In this document: positions 1 through 45,942 of the stretch, one piece after another | Position numbering within the stretch: position 1 is the stretch's first letter | Layout of the letters: each line of letters begins with the position of its first letter | Assembly: GCA_020048335.1 (NCBI GenBank) | Contig: JAIFMS010000159.1 | Coordinates: 1-45,942, forward strand | Origin: Methylococcaceae bacterium | GTDB taxonomy: Bacteria > Pseudomonadota > Gammaproteobacteria > Methylococcales > Methylomonadaceae | DNA length: 45,942 nucleotides | Reading direction: 5' to 3' | The notes under the pieces: model-generated | What the model saw: the letters and a program-made list of their open reading frames with translations, nothing else | What the model was told of the DNA's origin: nothing | The model's database searches: none | Made by a program: the position numbers and the translations under genes

Positions 1-1
1 A

Positions 2-322
2 AATTTAGCTGAGATTACCGTAGAAACGCTTTTAACCATTCCAACTAAGGATTTACAGGCTTTTCAGGAAACATTGAGTGAAGCGATTAATCAACGTAAA
101 GTGCAAGATAAAATTGAACTGCATAACGAAGTACACGCCTTAGTTTCAAATCGTGGCTATTCCTTAGATGAATTATTAGGCAATCCACCTAAGAAAATTA
201 AAGTGGCTAAATATAGAAACCCTAGTAATAGCAAACAAGTTTGGGCAGGGCGCGGTAGAAAACCCAATTGGCTGCTTGAATTAATTGCAGCAGGCAGAAG
301 TGTAGAAGAGTTTAAGATTTAA
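2..322 (+). CDS. H-NS-family nucleoid protein, 5' end cut by window
   Basis: The frame is open from the first bases of the window, so this is the C-terminal part (about 106 residues) of a longer gene. A TTG at 74 could start a shorter product, but the residues before it (around IPTKDLQAFQETL) look like the coiled oligomerisation helix of the family, so I treat it as truncated. The C-terminus carries the H-NS/StpA-type DNA-binding signature, with YRNPSNSKQVWAGRGRKPNW followed by LLELIAAG. Such proteins bind curved AT-rich DNA as oligomers and silence horizontally acquired or stress genes. A strong hairpin follows the stop. The family assignment is firm; the regulon cannot be judged. Confidence 0.85.
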   Translation, partial: NLAEITVETLLTIPTKDLQAFQETLSEAINQRKVQDKIELHNEVHALVSNRGYSLDELLGNPPKKIKVAKYRNPSNSKQVWAGRGRKPNWLLELIAAGRSVEEFKI

Positions 323-328
323 TTTTAG

Positions 329-371
329 CCCCCTTTATTTAAAGTGAAAAAGCAGCTTTTTTTAAAGGGGG
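329..371. terminator. Bidirectional terminator between H-NS-like gene and Rieske gene
   Basis: CCCCCTTTA at 329-337 pairs with TAAAGGGGG at 363-371. An inner stem AAAAAG/CTTTTT is also present (347-352 with 356-361). It lies between two convergent genes, and A/T runs on both sides would allow termination in both directions. Confidence 0.75.
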
Positions 372-381
372 ATTTAAAACC

Positions 382-693
382 TTAATCTTCTTTCACAAAG
401 ACCTTTCCTGCATCAATTCGAGTGGGAAAACAACGCATAGCTTCATAGGCAGGTGCGGATTTAACCTGCCCAGTTTTTACACAAAACCGCGCACCATGTC
501 GCGAGCAAATAATTTCATCGCCTTCTATACGACCACTGGCTATTTCTGTGCCATCGTGAGTACAAACATCTTCAATCGCATAAAAGTTATCGTCTAATTT
601 AAAGACTGCAATCGCCGTTCCCTCTATCTCAATTACGGTGTTTTCACCATTTGCTAATCCATCGACCGCAATTACTTCAACCCAGTCACTCAT
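382..693 (-). CDS. Rieske [2Fe-2S] ferredoxin
   Basis: A 103-residue stand-alone Rieske protein. The cluster-binding motifs are visible: C-T-H near residue 43 and C-S-R-H-G near residue 64, spaced as in dioxygenase ferredoxins and NirD-like proteins. There is no signal peptide or membrane segment, so it should be a cytoplasmic one-electron carrier. It is the last gene of a minus-strand run with the MTA/SAH deaminase (29 nt upstream) and the SPFH protein. No oxygenase partner is seen here, so its redox partner is unknown. Confidence 0.88.
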   Translation of the reverse strand: MSDWVEVIAVDGLANGENTVIEIEGTAIAVFKLDDNFYAIEDVCTHDGTEIASGRIEGDEIICSRHGARFCVKTGQVKSAPAYEAMRCFPTRIDAGKVFVKED

Positions 694-722
694 TATTTTC
701 CCTCTTTATCTTCAATTGTTAA

Positions 723-2033
723 TTAAACAGATAATTTAAGCTGCCACGCTTTAACCTGCGCCCGCAATTGTTGTTCATCAAAACTAAGCAGTTGCCGTTG
801 TTTTAATAGGTGTTTTCCTGCTACCCAGACATCAGTTACTTGATGCCGAGACGCTGAATAAACCAATTGCGCAATCGGATGATATAACGGTTGGGTATAT
901 AAACAGTCCAAATCAATCGCCACCACATCCGCCGCTTTTCCTACCTCTAATGAACCACAAATCTTTTCCAGCCCCAAGGCTTTTGCCCCATTGAGGGTTG
1001 CCATTTTTAACACCGTCATCGCACTCACCGCACTTGCATCGTGTGCCACCCCTTTGGCAAGTAACGCCGCTGTACGCATTTCACCCAGCATATCTAAATC
1101 ATCATTACTTGCTGCACCATCTGTGCCTAATGCGACATTAATGCCTGCCGCCAAGCATTGTGCGAGGGGATGAAAACCACTGGCAAGTTTTAAATTGGAC
1201 TCAGGGCAATGCACAATCTGCACGCCTGTTTGTGCCACTAAGGCAATTTCAGCCGCGCTGAGTTGGGTCATGTGTACCGCAACACAGCGCGAGTTGAGTA
1301 AATCTAATGCAGCGAGCCGTTGCAAAGGGCTTTGCCCTGTTTGTGCTTGCTGTTGTTGAATTTCTTGCACGGATTCATGCAGATGAATATGGACAGGAAT
1401 AGCCAGTTGTTTGGCATACGCGGCAATTTTTTTAAAGGATTCATCGGAGACAGTATAAGGGGCGTGCGGGGCAAACGCGGTGGAAATCAGCGGTTGTTGT
1501 TGCAAGGAGTCATGCAAGGCCAGTCCTTTTTGCAGATAGTGCGCCGAATTTTCTGCCCAAGCACTGGGAAAATCCATGATAATCAAGCCGATACAAGCCC
1601 GCATTCCGTGTTTAATGGCTTGCTGTGCAGTAATTTCAGGAAAAAAATACATATCGTTAAAACAGGTTGTGCCACTGGACAGCATTTCTGCAATCGCTAA
1701 ATCTGTCCCCGTTTTGACAAAATCGGCACTCAGCCATTTTTTTTCTAACGGCCAAATATGATTTTCCAACCAATCCATCAGCGGCAAATCATCAGCAATA
1801 CCCCGCAACAAGGTCATTGCCGCATGAGTATGTGTATTGACAAACCCAGGAATTAACGCATGGTCGGTTAACGTATGTTCAATATCGCCTTGATAGCGTT
1901 GCCGCGCTTGCAGAGTGGGTAACAAATCAATAATTAGCCCCGCATCAATCACCAAGCTAAAGTGTTCATGTACGGTATTTTCAGGTTCTACAGGAATAAT
2001 CCAACGTGCGTGAATCACGCTATCGACTTGCAT
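723..2033 (-). CDS. mtaD: 5-methylthioadenosine/S-adenosylhomocysteine deaminase (TRZ/ATZ amidohydrolase)
   Basis: About 436 residues of the amidohydrolase superfamily. Metal-binding motifs are PGFVNTHTHAAMTLLRG near the N-terminus, the HIHLHES region mid-protein, and GTDGAASNDDLDMLGE near residue 300, which is typical of the MTA/SAH deaminase branch. It deaminates methylthioadenosine or S-adenosylhomocysteine in methionine salvage. I chose the ATG at 2033 because it overlaps the upstream stop as TAATG, with GGGAG just before it; the frame stays open further upstream but that part reads through the upstream gene. Substrate preference among TRZ/ATZ relatives is inferred. Confidence 0.87.
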   Translation of the reverse strand: MQVDSVIHARWIIPVEPENTVHEHFSLVIDAGLIIDLLPTLQARQRYQGDIEHTLTDHALIPGFVNTHTHAAMTLLRGIADDLPLMDWLENHIWPLEKKWLSADFVKTGTDLAIAEMLSSGTTCFNDMYFFPEITAQQAIKHGMRACIGLIIMDFPSAWAENSAHYLQKGLALHDSLQQQPLISTAFAPHAPYTVSDESFKKIAAYAKQLAIPVHIHLHESVQEIQQQQAQTGQSPLQRLAALDLLNSRCVAVHMTQLSAAEIALVAQTGVQIVHCPESNLKLASGFHPLAQCLAAGINVALGTDGAASNDDLDMLGEMRTAALLAKGVAHDASAVSAMTVLKMATLNGAKALGLEKICGSLEVGKAADVVAIDLDCLYTQPLYHPIAQLVYSASRHQVTDVWVAGKHLLKQRQLLSFDEQQLRAQVKAWQLKLSV

Positions 2034-3004
2034 TATCTCCCACCCGGGGAGGCAATTGGCACAACAATAGCTTGTTGACTGCCCGAGCCGCCAACAACTT
2101 GGGGTGATTGTCCATTCCAATTTAATTGCGCTCGGGCTTGTAAATAACGAATATACAAATCAGGACTGTTATTGAAAGCGGCTATTTCCAATTTCAACCG
2201 TGCCGCTTGTCCCTCGCCATCTAAAATCTGCTTAGTTTTGTCCGCTTCTGCACGAATCACCGCCGATTTTGCCGCACCTGTTGCCGACTCAATGGCAGAA
2301 TCGGCTTGCCCTTTTGCCGCAATCACTTTTTGCTGGGCTTTTGCTGTTTCAACCACTTGCTTGTTTTGTTCGGCAACGGCATCGTTTTTAGCACGCACCG
2401 CATTTTCATTGGATTCGACAAAAGTGGGGGAATAAATAATTTGGGCAATTTGCAAACTGTGCGGTTGTAGCCCAAATTGCTCAGTGACTGCCTCAAAAAC
2501 CGCTTGCGTCACTTCGCTTTGAATCGCTTCGCGGTTTTGGGAAATAGAGGTGGTATTTTGTTTGTTAAATATCCGTCCCGCCCTATCGCGCACCACGGGA
2601 ATGATGCTGTCTGCCACATCAACATTACCTGTTTTTCCCACTTCATACAGCAAATGATTGACCTTATTGCGGGGGATGGTAAAGTTAAAATTCATATCAA
2701 GGGTAATTTTTTGATTATCCACGGTATTGACATCAAAAGGCGGAATATGCAGCGTGGTTAAACTCACTTGCACCACGTCCACCGTATCAATAAAAGGAAG
2801 TTTTAAATGCGGTCCTGCGGCTAGCGGGTCTCTATATAACACATTTCCCATCCGGCGCACATTCGCCATTTCAGATGGATTGACCACATAAACGGCACTT
2901 GAAAATAACACAACGGCGGCGATGAAACCTGCCCCTATTTTAAACCACGCTCCGCTGGTATTGACTGTTGTAACCGCATTAACACCATTTTTTAATAGCC
3001 CCAT
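2033..3004 (-). CDS. SPFH/prohibitin-family membrane protein
   Basis: A 323-residue protein. One N-terminal membrane segment (about residues 22-42) is followed by an SPFH/band-7 domain (about 45-215), then an Ala/Glu/Lys-rich helical region (about 215-270) expected to form coiled coil. This layout is that of prohibitins, HflC and stomatins, which assemble into membrane rings that organise microdomains or modulate proteases such as FtsH. No hflK, hflX or nfeD neighbour is present, so I call it generically. It starts the operon with the MTA/SAH deaminase, translationally coupled through TAATG. Confidence 0.85.
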   Translation of the reverse strand: MGLLKNGVNAVTTVNTSGAWFKIGAGFIAAVVLFSSAVYVVNPSEMANVRRMGNVLYRDPLAAGPHLKLPFIDTVDVVQVSLTTLHIPPFDVNTVDNQKITLDMNFNFTIPRNKVNHLLYEVGKTGNVDVADSIIPVVRDRAGRIFNKQNTTSISQNREAIQSEVTQAVFEAVTEQFGLQPHSLQIAQIIYSPTFVESNENAVRAKNDAVAEQNKQVVETAKAQQKVIAAKGQADSAIESATGAAKSAVIRAEADKTKQILDGEGQAARLKLEIAAFNNSPDLYIRYLQARAQLNWNGQSPQVVGGSGSQQAIVVPIASPGGR

Positions 3005-3145
3005 GATTTTATCTCCACAAAAAATCTATCGCATAGATTACAATAAAACTTTCTTTTAACCTGTTCCACGTTTTTTGTAAAGCACTGCTTAAGCGTGCTG
3101 TGAAACCTTAATCTAAAAATTTAATTTCAAAAAGGATAGTCTATT

Positions 3146-3772
3146 ATGAAAAAATTAATGTTGTTATTACTGTTGTCACAACCTGTGATAGCACAAGCGG
3201 AGGTTACGATTTCTGCCAACGTGCCAGCGCAGGCTAAAACGGTGGAAGGATTTGTGCCAAAGGGATGGAAGATTGAGCAGAAAATAGTGGGCGACTTAAA
3301 TAAGGATAATATACCCGATACCGTTTTGGAATTAATTCAGCAACCTGTTGCAGCAGACGCTGATCCACAAAGAAAGCTGATTATCATTTTGCAAAATAAA
3401 GATAAAAGTTTGCATAAAGTGGCTGTCGCAGAAAAGCTATTGGCATGTCCTATTTGTATGGGAACGGTGGGAACGAATGCCGATATTAGCATTGTGAAAG
3501 GCGTGTTAATTGTTGACCATTTAACAGGTTCGCGCGAAACACAAGATACTATTCAGCGGTTTCGCTATGACGATAAAAGCGGGCGTTTTTTATTAATCGG
3601 AGCAGATATTGTCACAAATGACAGATTAACTTTAGATGGCACAAGCCAAAGCACCAATTATTTAACGGGTGAACAAATCATTGAAACGATAAAAAAGGAG
3701 AAAGTGGTTTCTAAGAAAAAATCAAAATTAGCCGTAAAGCCTACCTTTATTGAAGATGTTTCAAATCAATGA
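3146..3772 (+). CDS. Secreted protein with a DxNxDxxxD calcium-loop-like motif
   Basis: 208 residues. A clear Sec signal peptide (MKKLMLLLLLSQPVIAQAEV) gives cleavage after AQA. The mature part has GDLNKDNIPDTVLEL near residue 50, a dockerin/FG-GAP-like calcium loop, and a C-P-I-C pair near residue 100, then a lysine-rich tail. Similar periplasmic proteins are known only as hypotheticals to me. It is transcribed divergently from the SPFH operon, with an AAGGATAG ribosome site upstream of ATG. Function unknown. Confidence 0.75.
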   Translation: MKKLMLLLLLSQPVIAQAEVTISANVPAQAKTVEGFVPKGWKIEQKIVGDLNKDNIPDTVLELIQQPVAADADPQRKLIIILQNKDKSLHKVAVAEKLLACPICMGTVGTNADISIVKGVLIVDHLTGSRETQDTIQRFRYDDKSGRFLLIGADIVTNDRLTLDGTSQSTNYLTGEQIIETIKKEKVVSKKKSKLAVKPTFIEDVSNQ

Positions 3773-3789
3773 GGGTTACTTTTTTTTAC

Positions 3790-4545
3790 TTAATGGCATT
3801 TAGCGACAGTTTCAATCGTCAATTTAGGTTGATAGCTTGTTAAAGAAGGGGCTAATTGGGATTTAGTTTTTTCACTTTTAAGGCGTAAATAAATCAGTGA
3901 CCCTGTTTTGGGAATTTTTCTAAGATACGCATAAATTTGTTTTGCGCGTAAACTGCGTTGTGTCGTTAAAGCGCGGTCTTGTTCGGTAAAAATACCAAAA
4001 GAAAGGTCGCCTAAAAAAGGCTTTTCTTTGATTAAAAAGACCTCGCGTACCCCTAAGCTTTTGGCAATTTGCAGATTTTTGCGCGATTGCTCTAAACGCG
4101 CCGCAGCAGGATAATACACTTGATAACTAACGCCTATTACTTTGTTTTTACTTAGCTTTCGTGCCGCAGAATAGAGTCCTGCTTGCTGCTTTAACCAGTT
4201 ATCTGCATCGGCTGGTGTGGCAAAGTGACCAATTTGATAGCATTGTTTTTTTAGTGGCACGACAACAGGGGCGGGTTTGGGGACGGGAGCTTTAAAAACA
4301 GGGTGTTCGATATTATTACCTGTTTGGGCGGATGCAATGGTTTGAACAGGGGGATTTAGATTTGCAGTGACCGTAAGATTATTTGACGGAATTTGTTCCA
4401 CTTCAGCGAGCAATTGAATCTGTTTAGATTGATTTTCAACCTGTGCAATTTGAGACGAGTTTGGCTTGTCAAAGCCGCCTTCATTATATTGCCAAAAGAA
4501 AAAGAATAAATTTGCCAATAGCGTGATAAAAAACAGAATTTTCAT
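3790..4545 (-). CDS. SPOR-like inner-membrane-anchored protein
   Basis: 251 residues. The N-terminal segment ILFFITLLANLFFFFWQY is a single membrane anchor. It is followed by a low-complexity Pro/Val linker to about residue 98, and a C-terminal domain opening with CYQIGHFATPADADNWLK, in the style of SPOR domains that bind denuded peptidoglycan. The rest, with FLGDLSFGIFTEQDRA, fits the repeat symmetry of SPOR folds. It lies 9 nt downstream of coaX and is probably co-transcribed. The SPOR call rests on pattern, not on a profile search. Confidence 0.65.
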   Translation of the reverse strand: MKILFFITLLANLFFFFWQYNEGGFDKPNSSQIAQVENQSKQIQLLAEVEQIPSNNLTVTANLNPPVQTIASAQTGNNIEHPVFKAPVPKPAPVVVPLKKQCYQIGHFATPADADNWLKQQAGLYSAARKLSKNKVIGVSYQVYYPAAARLEQSRKNLQIAKSLGVREVFLIKEKPFLGDLSFGIFTEQDRALTTQRSLRAKQIYAYLRKIPKTGSLIYLRLKSEKTKSQLAPSLTSYQPKLTIETVAKCH

Positions 4546-4554
4546 AATGCGAAG

Positions 4555-5277
4555 TTAAGCAACAAGGGATAAGCCTTTTAGGACTAAATCAGGGTCGATG
4601 ATGACAGGTTGTGACAAGTGAGCGGCAATCAGCAGCGCGTCTCCCCCTGTTAATAATAGCATAGCAGGGGCAGGTTGTTGTTTTAGGGTCTGCTCAATTA
4701 AACCAACAGCGGCATAGAGTGTGCCAGTGAAAATAGCTGCATCGGTAAATGTTGCCAGTTGTGCAGGATAGGTTTGGCTGGAAAAATTTAACTTGGCGGT
4801 ATTGGTGGTAAGTGATTTTTTCATTAGGGTTAAACCAGGGGCGATAACGCCCCCTGCATGAATGCCGTGCGCGTTGATAAAGTCAAGGGTAATCGCAGAG
4901 CCACAATCGACTATCCAAGCGGCTTGTTGATACTGTTGCCAAGTGGCAAGTAAACACAGCCAACGGTCAACCCCTAATTTTTCAGGTTGCTGATAACCGC
5001 TGGTCACACCAAAGTTTTTAGCCGTTGCCTGCGCAATGCTTACTTCGATGTTTGACCATAACTGCTGCGCTAGTTCAATGATGCCGCTAACAATGTCAGG
5101 CGCGGCGACAGAGGAGATAGCGAGTTTTTCTGGGGGGGGTAACGATTGCCAGCGCGCTTGTAATTGGGTTTGCCAAGCGGTTTCTTTATAGGCTAAAGCA
5201 GGAAAGGTTTGTAAAGTTTGCGCGTGTTCGCAGCCCCATTTTAAGCGTGTATTGCCAATGTCGATGAGTATTTTCAT
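4555..5277 (-). CDS. coaX: Type III pantothenate kinase
   Basis: 240 residues matching CoaX in length. The phosphate-binding motif DIGNTRLKWG is at the N-terminus; LGVDRWLCLLA (about residue 103) and WIVDCGSAITLDF (about 120) are the other ASKHA-fold signatures. The enzyme phosphorylates pantothenate in the first committed step of coenzyme A synthesis, is insensitive to CoA feedback and needs a monovalent cation. In many gammaproteobacteria coaX follows birA; here it is first in its operon, followed by the SPOR-like gene, and divergent from sdhE with a 39-nt gap. Confidence 0.93.
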   Translation of the reverse strand: MKILIDIGNTRLKWGCEHAQTLQTFPALAYKETAWQTQLQARWQSLPPPEKLAISSVAAPDIVSGIIELAQQLWSNIEVSIAQATAKNFGVTSGYQQPEKLGVDRWLCLLATWQQYQQAAWIVDCGSAITLDFINAHGIHAGGVIAPGLTLMKKSLTTNTAKLNFSSQTYPAQLATFTDAAIFTGTLYAAVGLIEQTLKQQPAPAMLLLTGGDALLIAAHLSQPVIIDPDLVLKGLSLVA

Positions 5278-5316
5278 GCGGTCTATTAATTTTTTTAGAA
5301 CAAAGAAGGAAGCGTT

Positions 5317-5556
5317 TTGAAACGAGTAGCAAAATTAACTTGGCAATGTCGGCGCGGGACACAGGAGTTGGATAAATTATTGTTGCGGTATTTACAGCAG
5401 TGTTATCTTGGCGCGTCTCTTTTTGAACAGCAGCAATTTGAACACTTGCTAGACTTGCCAGATAATCAGTTATTGCAGTTGTTTTTTAATCCCAATCAGG
5501 AACAGACAGAATTTGCCGCGCTTATTTCCAACATCCGCCAACGTAGCTCTGTTTGA
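5317..5556 (+). CDS. sdhE: FAD assembly factor SdhE
   Basis: 79 residues with the SdhE/YgfY architecture: a short basic start, RRGTQELDKLLLRYL near residue 12 containing the RGxxE motif for flavinylation, and FEHLLDLPDNQLLQLFF, the DxxL helix. SdhE promotes covalent FAD attachment to succinate dehydrogenase and fumarate reductase. The start is TTG at 5317, preceded closely by AAGGAAG. The next gene (YgfX-like) overlaps its end, as in Escherichia coli. Confidence 0.9.
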   Translation: MKRVAKLTWQCRRGTQELDKLLLRYLQQCYLGASLFEQQQFEHLLDLPDNQLLQLFFNPNQEQTEFAALISNIRQRSSV

Positions 5557-5956
5557 AATTCACAAGTCACGCAGGCTATTATTTTTATTGCTGTTTTTGC
5601 ATAGCAGCGCGATAGTAGCTGGGTTGAGCAACGGCTTGGCGTGGTTTTATAAACTGTTTATCTGTGTTGCAATTGTAATAAGTTTATGGCGTTGTTTGCA
5701 ACGGGAATGGTTTAATTTTCAATCCTATAGTCTTTGTTACAAAAAGACGGACTGGTTTATAAACGTTGCACAGGGCGATAGTCAGCTCTTGCAAATTTTA
5801 CCCACAACGGTTGTCACCACGCAGCTTATTGTGCTGCATTATCAGCAACTAAAAAAACACCAAGTTTTGATTTTTAAAGATAGTTTGACTGCTGCCGATT
5901 ATCGAACATTACAAGTTTTGCTAAAAATAACCTATTCTGTTAATCGTACAAAATAA
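5513..5956 (+). CDS. YgfX-like membrane protein (CptA family)
   Basis: Up to 147 residues with two adjacent hydrophobic segments (LLFLLLFLHSSAIVAG and FYKLFICVAIVISLW), then a soluble part ending near LTAADYRTLQVLLK. This is the shape of YgfX/CptA, described as a partner of SdhE/CptB in enterobacteria. The start is uncertain: TTG at 5513 lies inside sdhE, and a start such as CTG at 5549, overlapping the sdhE stop, would give a shorter protein. The toxin role reported for E. coli CptA is disputed and should not be assumed here. Confidence 0.7.
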   Translation: MPRLFPTSANVALFEIHKSRRLLFLLLFLHSSAIVAGLSNGLAWFYKLFICVAIVISLWRCLQREWFNFQSYSLCYKKTDWFINVAQGDSQLLQILPTTVVTTQLIVLHYQQLKKHQVLIFKDSLTAADYRTLQVLLKITYSVNRTK

Positions 5957-6183
5957 AAAGCCCACTCGACGTGGGCTCTGTGTGCAGATTTATTATTGTT
6001 ATTAGTTCTACGCTACTGCTACAAGAGCAGATGATGTGTATAAGCTGTTATATTATTATTATTATTGCCGTATAGGCCGCTCTCCTCCTCCTTACGTTTG
6101 GTCAGTTGACCTTGCCTAATCCGTTAAGCTTAGGTTCAGTTTAAGGTATTAAAACCGACTCGTCTAGAAAAAAATTTTTTTTT
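5947..6183 (-). ncRNA. Candidate leftward small RNA or long bepA 3' UTR
   Basis: The gap 5957-6300 (344 nt) has no convincing protein gene. Read on the minus strand it has a TATAAT box at 6195-6190 without a good -35, then an A/T tract (6168-6183), CCTAA...TTAGG and GGTCA..TGACC hairpins, a purine block AAGGAGGAGGAG, an (AAT) repeat, and the terminator at 5951-5977. That pattern suits a small RNA of about 235 nt or the untranslated tail of the bepA mRNA, since no other terminator follows bepA. No known RNA family was recognised. Confidence 0.25.
5951..5977 (-). terminator. Minus-strand intrinsic terminator
   Basis: AGCCCAC (5959-5965) pairs with GTGGGCT (5971-5977) around the loop TCGAC. On the minus strand it is followed by TTTTTATTT; on the plus strand there is no T run. 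It therefore terminates leftward transcription coming from the bepA side, although it sits just after the ygfX-like stop. Confidence 0.6.
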
Positions 6184-6300
6184 AAACAAATTATAGTGTC
6201 GAGTCAAAAACGTATTTATAATACAATGGGTTACAATGTATTAGTAAGCTCTAATTTAAGAAATCCACTGGCAAGTAGCGCGGTATTTTCAGAATTTAAA

Positions 6301-7758
6301 TTAACGCTCTTCACGTTGTTGTTTTGCTTCCAATATAAAAAAGCGTAGCCGTTCTTCCAATACTTCTGCCAAATAACTGTCCAACGGGCGCATTTTTTGA
6401 GCCAGTTTAATTTGCAAAATCGCCGTTTCTGTCTGACCTATCGCATAGTAATATTCAGCTAAATAACGGTGCGATTGGGCTAATTGATTCAAATCCGCAT
6501 ACGATTGTGACATGAACTCTAAATATAACAGTTGCTCTTGTTTGACATTGGCTAACGACTTTAAAACCTGTTGGGCGGCTTTGGCTTGCCCTGCTTTCAA
6601 TAAACTGCTGACATAATCAAACTTAATGGCATAATTATTGGGAAAGCGTTTGATAGCTTGTTGATAGATTTTAACAGCTTTATCATACTGTTTTCCCTCT
6701 AAAAATACCCGCGCTAACCCTGTTAAATAATGCGGTTGCTCAGGATAACGGTTGACTAAGTCCTGCAAGCCTTGTTCGGCGAGTCCCATTTTTTGCATTT
6801 TCAAATAGCTCAACGCTTCACCATATTGGGCAACCGCCCGTTGTTCGGTGAGACCTTGTAATTTAGTCAATTGAAAATAACGCAAGGTTGTCGGAGTATC
6901 CGTTTGAGTTAAAACACGCAATTTGGCTTTAATCAAAGCATAAGTTAAAGAATCAGGATATTGCCGATAAGGATACTGCTCGGCACGTCCTCGGGTATCC
7001 GAAATCCTAGAAACGGTGACAGGATGGGTTCGCAAAAATTCAGGAATGCCCGTCCCATAAAAACGGGTAGATTGTTCTAAACGTTCAAAAAAAAGGGGCA
7101 TACTGCGTGGGTCATAATTGGCGGTCGCTAAGGTTTGCATTCCAATTCGGTCGGCCTCTTGTTCATTATCGCGGGTAAAATCAATTTGCGCCTGCATACT
7201 GCCCGCTTGAATTGCCATAATGGCCGCTTGTCCCATCTGCGGATTTTTTATCCCCAATAAAATCGCCGCCAACGTTGCTGCCGCGGTGGGAATTGACAAG
7301 CGACTTGCCGCTTCAAAGGCGCGATAAAGATGGCGTTGCGTCACATGAGCAATTTCATGTGCCATTACCGAAGTTAATTCACTTTCTGCCTCGGTCATTA
7401 AAAATAAGCCCGAATTGACCCCAATATAGCCACCAGGCCCTGCAAACGCATTAATCGTATTATCTAAAACCACAAAAAAATAAAACGGTTGATTTGGATT
7501 GTCGCTATTTAAGGCAAGCTTTCGCCCGACAGATTGAATATAGTGCGAAATTTCAGCATCTTCGTTGACCTCAACTTGTGCATGAAGCTGTCTAAAAAAA
7601 GCCTCGCCCAGTTCTTTTTCTTGTGCAGGTGAAATCAATGCTCCTGAAGAATCGCCCATATCGGGCAGCTGGATTTTTTCAATATCTTTTGCCAAGGGCA
7701 GCGGTGAAAACAGTGCCAAACATAGGCTAAAACCCAAAATAGAATTAAATTTCATCAT
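6301..7758 (-). CDS. bepA: Periplasmic M48 metallopeptidase with TPR repeats, BepA type
   Basis: 485 residues, the usual BepA/YfgC length. A signal peptide is followed by an M48 catalytic domain with the zinc motif MAHEIAHVTQRHL near residue 133 and the third-ligand region FTRDNEQEADRIGMQ near residue 195. The C-terminal half has TPR-like helices (for example YLTGLARVFLEGKQYDKAVK). BepA works in the periplasm on stalled outer-membrane assembly intermediates such as LptD and at the BAM complex. It lies 2 nt downstream of the GGDEF-EAL gene, so both may share a transcript. Confidence 0.88.
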   Translation of the reverse strand: MMKFNSILGFSLCLALFSPLPLAKDIEKIQLPDMGDSSGALISPAQEKELGEAFFRQLHAQVEVNEDAEISHYIQSVGRKLALNSDNPNQPFYFFVVLDNTINAFAGPGGYIGVNSGLFLMTEAESELTSVMAHEIAHVTQRHLYRAFEAASRLSIPTAAATLAAILLGIKNPQMGQAAIMAIQAGSMQAQIDFTRDNEQEADRIGMQTLATANYDPRSMPLFFERLEQSTRFYGTGIPEFLRTHPVTVSRISDTRGRAEQYPYRQYPDSLTYALIKAKLRVLTQTDTPTTLRYFQLTKLQGLTEQRAVAQYGEALSYLKMQKMGLAEQGLQDLVNRYPEQPHYLTGLARVFLEGKQYDKAVKIYQQAIKRFPNNYAIKFDYVSSLLKAGQAKAAQQVLKSLANVKQEQLLYLEFMSQSYADLNQLAQSHRYLAEYYYAIGQTETAILQIKLAQKMRPLDSYLAEVLEERLRFFILEAKQQREER

Positions 7759-7760
7759 CT

Positions 7761-10700
7761 TTAAATGTGCTGGCGCATATAATTTTCAAATGTTTGACTA
7801 TCTAAGGGTTTACTAAATAAATAACCTTGATAATGAAAACAGCCTTGAGTTTTTAAAAAATCCAATTGTGCCTCTGTTTCAACCCCTTCTGCAATCACTG
7901 CCAAGCGCAAATGACGAGCCATTGAAATAATCGTTTCTACAATCACTTTATCATTATCATCATGCTCAATATCATCAACAAAGGCTTTATCTATTTTTAA
8001 CTCATTCAACGGTAAACGCTTTAAATACGCAAGGGAAGAATACCCCGTACCAAAATCATCAATTGAAAAAGTAAATCCTAAACTTCTTAATTGCAGCATT
8101 TTTTCAATAGTTTGATCAATACGGTCTAAAAAAACACTTTCAGTTAATTCTAAAATAATCACAGCGGCATTGACTTGTGTTTCTGCGACTAATTTTGTGA
8201 GTTTTGGGAAAAAATCGACTTCTTTAAACTGTTTAGAACTGACATTAATTGAAATATGCTGATCTTTTTTTAACACCCCAGTTTCTAACCAAGTTTTTAT
8301 TTGCAAAAAACTTTCTCGAAAAACCCAATACCCAATCTCCACAATAAGTCCTGCTTCCTCAGCAATAGGAACAAATTTATTGGGTGAAATAAAACCTAAC
8401 TCAGGCACATTCCAGCGCAATAAAATCTCCGCCCCTGTGATTTTTTTTAAATGATTAAATTGTGGTTGATAATATAAGGTAAATTGTTCCAAACGAATAG
8501 CAGAGCGTAAATTTTTCTCAATTTCTAATCGTTTATCAGCCGCTTCCTGCATTTCAGAACGGTAAAATTGAAAGTTATTTCGACCATTATCTTTAGCACG
8601 ATAGAGTGCCGTATCGGCTTGTTTTAAAACATGGGTTACATTTTGTTCTTTTAAAGGAAATAGCGTAATACCTACGCTAGCATTATTATGATAACTGTGT
8701 TGTTTTAATAAATAAGGTTCGCGTAAAGTGATTAAAATCTGTTCGGTTATTTTGCCCGCCAGATGAATCGCTATTTCTAATGAATTGCTTAAATTAACAA
8801 GTAATATCACAAATTCATCACCCCCTAGACGCGCGACTATATCTTCTTGCCGCAAATGCGTTTTTAAGCGTGTTGCAACTTGGGTTAATAATTCATCGCC
8901 TATTTCATGCCCTAATGAATCATTAATGTGTTTAAATTGGTCTAAATCTAAAAATAATAATGCACCGAATTGTCCATGCCGTTTTGCTGCAATAAACGCT
9001 TTGTTTAACTGTTCAGAAAGCAACCGGCGATTAGGCAAATTTGTGAGCGCATCATAATAAGCCAATTGTGTAATTTGAGCCTCAGCCTGTTTACGTTCAT
9101 TAATACTTACGCCTGCACCGCGTAGTTTTATAAATTCACCATTTTTATCTAAAACCACTTGCCCTTTGACTTCTTCCCACAAAATTTCATTTGTGGGGGT
9201 TTTATTTTGAAAAGTTAATTCAAAATTACTTTTTTTAGCAATCGCTTTATTAAGAATATGTGTAACATCAGGAATATCTGTCTCCAGTAGAGTATCAAAA
9301 ATAGACTTTCCTAATAATTGCGCAACAGTATATCCTTTAACAGCTTGAACTCTTTCAGTTAAATAGCAGTAGGTTAATTGTCTATCTAATTCCCAAATAT
9401 ACGCCCCCGATGCTTCAATCACGCTTCTAAAGCGTTCTTCACTTAATTGCAATGCAGAATAGGTCATATATTGTTTGGTGACATCTTGAAAAACTAAAAT
9501 AACGCCAATAATAGAATTATTTTTATCTCGAATAGGGGCGGCACTATCGGCAATTTGAAAGGCTTTTCCTTGTTTGGAGATTAAAACAGTATGATTGGCA
9601 AGTCCTACAATAACTCCTTCGCGAATGACTTTTTCAACTGGATTTTCAACCACTTCTTGGGTTTGTGCATTCACAATACAAAAAACATCACTTAAAACAA
9701 TGCCTTCTGCTTGCGAAAAATGCCAACCTGTCATGTTTTCTGCCACAGGATTCATACGAGTTATTTTTCCTTTTGTATCCGTGACAATAACCGCATCCCC
9801 GATAGAATTAAGGGTAATTGCAAGTCGTTCTTCTCGGTCACGCAATTGTTCTTCGGCTTGTTGTTTTAATTGTTCTAATTCAATTTTTTCCAATGCAAAA
9901 CTAATATCTTTTGTCATTTCATCCAATAAAGAAATAACATCATCGGTAAAATAATCGACCCGATTTGCATAAAGGGCAAATACACCAATCACTTGTTTAA
10001 ATTTACAGATTGGAAAAGCGGCACTTGCACAAATTTTAGATTTTTCAGCCGCGTGTTGCCACGGTTTTGTTAAAGGACTTTTACAAAAATTATTAACAAC
10101 CATATTGCGATTTTCACGAATAGCAATGGCAGAAGGGCCTTGTCCTTGAGCAAGAGTAGGATTGAGTGAAATTGTTAAGCTGTCTAAATAGGCTAAAGCC
10201 GAACCTGATTTTGCTAAAATATCAACCGACTGGGTTTGTTGATTACTTAATCCTATCCAAGCTAGAACCAAGCTGGGTTTTTTAACTGCAATAGTACAAA
10301 CATCATCAAATAATTGTTGTTGTGATTGAACACGAATCAATAGCTTATTCGTTGCACTTAATAAAGAGTATAAATTTTTTTGTTTGGTTAATTGAGTTTG
10401 AAAAGTTAATAGATTTTCGGTTAATTGATTAAACGAATGTCCTAAAATAGCCAGTTCACCGTTCCCTGTTAAATTTGCTTTGACGGTTGTATTGTATGAA
10501 AACTCATCCATGGCGTGTATTAAATGCTTAATAGGATGATTAATTAACTTTTTTAAAACAAGTGTTAAAAAAAACATTAATAGAATACAAATTCCCCATA
10601 ATAAACCACTTTCCGCTAACACGGTATCATAAATAGCTGCTAATAATTGCGATATATCATAGCGAATATATAAAACACCATAGGAAGTGGAGCGGATATT

Positions 10701-11147
10701 ATTAATCTGTGGGTAATGCACAGGAAAATAAGCGGTAATAACAGAGGTATTTTCACTGAGTTCAACAATGGGTTTTGATGTAATAGTTAATGGAAACAGT
10801 TCTGTTTTAAATTGCGGGAAAACATTAAAGATATATTTGTTTTTCCAAGCATAGCGTGTTGCATATTGCACTTTTTTATCAGGGCTAATTAAAGCCAGTG
10901 TTTCTACTTCGGACTCTAATCCTAACCCGCTAATTTCTTGTTCAATTAAATAATCATCACGATGATTTAATGCTTCTTCAATAAAGCGTTGCAAGCGTAT
11001 CATCGTGTAAGTAACGTTGGCAGTTTTTTGTTGCTTTAAACTAGCGGTTTGAACAGTTGTTTGATAAAAAAACATCCCTATAATTAAAACGGTAGTGAAA
11101 ATAAAAACAATACTGGGAATCCATAACCGTAAATTAACCGTTTTCAT
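7761..11147 (-). CDS. Membrane HAMP-GAF-PAS-PAS-GGDEF-EAL c-di-GMP protein
   Basis: 1128 residues. Order: membrane helix (about 10-28), periplasmic sensor region (about 30-175), second helix (about 180-198), HAMP-like linker, GAF (about 265-420), coiled coil, two PAS domains (about 435-555 and 565-690), GGDEF (about 695-850) and EAL (about 860-1120). The cyclase loop reads RLGGDEFVILL and looks intact. The phosphodiesterase signature is AEILLRW (EIL instead of EAL, with Glu kept), and the downstream metal and catalytic motifs LELTESVFL, DDFGTGYSS and AEGVET are all present. It could therefore make or degrade c-di-GMP. Its start overlaps the end of a substrate-binding lipoprotein gene by 14 nt, suggesting that protein is its periplasmic ligand sensor. 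Confidence 0.9.
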   Translation of the reverse strand: MKTVNLRLWIPSIVFIFTTVLIIGMFFYQTTVQTASLKQQKTANVTYTMIRLQRFIEEALNHRDDYLIEQEISGLGLESEVETLALISPDKKVQYATRYAWKNKYIFNVFPQFKTELFPLTITSKPIVELSENTSVITAYFPVHYPQINNIRSTSYGVLYIRYDISQLLAAIYDTVLAESGLLWGICILLMFFLTLVLKKLINHPIKHLIHAMDEFSYNTTVKANLTGNGELAILGHSFNQLTENLLTFQTQLTKQKNLYSLLSATNKLLIRVQSQQQLFDDVCTIAVKKPSLVLAWIGLSNQQTQSVDILAKSGSALAYLDSLTISLNPTLAQGQGPSAIAIRENRNMVVNNFCKSPLTKPWQHAAEKSKICASAAFPICKFKQVIGVFALYANRVDYFTDDVISLLDEMTKDISFALEKIELEQLKQQAEEQLRDREERLAITLNSIGDAVIVTDTKGKITRMNPVAENMTGWHFSQAEGIVLSDVFCIVNAQTQEVVENPVEKVIREGVIVGLANHTVLISKQGKAFQIADSAAPIRDKNNSIIGVILVFQDVTKQYMTYSALQLSEERFRSVIEASGAYIWELDRQLTYCYLTERVQAVKGYTVAQLLGKSIFDTLLETDIPDVTHILNKAIAKKSNFELTFQNKTPTNEILWEEVKGQVVLDKNGEFIKLRGAGVSINERKQAEAQITQLAYYDALTNLPNRRLLSEQLNKAFIAAKRHGQFGALLFLDLDQFKHINDSLGHEIGDELLTQVATRLKTHLRQEDIVARLGGDEFVILLVNLSNSLEIAIHLAGKITEQILITLREPYLLKQHSYHNNASVGITLFPLKEQNVTHVLKQADTALYRAKDNGRNNFQFYRSEMQEAADKRLEIEKNLRSAIRLEQFTLYYQPQFNHLKKITGAEILLRWNVPELGFISPNKFVPIAEEAGLIVEIGYWVFRESFLQIKTWLETGVLKKDQHISINVSSKQFKEVDFFPKLTKLVAETQVNAAVIILELTESVFLDRIDQTIEKMLQLRSLGFTFSIDDFGTGYSSLAYLKRLPLNELKIDKAFVDDIEHDDNDKVIVETIISMARHLRLAVIAEGVETEAQLDFLKTQGCFHYQGYLFSKPLDSQTFENYMRQHI

Positions 11148-12120
11148 TATTTATCTCGGTAGGTAAAAAAGAACTATTGATTAAAGGGTCGGTGGTTATT
11201 TTTTTAAATAATAAATGCTGTTTTAGCATTAATTGGATAAGATGATTGGCTGAAATTTTTAAAGAAGGATTTCTCCCTACTAATAGCTGTTTATTTTCGG
11301 CTACATCTGGGCTGTACATTCCTTTAAATTGTAACCGCACTTCTTCAGGCGCAAGCTGTAGTCGGTCTGCCATGCCAATTGCCGCTTGTTCGGGAGAAAC
11401 GGTAAAATAATTCAGAGCCTTAAAATAGGCGATGAGCAGCTGTTTTAATTGCTCAGGTCTTTGCTCAACGATGGCTTGATGGGTGACTAAAACATCGACA
11501 ATGCGGTTGGGAATTTTTGAACTGTCAAAAAGTTGCTTTGCGCCTAAGGCAAGTAATTGACTTTTAACAGGTTCAAACGTGACAACTGCATCAACGTTGC
11601 CTTGTTGGTAGGCACTTAAATGCTCATCAATACTCAGCGGCACAAGGGTAATTTCTGACGTTTGAAGATGTGCCTCTGTTAATGCGCCATCCAGTAAAAT
11701 AGCGCCTACCGCTGCATTTTCTACGCCGATTCGTTTGCCTTTCATGGCTGCCAATGTGCCGATAGAGGGTGAGGCTAATAAAACATCGCCCCCATGAGAA
11801 ATGTCAATGACTGCAATCACCCGAATGCTTTGGTCGTGTTGGGCAAGGGTGAGGGCTTCATCAAGCGTGAGGGCGGCAACATCCAATAAGTGATTGCGAA
11901 AAGCATGGCTGACCTCGGTTGCAGAAGGAAGTTCCACCATTTTAATGGCGGTGTTTTGTAAATAACCCAGATGACGGGCTAAATAAAAAATTTCATAGCC
12001 TGGCCAAATATTGGTGCCAACTTTTAAGGGCGGCTGGTGTTTTAAATCACAGCTACTAACAAGTGAGCATAAAGTAAACAATAAAATAATGCGTAAGGCA
12101 ATAGCATATTGGGTCAGCAT
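11134..12120 (-). CDS. SsuA/TauA/NMT1-like substrate-binding lipoprotein
   Basis: About 328 residues from the ATG at 12120, chosen because AGGA lies 6 nt upstream and a lipoprotein signal follows directly (IILLFTLCSLVSSC, lipobox V-S-S-C). The mature part begins with LKVGTNIWPGYEIFYLAR, the fold of periplasmic binding proteins for nitrate, sulfonates, taurine or thiamine precursors. Further motifs are KGKRIGVENAAVG and GNVDAVVTFEPV. No ABC permease or ATPase gene is adjacent; instead the gene overlaps a GGDEF-EAL receptor. A sensing rather than uptake role is inferred. An upstream extension in the same frame exists but would bury the signal peptide. Confidence 0.82.
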   Translation of the reverse strand: MLTQYAIALRIILLFTLCSLVSSCDLKHQPPLKVGTNIWPGYEIFYLARHLGYLQNTAIKMVELPSATEVSHAFRNHLLDVAALTLDEALTLAQHDQSIRVIAVIDISHGGDVLLASPSIGTLAAMKGKRIGVENAAVGAILLDGALTEAHLQTSEITLVPLSIDEHLSAYQQGNVDAVVTFEPVKSQLLALGAKQLFDSSKIPNRIVDVLVTHQAIVEQRPEQLKQLLIAYFKALNYFTVSPEQAAIGMADRLQLAPEEVRLQFKGMYSPDVAENKQLLVGRNPSLKISANHLIQLMLKQHLLFKKITTDPLINSSFLPTEINNENG

Positions 12121-12277
12121 AAAAAATCCTAGTATCTGCATAGACAGAAGGGAGCTATGGAGGTGAAACATTCGATTAAAACACGGTTTCTGATCGTTTA
12201 AATAGGATAAAGCATGACACATAGGTGGTTCTAGTTAAAGCGATTTGACTTTGGGGCTAGAACATTAGGGCAGTGAC

Positions 12278-13867
12278 CTAGGTCTTTAAAATTCTGGTTA
12301 AAGGGCCAGGTTCTGGCATATTCGCAGACTCTGTTTGCTTATCACAGGCTGCAATAAACGCGGCTAATTCGACTTGTTTTTGCGCCTGTTCCTGTTGATG
12401 TAACGCAAGGGCTTGAAAAACGCCATTTTCAAGGGAAAGCAAAGCCGTTGCCAAGCCTTTTTTTAATCCGCGTAACGCCGCTTTTTCGAGTGAGGGCTGC
12501 ATTTTTTTCTGCACAAAATACGGCAATGCCCAGCTTATTAAAATTAACAAACTGCTATGTGCGACAAAATCCACCCCTAAATACGCTTGATGGTGTAGAG
12601 AGCTTTCATAATAGCTGACAAAAACTTGATACCCTACGCCGCTAAGTGCCGTTAAAGGAAATAATACAGCACAAATTGCCACCAGTTTTAATACGCCGCG
12701 TTGCACCGCATTCCCAGGTTTAATTAACGCCGTTCGACAACTTAATTCAGTTTGCTGCTCAATTTGTTTGCCCGCTTGTTTTTTAAGTTCTACAAAGCGA
12801 TTTTTTAAAGGCAAAGAAGCAATGTGTAAGTGATTAGCGGTCAATAGTAGCGCGTCTAAACCATCATTAAAACGGGTTTGCGCCCATTCATCCCAGAGTT
12901 GTAAAGGCTGCTGTTTCACCATTATATCGGTATTTTTTAGGGCATAGCGTTTGGCATAGTGCTGTAAATTCCAGAGAAATCCCTGTGTTAAGACAGCGGC
13001 TATTTTTTGCCATTGCTGTTGCCAGTCTTTTGTTAAAGTGGCAAAGGCGGAGGTTTCTGCAAATAAACCCTGACACGCCAGCAATTGCTGCTTGAGCTGT
13101 TGTTTTTTAAGCTGTGATTGATATAACGCTAATTGTTGAATATTTTTTTCGCTCGTAAGCGTTTCCAAACATGACAATAATCCGTTAAATTCATCAGGTT
13201 CGGTAAATTCAGTGCAACTGGTGCGAAAAATGAACGGTTCAGTAAAACCTGCACTGTGCAGTTGTTGAGTAAAATCATCATATTGCGCAATACTGCCTTT
13301 ATCCCATTGATTTAACACAAATAACCAGCCATGCCGCGCCCCTTCGGCTTGTAATAATCGCCACGCTTTGCCATCTTTATAGCGTTCAGGACTGACCACA
13401 TAAATCAGCACGTCAATATAAGGCAGCCATTGCAACACCAGTTGTTTGTTATGCGATTCGGTGCTGTCAAAATCAGGCATATCAATCCAGATACTGTTTT
13501 TTTGCTGCACATCGTGATGTTGAGCGAGAGTGATTTTCTGCACAGGCAAATCAGCGGGTAATTCCCCTAAACTGACCGATTGATGATGATACAGCGTGAC
13601 CTCGCGCGAAGTTGGACGCTCTATCCCTGATTGGGCAATCGCTTGACCTGCAAGGCGATTTAATAAGCTACTTTTTCCCACGCCCGTGCCGCCCATAAAA
13701 GCGACAATTAACGGGCGAGTTTGCGCGTGAATGGTTAAACTGGTGGGCGGGTTAGCGGTTATTTCCAATAAGGAAGCAACATCAGCGGCAGTGAACCACT
13801 GTTGTTCAAGTGTATGCTCAACCCATTGTTTTATGGTTGCTTGAAGTTCAGAATAATCGTAAGCCAT
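12278..13867 (-). CDS. Dynamin-like membrane GTPase, second of a pair
   Basis: 529 residues. The G1 P-loop GGTGVGKSSLLN lies near residue 60, a G3-like WIDMPDFDSTE near 132, and a G4-like LNQWDKG near 185, where the usual Lys of NKxD is Gln. Two hydrophobic segments around residues 388-440 (KLVAICAVLFPLTALSG and HSSLLILISWALPYFV) predict membrane insertion, flanked by Gln/Leu-rich helices. This resembles bacterial dynamin-like proteins. It overlaps the upstream GTPase gene by 20 nt and shares its DxPDFDS signature, so they probably act as a hetero-pair. The function is unassigned. Confidence 0.75.
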   Translation of the reverse strand: MAYDYSELQATIKQWVEHTLEQQWFTAADVASLLEITANPPTSLTIHAQTRPLIVAFMGGTGVGKSSLLNRLAGQAIAQSGIERPTSREVTLYHHQSVSLGELPADLPVQKITLAQHHDVQQKNSIWIDMPDFDSTESHNKQLVLQWLPYIDVLIYVVSPERYKDGKAWRLLQAEGARHGWLFVLNQWDKGSIAQYDDFTQQLHSAGFTEPFIFRTSCTEFTEPDEFNGLLSCLETLTSEKNIQQLALYQSQLKKQQLKQQLLACQGLFAETSAFATLTKDWQQQWQKIAAVLTQGFLWNLQHYAKRYALKNTDIMVKQQPLQLWDEWAQTRFNDGLDALLLTANHLHIASLPLKNRFVELKKQAGKQIEQQTELSCRTALIKPGNAVQRGVLKLVAICAVLFPLTALSGVGYQVFVSYYESSLHHQAYLGVDFVAHSSLLILISWALPYFVQKKMQPSLEKAALRGLKKGLATALLSLENGVFQALALHQQEQAQKQVELAAFIAACDKQTESANMPEPGPLTRILKT

Positions 13868-15593
13868 GTCGTTTTTCTATGCGTTGCTGTTGGGCGTGCT
13901 GTAATTGTTCGGGGCTGATGGCAAAACGCTGATGGTCGGCTGTTAAATCAGGCAGTTCGAGTAAGGCACGACGTAACACAGCGGTAAAAACAGAGTTTTG
14001 TAAGGTCAATAATTGCTGCTGTTTTAATTGCGCTTCTACCGTTTTCATATAACCGCCAATCGCGCTTTCGGTCAGCAGTGCGGTGATAGACATCATCGCA
14101 GGGGTGATAAATAAATCGTGTAAGCCAATTCCACCAAAATGAATCGTTAGTCCAACCAGTGCGGCATCGGCACTAATCCGTGTTGCCCGCAAACTGTTTA
14201 AAATAATTGGATGCTGCTCTAATTGGAGATAAAGCCGCTGTGCGGTGGCATCGACCTCTTGATAGAAAGTTTGTTGATACTGCGCGGCGGATTGATTGAA
14301 ATCTTGCAATAATTCTGCTTGTTGTTGCCGCAATAAACGGCGCAGGCTTTGCCACCAACGTTGCGCTTCACTGCCACTGTCATGTTTGTCTAAGAGCTGC
14401 TCTGCCAATTGCGTTAACACATGCGTGCCAATTTGGTTTAACAAAACCAATTCTTGATTGGCATACAAACTGGCTTCTTTGCTGCGTCCTAGGCGAGCGA
14501 TTTGTTTAAGTGGCCAAGTTAAAATTTGGCGCATCGTGCTTAAAAAACCTGCTAGCCCCGGAATTTCCAGTAAATTTAGCAGTTCCAAAATAGCTTGCTG
14601 GAAGGTTTCATAATGCAGTGGATGATTTAAATAATCGCGTTGGTAGTCACGCAGTCCTTCTGCAATCGCCGTATCAACCAGCGTTTGCCAGTCTTGCAGT
14701 TGCTGCTGCTCTGCCAACAGCGGTTCTATCCAACCTTGCCAATACAAATTGATTAAATTTTGCTGAGATTGCTTGTGTTGCCGATGGTCAACTTTTTTAG
14801 CCAGTTGAAAAAAAACCTGTGAATACTGGCTGTCCCAACGGGGCAAACCTGTGTGTTTTTCATAAAACAACGGCACAACCGCAGGAAACGCATCAGAGCG
14901 GGCGTGTCGCCATTTTTCTTGCAGCGATTTAATAATGATTTCTTCGTTGCCTTCGTTGAGCTTATTAATACACACTAAGGTGGGTTGTTTAAATACCGCC
15001 AAGGTTGCCATTAATTCCCAAACCGATTGGTCGGCATATTTTTCTTTACTTAATGCCAATACAATAATATCTGCCAAGGCGATAGTCCGAATCACCCCTT
15101 CTTTGTAATCGGCGGCATCAATGGAGTCAAAATCAGGCGTATCCCAAAATACACAAGGCGGCAATAAGCCTGTCGGGTGGGGATTTTCAGCTAACGCATA
15201 GCAATCATAGCGATTTTTGCTCAGTTGCTGCGGCTTCAGTTGTTGATAACGACCAAAATAGTGTTGTAAGCTGTAGCAAGCCGATTGCGAAACCTCGACA
15301 CAAAAGCCTTGCGGATGAACGGTATAGCCTGCTAATGGGCTGATTTGCGCAACTTCACTGTTCAAAATAACATTAGTTAATGAACTTTTCCCCGCTTGGG
15401 TTGGGCCGATGATGGCAATTTGTAACGGCAGTTTGGGTTCATTTTCCAAAAGCTGTCCTTTGCGCAGAAAGGCTTCGGCAAAAATAAGCTGCTCAATGCG
15501 CTGTCGATAACTGGTGGCTATCGCGCTGTTGTCCTTATGTTGCGACAAAACCGCTTGATAACGTTGTCTTAATAAAGGGATAAATTCCAGCAT
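13848..15593 (-). CDS. Dynamin-like GTPase, first of a pair
   Basis: 581 residues. The P-loop IIGPTQAGKSSLTN is near residue 66, a threonine-containing G2 stretch PLAGYTVHPQG near 90, G3 VFWDTPDFDSID near 150, and G4 CINKLNEG near 208. The C-terminal half is helical and Gln/Leu-rich, with a weakly hydrophobic stretch (about 470-515, including LHDLFITPAMMSITALL) that may contact membranes. The first gene of a two-gene unit, it is divergent from a lipoprotein gene. Tandem unequal GTPases are a known pattern among bacterial dynamin-like proteins, where partners co-assemble. The exact family is not named here because I could not run a search. Confidence 0.75.
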   Translation of the reverse strand: MLEFIPLLRQRYQAVLSQHKDNSAIATSYRQRIEQLIFAEAFLRKGQLLENEPKLPLQIAIIGPTQAGKSSLTNVILNSEVAQISPLAGYTVHPQGFCVEVSQSACYSLQHYFGRYQQLKPQQLSKNRYDCYALAENPHPTGLLPPCVFWDTPDFDSIDAADYKEGVIRTIALADIIVLALSKEKYADQSVWELMATLAVFKQPTLVCINKLNEGNEEIIIKSLQEKWRHARSDAFPAVVPLFYEKHTGLPRWDSQYSQVFFQLAKKVDHRQHKQSQQNLINLYWQGWIEPLLAEQQQLQDWQTLVDTAIAEGLRDYQRDYLNHPLHYETFQQAILELLNLLEIPGLAGFLSTMRQILTWPLKQIARLGRSKEASLYANQELVLLNQIGTHVLTQLAEQLLDKHDSGSEAQRWWQSLRRLLRQQQAELLQDFNQSAAQYQQTFYQEVDATAQRLYLQLEQHPIILNSLRATRISADAALVGLTIHFGGIGLHDLFITPAMMSITALLTESAIGGYMKTVEAQLKQQQLLTLQNSVFTAVLRRALLELPDLTADHQRFAISPEQLQHAQQQRIEKRHGLRLF

Positions 15594-15703
15594 AAAAAAG
15601 AAGCTTCGGTTTATAATAACTTGAGTATTTTACTTTGTTTGCTAAGTTTTGGTTACTGATAAAACCGCAAGCAAAAAAGATTAACCATTATTAGGGGTGT
15701 TCG

Positions 15704-16123
15704 ATGAAAAAGTTTTTTGCAATCGCAGGAGTTATCATTTTTACCAGCTTGCTAGGGTGTTCTAGCAGTGATGAGGTCAGTGGTCGCAGTATTCGCAGTG
15801 CTTACAAATCAGTTATTTTTATTAAACGCCATTTGCCTGCTGACCAACAAGTTGAATTTGAAGTGTCATTTTGGACTATTCGCAATGCAACACCTAAGGA
15901 TAAGGATTTATTAGAGAAAGTGGGCGGTAAAAATCCGACTGAAATCATTGAAATGGCAAAAGCGATTTATCAAGAACGCAAAAATGCGGGGGCAAAAGAG
16001 TATCAAGAGTTTGCTAGTTGGAATCAGATGATTGCTAAATTCAGTCAAGAGCGGATAGAGCAGACCCGCCACAAAAAATCGGATGCCAGAGACGAAACAA
16101 ATAATGTGATGTATAAGCTTTAA
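15704..16123 (+). CDS. Small lipoprotein, DUF6694-like
   Basis: 139 residues. The signal ends in the lipobox L-L-G-C (FTSLLGCSSSD). The mature protein has a helical pattern including RSIRSAYKSVIFIKRHLPAD and a Lys/Glu-rich second half. It resembles the small lipoproteins grouped as DUF6694, but the match is by eye only. RBS AGGGGTG lies upstream of the ATG. It is transcribed away from the GTPase pair. Function unknown. Confidence 0.65.
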   Translation: MKKFFAIAGVIIFTSLLGCSSSDEVSGRSIRSAYKSVIFIKRHLPADQQVEFEVSFWTIRNATPKDKDLLEKVGGKNPTEIIEMAKAIYQERKNAGAKEYQEFASWNQMIAKFSQERIEQTRHKKSDARDETNNVMYKL

Positions 16124-16139
16124 TTTTTTGAGAAAAAAC

Positions 16140-16165
16140 TCCCTCCTTATTTTATCAAGGAGGGA
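16140..16165. terminator. Terminator between lipoprotein gene and dsbC
   Basis: TCCCTCCTT (16140-16148) pairs with AAGGAGGGA (16157-16165). On the minus strand it is followed by a T-rich run (GTTTTTTCTC), so it ends the dsbC transcript well. The plus-strand side lacks a T run and would be weaker. Confidence 0.7.
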
Positions 16166-16180
16166 AGGGCAGATAAGCTG

Positions 16181-16897
16181 TTATTCGCCGCCTGCCAAAG
16201 CTTGTGCTAGTTGTTTTGCAGGGACATAACCCGGCAAAATCGTGCCTTTTTCAGTGATAATCATCGGTGTGCCTTGCGCCCCAAATTTTACTCCCAATGC
16301 CATTTGTGCATCGATAGGATTAGTGCATTTTTTAGGTTCGGGGTCTTTGCCCTGCTTGGCGTTGGTTAATGCAGCATTTCTATCTTTGGCACACCAAACC
16401 GAAACCGCTTTATTGTAAGAATCGGAGCCTTTACCCGCGCGTGGGTAAAATAAATAACGAACCGTAATGCCTTCGGCTAAATACTGCTCCATTTCCGAAT
16501 GCAGTTTTCGGCAATAGCCACAATCAATATCGGTAAAGATACTGACTTTATATTTACTAACTTTGGGTTTAAAAATAATCATATTTTTTTCCCCCATTGC
16601 CTCAAGGTCTTGTACTCGCAGCGTGGCTAATTTGGTTTCAGTGAGGTCTTTTTTAGCTTTAATATCAATAAGATGCCCTTGTAAAATATATTTTGCATCT
16701 TCGGAGACATAAAAAAGAGACCCATCAGCTGCCACTTCATAAACCCCTTTGATTTCAGACGGATTGATTGCTGTAATGGAAATGCCTGGCATCGCGGCTA
16801 GCAAGGCTTTTTTCACCATCTCAGGATTAGCGTGACTTAAGGAGGGGGTACTTATTGCGCAAACTAAGGCCAGGGAGTTTATAAATTGTTTTGTCAT
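16181..16897 (-). CDS. dsbC: Thiol:disulfide isomerase DsbC
   Basis: About 238 residues from the ATG at 16897; a TTG 12 nt further upstream is possible. A signal peptide ending SLSHA is followed by the N-terminal dimerisation domain (about 20-80) and a thioredoxin-fold domain with the active site DCGYCRKLH near residue 120 and the cis-Pro loop QGTPMI near 212. DsbC isomerises wrong disulfides in the periplasm and is kept reduced by DsbD. It lies 19 nt after rseP at the end of the long minus-strand block, where many gammaproteobacteria have bamA. Confidence 0.92.
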   Translation of the reverse strand: MTKQFINSLALVCAISTPSLSHANPEMVKKALLAAMPGISITAINPSEIKGVYEVAADGSLFYVSEDAKYILQGHLIDIKAKKDLTETKLATLRVQDLEAMGEKNMIIFKPKVSKYKVSIFTDIDCGYCRKLHSEMEQYLAEGITVRYLFYPRAGKGSDSYNKAVSVWCAKDRNAALTNAKQGKDPEPKKCTNPIDAQMALGVKFGAQGTPMIITEKGTILPGYVPAKQLAQALAGGE

Positions 16898-16916
16898 AAT
16901 TTTTGTCAATGTGTGT

Positions 16917-18278
16917 TTAGTGAAATAACCGACCTATATCCAGCGAGACCGCGAGCAGCATTAAGGACAGCAACAAAAATATCCCTATGTTTTGGAAAAT
17001 AAGTTGCGATTTTTCAGAAACAGGGCTGCCTTTTATCGCTTCAATCGCAAAAAATAATAAATGTCCACCATCTAAGACAGGGATGGGGAATAAGTTGAGA
17101 ATCCCTAAGCTGACGCTAATTAAGGCTAAAAATTTAAAAAACGGCACGAAACCCATTTCAGCAGATTGTCCAGCATATTGGGCAATACTGATAGGTCCAC
17201 TTAAATTATCGGTTGAGGCATGACCAATAAGCATTTTGCCCATCATGCGTACCGAGGTTGTGCAATAGTAATAGGTTTTTTCAACCGCCGCTACGAAAGC
17301 TTGACCTGCGGGTAAGGAATAGGTAACGCGCAAAGAATTGATTAATGCCTCGGATACATAAACGCCTGCCCCAATTTTCCCTAGCACTTTATTGTCGCTG
17401 CTCCCACTCTGTGGCGTGATGGTGAGGGCGACAGGATGCCCTGCGCGTTTAACAACAATCTGAATAGCGATGTTAGGACGTTTCTGTACATAATCTACCC
17501 ATTGTTGCCAATCGTTAATCACAATTCCATCCGCAGTTTGAATGAAATCCTGACTTTTCAAGCCTGCTTTTTCTGCCGCACTGTTCGGTAAAATTTTGTC
17601 AATCACAGGTTTTAACACTGGCATCCACGGTTTTAAGCCCAAATTTTGATACAAAACCTCAGGCTGCTGCACTAAATTTTCAGGAATGACGAGCAGATGA
17701 TTTCTTTCAACGAATCTATCGTCTGCCACAGTGATTTTTATTTGTTCAGTCCCGTCCAGCGCGGTAGTGAACACTTCTTCCATTACCAATGACCAAGTGG
17801 GGGTGGCTTTATCGTTGACAGCGACAATGGTTTCACCTTCAGTAAAACCTGCTTGATAGGCTAAGGATTCTTTTGCCACAACGCCAATAATGGGCTTCAT
17901 CCCTGTTTCGCCCAGCATGAAAATCGCCCAATATAACAATACCGCTAAGAACAGATTAAACAAAGGCCCAGCGGCAACTACAGCGGCTCTTGCTGCAACG
18001 GATTGGCGATTAAAGGCAAAGGGGAGTTCTTCGGGTTTTACCATGCCTTCGCGCTCGTCCAGCATTTTGACATAGCCACCGAGCGGAATGGCAGAGAAGG
18101 CGTATTGGGTCGAGTCAGGATTTTTTTGATAAGTCCATAGCACTTTGCCAAAACCAATGGAAAAGCGAAGGACTTTAATGCCCATGCGCCGTGCTACCCA
18201 AAAGTGTCCAAACTCATGCACAGCAACCAATAACACAATGGCAACAGTAAAATAAAACAGGGTGTGCAGTAATTCCAT
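16917..18278 (-). CDS. rseP: Site-2 protease RseP
   Basis: 453 residues. The zinc motif VHEFGHFWVAR is near residue 20 in the first membrane helix, two tandem PDZ domains lie at about 115-195 and 200-285, and NLFPIPVLDGGHLLFF near 395 carries the third metal ligand. RseP cleaves anti-sigma factor RseA inside the membrane after DegS, releasing sigma-E, and clears signal peptides. The start ATG at 18278 overlaps the dxr stop as TAATG. Confidence 0.95.
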   Translation of the reverse strand: MELLHTLFYFTVAIVLLVAVHEFGHFWVARRMGIKVLRFSIGFGKVLWTYQKNPDSTQYAFSAIPLGGYVKMLDEREGMVKPEELPFAFNRQSVAARAAVVAAGPLFNLFLAVLLYWAIFMLGETGMKPIIGVVAKESLAYQAGFTEGETIVAVNDKATPTWSLVMEEVFTTALDGTEQIKITVADDRFVERNHLLVIPENLVQQPEVLYQNLGLKPWMPVLKPVIDKILPNSAAEKAGLKSQDFIQTADGIVINDWQQWVDYVQKRPNIAIQIVVKRAGHPVALTITPQSGSSDNKVLGKIGAGVYVSEALINSLRVTYSLPAGQAFVAAVEKTYYYCTTSVRMMGKMLIGHASTDNLSGPISIAQYAGQSAEMGFVPFFKFLALISVSLGILNLFPIPVLDGGHLLFFAIEAIKGSPVSEKSQLIFQNIGIFLLLSLMLLAVSLDIGRLFH

Positions 18279-19462
18279 TATGAAGTAAGGTCGGCAATTA
18301 CACGGTGCGACACGTCACGCGCTTGTTCATCCGCTGCCAAAATAATGGCAAGACTATGCGCAGCGTCGGGGGAAAATTGCTGCATGGTTTTTTCAATCAC
18401 TTGCGCAATATCGGTAAATTTAATTTGTCTCTCTAAAAATGCGGCAACGGCGATTTCATTGGCGGCGTTGAGTATCGTTGGCATAATTCCTCCAGCGCGA
18501 ATAGCTTGATAAGCAAGAGCTAAACAAGGAAAACGATTCAAATCGGCTTGCTCAAAATCCATTTGTCGCACTGCAAAAATATCCAGTGGCGCAACCCCTG
18601 ATTCAAATCGTTCAGGGTATGCCATCGCGTGTGCAATCGGCGTGCGCATATCGGGATTGCCCATTTGTGCTAATACCGACCCATCGACATAATCGACCAT
18701 CGAATGAATAATGCTTTGCTTGTGGATGACCACTTGAATAGCGTCTGGCGACATGGAAAATAACAGGCAAGCTTCAATTAATTCTAAGCCTTTATTCATC
18801 ATAGTGGCAGAGTCAACCGAAATTTTACGCCCCATTTCCCACTTAGGATGGGCAACCGCTTGTTCAGGGGTAACGTGTGGCAACTGCTCTAAAGGGGTTT
18901 CCCGAAAAGGCCCGCCCGAGGCAGTTAATAAAATGCGCCGTGCTTGTTTTGCAGGATGACCTGCGGTATAAGCGGCGGGCATACATTGAAAAATGGCATT
19001 GTGTTCGCTATCAATCGGCAACAATAATGCGCCCGATTTTTGTACTGCCTGCATAAAAATATCGCCCGACATTACCAAGGCTTCTTTATTTGCCAATAAA
19101 ATGGTTTTTCCTGCGCTTGCCGCTGCTAAAGTGGGTAATAGACCTGCTGCGCCGACAATTGCGGCCATCACCGAATCAACCGCTTCAAGAGTAGCGACGT
19201 GTTCTAAGGCGGCAGTACCTGAGAAAACTTGAATGGCAGAGCCTGCGGTATTGGCAAGTTTGTCGCGTAATTGTTGCGCTTTTTCGCTATCAACCATCAC
19301 CGCATAATTTGGCAAAAATTCTAAGCATTGCGCAAACAGTCTATCCACATTGTGATTGGCAGTGAGTGCAATGACTTTATATTTGTCAGGATGACGACTG
19401 ACCACATCTAAGGTGCTAACGCCAATTGAGCCTGTAGCACCGAGAATACAAAGTCCTTTCAT
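18278..19462 (-). CDS. dxr: 1-deoxy-D-xylulose 5-phosphate reductoisomerase
   Basis: 394 residues. The N-terminal NADPH-binding motif [11 protein letters not shown] is followed by the substrate and metal region [14 protein letters not shown] (about 148) and the [11 protein letters not shown]-like stretch ([10 protein letters not shown], about 178), then [20 protein letters not shown] (about 203). Dxr commits DXP to isoprenoid synthesis by the MEP pathway. It overlaps cdsA by 4 nt and rseP by 1 nt, showing tight translational coupling. Confidence 0.96.
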
Positions 19463-20346
19463 GAGAAAATACCCCGACTAATGAGAAAAACACCCGCATA
19501 AAAAAAAGGCGCAGCGGCAATAATGCTGTCTATTCTATCTAATATGCCACCGTGACCGGGTAACAGTGTGCCACTGTCTTTCACGCCTTTTTGCCGTTTT
19601 ACCAGGCTAAAAAATAAATCGCCATAGATAGAAATCAACACCGTTAATATCGAAAGCAAGGTAAAGTCGCTGGCATTGAGGAGGGGGAATTTATAAAACA
19701 AGCCCAATCCAATGGCTGTTAGTAGCGCAGACCCTAATGCCCCGTACATACCTGCAATCGTTTTTCCTGGACTAATATCAGGACAAAGCTTTTCTTTACC
19801 CCATTTTTTGCCGACAAAATAAGCGGCAATATCGGCAATCCAAATCAGTAACAGAAAGTACATCATCATTTCTGCCCCATACAAGGTATGCAGACGTGTG
19901 GCAAACATCCAAGCGGAAAATAATACAAACCAGCCAATCAAGGCTTTATAGCGAACGCGCATTTGTAGCTGTAATAAGGCGGTAGGAACTTTACGAATTA
20001 AAATCATCACCAGCACCCAAAACAACACCGCAGCAAATACCGTCCATTCAATTGCGCCCGAATATTCTTTCAGTTCTTGCCATTCTAATAAGGTTGCCAT
20101 TAGTTCTAAAAACTGTGTCCATAAGGTGACACCTATCATGGGCAACAGCAGAAATAGCAAAAACGAAATCTTCATCCACAACTTGTCCATGCTGATAAGA
20201 TTTGTCCATTCCCAGCCGCCGATTAACACAATGATGGCTAACAAGATGGAAAAATAGGAAAAGTAAGGGGTGCTGGGTAAATAAAAAACCGCTGATACAA
20301 TCAAGGGAATCAACAGCAATGCCGTTAAAATACGCTGTAATAACAT
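19459..20346 (-). CDS. cdsA: Phosphatidate cytidylyltransferase
   Basis: 295 residues with about eight hydrophobic helices. The family signature lies near the C-terminus: [20 protein letters not shown] followed by GILDRIDS. CdsA makes CDP-diacylglycerol from phosphatidate and CTP for phospholipid synthesis. It sits between uppS (23-nt gap) and dxr (4-nt overlap), the usual order. Confidence 0.95.
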
Positions 20347-20369
20347 TTTTATTATTAGTTTTAGTAAAG

Positions 20370-21137
20370 TTATGAAGAGTGAGAGGGATGAAGAACTTGC
20401 TCGCCTGTTTGACCAAAACGCCGTTGCCGCCGTTTAAAGCTTTCAATCGCCTCGCCAAGGGATTCTTGCCCAAAATCAGGCCAGAGAGTGGGGGTAAAGT
20501 AAAACTCTGTATAGGCAAGTTGCCAAAGTAAAAAATTACTGACACGCTGTTCACCCCCTGTTCGGATAAATAAATCAGGTTCAGGCAAGCCTGCTGTTGA
20601 TAAGTGCTGTTCGATGAGCTGCTCGGTAATGATGCCAGTAACCAGTTGTCCTGTGAGTATTTTGTCCAGCACTTGCTGCGTTGCATGGCAAATATCCCAG
20701 TGACCTCCATAATTGGCAGCAATAATTAACGTTAAACCCGTGTTGTGGGTGGTTTGGGCTTCACCTTCAGCTATTTTGGCTTGCAATGCAGGTGAAAAGT
20801 CCGCTTTATTGCCAATACAAAGTAGTTTAATATTGTTGCGGTCTAATTTGTCTATTTCTTTTTGCAAAGTAGACATAAAAAGCTTCATTAATAAATTGAC
20901 TTCCGCAGGCGGTCTGCGCCAGTTTTCACTGCTAAAAGCAAATAGCGACAAGACCTTTATATTTTCTTTAACGCAATAATCAACAATTTTTCTAACCGTT
21001 CTAACACCTGCTTGATGCCCTAAAAAACGAGGGAGTAAGCGTTTTTGCGCCCACCGCCCATTACCATCCATGATAATGGCAATATGGCGAGGATTGCCAT
21101 TGTCAGTTGTTAATTCTATACTCGCGTCATCAGACAT
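20370..21137 (-). CDS. uppS: Undecaprenyl diphosphate synthase
   Basis: 255 residues. The cis-prenyltransferase signature AIIMDGNGRWAQKR is near residue 20 with the catalytic Asp, followed by FAFSSENWRRP (about 68-80) and PEPDLFIRTGGEQRVSNFLL (about 188). It elongates farnesyl diphosphate with IPP to the C55 lipid carrier for peptidoglycan. Downstream of frr in the conserved block. Confidence 0.95.
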   Translation of the reverse strand: MSDDASIELTTDNGNPRHIAIIMDGNGRWAQKRLLPRFLGHQAGVRTVRKIVDYCVKENIKVLSLFAFSSENWRRPPAEVNLLMKLFMSTLQKEIDKLDRNNIKLLCIGNKADFSPALQAKIAEGEAQTTHNTGLTLIIAANYGGHWDICHATQQVLDKILTGQLVTGIITEQLIEQHLSTAGLPEPDLFIRTGGEQRVSNFLLWQLAYTEFYFTPTLWPDFGQESLGEAIESFKRRQRRFGQTGEQVLHPSHSS

Positions 21138-21178
21138 CGTGGTTTTATCTCGTTGAAATAAAGCAGAGTTGCTTAATG

Positions 21179-21736
21179 TTACACGGAAAGTAAATCAGCT
21201 TCTTTTATTTCAAACTGTTTTTCCACTTCTTTAATAAACTCATCGGTGAGTTTTTGGATTTTTTCTTCACCCACCCGCGCCTCATCTTCGGAAATGAGTT
21301 TTTCTTTTAACGCTTCTTTAATATCGGTATTGGCATCACGGCGTAAATTTCTAATCGCAATGCGAGTATTTTCCGCTTCGGCTTTGACCACTTTGACTAA
21401 TTCTTTACGACGTTGTTCTGTTAGCATGGGTAAGGGAACGCGAATCACCGTGCCATTGGTGGCAGGATTCAGTCCTAAATCGGAGGTGAGAATCGCTTTT
21501 TCAATAGCACCGACCATGTTTTTTTCCCACGGAGTGACTTTGAGTGTGCGTGCATCTTCAACACTAACGTTGGCAACTTGTGACAAAGGTGATTCAGAGC
21601 CGTAATAAGACACCATGACTTGTTCTAATAAATTAGGGTGCGCTCTGCCTGTTCTAATTTTTGTAAAGGTATGTTTTAACGCCTCAATACTTTTTGCCAT
21701 CCGCACTGAAGCACTTTGATGAATGTCATTAATCAT
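21179..21736 (-). CDS. frr: Ribosome recycling factor
   Basis: 185 residues, exactly the usual length. Signatures are [14 protein letters not shown] near residue 25 and [20 protein letters not shown] near 105, and the coiled helices of domain I are visible ([14 protein letters not shown]). It splits post-termination ribosomes together with EF-G. The start overlaps the pyrH stop by 4 nt (ATGA). Confidence 0.96.
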
Positions 21737-22461
21737 TTGGTTGTTCCTCGTTCAATAAGTGAGCCTATCTCTTCGCCTTGCATCAGACGCATCACTGCTC
21801 TGGGTTCAAAAATATTCATTACGCGCATCGGTAAGTTATTTTCTTGGCATAACACCAATGCGGTGGTATCCATGACATTTAAACGTTGATCTAATGCTTC
21901 ATGGTAGGTTAGGCGCGGATAGAATACCGCATCAGCGACCTTTTCAGGGTCAGCCGAATAAACGCCTTTTACCTTGGTTGCTTTAATCATTAATTGTGCA
22001 TTGATTTCAATCGCGCGTAAACTGGCAGCAGAGTCGGTGGTAAAAAAAGGATTGCCCGTCCCTGCGGCAAAAATGACCACCCGTTTTTTTTCTAAATGGC
22101 GAACCGCTTTACGGCGAATATAGTCTTCACAGACTTGATTGATTTTTAATGCACTCATCACCCGCACTTGCTGCCCGATGTGTTCTAGCGCATCTTGCAT
22201 AGCTAAGGCATTAATCACGGTAGCCAGCATTCCCATCTGGTCGCCTGTGACTCTGTTTAAGCCTTCATCGGCTTTTTTTGCCCCGCGTAAAATATTGCCG
22301 CCGCCAATCACTAGCGCGACTTCTAAGCCCGCATCACACAATTCTTTAATTTCAACGGCAAGCCGATTAACAATTTCAGCATCAATACTGCCGCCTGCTG
22401 AACTCATTAACGCTTCGCCGCTTAGTTTGAGTAAAATTCGTTGGCAAATTAATGGAGTCAT
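21733..22461 (-). CDS. pyrH: UMP kinase
   Basis: 242 residues. N-terminal [10 protein letters not shown], the allosteric and nucleotide-binding region [12 protein letters not shown] near residue 53, and [20 protein letters not shown] near 70 are diagnostic of hexameric bacterial UMP kinase. It phosphorylates UMP to UDP and is feedback-regulated by UTP and GTP. It is normally directly after tsf; here a NYN-type gene and a nuclease remnant intervene. Confidence 0.96.
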
Positions 22462-22504
22462 AGTTTTTTATTTTTAAGTAAAGGTTGTTGAAATTTATAT
22501 TGTG

Positions 22505-23173
22505 TTAAGTAACAGTTGCAAATTTATTGATTTTTTGTTGATTATAAATTACTTCTTCGCCTTTAAGAGAAATTACACTATTTGCTAGTAAGCTTTCAAA
22601 GATTTTATTTTCATCAACATCAATTGCCGCCGCTTTAAACTTAGATTTAATGCTATTTAATAAAGTTTTCTTTTTTGCAGGGTTGAACTGATGTTTTTCT
22701 AAATGTGTACAGTAATCAATAACATAACGCAGCAATAACTTATCAATATTTATTTCAACTGGTTGTGAAACGGTTACTTGAGAGACTGATTGACTTTCCT
22801 TTTTAATCCCACGCCGCTCGGCACTACGATTTTGGCTGGTCAATAAACTCAGTACATAATCTAAATCAGTGTCATTGGAAACAATATCAAAATGGGTGTT
22901 CTCGGGTAATTGAGTCATCAATACACCTGCCCAAAAAGCAATGCCAAAATCAGCGGCATTTTTTCCAATTTCAGGCATTTTGACTAGCTTTAATCGCCCT
23001 TCATTTATGGTTGTGGTTAAGGGCATAATCCAATCAATAGGAATTTTCGCGCCACTTTGTGCATAACACACCACAATATGCAAATATTCACCTAAGTGAT
23101 TCATTAATTGATGTATTGAACTGGGGCAATTCTCCAAATCAATTAATAAAACCTTAGTTGTTGAGTTATTCAT
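22505..23173 (-). CDS. NYN/PIN-like RNase-fold protein inserted between tsf and pyrH
   Basis: 222 residues. The N-terminal half looks like a NYN/PIN nuclease fold: strand VLLIDLEN with Asp12 and Asn15, AADFGIAFWAG with Asp75, and VSNDTDLDYV with Asp101, Asp103 and Asp105, a plausible acidic metal site. The C-terminal part (about 140-222) is basic and helical, and may be a small nucleic-acid-binding module. It lies 43 nt upstream of pyrH on the same strand; its ATG overlaps the end of an Uma2 fragment. By analogy it may cleave RNA, but its target is unknown. Confidence 0.65.
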   Translation of the reverse strand: MNNSTTKVLLIDLENCPSSIHQLMNHLGEYLHIVVCYAQSGAKIPIDWIMPLTTTINEGRLKLVKMPEIGKNAADFGIAFWAGVLMTQLPENTHFDIVSNDTDLDYVLSLLTSQNRSAERRGIKKESQSVSQVTVSQPVEINIDKLLLRYVIDYCTHLEKHQFNPAKKKTLLNSIKSKFKAAAIDVDENKIFESLLANSVISLKGEEVIYNQQKINKFATVT

Positions 23174-23288
23174 ATAAATACAACACCGTTTTAGCTTTCA
23201 TTTCACGCTGTGTATTAGAAGGCAACATAATTTCAACACAAATTTCAGGCGCGGAAGTCGTTGCAATATCATTCATTGCATCACTCAC
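23166..23288 (-). pseudogene. Remnant of an Uma2-family (DUF820) endonuclease
   Basis: A short frame (36 residues from the ATG at 23276, or 40 from the GTG at 23288) reads TTSAPEICVEIMLPSNTQRE then MKAKTVLYLYE. This matches the central PD-(D/E)xK segment of Uma2 proteins (typically APELVVEVLSPSNT...K..LY). The N-terminal half and the usual EAGVxEVW strand are missing, so it cannot be an active nuclease. It stops as TAA overlapping the NYN gene start. It looks like the scar of a mobile selfish gene. Confidence 0.6.
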
Positions 23289-23309
23289 CTCACGGATTTA
23301 AAAATAGAT

Positions 23310-23341
23310 AAAACCTGCCAACCCTAAAGCTGACAGGTTTT
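23310..23341 (-). terminator. Terminator after tsf
   Basis: On the minus strand AAAACCTGTCAG forms a stem with the reverse segment ending CAGGTTTT, followed by ATCTATTTTTA. It lies 5 nt after the tsf stop. It should separate tsf transcription from the NYN/pyrH genes, so these may need their own promoter or readthrough. Confidence 0.7.
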
Positions 23342-23346
23342 AAACG

Positions 23347-24225
23347 TTACTGCTGACTAACTGCCATCACTTCTTCAGCAAAATTTTCTTGCTTTTTCTC
23401 AATCCCTTCACCCACTTCAAAGCGGATAAACCGAACCACTTGGGTGTTTTTTGATTTAACTAATTCACCAACGGTTACTTTATCATCTTTCACAAAAGGC
23501 TGACCGACTAAAGTCACTTCAGCTAAGAATTTTCTAATCCGCCCTTCGACCATTTTTTCGATGATATTGGCAGGTTTGCCACTATCGGCGGCTTGAGCCG
23601 AGAAAATTTCTTTTTCTTTCTCAATTTCTGCGGCAGAAACTTGGCTTTCATCTACACAAGCAGGTTTACACGCTGCAATGTGCATGGCAATATCTTTGCC
23701 TAATTCTGTATTACTATTGGCTAATTCAACCAATACACCAATTTTGTTGCCGTGTAAATAACAGGCATTGCCACCTGTGGCAGAAACATGACGTTCAAAA
23801 CGTCTGATGGTAATATTTTCACCTAATTTAGCAATCAAACCGCGCCGGACTTCGTCAATGGTTTGTCCTGAGGTAAGTGTTGTGGCTAATAACTGCTCAT
23901 CGCTTGCAATGTCAGTTGATAATAAAGTGTCGGTGATAGCATTGACAAAACCAATGAAATCATCAGCTTTTGCAACAAAATCGGTTTCACAGTTGACATC
24001 AAGGATAACCGCAACCTTGCCATCGTCACTGACTTTGACACTGATAAGCCCTTCAGCTGCAATACGACCTGATTTTTTATCGGCTTTGGCCAAACCTGAT
24101 TTACGCATATTTTCAATCGCCAATTCCATGTCGCCTTCTGCTTCAACGAGGGCTTTTTTACATTCCATCATCCCTAAGCTGGTTCTTTCACGCAATTCTT
24201 TTACCATTGCCGCACTAATATTCAT
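23347..24225 (-). CDS. tsf: Translation elongation factor Ts
   Basis: 292 residues. The N-terminal UBA-like segment VKELRERTSLGMMECKKALV is followed by the core with VILDVNCETDFVAK (the TDFV motif that contacts EF-Tu) near residue 75, and HIAACKPACV near 185. It exchanges GDP for GTP on EF-Tu. Follows rpsB after a 116-nt gap containing a hairpin. Confidence 0.96.
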   Translation of the reverse strand: MNISAAMVKELRERTSLGMMECKKALVEAEGDMELAIENMRKSGLAKADKKSGRIAAEGLISVKVSDDGKVAVILDVNCETDFVAKADDFIGFVNAITDTLLSTDIASDEQLLATTLTSGQTIDEVRRGLIAKLGENITIRRFERHVSATGGNACYLHGNKIGVLVELANSNTELGKDIAMHIAACKPACVDESQVSAAEIEKEKEIFSAQAADSGKPANIIEKMVEGRIRKFLAEVTLVGQPFVKDDKVTVGELVKSKNTQVVRFIRFEVGEGIEKKQENFAEEVMAVSQQ

Positions 24226-24254
24226 TCATTTCTCCTGTTAGTATCTTATGTAAA

Positions 24255-24278
24255 AACGCCCCCTAAGAAGGAGGCGTT
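24255..24278 (-). terminator. Attenuator-like hairpin between rpsB and tsf
   Basis: On the minus strand AACGCCTCC pairs with the segment GGGGGCGTT (one mismatch or bulge) and is followed by TTTTTAC. The rpsB-tsf intergenic region of other bacteria has a comparable partial terminator that lowers tsf output; the role here is inferred from position. Confidence 0.65.
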
Positions 24279-24341
24279 AGTGTGTTGTGCAATTATCCTA
24301 TCAATGATTAAACCATTAGGATACTTGTAAACTAGTTTAAC

Positions 24342-25094
24342 TTAGCTAGCTTGAGCCTCAGCTTCGGCTTCTTCAACAAAATCATCACTTTTCATAGAAT
24401 GATCTAAACGCGCTGTTTTTGCTTCTAAAACAGAGTTCGCAAGGGTTTCACAATACAATTTAACTGCACGAATTGAGTCATCATTGCCTGGAATAACGTA
24501 GTCAATATTGTCAGGTGAGTTGTTTGAGTCCACAATTCCTACAACGGGAATACCCAGCTTTTTAGCTTCGCCAATCGCATTTTTTTCATAGCCTACGTCT
24601 AAAATAAAGATGACATCAGGAACGCCCCGCATATCTTTAATACCGCCTAAGCTGCGTTCCAGTTTTTCTAGCTCGCGTTCCATATTCAAGGCTTCTTTTT
24701 TGCTGAACCGATGAAATAAAGTTCCGTCTGCTTTCATCGCTTCTAATTCTTTTAACCGTGCAATTGACTTTTTAATGGTTTTAAAATTAGTCAACATTCC
24801 ACCTAACCAACGGTGGTTGACATACGGCATTCCGCAACGTTTGGCTTCTTCAGCAACCACTTTACGCGCAGATTTTTTTGTGCCAACAAATAAAATAGTG
24901 CCTTTATTTGCTGTCATTTGTCCTAAATAGTTCATTGCGTCGTTAAATAACGGAAGCGTTTGTTCCAAATCAATGATATGGATTTTGTTGCGTGAACCGA
25001 ACAAATAGCTTGCCATTTTCGGGTTCCAGTAACGGGTTTGGTGTCCAAAATGAACACCTGCTTCTAGCATTTGACGCATTGACACTGCTGCCAT
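24342..25094 (-). CDS. rpsB: Small ribosomal subunit protein uS2
   Basis: 250 residues. Start [19 protein letters not shown], then TRYWNPKM and [12 protein letters not shown], followed by [20 protein letters not shown] near residue 91 and [20 protein letters not shown] near 165 are typical of uS2. It binds late to the 30S subunit and anchors protein S1. CTAAGGAG precedes the ATG. Confidence 0.97.
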
Positions 25095-25138
25095 TGTTTT
25101 CTCCTAAGGATGAATAGTGTTGTTTTTTATAACAACTT

Positions 25139-25191
25139 GGGTTGAGCCTCCACTTATCCCGCCTAATAACTGGCTTTTTGAACCAGCACCC
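25139..25191 (-). promoter_or_regulatory. Structured rpsB leader, possible S2 autoregulatory element
   Basis: In the untranslated leader upstream of rpsB the minus strand has GGGT (25191-25188) able to pair with ACCC (25142-25139), enclosing a CTGG...CCAG hairpin and an unpaired purine-rich stretch GGATAAGTGGAGG. Many gammaproteobacterial rpsB leaders are bound by S2 for feedback. I infer the same here from position and structure; conservation was not checked. Confidence 0.4.
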
Positions 25192-25240
25192 TATCAGACG
25201 TGTCGATAAATGTGAGTATTAATTTAAAAATGAACTTACC

Positions 25241-25269
25241 TTTATACCATATTTTGTTTTTTATACCAA
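25241..25269 (-). promoter_or_regulatory. Probable sigma-70 promoter of rpsB
   Basis: On the minus strand, TTGGTA (25269-25264) and TATAAA (25246-25241) are separated by exactly 17 nt in an AT-rich context. Transcription would start near 25234 and read through the structured leader into rpsB and tsf. Confidence 0.55.
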
Positions 25270-25306
25270 TAAAATCTGTAGGAATTTTCAAGGCGATACA
25301 AGGGTT

Positions 25307-26341
25307 TTAGGACTCCAGCTTATCAAGACGACTTTCAAGCAGTTTAAATTTTTTCAATAATTCAGGCAATTTGCTTAATGCTGCTAATTCGCGCCACGCG
25401 ATTTTGCGGTCTTTTGCAGGTGAGCCAAACACTTGAGTAGCGGGTGCTATGTCTTGTGAAACACCGCTGCGTGCCATCACGACCGCATGATGACCAATGG
25501 TCACATGGTCAGCAATGCCTGAACTGCCCGCTAAAATCGCCCCGTCTTCAATGGTGCATGAGCCTGAAATCCCCGATTGTCCGCAAATGATGACGTTTTT
25601 GCCCACTTTGTTGTTATGTCCTAACTGCACTAAATTGTCGATTTTACTGCCTGCGCCGATAGTGGTTGAGCCTAATGCCCCTCGATCAATACAAGTGTTT
25701 GCGCCAATTTCAACATTATCAGCAATCACCACATTGCCAACGTGCGGCACTTTGAGATGTTGATTATTGCGAAATTTATAAACAAACCCGTCTGCACCAA
25801 TCACTGAACCCGCATGAATAATCACATTATCGCCTAATTCGCTGTCATCATAAATCACCACTTGCGGATGAATCACACAGTTTTGACCTAGCTTGACGCG
25901 ATTACCAATGTGGACACCAGGATAAATGACGCTGTTATCACCAATCACACACGCTTCACCAATCGTGGAAAATGCGCCAACCGATACCTCCTCGCCCAGT
26001 ACGGCAGATTCAGCAATCACGGTTTGCGTACAAATATGCGCAGTGCGTTTTTTTTCAGGGTATAACTGCTTGATGGCGGTTAAAAAACTGATTTCAGGGT
26101 CAGCACACGCCAATAATACCAACTGGGCTGGTGCGTCTGTTACTGTATTATCAAGGGCAATAAAACACGCCGCCGCTTGGCTGTTTTTAAGATGCTTGGC
26201 ATATTTCATGTCACTTAACACGGTGACTTGATGGGCTTGTGCCGACATGATATCGGCGGCAGATTCAATGGAGGTGTTGCCATCGCCTGAGATGACTGTT
26301 GCTTGGCATAAAGCGGCGAGTTGAGTAATTGTTAGCGTCAT
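25307..26341 (-). CDS. lpxD: UDP-3-O-acylglucosamine N-acyltransferase
   Basis: About 344 residues from the ATG at 26341, which follows the upstream stop by a single base. The N-terminal uridine-binding domain (about 1-100) leads to a left-handed beta helix of hexapeptide repeats (for example VIYPGVHIGNRVKLGQNC), with the catalytic His region QLGHNNKVGKN near residue 240 and CGQSGISGS. LpxD adds the second acyl chain in lipid A synthesis. It is unusually separated from bamA, fabZ and lpxA and sits upstream of rpsB. A coiled-coil tail ends the protein. Confidence 0.94.
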   Translation of the reverse strand: MTLTITQLAALCQATVISGDGNTSIESAADIMSAQAHQVTVLSDMKYAKHLKNSQAAACFIALDNTVTDAPAQLVLLACADPEISFLTAIKQLYPEKKRTAHICTQTVIAESAVLGEEVSVGAFSTIGEACVIGDNSVIYPGVHIGNRVKLGQNCVIHPQVVIYDDSELGDNVIIHAGSVIGADGFVYKFRNNQHLKVPHVGNVVIADNVEIGANTCIDRGALGSTTIGAGSKIDNLVQLGHNNKVGKNVIICGQSGISGSCTIEDGAILAGSSGIADHVTIGHHAVVMARSGVSQDIAPATQVFGSPAKDRKIAWRELAALSKLPELLKKFKLLESRLDKLES

Positions 26342-26342
26342 G

Positions 26343-28607
26343 TTATTTCCAAATCTCAATAATGTTGGTGAAATCGTCTGTCCACGGTTTCATGTCAAAA
26401 TACAACGGCAGTTTTTCCCAATGCCCTAAGCGACTTTTTTCCAGTAGTGCTAAGGTTTGTGGATTTTTAGCCATCACCACCCAATCGGTTGCAACAATCA
26501 GCGGTAAGTCTTGTTGTGGTTTAAACTCTTGAATTAATGCCGCAAGTTTAAGTTGTTGCGCATGATAGGCTAACACTTTTTTTAAACTTAAATGCCGATT
26601 GGTAATATGAAAAGCCAACAAACCATCGGGTTTTAATTTACTAAAATACAGCTCTAAGGCTTCACGGGTCAATAAATGCGTTGGCACAGAATCTGAACTA
26701 AACGCATCCATTATTAATAAATCAAACTGTTGCGCAGGTTCTTTGGCAATCGACAAGCGTGCATCGCCGACTGTTAGCGTAGCGGTTTTGCCACATAATT
26801 GCAGATAATTAAAATAATCAGGATTTTTGGCAATTTTAATGACTAGCGGGTCTATTTCATACAGTGTCCAGTGTTGTTGCGGTGTGCTATAGCAAACTAA
26901 CGCACCCGCCCCTAAACCGACCACCCCGATTTGCCAGTTTTGACTTTGCCCTTCAAATTCTTTAAATAATTGTCCCATCGGCCCTAAGCGGCTGTAATAG
27001 GATAACGGGGTTTCCCGCAATTGGTCAGATAAACGTTGCGCCCCGTGTTTAGTCGTGCCATGAAACAGCTCATGGATTTTTTCAGGTTGATTGTTTTCAT
27101 CGGCGATAATGGTTTCGCGCACCGCAAAAACCCCGAAAAAACTGCGTTCTTGAAATAACGTATTCGACAATAAGCTATGCAAACCCATCGTGAAAAATAA
27201 AATTGCGCCTGTTAATAAGGCTAAGGTTATCGGCTGCTGACGAAACGCATAGGTTAAGCCCGCTAATAAAATGAGCATAACGCCGATACTGTCTAAATAG
27301 CTGGGTAAATCATCGACACTTAAATAGAGTAGGCAACCGAGTAGCAATAGTGTGACAGGAAGCAGAGCTTGTTTGATGACACTCCATTGCCATGTCATTT
27401 GCGTTGCTGGCAGGTTGACTAAATTCGGACGCAGCAATAATGCCGCAATAATCATAATCGGATATTCATACACCGCATTAAAAATAAACGGTGCAACAAA
27501 GCTGTTAAACATTCCGCCCAACATTCCAGCAAATGACATGATGAGATAAAAATGGGTTAAATAGCGAGTGGGTGGGCGACTTTTCGCCAATTCCCCGTGA
27601 CAGACCATGACACTTAACAGAAAGGCGAGCGAGTGCAAACCTAAATCCAGCCAGTAGGGCAATACCGCAGGATTGATGAACGAGTAGGCTAAAAAAGGCA
27701 GCAACACAATCGGCTGTAAGGTCAGCATCACAGGATGAATTTTGTCTGCCCAAGATGAAAAAACTAAGATAAAGGAGAGTAAATACAGCGCGAGCGGAAT
27801 CACCCATAGTAACGGCACAGAGGCTATATCGGTGCTAATAAAATTGGTTAAGCCAAGCAGCAAGCTTGATGGCACAAAGGCAAGTAGCAGCCAACGAATT
27901 TGGGTGCTTAAATTGAGTGGTTGCAAAGGGTTTTCACTTTCGATAAGTTTTACTTTATCTTGTTGCGCTCGTTGCGCTCGCCATAACCAAAAACCGCAGC
28001 CTAAAATCAAGCCACACAAGCCTAAATAGCCAATACTCCAACTGCTTCTTTGAGCAGCTAAACCAATCTGGGGTTCAATTAAAAAAGGATAACTGACTAA
28101 AGCCAATAAACTGCCTGCATTACTGGCGGCATATAAATAGTAGGGGTCATCGCTGGTGTGATGACCAACGCCTGCAAACCATTTTTGCAACAACGGGGAG
28201 GTGGTGGATACCACAAAAAACGGCAAGCCAATCGCCAATAACAACGTCCATAACAGCCAACCCGTTGGATTGCTATCGGTTGGCGGGCTGCTGTGTTCTG
28301 GTAAAGCCAGTGGCAATACAAAAAAGCTCAGTAAAATTAAGGTGCTATGAAGTTGAATTTGCCTGGATTGTTTTAAGCGAGATGAGACATAGTGCGCATA
28401 CAGATAGCCTAAAAATAATAAAATTTGATAAAACACCATGCAGGTATTCCATACCGCAGGCGAACCACCGAGCAGCGGCAATAAAATTTTGCCAAACATG
28501 GGTTGTAAAATAAACATCAGTGAGGCACTGACAAAGAGGGTGAGGGTAAATAAAACAAGACAGGCGAGATTGTTATGCGGTGTATTGTTATTAAAAGCTG
28601 AAGTCAT
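26343..28607 (-). CDS. Fused membrane/spermidine-synthase-like protein
   Basis: 754 residues. The first about 500 form roughly 12-14 membrane helices (start ACLVLFTLTLFVSASLMFIL). The C-terminal part is a Rossmann methyltransferase-like domain with GVVGLGAGALVCY near residue 555, the acidic strand LYEIDPLVIKIA, and LLIMDAFSSDSVPTHLL near 635, as in polyamine synthases. This fused MFS/spermidine synthase architecture is widespread in proteobacteria, but its product is not established. It sits 1 nt upstream of lpxD, so the two are presumably co-translated. Confidence 0.85.
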   Translation of the reverse strand: MTSAFNNNTPHNNLACLVLFTLTLFVSASLMFILQPMFGKILLPLLGGSPAVWNTCMVFYQILLFLGYLYAHYVSSRLKQSRQIQLHSTLILLSFFVLPLALPEHSSPPTDSNPTGWLLWTLLLAIGLPFFVVSTTSPLLQKWFAGVGHHTSDDPYYLYAASNAGSLLALVSYPFLIEPQIGLAAQRSSWSIGYLGLCGLILGCGFWLWRAQRAQQDKVKLIESENPLQPLNLSTQIRWLLLAFVPSSLLLGLTNFISTDIASVPLLWVIPLALYLLSFILVFSSWADKIHPVMLTLQPIVLLPFLAYSFINPAVLPYWLDLGLHSLAFLLSVMVCHGELAKSRPPTRYLTHFYLIMSFAGMLGGMFNSFVAPFIFNAVYEYPIMIIAALLLRPNLVNLPATQMTWQWSVIKQALLPVTLLLLGCLLYLSVDDLPSYLDSIGVMLILLAGLTYAFRQQPITLALLTGAILFFTMGLHSLLSNTLFQERSFFGVFAVRETIIADENNQPEKIHELFHGTTKHGAQRLSDQLRETPLSYYSRLGPMGQLFKEFEGQSQNWQIGVVGLGAGALVCYSTPQQHWTLYEIDPLVIKIAKNPDYFNYLQLCGKTATLTVGDARLSIAKEPAQQFDLLIMDAFSSDSVPTHLLTREALELYFSKLKPDGLLAFHITNRHLSLKKVLAYHAQQLKLAALIQEFKPQQDLPLIVATDWVVMAKNPQTLALLEKSRLGHWEKLPLYFDMKPWTDDFTNIIEIWK

Positions 28608-28928
28608 TTATTATTTTTCCTTTATTCCTACCGTTTAGCGGGGTATTTAACACTGTTTTTGTATCAGTGGCTATTTAAGCTTGACTGATAAATTATAAAC
28701 GACCCTGAATATTGTAGCATTTCTATTACAAACCAAATATGAGCATTGAAACGTTTATTTAGATAGAAACAAAAAACCTGCCTAAAGCTGTTGTTTTTTG
28801 CTTTAGCAGCAAAGTACATAAATCTTGTTTTTAAACGACTGCAAGGTAGAATAGACTTCTCTTAGGTTTAAATCACCCTAATTTAGGTGCTTACCCGCCA
28901 ACTCCTTAAATTTTCGGGTTGAGAAACC
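28608..28928. other. Divergent intergenic region
   Basis: A 321-nt AT-rich gap between divergent genes. It contains a CTAAAGC/GCTTTAG hairpin (28782-28788 with 28800-28806, T-rich loop) and the candidate promoter for the kinase cluster listed separately. I see no gene or known RNA. Confidence 0.5.
28825..28852 (+). promoter_or_regulatory. Candidate promoter of the phosphorelay cluster
   Basis: TTGTTT (28825-28830) and TAGAAT (28847-28852) are spaced 16 nt apart, about 75 nt upstream of the kinase ATG at 28929. A plausible sigma-70 promoter by sequence only. Confidence 0.4.
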
Positions 28929-30749
28929 ATGCCAACTGAAAACTTATTAAACACTATCGTCAATAATATTTCTGATGCGATTATTACCATTGATGCAAAG
29001 GGAATTATACATACCGTGAATACAACCGTTGAGGATATGTTTGGATATTCTGAAATTGAATTAATTGGTAAAAATATCAACATCCTGATGGGAAAACCGT
29101 ATCGAGAAATGCACGATGCGTATTTAGCACGGTATTTAAGAACAGGCAAAACGAGGGTGATTGGTAAAGCGCGTGAATTAGAAGCGTTACGCAAAAATGG
29201 CGAGCATTTTGAAATAGAATTGTTTATTCATGATATAGGGGTTGATGTTGAACATCGCTTTTTAGGGATTATTCGTGATATTTCACAACGCAAACATTTG
29301 GATAAAATAAAATCAGAATTTGTATCAACGGTTAGCCATGAATTACGCACCCCTTTAACCTCAATTAAAGGCGCGTTAGGGATTATCAATAGCGAGGTTT
29401 TAGGAGAATTACCGCCTAAATTAAAAAATTTAACGCAGTTGGCGCATAAAAATACCGAACGGTTAATTTTATTGGTCAATGATTTATTAGACGTGGAAAA
29501 AATCCAGGCAGGTAAAATTGATTTAAACTTTTCTAAAGTGAATTTAACTGCCGTTGTTAAAGAATCTATAGCCACTAATCAAACCTATGCCAGTCAATTA
29601 AAAGTTGGAATAGAATTGGCGGATTTTGGAAAAGATTATTTTGTTAAAGGGGATAGCAATCGTTTATTACAAGTCATGGCAAATCTTATCTCCAATGCGG
29701 CAAAATATTCCCCTGCCAATGAGGTTATCAAAATAACTTTGACACGCTGTGATAATTTGGTTCAAGTATCGGTCAGTGACAATGGCGATGGGATTCCACC
29801 TGAATACCGGAGTAAAATTTTTCAAAAGTTTTCACAAATTGATGCTTCAGACAGACGACAAAAAGGGGGGACGGGTTTGGGATTAAACATTACCAAAGCC
29901 ATTGTTGAATATCATGGGGGAACAATAGACTTTATTAGTGAAGTCAATAAAGGGGCGACCTTCTTTTTTAAATTACCCCTGTGGGAAGCAATCACTGAAA
30001 CCGTTGCATTAAAAGAGTTATCTGAGCCACTGAAACAAAATCGAAAAAATGCGGGGACTATTTTAGTTTTAGAAGATGACCCTGATATTGCAGCCTTATT
30101 AACCTTAATGTTAGAGCAGCATCAATTTAAAGTCATTAGTTGTGGATTAGCCGCACACGCTAAACAATTATTAATAACCCAGCCATTTGACTTAATTACG
30201 GTTGATATTCGTTTACCCGATCAAGATGGATTATCCTTTATTAAAGAACTTAGAAAAGATAATCAATTTAAAGACCTGCCGATTGTGATTGTTTCAGCCG
30301 AGGCAAATCTTGTTAAAAACCAGAATATTACCTCAGGTTTACACGTTATTGATTGGATAGAAAAACCGATTAATCAACATCGCTTATTAAATAGCATTGA
30401 CCTAACACTTTTGAAACATAAACAGCATTCAAAAATTCTTTATATTGAAGATGATGCAGATTTAGCTAAAATAATGACGTCGTTATTAGGCGATGAAATA
30501 ACGGTTATTTCTGTAACGACTTTAGAAGCGGCAAAAGAAACTTTACAGCAAGAGGAGTTTGATTTGGTTATTTTGGATATTGGTCTACCTGATGGAACAG
30601 GGCTGGACATTTTACCTGTTTTACAAAGTTACGCAACGATTACGCCAGTGATTATTTTTTCAGGCAATCATATTACGACAGATATTATTAATAAAGTAGA
30701 TGCCGCTTTGATAAAATCACAGGCGACTAATGATGAGTTAAGTCTATAG
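28929..30749 (+). CDS. Hybrid sensor kinase PAS-HisKA-HATPase-REC-REC
   Basis: 606 residues without membrane helices, so a cytoplasmic sensor. PAS (about 5-125), HisKA with FVSTVSHELRTPLTSIKGAL (His near 137), HATPase with NLISNAAKYSP, DNGDGIPPEYR and GGTGLGLNITKAIVEYHGG, then receiver 1 (about 375-490, VDIRLPDQDG with phospho-Asp, Lys in WIEKPIN) and receiver 2 (about 495-600, LDIGLPDGTGLD). The PAS part has the LIGKNINILMGKPYREMHD stretch common in FixL-like domains, but haem binding cannot be claimed. It is followed 9 nt later by a lone receiver, suggesting a multistep relay. Confidence 0.9.
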   Translation: MPTENLLNTIVNNISDAIITIDAKGIIHTVNTTVEDMFGYSEIELIGKNINILMGKPYREMHDAYLARYLRTGKTRVIGKARELEALRKNGEHFEIELFIHDIGVDVEHRFLGIIRDISQRKHLDKIKSEFVSTVSHELRTPLTSIKGALGIINSEVLGELPPKLKNLTQLAHKNTERLILLVNDLLDVEKIQAGKIDLNFSKVNLTAVVKESIATNQTYASQLKVGIELADFGKDYFVKGDSNRLLQVMANLISNAAKYSPANEVIKITLTRCDNLVQVSVSDNGDGIPPEYRSKIFQKFSQIDASDRRQKGGTGLGLNITKAIVEYHGGTIDFISEVNKGATFFFKLPLWEAITETVALKELSEPLKQNRKNAGTILVLEDDPDIAALLTLMLEQHQFKVISCGLAAHAKQLLITQPFDLITVDIRLPDQDGLSFIKELRKDNQFKDLPIVIVSAEANLVKNQNITSGLHVIDWIEKPINQHRLLNSIDLTLLKHKQHSKILYIEDDADLAKIMTSLLGDEITVISVTTLEAAKETLQQEEFDLVILDIGLPDGTGLDILPVLQSYATITPVIIFSGNHITTDIINKVDAALIKSQATNDELSL

Positions 30750-30758
30750 GTTTATTCC

Positions 30759-31139
30759 GTGCTTACAACAATTTTATATGCAGAAGACGAAGAAGATATT
30801 CGGGAAATTGCGATATTGGCAATAGAAGCCATTGGTGGCTTTGAAGTTATCACCTGCCATTCAGGGGTTGATGTGATTGAACTGGCTTTAAAGTTTAAGC
30901 CACAATTGATTTTATTGGATGTGATGATGCCTATTATGGATGGGCCTACGACCTTATTGGCATTAAAACAACATCCTGATTTACAAAGTATTCCTGTTGT
31001 TTTTTTAACGGCTAAAATAATGAATGACGAAGTGACCCATTTTACAAAACTGGGTGCTATTGGTGTGATTGGCAAACCGTTTGACCCTTTAACGTTAGCT
31101 GCACAAATTCAAACACTTTGGGATGCGCATTATGCCTAA
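30759..31139 (+). CDS. Single-domain response regulator
   Basis: 126 residues from a GTG start. It is a complete CheY-like receiver: acidic pair in LYAEDEEDIRE, phospho-Asp in LILLDVMMPIMDG (about residue 54), Thr in VVFLTAK (about 83) and Lys in GVIGKPFDP (about 105). There is no output domain, so it likely shuttles phosphate between the kinases around it. Its last codons overlap the following kinase gene by 8 nt. Confidence 0.9.
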   Translation: MLTTILYAEDEEDIREIAILAIEAIGGFEVITCHSGVDVIELALKFKPQLILLDVMMPIMDGPTTLLALKQHPDLQSIPVVFLTAKIMNDEVTHFTKLGAIGVIGKPFDPLTLAAQIQTLWDAHYA

Positions 31140-33441
31140 AGATTTAGAGGCAACGTTGCAACGCATCAATGAATTGCAAATTGCCTTTATTGCTAAATTA
31201 GGGGACAGAGTTAAAGAAATTAGTCGTTTGATTTTACAATTGAATGGGAGTATTTCTGCACACGCTGAGACCAATCAACAGTTATTGCAAGCTATTGCGC
31301 AACGCGCCCACAGTTTAGCAGGCTCTGCGGGTACTTTTAAACAAACCTCTATTTATAATAAAGCCAAAGCCATTGAGTTATTAAGTAGTGAATTATTAGA
31401 TAAAAACAAAGCCTGCACGGTTAATCATCATTGGCATAAATTATTACTTGAGTTTGTAGTAGGTTTGCGTGGTGATGTTAATATTAGTGGTCGTCCTGCC
31501 ATTGTTGAAGACTTTAATCATGCGCGGACGGATACAACTAAAACAACACTTGAAATAACAGATCTGCAAATCGATCATGACCCTGTTATTGTGGTGGATG
31601 ATGATGATTTATTAGTCAGACTGATTAAAGAACAAGCCAAGCATTTTGGCTACAAAATTATTCCTTTATTATCAACAGAAAGTCTTGAAAAAACAATTGA
31701 CCAGTATCAGCCTGTTGCAATTTTAATTGATGTGGTATTTCCTGATGCCAAGCATTCAGGTATCGAAATTATTAATGAATTAAAAGCCAAAGACAAAATT
31801 CAATGTCCTGTGATTTTTATGTCGAATCGTTGTGATGTTGAAGTGCGTCTTGATGCACTTCGTGCTGGCAGTAATGCCTATATTGTGAAACCGTTGGAAA
31901 TTTTAGAGTTAATTCGGATTTTAGACCGCTTAACTGATAAACTAAATCGTAGAAAATCGCGAATTCTTATTGTTGATGATGATCCTTTAATTACCCAGTT
32001 TTATCAAATGGCTTTGTGTGAAGAAGGCTTTATTTGTGAAGTCATTTTAAATCCTTTGGAAATCATTAATAAAATCTCCTCTTTTGTGCCAGATGCCATT
32101 TTATTAGATGTCAATATGCCAGATTGTGATGGCTTTGAAATTGCGCAAATTATTCGCCAGGATGATGATTTCACCCATATTCCGCTGTTTTTTTTAACCG
32201 CTGACAATACCAGCGAACAAGAAATTCAAGCGATGAAATCAGGAGGAGATGATTTTTTAAATAAAAATACCGATATTACGACGTTAATTGAAATTATTAA
32301 AGGTCATGTGCAACGCTATAAAGAATTAGATTCGGTTTTAACAAGGCTTAAACGTGATGAAATTCGGTTTCGCTCTGTGACCAGTTCCAGTAATGATGGG
32401 ATTATTAGCGTTGATGCAAAAGGGCGTATTGTCTTTTGGAATGAAGGGGCGGAAAATATTTTTGGCTATCACGCCCTTGAAACCATTGGACAGCCAATAG
32501 AATTAATCATTCCTTTAGAAGGTAAAAAAAAACACCTAAGCGGTTTTAAAAAATTACTTGAAGAAAATATTACTGCGGTGCGGAAATCACTTGAAACCTG
32601 TGCAATTAAAAAAGACGGTTCTTTAATTGACATTGAACTCACTTATACCGAATGGATATCAGGCTCTGAACGGTTGTATACCACCATTATTCGCGATATT
32701 ACCCACAGAAAACAAATTGAACAACAATTGCAACACAAAGAAGCCTCGCTAAATGCGATTGTGACCAGTTCAGGCGAAGGGATTATTACGATTGATGCCA
32801 AGGGAATTATTGAAACGGTTAATCCCAAAGCGGCACAACTTTTTGGCTACACGGTTGAGGAATTAATTGGCTTGAATGTATCGGTTTTAGTGCCTGCCCC
32901 CGAAAAACACTTTCATGATAACTATGTTAGAAACTCAGAGCTGCACGCCCCGCGCATTATTGACCATGCTCGCGAATTATCAGGGGAACGCAAAGACGGC
33001 AGCACTTTTTTTTTAGAGTTGAATGTTTCACCGATGCTGATTAATGGTGAACGCAAATTTGTGGGAATTTTGCACGATATTTCAGAACGCAAGCAATTTA
33101 TTAATGCGTTGTTATTGGCAAAAGGCGGGGCAGAATCGGCGAATAAGGCAAAAACGCAATTTTTATCTAATATGAGCCATGAATTGCGGACACCGCTGAA
33201 TGCGATTTTAGGTTTTGCACAACTTTTGCAGGCCGATACCGACCCACCACTCACTGCTGAACAAATGGAATCGTTAACTCATATATATGATGGCGGTATT
33301 CATTTATTAGCCTTAATTACCCAAGTATTAGATTTATCAAAATTAGAAGCGGGTATTTTACAGTTAAAAAGTGAAAAAATTGCGTTGGTTGAATTTACTA
33401 ATGAAATTGTCACTCAGCTTAAACCTTTTATTAGTGATTAA
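31132..33441 (+). CDS. HPt-REC-REC-PAS-PAS-HisKA kinase, ATPase domain lost by frameshift
   Basis: About 769 residues from ATG 31132 (ATG 31123 is also possible). An HPt-like helical domain carries AQRAHSLAGSAGTFKQ (candidate phospho-His near 60). Receiver 1 has LIDVVFPDAKHSG, receiver 2 has LLDVNMPDCDG. Two PAS domains follow (about 415-525 and 545-655), then HisKA with FLSNMSHELRTPLNAILGFA (about 680). The frame stops at TAA 33439-33441 just after KPFISD, before any ATP-binding domain. The ATPase domain continues in the +1 frame from AAA at 33440. As read, the product could receive or pass phosphate but not autophosphorylate. Confidence 0.85.
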   Translation: MPKDLEATLQRINELQIAFIAKLGDRVKEISRLILQLNGSISAHAETNQQLLQAIAQRAHSLAGSAGTFKQTSIYNKAKAIELLSSELLDKNKACTVNHHWHKLLLEFVVGLRGDVNISGRPAIVEDFNHARTDTTKTTLEITDLQIDHDPVIVVDDDDLLVRLIKEQAKHFGYKIIPLLSTESLEKTIDQYQPVAILIDVVFPDAKHSGIEIINELKAKDKIQCPVIFMSNRCDVEVRLDALRAGSNAYIVKPLEILELIRILDRLTDKLNRRKSRILIVDDDPLITQFYQMALCEEGFICEVILNPLEIINKISSFVPDAILLDVNMPDCDGFEIAQIIRQDDDFTHIPLFFLTADNTSEQEIQAMKSGGDDFLNKNTDITTLIEIIKGHVQRYKELDSVLTRLKRDEIRFRSVTSSSNDGIISVDAKGRIVFWNEGAENIFGYHALETIGQPIELIIPLEGKKKHLSGFKKLLEENITAVRKSLETCAIKKDGSLIDIELTYTEWISGSERLYTTIIRDITHRKQIEQQLQHKEASLNAIVTSSGEGIITIDAKGIIETVNPKAAQLFGYTVEELIGLNVSVLVPAPEKHFHDNYVRNSELHAPRIIDHARELSGERKDGSTFFLELNVSPMLINGERKFVGILHDISERKQFINALLLAKGGAESANKAKTQFLSNMSHELRTPLNAILGFAQLLQADTDPPLTAEQMESLTHIYDGGIHLLALITQVLDLSKLEAGILQLKSEKIALVEFTNEIVTQLKPFISD

Positions 33442-33802
33442 AAATAATATTTTTGTCAATGCCGATAAAATGAAACTTAGACAAGTGATTACTAATTTAT
33501 TGTCAAATGCCATTAAATATAATAAACCCGATGGGAATGTGTATGTTTTTTTAACCCCTTTACACGATAAAGTCCGATTATCGGTTGCCGATACAGGAAA
33601 AGGCATTGCCGCTGAGTTCATGCAGGATTTATTCAAACCTTTTTGTCGCTTAGGGGCTGAGGCAACTACAATTGAAGGAACAGGGATAGGATTGACGATG
33701 ACTAAAAAATTGCTTGAAATGATGGGTGGGCAGATAGGCGTGGAAAGTAAAGTTAATGAAGGGACAACCTTTTGGATAGAACTGGATGCAGCATTTGTTT
33801 AA
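33371..33802 (+). pseudogene. Detached HATPase_c domain of the preceding kinase
   Basis: Homology starts at about 33440 with NNIFVNADKMKLRQVITNLL, then NAIKYNKPDG (N box), DTGKGIAAEF (G1 box), FCRLG, and GTGIGLTMTKKLLEMMGG (G2 box). It is a full ATP-binding domain without a phospho-accepting His of its own. The codons before 33440 in this frame are out-of-frame translation of the HisKA region. The linker between HisKA and this domain is also short, so a small deletion not divisible by three is possible, rather than one added base (T33439). Confidence 0.8.
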
Positions 33803-33804
33803 AT

Positions 33805-33840
33805 CCTTCCCCACTTTAGTTTTATGAAAAGAAGGGAAGG
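33805..33840. terminator. Weak terminator-like inverted repeat between convergent genes
   Basis: CCTTCCC (33805-33811) pairs with GGGAAGG (33834-33840) around a T/A-rich loop. It lies between the kinase fragment and the convergent hypothetical gene. There is no strong T run on either side, so efficiency is doubtful. Confidence 0.4.
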
Positions 33841-33848
33841 GGTGAAAT

Positions 33849-34331
33849 TTAAGACGGGCTTTGAATAGAGGAAAAAGCAGAACTGTAACATTCAAATTTT
33901 TCGCGAATATCGTTATGCTTTAAGGTGGTAATATCAACAGTTTGATAAGAATTTTGCGATTGATCTGGACGTGAAGAATAATAAACACATTTGTCCTCAT
34001 CAATTAATTTAAAGGTATCGCCTTTGCCTTTTTGTTTTAATTTGTGATGTGGAATAACAAATGAGGTAAATTCTTCGCCTTTGAAATTAAGCAATACAAT
34101 AATTAAATAATCCAAATCTTTTTCCATAAAATGAATTTTTACCGTTGATTTTGATTCTGTTTCCCAATCAATTGAATCAATTTGGATATGAATGATTTTG
34201 TTTGCTTTTTCATCCAATGCTTCAATATTCCAACTTTTTTCAGCCGAATCTTCAACCAATCGAGCGCGTTTTCCTGTTAATCTAATTTCATTCAGGCAAT
34301 AACTTTTACCAATTTTATCACTACGCATCAT
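33849..34331 (-). CDS. Hypothetical protein
   Basis: 160 residues, no signal peptide or membrane helix. It is rich in charged residues, with alternating short strands (KIIHIQIDSIDW, TVKIHFMEKDLDYLIIVLL), suggesting a beta-rich domain. No motif that I recognise. AAGGAGC upstream of the first ATG supports the start. It stands alone between the broken kinase and uvrA, pointing away from uvrA. Confidence 0.55.
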   Translation of the reverse strand: MMRSDKIGKSYCLNEIRLTGKRARLVEDSAEKSWNIEALDEKANKIIHIQIDSIDWETESKSTVKIHFMEKDLDYLIIVLLNFKGEEFTSFVIPHHKLKQKGKGDTFKLIDEDKCVYYSSRPDQSQNSYQTVDITTLKHNDIREKFECYSSAFSSIQSPS

Positions 34332-34390
34332 TTGCTCCTTAAAAATGTGATGAATGATTCAAGAGCGAGTCCGCTCTTAACTTTACGACC

Positions 34391-34545
34391 TAAGGTGTAA
34401 TTTGCGCATGAACCGCGCTATCTACAAAAGATAGCCTATTTTTAGCATCGTTTTTAGAAGATTTACACTAATTTTTTTCTAAACAACTTATTTTCTAAAG
34501 CAAGTTAGCACAGTAGCGTTTATTTTCCATCTAAATTACGCCTTA
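34391..34545. repeat. MITE-like inverted-repeat element upstream of uvrA
   Basis: TAAGGTGTAATTTG (34391-34404) and TAAATTACGCCTTA (34532-34545) are inverted repeats matching at 12 of 14 positions, both ending in TA, as TA-duplicating IS630/mariner-type elements do. Inside is a GCTATCT/AGATAGC hairpin (34417-34435) followed by CTATTTTTAG, resembling a plus-strand terminator. Just outside is another hairpin, AAGAGCG/CGCTCTT (34361-34378). It carries no gene. It makes up most of the 314-nt gap before the chosen uvrA start. No SOS (LexA) box was seen. Confidence 0.4.
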
Positions 34546-34645
34546 TGTATGGGCAGAGAGTATAAGATAGGCAGAAAATTGATAGAAATGTGTTGTTGTG
34601 GCACAGCATTTTTGATGTTTTATGGCAAAAATAAGGTATTTGTCG

Positions 34646-37462
34646 ATGATAAGTAGCATTAAAATCAGAGGTGCAAGAACGCATAATCTGAAGAATATTG
34701 ACCTTGATTTACCACGCGATAGTTTAATCGTGATGACAGGTTTATCAGGGTCGGGTAAATCCTCACTGGCATTTGATACGATTTATGCCGAAGGACAACG
34801 CCGTTACGTTGAATCGCTTTCTGCCTATGCCCGGCAATTTTTGTCGATGATGGAAAAGCCTGATGTTGACCACATTGAAGGTTTATCGCCTGCCATTTCG
34901 ATTGAACAAAAATCCACCTCCCATAATCCTCGCTCCACGGTTGGTACAATTACCGAAATTTACGATTATTTACGCTTGCTATATGCGCGGGTGGGAACGC
35001 CCTGTTGTCCTGAGCATGGGCAATCTTTAGAAGCACAAACCATCAGCCAAATGGTGGACGCGGTGTTAAGTGAGCCAGAAGGACAACGCTGGATGTTGCT
35101 TGCGCCTGTGGTGAATCAACGTAAAGGAGAGCATTTGCAACTGCTCGAGGGGCTAAAGGCACAAGGGTTTATCAAAGCCTGTATTAATGGTGTTGTGTTT
35201 GATTTAGATGAACCGCCGAAGCTGGACTTGCGCAAAAAACACACCATTGAAGTGGTGGTTGACCGCTTTAAAATTAATCCTGAACTGCGCTTGCGTTTGG
35301 CAGAATCGTTTGCAACCGCGTTGAAAATGGCAGACGGGATTGCCCTTGTGCGACAACTGGACACGGATAAACAGTTAGTCTTTTCAGAAAAATATGCTTG
35401 TTCGCAGTGCGGTTACAGTTTGCCTGAACTAGAGCCGCGTATTTTTTCGTTTAACAATCCGAAGGGCGCGTGACCTGACTGTGATGGCTTAGGGGTTAAA
35501 CAGCATTTTGACCCTGCGTTACTCGTGCAAAATCCCAACTTAAGTTTAGCCAATGGGGCGATTCGTGGCTGGGATAAGCGCAATTACTATTATTGGCAAA
35601 TTTTAACCGCCTTAGCCGCCCATTATCAGTTTGCATTGAATGTGCCGTTTGCCACCTTAGACAAAAAAATTCACCAGCTGTTATTTTACGGCAGTCAGAA
35701 TGAGGACATCGCTTTTACAGTACAAGGTGCAGCGGGGAAAACCTTGCTGAGAACCCATCCTTTTGAAGGGATTATTCCCATTATGGAGCGGCGTTATTTA
35801 GAAACCGATTCGCAAACGGTGCGGGATGAATTGGCAAGTTATTTAACTCAACAACCCTGTCCAACCTGTGGCGGGGCGCGGTTAAATTTAGCCGCCCGTC
35901 ATGTTTTTATCAATCAACAACCGCTGCATAACATTACCGCGCTGTCTATTCACAAAACCTTAGACTTTTTTCAAAATTTAACCTTGGCAGGTCAGCGCGG
36001 GGAAATTGCGGCAAAAATTAAGCAAGAAATTGAAGTCAGATTGGAATTTTTAATCAATGTGGGGTTGGATTATTTAAGTTTAGACCGCAGTGCTGATACG
36101 CTTTCAGGCGGCGAGGCGCAGCGCATTCGCCTTGCCAGTCAAATTGGTTCTGGCTTGGTTGGGGTGATGTATGTGTTAGATGAACCGTCTATTGGTTTGC
36201 ATCAACGCGATAATCAACGCTTATTAAATACTTTGTTTTCCTTGCGCGATAGAGGCAACACGGTGATTGTGGTCGAACACGATGAAGAGGCAATCCGAGC
36301 GGCTGACTATATTGTTGACATCGGTGCGGGTGCAGGTGTGCATGGCGGGGCTATTGTGGCGCAAGGTACGCCTGAACAAGTTATCAACAATCCTGATTCT
36401 TTGACAGGTCGCTATTTATTAGGCAACCTGAGAATTGAAATTCCCGCAAAATTAACCGCACCTGATAAAACCAAACAATTAATCGTGCGCAAAGCGTGCG
36501 GTAATAATTTGAAAAATATCACCGTAAGTTTTCCGATTGGTTTGTTTACTTGTGTGACAGGTGTATCAGGTTCGGGAAAATCAACCTTGGTGAATGATAC
36601 CTTATATCGCCATGTTGCACGGTTGCTCAATCATGCAAATTTACCCGCCGCACCTTGTGCAGGGATTGAAGGTTTAGAGCAGATTGACAAAGTGGTAGAT
36701 ATTGACCAAAGTCCTATCGGGCGGACTCCCCGTTCAAATCCTGCCACTTATACAGGGATTTTTACCCCGATTCGGGAATTATTTTCTGCCACGCCTGAAG
36801 CGCGTTCACGCGGCTATACACCCGGACGGTTTAGTTTTAATGTCAAAGGCGGACGCTGTGAAGCGTGTGCAGGTGATGGGGTGATTAAAGTAGAAATGCA
36901 CTTTTTAGCCGATATTTTTGTTCAATGTGATGTGTGTGCAGGGCAGCGTTATAACCGTGAAACCTTAGATATTCGCTACAAAGGTAAAAATATCCATGAG
37001 GTGTTGGCAATGACGGTAGAAGAGGCGGTACAATTTTTTAGTGCCGTGCCTGTTTTGGCAAAAAAATGTCAAACACTGATAAATGTTGGACTCAGTTACA
37101 TTACTTTAGGGCAAAATGCAATAACTCTTTCAGGTGGCGAAGCACAACGTGTTAAACTAGCAAAAGAATTATCAAAACGTGACACGGGAAAAACCCTTTA
37201 TATCCTTGATGAGCCTACCACGGGTTTACATTTTCATGACATCAAACAATTACTGGCAGTTTTGCACACCTTAAGAGACCACGGTAACACCGTTATTGTC
37301 ATTGAACACAATTTAGATGTGATTAAAACTGCTGATTGGGTGATTGATATAGGGCCTGAAGGCGGCGAGGGAGGAGGCAGTGTCATCGCTCAAGGCACGC
37401 CGCGAGTTGTTTCTCAACAGAAAACCTCGCACACAGGGTTTTACCTGAAGCGTTTTTTTTAA
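34646..37462 (+). CDS. uvrA: Excinuclease ABC subunit A with in-frame TGA at a zinc-ligand cysteine
   Basis: Reading through one TGA gives 938 residues, close to full-length UvrA. ATG 34646 is preferred over 34622 since it matches the family N-terminus and has AAGG upstream. Seen in order: Walker [15 protein letters not shown], the UvrB-binding region, ABC signature [14 protein letters not shown], Walker [14 protein letters not shown], second Walker [16 protein letters not shown]-terminal zinc module CEAC...CDVC, second signature [14 protein letters not shown] and [10 protein letters not shown]. The first zinc module reads C252-x2-C255-x20-[TGA, codon 276]-x2-C279, so the stop replaces the third ligand, Cys277 in E. 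coli. Everything after it is intact. It may be selenocysteine, a nonsense mutation or a base error. A GTG at 35525 could restart translation. Confidence 0.9.
35491..35515 (+). other. SECIS-like bulged hairpin downstream of the uvrA TGA
   Basis: AGGG (35491-35494) pairs with CCCT (35512-35515), G35495 is bulged, TTAAA (35496-35500) pairs with TTTGA (35507-35511), and the loop is CAGCAT. The loop begins 28 nt after the TGA, inside the range reported for bacterial SECIS elements (roughly 16-37 nt). The loop G is third rather than in the first two positions, unless A35502 pairs with T35506. Codons here encode conserved residues LGVKQHFDP, so the stem may be chance. Confidence 0.25.
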
Positions 37463-37509
37463 TTTATCACATTTTTGTCCTAAAATAGCTCACAGGATCA
37501 CTGTTCGTC

Positions 37510-39192
37510 ATGCTCAACCACATGAAAACCTCGCACAGTCAGACATTACTCTGCACCACTTTATTAGCTCTTAGCCTGCAAACTTATCCTGCATCCAATT
37601 TTGCAGCTGATTCGCCAACTCCTGCCGTTTCTCCAGCACCTAAAGCCTCTGTTGCTGTTTCTGCCACGCCTGCTCCACTTACAACGGCTGATATTATTGC
37701 AAAAATGATTCAGCATAATGTTGCAACTGCCGCCTGGCAAAAACAAGCCAGTGAAGAACTTTATCGTCTTTCAGGTCAACAATTTGTTTGGATTAATAAT
37801 GCGAATACGGATGCGGCATTAGAATTATTAGCCAAAGCCTCGGAGCGGGTTTTGGAGAGTGAAGATTACAACACGCAAGCCTTAACAACAGAATGGCAAA
37901 CGATTAAAACGGCTGCGTCACCGACTTTTGAAGAATTAGTACGCTTTGATACTGCCTTAAGCAATAGTGTTATAACCTATCTGTCTGATTTAGGTTATGG
38001 ACAAGTGAATCCTCAAAAAGTCAGTTTTGATTTTAACGTCAACAAAGAGCATTTAAAACTCGCCGCGTCCATTTTTTCAGCAACCAAAGACGGTAATTTT
38101 AAAGCTGTCGCTGATCAGCTTGAACCAACGTTTGTTTTATATCAGCGCATGAAAAAAGCTTTGCTTGACCATATTGCAGCGGAAAAATTACAAAAAGAGT
38201 TTAAATTTACCCATTCTGTTTCGGCAGGACATTCTGATGGACAAGTTGCACAATTGCGCCAGTTTTTAACAGCACTTGGGGATATGGAAGCGGCTAAAAC
38301 AGAAACGGTGTCAACTAGCCCTGTTTATGACGAGGCGTTGTTAGCGGGGGTTAAACATTTTCAAAACCGGCTGGGTTTGGCTGGAAATGGCAGTTTGAAT
38401 AGTGCCACCCTTGCGGCATTAAATGCCCCATTGACTAATAAAATCGAGCAAATTAAGTTGTCTGTCGAAAGATTACGTTGGTTACCTAAAATTGAAGAAG
38501 ACCGTTTAGTCATTGTCAATATTCCAAGCTTTCGGCTGTGGGCTTTTCAATCGCTCAAAGATGAAAAAGCAGAACCTTTATCAATGCGGGTTGTGGTTGG
38601 AAAAACCGATGGTAAAAAAACCCCAAGTTTTAGTTCAAAAATGAAATATGTGGAGTTTCGCCCAACGTGGACAGTCCCACAAAGTATTATTAAACATGAG
38701 TTTGGCAATTTACTGCGTAATCCTGGCGCACTTGCCAAGCGTAATATGAAAGTTTCCTATCACAACGGTAAAATTTCAGTTAGACAAGCTTCGGGCGATC
38801 ATAATGCGTTGGGATTGGTCAAGTTTTTATTTCCAAACAATCATTCGGTTTATTTTCACGATACGCCGTCAAAACATTTTTTTAATCAAACTCGGCGTGA
38901 TTTTAGTCATGGTTGCGTTAGGCTGGGCGAGCCTGATGTATTGGCAGAATTTGCTTTAAAACATCAAAAGAAAGGCGCGTGGACAAAAGATCAAGTTAAA
39001 CAGGCGATGCAAACAGGGGGACAAAAAAGAGTTGTTTTAGAAGAGCCTATTCCTGTGGTTATTTTTTATGGTACAGCCCTTGCGTTGGATAATACGGGAG
39101 TGCATTTTTATCAAGATGTTTATGGGCATGATCCAAAGTTAACACAAGCCTTGGATCAATCTAAAAAAAGTATGCCAAAAAAGAAAAAATAA
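37510..39192 (+). CDS. L,D-transpeptidase of the LdtD/YcbB type
   Basis: 560 residues. A signal peptide (TLLCTTLLALSLQTYPASNF) and Ala/Pro/Ser linker are followed by a scaffold region (about 60-240), a peptidoglycan-binding module (about 250-310, VKHFQNRLGLAGNGSLN), and a YkuD catalytic domain with YFHDTPSKHFFNQ and DFSHGCVRLGEP near residue 470, where the Cys is the nucleophile. These periplasmic enzymes make 3-3 crosslinks in peptidoglycan and confer beta-lactam tolerance when raised. The MepK-like gene lies convergently next to it, mirroring ycbB-ycbK of E. coli. Confidence 0.9.
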   Translation: MLNHMKTSHSQTLLCTTLLALSLQTYPASNFAADSPTPAVSPAPKASVAVSATPAPLTTADIIAKMIQHNVATAAWQKQASEELYRLSGQQFVWINNANTDAALELLAKASERVLESEDYNTQALTTEWQTIKTAASPTFEELVRFDTALSNSVITYLSDLGYGQVNPQKVSFDFNVNKEHLKLAASIFSATKDGNFKAVADQLEPTFVLYQRMKKALLDHIAAEKLQKEFKFTHSVSAGHSDGQVAQLRQFLTALGDMEAAKTETVSTSPVYDEALLAGVKHFQNRLGLAGNGSLNSATLAALNAPLTNKIEQIKLSVERLRWLPKIEEDRLVIVNIPSFRLWAFQSLKDEKAEPLSMRVVVGKTDGKKTPSFSSKMKYVEFRPTWTVPQSIIKHEFGNLLRNPGALAKRNMKVSYHNGKISVRQASGDHNALGLVKFLFPNNHSVYFHDTPSKHFFNQTRRDFSHGCVRLGEPDVLAEFALKHQKKGAWTKDQVKQAMQTGGQKRVVLEEPIPVVIFYGTALALDNTGVHFYQDVYGHDPKLTQALDQSKKSMPKKKK

Positions 39193-39204
39193 ATTATCAG
39201 GCAT

Positions 39205-39240
39205 AAAAAAAGCTGCCAGTGCTAAATGGCAGCTTTTTTT
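39205..39240. terminator. Strong bidirectional terminator
   Basis: An A7 tract plus GCTGCCA (39205-39218) pairs with TGGCAGC plus T7 (39227-39240) around the loop GTGCTAAA. It separates the convergent L,D-transpeptidase and MepK-like genes. Confidence 0.9.
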
Positions 39241-39268
39241 GCGAAGAGCTTTTAAATCCAATAGCACA

Positions 39269-39856
39269 TTACCAAGTTCTGATTGTGCCTGTATCAACGT
39301 GAACAAAGTCAGAGCTTGCATAATAGCCAACGCCACCTTGCTCCAAGAAAATGGCTGCATCGCGAACGTTTCTGGAGTCAACACCTTGGATACGAATATC
39401 AACGGCCTTTCCTTGCATATGCAAGCTGTGGCGAGCAACACCGTCCGTGCGGGCGTGTAACATACTGTTGCTTTCAGGGGAGCGATAACCTGAAATAATA
39501 TGAAAAGGTCTATTGACTTCTAATGTTAATTGCAATCCGTACAGCAAGTTTAATAAATTAGGATCAATTGGCATCACTTCGTCGGTTCTGTGATCTCTAA
39601 AAATATTATCTATTTCCTGTAATGCTTCTGTAAGATACTGCCCACCTTCAAAGTATGTTAAAGAAGCGTTTTCACCTGTATGTGTATTGTAAAATGAAAG
39701 CTCGCGTGGCAAAAAATTACGTCGTGTTGATGAAAAACTAACTTGAGGGAAACCGACAGCCGCCACAGAGCCTGCGGTTAATAACTGTAAAAAACGTCTT
39801 CTAGGAATATGTTTTTGTTTGTTTTCTGCTGTTAAATTTAACCTACCATCTACCAT
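39269..39856 (-). CDS. MepK/YcbK-like DUF882 murein endopeptidase
   Basis: 195 residues. A twin-arginine signal, RRRFLQLLTAGSVAAVGFP, marks Tat export. The M15-like catalytic domain contains FHIISGYRSPESN (about 117), the metal site HSLHMQGKAVDIR (about 142) and FVHVDTGTIRTW at the C-terminus. E. coli MepK cuts peptidoglycan crosslinks including 3-3 bonds, so pairing with the L,D-transpeptidase is meaningful: one makes and the other removes the same bond. Cleavage specificity here is inferred. Confidence 0.87.
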   Translation of the reverse strand: MVDGRLNLTAENKQKHIPRRRFLQLLTAGSVAAVGFPQVSFSSTRRNFLPRELSFYNTHTGENASLTYFEGGQYLTEALQEIDNIFRDHRTDEVMPIDPNLLNLLYGLQLTLEVNRPFHIISGYRSPESNSMLHARTDGVARHSLHMQGKAVDIRIQGVDSRNVRDAAIFLEQGGVGYYASSDFVHVDTGTIRTW

Positions 39857-40102
39857 AATTTTACCTAACGATTAATTTAAAATATCGACTCTAAAAATAT
39901 TATGTGATTAGAATCGCATTACTATACGGTTCAGATTGTATAATAAATTTTTAGAAAGTCGCATTATTTTAAAATTTACAGGCAAAATAACTGTTGTAAT
40001 AATACAACAAAAACCTGCTCTAAATCAGACAAACTCAGGGATAGCTCATTTTAAAAAAAGTTTTTTTGTAAGCTTAAAACCACAGCAAAGAGTGCAATTT
40101 AT

Positions 40103-40729
40103 TTAATGCGTGTGTTGGCGCTGTTGATAGTGTTGTGTCGCAGAAACAGAAACCGCTTTTACCGCAATCCCGTATTGATACACCATTAAACCGCCTAAAT
40201 CAGCCCCTAAACTTAACGACAAACACAGTAATGCCGATAAAACTAAAAACAAAGGATGCGTATTGTTTTGACTGTGTGTTTTTTGTTTTAAAAACCGCCA
40301 GCCAGATAAAAAACTTGCCAATCCCAAGGTAATCAGCCCAAACAATTCATGTTTTTCCATGATGGCGTGAACATTATCGCCATGTGCAACAGAGCGTTCT
40401 GCGATAAAGCCTGCGATAACGGCGAGGAATGCACTGAAAGTGCCTAAATAAAGCAAATAACTGGCCAGTTGCTGAGAGGCTTGATTTTTCCAAATGGAGG
40501 CAATGAGATTAACGAAAAAAAAGACGCTCAAAAAAGCAATCGGAAAATGCACAACCAGCGGATGAAAATTATCTAAGGCCGCGATACCAGGGAAAAAAGC
40601 CGCAAAAATATCGCCACCTGATTGACCGACTAAACTGGTAAGAAAAACCAACAGGTTGTCTAAAAAAGCTAACGGGTTCTCAGCGGTATCTGCTGTGCCG
40701 TGTATTTGAAAAGCTAAAAAATCAGTCAT
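40103..40729 (-). CDS. DUF2231 membrane protein
   Basis: 208 residues. The family motif HPLVVHFPIAFLSVFF (about residue 57) heads a set of four or five membrane helices, ending with GADLGGLMVYQYGIAVK. DUF2231 proteins have conserved His residues in membrane segments and are sometimes linked to haem, but their role is not established. The gene is 2 nt after the dienelactone hydrolase gene and likely co-translated. Confidence 0.78.
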   Translation of the reverse strand: MTDFLAFQIHGTADTAENPLAFLDNLLVFLTSLVGQSGGDIFAAFFPGIAALDNFHPLVVHFPIAFLSVFFFVNLIASIWKNQASQQLASYLLYLGTFSAFLAVIAGFIAERSVAHGDNVHAIMEKHELFGLITLGLASFLSGWRFLKQKTHSQNNTHPLFLVLSALLCLSLSLGADLGGLMVYQYGIAVKAVSVSATQHYQQRQHTH

Positions 40730-40731
40730 GT

Positions 40732-41451
40732 CTAACGAAAAATTTCGGCTAAAAAATTACACAGACTTTGCCATGAGCGTTTATCCGCATCTGCTTGGTA
40801 AACCGTACCGAAGGCTGGATTATTTGCAACAGGATTGGTAAAAGCGTGCATAGTATGTCCGTAGCTATGCAGTTGCCAGTCTGCCCCCGCATGGGTTAAT
40901 TCTTGTTGTAAAGCAATCACGTCTTCCACAGGACACATGGGGTCATCATGCCCGTGCAGCACTAACACTTTTGCCTTTATGTTGGTTGCAACTAAGTTAG
41001 GCGCAGGTTTTAACATCCCATGAAATGAAACTACACCGCGTATATCAGCTCCTGTTCGGGCTAAATCCAATACGCACAACCCGCCAAAACAAAAACCAAT
41101 CGCCGCTATTTTTTTATCATCGACCCAAGGCAATAATTTAACCGCGCGTAACGCCGCACAAATGCGCTGTTGCAGCATGGCACGGTCTGTCATAAACGGC
41201 TGCATTAAAGTGGCATTTTCAGCCACACTATTGCCTGTGACACCTTTGCCGTACATATCTAAAGCAAACGCAAAATAGCCTAATGCGGCAATTTTTTTCG
41301 CTTTTTCTTCCACAAAGCTATCACGCCCATTCCACATAGGACTGATTAATACCGCAGGACGGCGTTCTGTGATGCTGTCATCGTAGGCAAAAAAACCTTC
41401 TAATAACACCTCTTCGTCTAAATAATTCAGGGTATTTGCGATAATAGTCAT
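40732..41451 (-). CDS. Dienelactone hydrolase family protein
   Basis: 239 residues, alpha/beta hydrolase fold. The nucleophile elbow is GFCFGG near residue 120 with Cys as in dienelactone hydrolase. The acid lies in HGHDDPMCP (about 172) and the catalytic His in YGHTMHAFTNP (about 202). The physiological ester is unknown. Middle gene of a possible three-gene unit with the phosphatase upstream and the DUF2231 gene downstream. Confidence 0.87.
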   Translation of the reverse strand: MTIIANTLNYLDEEVLLEGFFAYDDSITERRPAVLISPMWNGRDSFVEEKAKKIAALGYFAFALDMYGKGVTGNSVAENATLMQPFMTDRAMLQQRICAALRAVKLLPWVDDKKIAAIGFCFGGLCVLDLARTGADIRGVVSFHGMLKPAPNLVATNIKAKVLVLHGHDDPMCPVEDVIALQQELTHAGADWQLHSYGHTMHAFTNPVANNPAFGTVYQADADKRSWQSLCNFLAEIFR

Positions 41452-41479
41452 AAAAAGATTCCAAAAGTAAAGTTGAACG

Positions 41480-41965
41480 TTAGCTTAATTTCTCTGCGGT
41501 TTGCAATGCGGCTAAAAAGCCTTCCGCAGCGGCTTGAATCATGTCAAACACATTTTCAAAACCGTATTTTCCACCATAATAAGGGTCTGGTACTTCGCGG
41601 GTTTTTAAGTGTGGCGCGTAGTCCAAAAAATAACGAATTTTATTTTTATGTTCAGCAGGACAGGTTTGTTGCAGAATATGGTAGTTATCGTTATCCATCG
41701 CCAACACATAATCAAAATCGATAAAATCGCCAAAAACAACTTGTCGAGCGCGTAAATGACTCATCGCAATACCACGACTTTTAGCCACTTGCTGTGAACG
41801 CAAATCAGGAGCTTCGTTGGTGTGGTAAGCATGAGTGCCTGCGGAGTCGATAACAAATCGTTCAGATAAATTTTTATCTTTAACTAATTGGGTAAAAACC
41901 CCTTCAGCCGTCGGAGAGCGGCAAATATTGCCCATACAAACAAATAATACATTTATTTTTTTCAT
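41480..41965 (-). CDS. Low-molecular-weight protein-tyrosine phosphatase
   Basis: 161 residues. The P-loop VCMGNICRSPTAEGVF at the N-terminus holds the CX5R nucleophile, and VPDPYYGG near residue 120 gives the acid Asp of the DPYY motif. Such enzymes dephosphorylate tyrosine kinases controlling polysaccharide export or act on small phosphoesters. No kinase partner is nearby. It lies 28 nt upstream of the dienelactone hydrolase gene and divergent from the next gene. Confidence 0.9.
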   Translation of the reverse strand: MKKINVLFVCMGNICRSPTAEGVFTQLVKDKNLSERFVIDSAGTHAYHTNEAPDLRSQQVAKSRGIAMSHLRARQVVFGDFIDFDYVLAMDNDNYHILQQTCPAEHKNKIRYFLDYAPHLKTREVPDPYYGGKYGFENVFDMIQAAAEGFLAALQTAEKLS

Positions 41966-42095
41966 TTAATCGTCAAAAATCACATTTTTGTTATATCGTA
42001 ACTCAATTTTTTTATTAAAATAGCTACAATAATGATGTTAAGTGTGTTGTTTATCTAACGCTTTAGATAATTAAGTCTTTATAAAGGATAAGTCC

Positions 42096-42470
42096 ATGAA
42101 AATAAGTACCTTCTTTTTGTTAGCAGCCAGTATTGGTATTGCACAAGCAAACGTTCATAAGTGTCCAGGTAAAACACAAGGGCAATTTGTTTATCAACAG
42201 CAAGCGTGTAAAGGCGCAAAACCTGAAGATCATACTCTAAAAATTCAGGCTTTTGATAAACGCAAAATTACCGAAGCACAGAAAAGTTTAGCCAAAGAAG
42301 TCGCAGAAATTAAGGAAAAAGAGCAGGCCGCTTTAGCCCCTGTCACCCCAGCAGAAACAGGGCAGGGAGCCAGTTCGTCCAATCCCCCGTCAACTACAAA
42401 CCCACCAACATCGTCAGTTCCACCCGCGCCTGCGCCTGAAAAACAACCCGCTGTTCCCCCTAAACATTAA
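42096..42470 (+). CDS. Secreted DUF4124-like protein with Pro-rich tail
   Basis: 124 residues. The signal MKISTFFLLAASIGIAQA is followed by VHKCPGKTQGQFVYQQQAC, the short domain of DUF4124-like periplasmic proteins with a probable disulfide, then a charged helix (about 60-85) and a low-complexity Pro/Ser/Thr tail. AAGGATAAG lies before the ATG. Function unknown. Confidence 0.72.
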   Translation: MKISTFFLLAASIGIAQANVHKCPGKTQGQFVYQQQACKGAKPEDHTLKIQAFDKRKITEAQKSLAKEVAEIKEKEQAALAPVTPAETGQGASSSNPPSTTNPPTSSVPPAPAPEKQPAVPPKH

Positions 42471-42476
42471 TCATTC

Positions 42477-42501
42477 CCCTCTGTTTTTACAAAGCAGAGG
42501 G
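42477..42501. terminator. Terminator hairpin between convergent genes
   Basis: CCCTCTG (42477-42483) pairs with CAGAGGG (42495-42501), loop TTTTTACAAAG. It lies directly between the two convergent stops and probably serves both. Confidence 0.6.
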
Positions 42502-43236
42502 TTAAGGTTTAATTGCCGTCACTAAGGCATTTACTTCCTCGCGCTGCGTTAAATTAATGTCCACAAATCCTACTTGGCTTAACTGCGCCAAGGCAACGCT
42601 TTCTCGCATAATATGATTTTCAGATTCATCAGCAAACAAATGGGTTAGCCATTGCTCGAGTAAATCTAACCGGTTTTGCGCAATAAACACTTTAAAATAG
42701 CCCGCAATTTCCTTTTGCACGAGTAACGTATGCGCCGAAATAGCATCTAAGGCATAGCGGTCGCCATTGATAAATTGCCCACCCGATTTGAGTACCCGAA
42801 AAATTTCCACCATTACTTGCGCACGATACGGGGCTAAAAAATTGTGTAAGGTATAGGCACTGGCAATCACATCAATACTATTATCAGGCATTTTTTCCAA
42901 CGCACTTAGCGCGTCATCACCTGAAAAAATCAATTGCCCCGCTTCGTGATAAGGCTGTAAATTCCGTCGTGCCTGTTCCTGCATCGTTGGCTCATTATCG
43001 ACACTGATTATTACACTATTCGTAGTTTCAGCAAAAATAGCCGCCGTTGTAATCCCAGTACCACCGCCTAATTCAACAATCCGCAGTTTTTTTGGGAACT
43101 GTTGACTATAAGCGGCGACAGCAGAACCGACTAATTGGCTCATTTTTGCCGCTAACGGGCAAATCAAGGCAAGCATTTGATATTCCTTGCCCATTGCCCC
43201 TGAAAACATTGCCTCATAGTTTGCAGAATCTGTCAT
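42502..43236 (-). CDS. Class I SAM-dependent methyltransferase
   Basis: About 244 residues from ATG 43236, four nt after the DUF1244 stop; the open frame upstream of it overlaps that gene and is not used. Motif I is RIVELGGGTGITTAA (about residue 52), motif II SVDNEPTMQEQAR (about 75), and motif IV-like IDVIASAYTLHNF (about 118), followed by VLKSGGQFINGD. The methyl acceptor is unknown. Co-transcribed with the DUF1244 gene. Confidence 0.85.
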   Translation of the reverse strand: MTDSANYEAMFSGAMGKEYQMLALICPLAAKMSQLVGSAVAAYSQQFPKKLRIVELGGGTGITTAAIFAETTNSVIISVDNEPTMQEQARRNLQPYHEAGQLIFSGDDALSALEKMPDNSIDVIASAYTLHNFLAPYRAQVMVEIFRVLKSGGQFINGDRYALDAISAHTLLVQKEIAGYFKVFIAQNRLDLLEQWLTHLFADESENHIMRESVALAQLSQVGFVDINLTQREEVNALVTAIKP

Positions 43237-43240
43237 TATG

Positions 43241-43549
43241 TTACTCACTTTTTTGTTTTGCTTGATACAAAGCCAATTGTTCAGGCGTGGCATCGACTTG
43301 ATAAGCGGTTTTCCACTCAGAATACGGCATTCCATAAATAAGGGTGCGAGCTTGTTCATAATCAACGGCAAGCCCCCGTTCCTGTGCCTCTGCTGCATAC
43401 CATTTTGCTAAACAATTGCGACAAAAATCGGCAGTAATCATCAATTCAATATTTTGTACTTCGGTATGTTTTTGCAAATGACTGACCAGCCGTCTAAAGG
43501 CAGCCGCTTCCAGCTCTGTTTGTATTGTTTTATCCACAACGTTCTCCAA
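43241..43549 (-). CDS. DUF1244 family protein
   Basis: 102 residues matching the family: AAAFRRLVSHLQKHTEVQNI, then ITADFCRNCLAKWYAAEA with the C-R-N-C pair (about residues 44-47), and YGMPYSEWKTAYQ. Small soluble protein of unknown function, frequent in proteobacteria. First gene of the operon with the methyltransferase; divergent from yciB. Confidence 0.88.
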   Translation of the reverse strand: MENVVDKTIQTELEAAAFRRLVSHLQKHTEVQNIELMITADFCRNCLAKWYAAEAQERGLAVDYEQARTLIYGMPYSEWKTAYQVDATPEQLALYQAKQKSE

Positions 43550-43682
43550 AATAGCAACATTTTAACAGAAATAATGCCACTAACGTGTACAAACTGAGGT
43601 AAAGATTTTACAATCCCCCTTTGTGATAGAGTCTAAGGTCGCTAAATCCATTCTTCGCACGTTCCCATTTTTAATAGATACC

Positions 43683-44225
43683 ATGAAAAAACAATTAGTT
43701 GAATTTTTCCCAATCGTCTTATTTTTTATTGCGTTTAAATTATACGACATCTATGTTGCAACAGCGGTTGTCATTGTTGCTACTTTGCTACAAGTGGGGT
43801 TTACTTGGTTCAAATATGGTAAAGTAGAAACCATGCAATGGATTACCCTTGGCTTAATTTTAGTCATGGGCGGTGCAACGCTTTATTTACACGATGAAAA
43901 GTTTATTAAATGGAAACTCACCATCATTGAATGGGCTTTTGGGCTTGCCTTTTTAGGCAGTCATTTCATCGGTGAAAAACCATTTATTGAACGAATGATG
44001 GCAGCAGGTTTGCAATTGCCAGCCCCTATTTGGAAACGCTTAAATCTGGTTTGGGCAGGCTTTTTTATCAGCGTCGGGTTTTTAAATTTATATGTGATGA
44101 ATCATTATAATACCGATGATTGGGTGCTGTTTAAAACCATTGGTGTTCCGGTATTGATGGTTGTTTTTATCGTGCTACAAATGATTTTTTTATACAAACA
44201 CATTATCCAAGAAACAGAGGAATGA
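43683..44225 (+). CDS. yciB: Inner-membrane septation protein YciB
   Basis: 180 residues from the ATG at 43683, where the family start [20 protein letters not shown] lies; the open frame before it is not conserved. Five membrane helices, with [19 protein letters not shown] and [17 protein letters not shown] typical of YciB/IspZ. Linked to cell envelope synthesis and division in enterobacteria and Shigella. Heads the operon with yciI, bolA and a parvulin gene. Confidence 0.92.
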
Positions 44226-44229
44226 AACC

Positions 44230-44532
44230 GTGTTATATGCCATTATCAGTGAAGATATTAAGGCAAGTTTAGAAAAACGCACCACTGCGCGTCCTGCGCA
44301 TTTACAGCGTTTACAAGCCTTACAAGATGCAGGTAAACTGGTATTAGCAGGACCTCATCCTGCAATAGATAGCAACGACCCAGGTGAAGCAGGTTTTACA
44401 GGCAGTCTTATCGTTGCTGAATTTGATACTTTACAACAAGCACAACAATGGGCAATTGCCGACCCTTATATTGAGGCGGGCGTTTATGCGCGTGTTGTGG
44501 TTAAACCCTTTAAGCAGGTCTTTCCCCAATGA
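44230..44532 (+). CDS. YciI family protein
   Basis: 100 residues from a GTG start, 4 nt after yciB. Shows the ferredoxin-like YciI fold with [36 protein letters not shown] (conserved His) and [18 protein letters not shown]. It may be a small enzyme acting with the conserved His-Asp pair, but no substrate is agreed. It overlaps the BolA gene by 4 nt. Confidence 0.9.
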
Positions 44533-44810
44533 TAACCACCGATGTTATTAGACAAAAATTAACCGCTGCATTAAATCCTTCTGTGATTGAAATTCTTGAT
44601 AGCAGTGCAGCTCACGCAGGTCATGCGGGTGCAAAAAAAGGCGGTGGTCATTTCCATCTTACCTTGGTTGCCGACATATTTGAGGATAAAACGTTGGTGC
44701 AACGCCATCAACTGATTTACGCCGCCTTAGCTGACATGATGACCGAACAAATTCATGCCTTAGGTATCAATGCCTTATCCCCTTCTGAACATTCAACAGG
44801 TCGTTTATAA
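44529..44810 (+). CDS. BolA family protein
   Basis: 93 residues. The fold signature is [18 protein letters not shown], then [13 protein letters not shown] and [20 protein letters not shown]. BolA proteins bind [2Fe-2S] clusters with monothiol glutaredoxin or act on morphology genes. Whether this is BolA proper or an IbaG-type paralogue cannot be decided. Stop and next start abut (TAA ATG). Confidence 0.9.
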
Positions 44811-45782
44811 ATGAACAAAAAGTTAATTTCCTCGCTTTTGTTAGGAAGCGTACTCCTTGCAGGTTGTAATCAACAACCCTCGCCTTCAGCGGCAACAACC
44901 CCCGCCTCAGCTTTAGGAACAGAACCGTCTGTCTCTAAAGACGATGCGGTTGCGATTGTCAATGGCACACCTATCAGCAAAGCGAGCTTTAAAACCTTAG
45001 AAGATGAAATTACCTTGCGGGCGCGTGGGCAAAAATTTCCTAAAGAGCAGTTGCTAGAAGAGTTAATTCAACGTGAGTTGTTGGTGCAAGATGCGCAAAA
45101 AAAGAAATTGCAAGACACGGTTGAAGTTAAAGAACGCTTAAAAATGGCAGAGCGCAGTTTGTTATCGCAAGCGGATTTGCAGGATTATTTAAAAGCCAAC
45201 CCCATTTCTGATGCCGATATTAAAGCCGAATACGATAAAGAAGTGGTTAAAATGTCGGGAACAGAATACAAAGCCAGTCATATTTTAGTTAAATCTGAAG
45301 ATGAGGCGAAAAAATTAATAGCGCAACTGAATAAGGGCGGCAATTTTGCTGAATTAGCGAAGAAAAATTCCCTCGACCCGTCGAATATGCAAGGGGGCGA
45401 TTTAGGCTGGTTTGCCGAGGGGCAAATGGTTGAACCCTTTTCTAAAGCGGTGGCTGGCTTAGAAAAAGGTAAATACACGCAAACGCCTGTGCAGACCCAA
45501 TTTGGCTGGCACGTTATTTTGCGCGAAGATTCCAGAGCGCAAGTGCCACCGCCTTTTGAAGCAATAAAAGAGCAGTTGCGTCCTGGTTTGCAACAGCAAA
45601 AAGTGCAAGCGATGCTAGAAAATTTGCGCAAAACGGCTAAAGTTGAGGTTTTAATGTCGTTTGAAGAACCTAAAACGGTTGCGCCACCTGCTGAGGTTGT
45701 TAAACCTGAGCCTGTTGCGGATGCACCTGCAAAAGTTGAAGAAGCTGCGGCGAGCAAACCTGCGGAAGCTGAAAAGAAATAA
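44811..45782 (+). CDS. Parvulin-type peptidyl-prolyl isomerase lipoprotein
   Basis: 323 residues. A lipobox in LLGSVLLAGCNQQ predicts a lipidated protein. A SurA/PrsA-like N-terminal chaperone domain (about 45-145) with IVNGTPISKASF is followed by a parvulin domain (about 150-245) including YKASHILVKSEDEAKKLI, DLGWFAEGQMVEPF and TQFGWHVILRED. The C-terminal tail is Ala/Pro/Glu/Lys-rich. It assists folding of outer-membrane or periplasmic proteins. Last gene of the yciB operon. Confidence 0.9.
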   Translation: MNKKLISSLLLGSVLLAGCNQQPSPSAATTPASALGTEPSVSKDDAVAIVNGTPISKASFKTLEDEITLRARGQKFPKEQLLEELIQRELLVQDAQKKKLQDTVEVKERLKMAERSLLSQADLQDYLKANPISDADIKAEYDKEVVKMSGTEYKASHILVKSEDEAKKLIAQLNKGGNFAELAKKNSLDPSNMQGGDLGWFAEGQMVEPFSKAVAGLEKGKYTQTPVQTQFGWHVILREDSRAQVPPPFEAIKEQLRPGLQQQKVQAMLENLRKTAKVEVLMSFEEPKTVAPPAEVVKPEPVADAPAKVEEAAASKPAEAEKK

Positions 45783-45797
45783 ATTCGCTTTATATGG

Positions 45798-45829
45798 CAA
45801 CCGTCAGTTGTTTAACGAACTGGCGGTTG
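45798..45829 (+). terminator. Terminator after the yciB-ppiC operon
   Basis: CAACCGTCAGTT (45798-45809) pairs with AACTGGCGGTTG (45818-45829), one G-T wobble, followed by TTGTGTTG. A long stem but a modest T run. Confidence 0.7.
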
Positions 45830-45865
45830 TTGTGTTGAATCATTGGCATAGTCGCCAATATGAAT

Positions 45866-45942
45866 TTAACCTAAAAATCCAATTCCACCTAGCAATCTTG
45901 CACCCATCGCAACAACGTTTTTAAAGCTTTCAAACGACATTA
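45866..45942 (-). CDS. Possible 3' end of a gene cut by the window edge
   Basis: The minus strand is open from the window edge to a TAA at 45868-45866. It reads MSFESFKNVVAMGARLLGGI followed by GFLG. This is either the tail of a longer protein or a 24-residue peptide from ATG 45940. No family was recognised, so support is weak. Confidence 0.3.
   Translation of the reverse strand, partial: MSFESFKNVVAMGARLLGGIGFLG

Follow-up and report, generated by a model that had tools for sequence, protein, structure and literature searches.

A solute-binding lipoprotein and a Cache-domain receptor as a probable two-part periplasmic sensor with exchangeable outputs

Receptors controlled by binding proteins and the gene pair

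In the LuxP-LuxQ, TorT-TorS and AioX-AioS systems, a soluble or anchored solute-binding protein (SBP) controls a membrane kinase via the periplasmic domain of the latter; these systems employ SBP families and periplasmic domains other than those described here, where kinases and c-di-GMP enzymes are fed by the same input. The closest described system is the polyamine-sensing pair NspS-MbaA, in which the SBP controls a membrane GGDEF-EAL receptor and the two genes overlap, by 16 bp in Vibrio cholerae and by 3 bp in Sinorhizobium meliloti (PMC9993111); the same source places the periplasmic region of MbaA at residues 24-256 in S. meliloti, a length of about 230. A review of c-di-GMP sensing (PMC8846402) names SBP_bac_3 as the only member of the periplasmic-binding-protein clan studied in such networks, with reference to domains within the enzymes. 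A literature search that covered few subscription papers and is therefore weak evidence produced no report linking NMT1 or SsuA binding proteins with GGDEF.

In the window, that is, the whole stretch of 45,942 nucleotides of Methylococcaceae DNA that was analyzed, the gene for a 328-aa solute-binding lipoprotein with the NMT1/SsuA fold (11134..12120, minus strand; ORF list, Pfam and fold comparison) shares 14 nt (11134..11147, minus strand) with the gene for a 1128-aa receptor (7761..11147, minus strand) of the architecture TM - periplasmic Cache - TM - HAMP - GAF - PAS - PAS - GGDEF - EAL. The reading frame of the binding protein is open over 11134-12222 on the minus strand, with in-frame ATGs at 12222 and 12120; the latter is the most likely start because the lipoprotein signal fits it, with a lipobox-like V-S-S-C at residues 21-24 (lipobox Cys24). 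The pair is flanked by genes for a BepA-like M48 protease with TPRs (6301..7758, minus strand; Pfam), which starts 2 nt past the receptor stop, and for a dynamin/GTPase-like protein (12278-13867; Pfam); no permease or ATPase gene was found beside the pair among the window ORFs and in a Pfam scan of the neighbors. The original prediction of an SsuA/NMT1-like lipoprotein without an adjacent ABC permease or ATPase, encoded in a 14-nt overlap with a membrane GGDEF-EAL protein that has a periplasmic domain, is borne out in each of these respects. The BepA-like protease gene also adjoins the receptor in 4 related loci and probably is an operon passenger, outside the sensor. Among RNA elements in the window, only t44 at 25141-25234 exceeded the Rfam gathering score, with none at the pair; promoter and terminator scans came out at or below the shuffle level, and an inverted-repeat search gave a single weak pair, inside the binding-protein gene. 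The host genome contains a pmoA-family match and is that of a methanotroph relative, not a Beggiatoa-like organism, so that the “Beggiatoa-type” frame originally chosen is abandoned. Three further NMT1-type proteins are encoded elsewhere in this genome; one of the three, on contig C72, has its own permease and ATPase.

The periplasmic domain of the receptor (about residues 30-178; 10614..11060, minus strand; alignments and structure prediction) is a Cache-like fold outside Pfam's Cache families: its model (pLDDT 94) shows a single-Cache fold, and the 82 members of the receptor-domain set, 77 of which have a HAMP, matched Pfam sensor-domain models just twice and weakly, CHASE8 and sCache_4 once each (E 0.002-0.005). 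Among the nearest solved folds are the extracellular domain of WalK, first by Foldseek E-value (Z 14-17), and TlpQ (Z 15). The WalK domain, too, consists of one Cache with TM helices on either side but has only 14-16% identity to the domain described here, and its partner proteins, the accessory proteins YycH and YycI, are unrelated. Positions P142, R152, G157 and D164 are nearly invariant in alignments across outputs; R152 belongs to the loop that connects the final two strands of the Cache (about residues 144-155; 10683..10718, minus strand), where the binding protein may dock. The HAMP scores 23.5 bits in the full protein (Pfam cut-off 25) and 25.9 bits in a scan limited to the N-terminal 255 residues; beyond it, Pfam identifies GAF, two PAS, GGDEF (residues 696-858; 8574..9062, minus strand) and EAL (residues 878-1114; 7806..8516, minus strand). 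By eye, the GGDEF motif and the RxxD inhibitory-site motif are intact, and the EAL domain, with the signature EIL, seems to retain its other catalytic motifs.

As in NspS-MbaA, an SBP gene overlaps that of a membrane receptor combining a periplasmic domain with HAMP, GGDEF and EAL, and the general layout of SBP-dependent receptors is present, namely, an SBP gene that adjoins a membrane receptor with a periplasmic domain and has no permease or ATPase next to it. Unlike NspS, a PotD homologue (the PotD-type Pfam family being SBP_bac_8), the SBP here is NMT1/SsuA-like; a single Cache of ~150 residues stands against about 230 residues in MbaA; descriptions of MbaA list HAMP, cyclase and phosphodiesterase parts, whereas here GAF and two PAS domains lie in between; and the present family also drives kinases. 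The notion that the pair mirrors NspS-MbaA hence survives as a similar way of working, which is supported by the pairing, co-inheritance and R152 loss described below, but not as membership, the SBP not being of the PotD type.

Pairing and co-inheritance across genomes

Relatives were retrieved by an alignment-based contig scan (a single-protein scan found nothing). In 78 of the best 80 named loci, taken from at least 525 relatives, the SBP gene adjoins that of a receptor with a homologous periplasmic domain, and the paired loci span 11 named phyla; the receptor-domain model was iterated from the same loci that it later scored, and the weakest matches accepted in the named set have 41-60 bits. 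The two exceptions are L113, where the contig end cuts the locus, and L141, a genuine orphan. None of the 80 loci matched the permease models, which were built from two seeds later confirmed by Pfam as BPD_transp_1, so that unrelated permease families would escape; a third candidate seed, a urea amidolyase associated protein, was excluded from this count. Five ATPase genes are present in the 80 stretches, all on the strand opposite to the SBP gene. Seven of the 80 loci (L071, L077, L078, L083, L094, L134 and L148) are the same DNA as other counted relatives, so that the named set and the sample of relatives overlap; duplicates were removed before the trees and the R152 counts, and L073 has two additional SBP paralogues that are not included among the pairs. 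When genomes were drawn evenly over the phylum, 43 of 398 had a match, and pairing with a receptor and no permease was found in 26 of the 29 best-scoring other loci. A transporter always next to the SBP in relatives, set beforehand as grounds for refutation, is not what these loci contain; the sole shade is a lone ABC ATPase gene (ABC_tran and TOBE), in L061 on the same strand and 189 nt upstream of the SBP gene and in L060 farther upstream, with no permease match in either. L060 and L061 are close relatives from one genus.

Among 85 related pairs (the first start codon of each frame being taken), 38 have a 4-nt overlap, and 65 start no more than 30 nt from the preceding stop. No SBP-receptor fusion in one frame was seen among the matches listed, the check covering the open frames shorter than the two longest, 536 aa (G345) and 515 aa (G010).

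The Cache counts exclude another 11 relatives, which are treated as a group apart and mostly show, by eye, a Tat-type lipoprotein signal. In eight of these, all scanned by Pfam, the SBP adjoins a receptor with a PhnD-type domain (Pfam Phosphonate-bd) followed by PAS and by either kinase or GGDEF-EAL; in one member, L063, the stretch ends before the output domain. No receptor was seen in the remaining three, which belong to one genus (L056, L060 and L061), and the L056 stretch contains no ABC ATPase. The Tat-type signal also occurs in L053 and L059, both with a Cache partner, and is missing from L066.

The Cache domain is homologous across outputs. The 78 paired named receptors comprise 47 histidine kinases, 27 with GGDEF, with or without EAL, and four unscored. 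The claim that the SBP reports a ligand to a c-di-GMP enzyme is supported by pairing, co-inheritance and R152 loss but has to be widened, c-di-GMP being one output among several and kinases being the more common in the named set. On a quick SBP tree, the 81 rows with a scored output require 11 output changes, at least five of them forced by well supported branches; this full count supersedes the three changes in an earlier subsampled tree of 47 rows. Tree distances of SBP and receptor are correlated at r 0.81 over 84 pairs (the partial Cache domains of L102 and L108 being left out), compared with 0.23 in the best of 2000 shuffles and 0.35 when shuffling within output class. The correlation is with the input rather than the output end of the receptor: in the kinase set (47), r is 0.85 for SBP and Cache vs 0.39 for SBP and kinase, and in the GGDEF set (35), 0.61 for SBP and Cache vs 0.40 for SBP and the GGDEF output. 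These comparisons suggest that SBP and Cache make up a portable input cassette that may be joined to GGDEF-EAL, GGDEF or histidine kinase. In a tree with importer SBPs, the 65 sensing rows form one side of a branch with a support of 88, which is not strong; this tree contains one row in a wrong frame (L226) and two fragments (L224 and L232) and was built without the C72 protein of the host, a long branch.

Another line of evidence comes from receptors that lack the partner gene. Across 101 genomes, eight of 25 strong receptor-domain matches (E 1e-45 or better), plus a ninth, weaker one, have no adjacent SBP; the existence of such receptors implies that the receptor may act alone. R152 is present in 77 of 86 paired receptors, being absent from nine, but in only two of the nine unpaired ones (p 3e-5), in a post hoc test made after viewing the alignment, with 13 columns compared. 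L188 starts 210 nt from a contig end, so that an upstream partner is possible; without it, two of eight unpaired receptors have R152 (p 1.4e-4). Residues of the fold are kept in the unpaired receptors (P142 and L159 in eight of nine, L86 in seven of nine). Also depleted are L145, in the same loop as R152 (53/86 vs 0/9), and G76 and R98 (each 52/86 vs 1/9). The nine unpaired receptors are partly related, L181 and L187 coming from one genus, and three have near-neighbor identities of only 21-27%. One of the unpaired receptors that keep R152, L182, comes from a genome in which the SBP was not found; the genomes of L188 and L183 contain another, paired receptor, and that of L180 has an SBP elsewhere. 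That receptors without an adjacent partner gene have mostly lost R152 supports its loop as a candidate site of SBP docking.

The predicted binding pocket

The lipoprotein matches Pfam NMT1 with 58.7 bits (cut-off 20.5) and NMT1_2, and NMT1_3 only at E 0.01. Against TIGR01728 (SsuA_fam), it scores 104.3 bits, under the curated cut-off of 163.5, which leaves it outside the sulfonate-importer subfamily. The nearest solved folds are the importer proteins SsuA and TauA (Z about 30), and the predicted pocket candidates are W39, Y42, D112, E134 and D209. A study of TauA (PMC6906117) assigns the holding of the sulfonate to Gln30 and the binding of the amine to the acids Glu106 and Asp205. We used the contacts with numbering identical to that of the paper (Gln30, Gly61, Gly79, Glu106, Thr132, Trp176 and Asp205) and left out Asn55, Asp84 and Ser109, which mismatched it. 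Gln30 corresponds to W39, Glu106 to D112 and Asp205 to D209; the two acidic equivalences also appear in the HMMER alignment, which stops short of W39. Both acids are thus shared with TauA, whereas the glutamine characteristic of sulfonate and taurine binding is replaced, by Trp in 64 and by Phe in one of the 65 aligned sensing SBPs, and the permease and ATPase that accompany SsuA/TauA importers have no counterpart next to the gene. Of sulfonate, nitrate and bicarbonate, which were considered as ligands, sulfonate is disfavored because the residue holding it in TauA is Trp here, the residue-by-residue comparison covering the sulfonate pocket. The predicted pocket is unlike one for sulfonate and seems unlike one for nitrate, and Trp in place of the sulfonate-binding Gln, with both amine-binding acids kept, makes a small organic cation likelier than sulfonate and probably likelier than nitrate; judged by these pocket residues, we put the chances that the ligand is a small organic cation or amine at about even. 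Of the label “sulfonate/nitrate/pyrimidine-like”, the NMT1/SsuA fold remains, and the sulfonate and nitrate part is qualified by the predicted pocket.

Among the matches listed, the SBP search in relatives gave three permease-linked proteins, L067-L069, which are SBPs of guanidine/urea-carboxylase-associated importers. Like the lipoprotein, they have W39, D112 and D209, as well as G41, D106, S108, G110 and E134; unlike it, to which they are 26-28% identical, they are encoded beside a permease and an ATPase (Pfam-confirmed in L067) with a guanidine-I riboswitch in front. Their scores exceed the SsuA_fam cut-off but stay under the one for TIGR03427, so that the guanidine label rests on riboswitch and neighbors. 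This importer context is not found at the present locus, and no Rfam guanidine riboswitch was detected in the window. The guanidine-I riboswitch (RF00442; strict filters) is present in three of the 101 genomes and in none of the 30 with a sensing SBP, in which, accordingly, no metabolic link to guanidine is seen. Guanidine itself, attractive for the shared pocket residues, is a possibility only.

Proposed mechanism, alternatives and implications

We propose that the gene pair specifies a periplasmic chemosensor in two parts. The SBP, held by its lipid anchor, would close on a small ligand and, once loaded, dock on the neighboring receptor's Cache domain, probably via the R152 loop; a change of shape would then run through TM2 and HAMP and shift the balance between c-di-GMP synthesis by GGDEF and breakdown by EAL. 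The lipoprotein and the receptor very probably are a functional pair and, given that they are, docking through the Cache domain is likewise very probable; the explanation as a whole appears probable. Its pairing, the homology of the Cache domain across outputs, co-inheritance, output swaps and pocket residue identities are computational results, whereas docking, its site, the ligand class and the direction of output are inferred. The tree correlations and the R152 loss support contact with the receptor and its control by the SBP indirectly: shared inheritance of linked genes is no proof that their products touch, and a functional link between neighboring sbp and kinase genes does not always exist (PMC11113362).

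Conceivably, the lipoprotein serves an ABC importer encoded elsewhere, and its adjacency to the receptor is an operon convenience whereby uptake and signaling are co-regulated. The SsuA/TauA fold (Z about 30) fits such a role, as do the best NCBIfam model, an importer subfamily matched below its cut-off, the one NMT1-type permease/ATPase set in the genome, on C72, and the lone ATPase upstream of the homologous gene in L060 and L061. The C72 set, however, has its own binding protein; none of the 80 named loci matches the permease models, compared to 78 with a Cache receptor, and all five ATPase genes there are on the opposite strand; and the three permease-bearing relatives form a separate guanidine-import clade (support 100, 26-28% identity). 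We consider importer service improbable.

That the Cache domain binds its own ligand, with the lipoprotein merely scavenging or buffering it in the periplasm without receptor contact, is unlikely given the close tracking of the Cache tree by the SBP tree and the preferential loss of the conserved loop arginine, with fold residues kept, in receptors without the SBP; nevertheless, CitA and other single-Cache domains bind small ligands themselves (citrate-bound entries are among the structural matches), and the nine receptors without an adjacent SBP fit direct binding. Linkage by inheritance alone, with no functional tie, might draw on the short spacing, which by itself could hold the pair together, but pairing is seen in 11 named phyla, and replacement of the kinase or cyclase end of the receptor has left its Cache domain with the SBP, so that plain hitch-hiking is insufficient; we regard this explanation as highly improbable.

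If the pair indeed is a two-part chemosensor, the implications extend beyond this genome. Only a limited set of SBP-controlled receptors has been studied, and the regular pairing across 11 named phyla provides a test set in which a single input meets several outputs, one half has been lost naturally in some cases and a particular residue is singled out. The pocket prediction narrows the candidate ligands to small cations. An input could then be assigned to many receptors whose periplasmic domain is undescribed, and many “sulfonate-binding proteins” that stand alone would prove to be sensors. The most far-reaching version, which we offer tentatively and consider rather doubtful as a whole, is that an unnamed, widespread cassette of NMT1-type SBP and Cache domain, present in at least 10 phyla, senses a guanidinium- or alkylamine-type cation and feeds c-di-GMP enzymes or kinases, and that biofilm formation or motility of the host may be set by this cation.

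The gene pair and its distribution

The pair lies on the minus strand of the window, where the gene for an NMT1/SsuA-type binding lipoprotein (328 aa; 11134-12120) is followed, with a 14-nt overlap of the reading frames, by the gene for a receptor (1128 aa; 7761-11147) whose two membrane helices enclose a periplasmic region and which also carries HAMP, GAF, PAS, PAS, GGDEF, and EAL domains. This overlap was part of the original prediction, as was the lack of ABC genes beside the lipoprotein: the immediate neighbours of the pair in the window are non-transporter genes. The GGDEF motif of the receptor is intact, as is the RxxD motif 5 residues ahead of it, while the EAL signature takes the form EIL and the remaining EAL catalytic motifs are present (by eye); going by the usual meaning of these motifs, the enzyme is probably capable of acting in both c-di-GMP directions.

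A BepA-like protease gene begins 2 nt past the receptor stop, and four related loci (L038, L065, L070, and L184) likewise have a close homologue (58-64% identity) next to the receptor. Upstream of the pair are two neighbouring dynamin/GTPase-like genes with overlapping ends (12278-15593, minus strand); the window also contains a t44 RNA (25141-25234, minus strand; Rfam RF00127, 75.7 bits). The genome is that of a methanotroph relative, with a pmoA-family match that is split into two overlapping pieces in different frames (contig C64, 6681-7356, plus strand), either through a fault in the assembly or because this copy is broken. Elsewhere in this genome, an NMT1 domain is linked to signalling within a single chain, in a protein of 1356 aa that also carries SBP_bac_3, PAS, histidine kinase, and receiver domains (Pfam; contig C116, L035:895-4965, minus strand), and a lone NMT1-type protein (294 aa, 49 bits, signal sequence not obvious; contig C165, L036:3063-3947, plus strand) is encoded next to a photolyase-like gene (by eye).

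When one genome per species was scanned with an alignment of 27 binding-protein sequences, at least 525 relatives were obtained, of which the best 80 were kept with names, a sample that leans toward close relatives. Among these best 80 of at least 525 loci, a receptor sharing the periplasmic region adjoins the binding-protein gene in 78 (77 downstream, 1 upstream), as detected with a receptor-domain model built by iteration on the same loci (weakest accepted matches, 41-60 bits); of the other two, one (L141) is a true orphan and the other (L113) runs into a contig edge. Permease matches are absent from all 80 stretches, and the ATPase matches present in five of them all lie on the opposite strand; in these loci, a cognate transporter regularly accompanying the lipoprotein, the arrangement that would run counter to the original prediction, was not seen. 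The 80 loci come from Pseudomonadota (39), Cyanobacteriota (22), Nitrospinota (5), Thermodesulfobacteriota (4), Acidobacteriota (2), Nitrospirota (2), five further phyla with one each (11 named phyla in all), and one phylum-less record. The sole "Actinomycetota" locus, L123, from a metagenome-assembled genome titled Streptomyces griseus, carries a module with a kinase receptor resembling the cyanobacterial ones, and this label is probably wrong. Among 398 genomes sampled evenly across the phylum of the window, 43 produced a binding-protein match, and the receptor domain was adjacent in 26 of the 29 best-scoring non-window loci; the other three are L193 and L206, with a kinase match nearby, and L194, with nothing in its short flank.

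Binding-protein matches (E 1e-20) were found in 33 of 101 related genomes, 3 of them ABC importers (L067-L069). In 17 of the 30 others, which include the window genome, the Cache receptor is adjacent. Two genomes have separated or truncated pairs: the G088 locus breaks off at a contig end, and in G018 rearrangement has probably separated the two genes, since the binding protein (L043) and the receptor (L180) are encoded on one contig about 840 kb apart, with transposase-like genes (by eye) close to the receptor. The remaining 11 form a subgroup in which 8 binding proteins adjoin a receptor with a PhnD-type periplasmic input (L054, L055, L057, L058, L062, L063, L064, and L066), the outputs again being kinase or GGDEF-EAL; here, the exchange extended to the input partner. 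The other 3, from one genus, have no receptor next door, and 2 of these have a lone ABC ATPase gene upstream (L060:9256-10245, minus strand, separated from the binding-protein gene by integrase-like genes; L061:5232-6221, plus strand, ABC_tran and TOBE), with neither a permease match nor a receptor seen in either locus. Another locus (L073:1252-6903, plus strand) encompasses three binding-protein genes and two kinase receptors and seems to have arisen by repetition of a sensing unit.

A conserved input with exchanged outputs

The N-terminal regions of 82 receptors align, with P142, R152, G157, and D164 near-invariant between the membrane helices, and represent one domain family. In the periplasmic model (pLDDT 94), a PAS-like sheet comes after a long helix, a predicted single Cache fold. 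The nearest solved folds are the extracellular domain of WalK (ranked first by Foldseek; Z 17.3 with an integrative model and 14 with crystal structures) and the TlpQ chemoreceptor domain (Z 15), with many Cache and dCache sensors after them. No Pfam family covers this domain; besides HAMP, there were only isolated weak matches.

The outputs of the 78 named pairs (from the best 80 of at least 525 loci) are histidine kinase (47), GGDEF-EAL (20), GGDEF (7), and an unscored type (4), and at least 11 output changes map to the binding-protein tree; well supported branches require at least 5 of them. Over 84 pairs, the distances between binding proteins track those between Cache domains with a correlation of 0.81, compared to 0.23 for the best of 2000 shuffles and 0.35 for the best shuffle within output class. 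In the kinase set (n=47), binding-protein distances correlate with those of the Cache domain at 0.85 but with those of the kinase domain of the same polypeptide at 0.39; in the GGDEF set (n=35), the respective values are 0.61 and 0.40. Therefore, the binding protein and the Cache domain travel as a unit, and the catalytic end is exchanged.

Cache alignment matches (E 1e-45 or better) occur at 25 places in the 101 relatives, 17 adjoining a binding-protein gene; the other 8, together with one weaker case, make up 9 receptors without a visible adjacent partner. R152, in the loop between the last two Cache strands of the structure model, is present in 77 of 86 paired and 2 of 9 unpaired receptors (p 3e-5; 13 columns compared), a column picked after the data were seen and with few unpaired cases. 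Excluding L188, which lies at a contig end, the latter count is 2 of 8 (p 1.4e-4). The two unpaired receptors that keep R152 are that of G018, with its binding protein elsewhere in the genome, and L182, which has no such explanation. Fold positions are retained in unpaired receptors (P142 8/9, L159 8/9, L86 7/9, Y163 6/9); we read the depletion of R152 as loss of a candidate docking residue following partner loss.

The binding pocket and the putative ligand

For the modelled binding protein (pLDDT 95.9), the nearest structures are SsuA (2x26; Z 30.2, rmsd 2.3 over 281) and TauA (6ssy; Z 30.1, rmsd 2.9 over 284). TauA binds the sulfonate through Gln30 and backbone groups, and the amine through Glu106, Thr132, and Asp205 (PMC6906117). 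Gln30 aligns to W39, a position occupied by Trp in 64 of 65 sensing proteins and by Phe in the remaining one, whereas Glu106 and Asp205 align to acids, D112 and D209 (each Asp in 64 of 65); the Thr132 position is variable, Val or Leu as a rule. With the side chain that binds the anion lost and the acids that bind the amine retained, the aligned residues point to a small organic cation as the ligand, and the predicted pocket contradicts the "sulfonate" annotation.

The importer binding proteins L067-L069 share W39, D112, and D209, along with D106, S108, G110, and E134, and their genes have a guanidine-I riboswitch in front and a guanidine-II riboswitch farther downstream. In L067, the one locus whose neighbours were scanned, the genes downstream encode permease, ATPase, urea amidolyase-associated protein, and urea carboxylase; carboxylases of the latter type are guanidine carboxylases. 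The layout is consistent with the operons described in PMC12186494. No guanidine-I riboswitch was detected in the 30 genomes with a sensing protein, which speaks against guanidine itself as the ligand; the window likewise lacks one.

Probable mode of action and relationship to known systems

The pair belongs to a known kind of system, the SBP-dependent membrane receptors. In NspS-MbaA, to which it had been likened, the receptor switches from phosphodiesterase to cyclase when the ligand-loaded binding protein associates with it (PMC8967002). By this analogy, docking of the loaded lipoprotein on the Cache domain would tilt the balance between GGDEF and EAL. A similar way of working is supported, but the pair is no member of that system: the lipoprotein is, as predicted, of a different class from NspS (NMT1/SsuA rather than PotD type), the periplasmic part is shorter than that of MbaA, and the receptor family, unlike NspS-MbaA, drives kinases too. 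The presence of GAF and PAS domains between the membrane and the enzyme suggests that the receptor integrates a second signal, from the cytoplasm. Neighbouring binding-protein and kinase genes are not always functionally linked (PMC11113362).

Searches of open-access literature, some of them directed at other questions, turned up no description of the pairing of an NMT1-type binding protein with a Cache receptor, which is weak evidence of absence. What appears new is the NMT1/SsuA class of binding proteins as a receptor partner, a Cache family without a Pfam model, outputs exchanged behind a conserved input, and a predicted binding pocket at odds with the "sulfonate" annotation.
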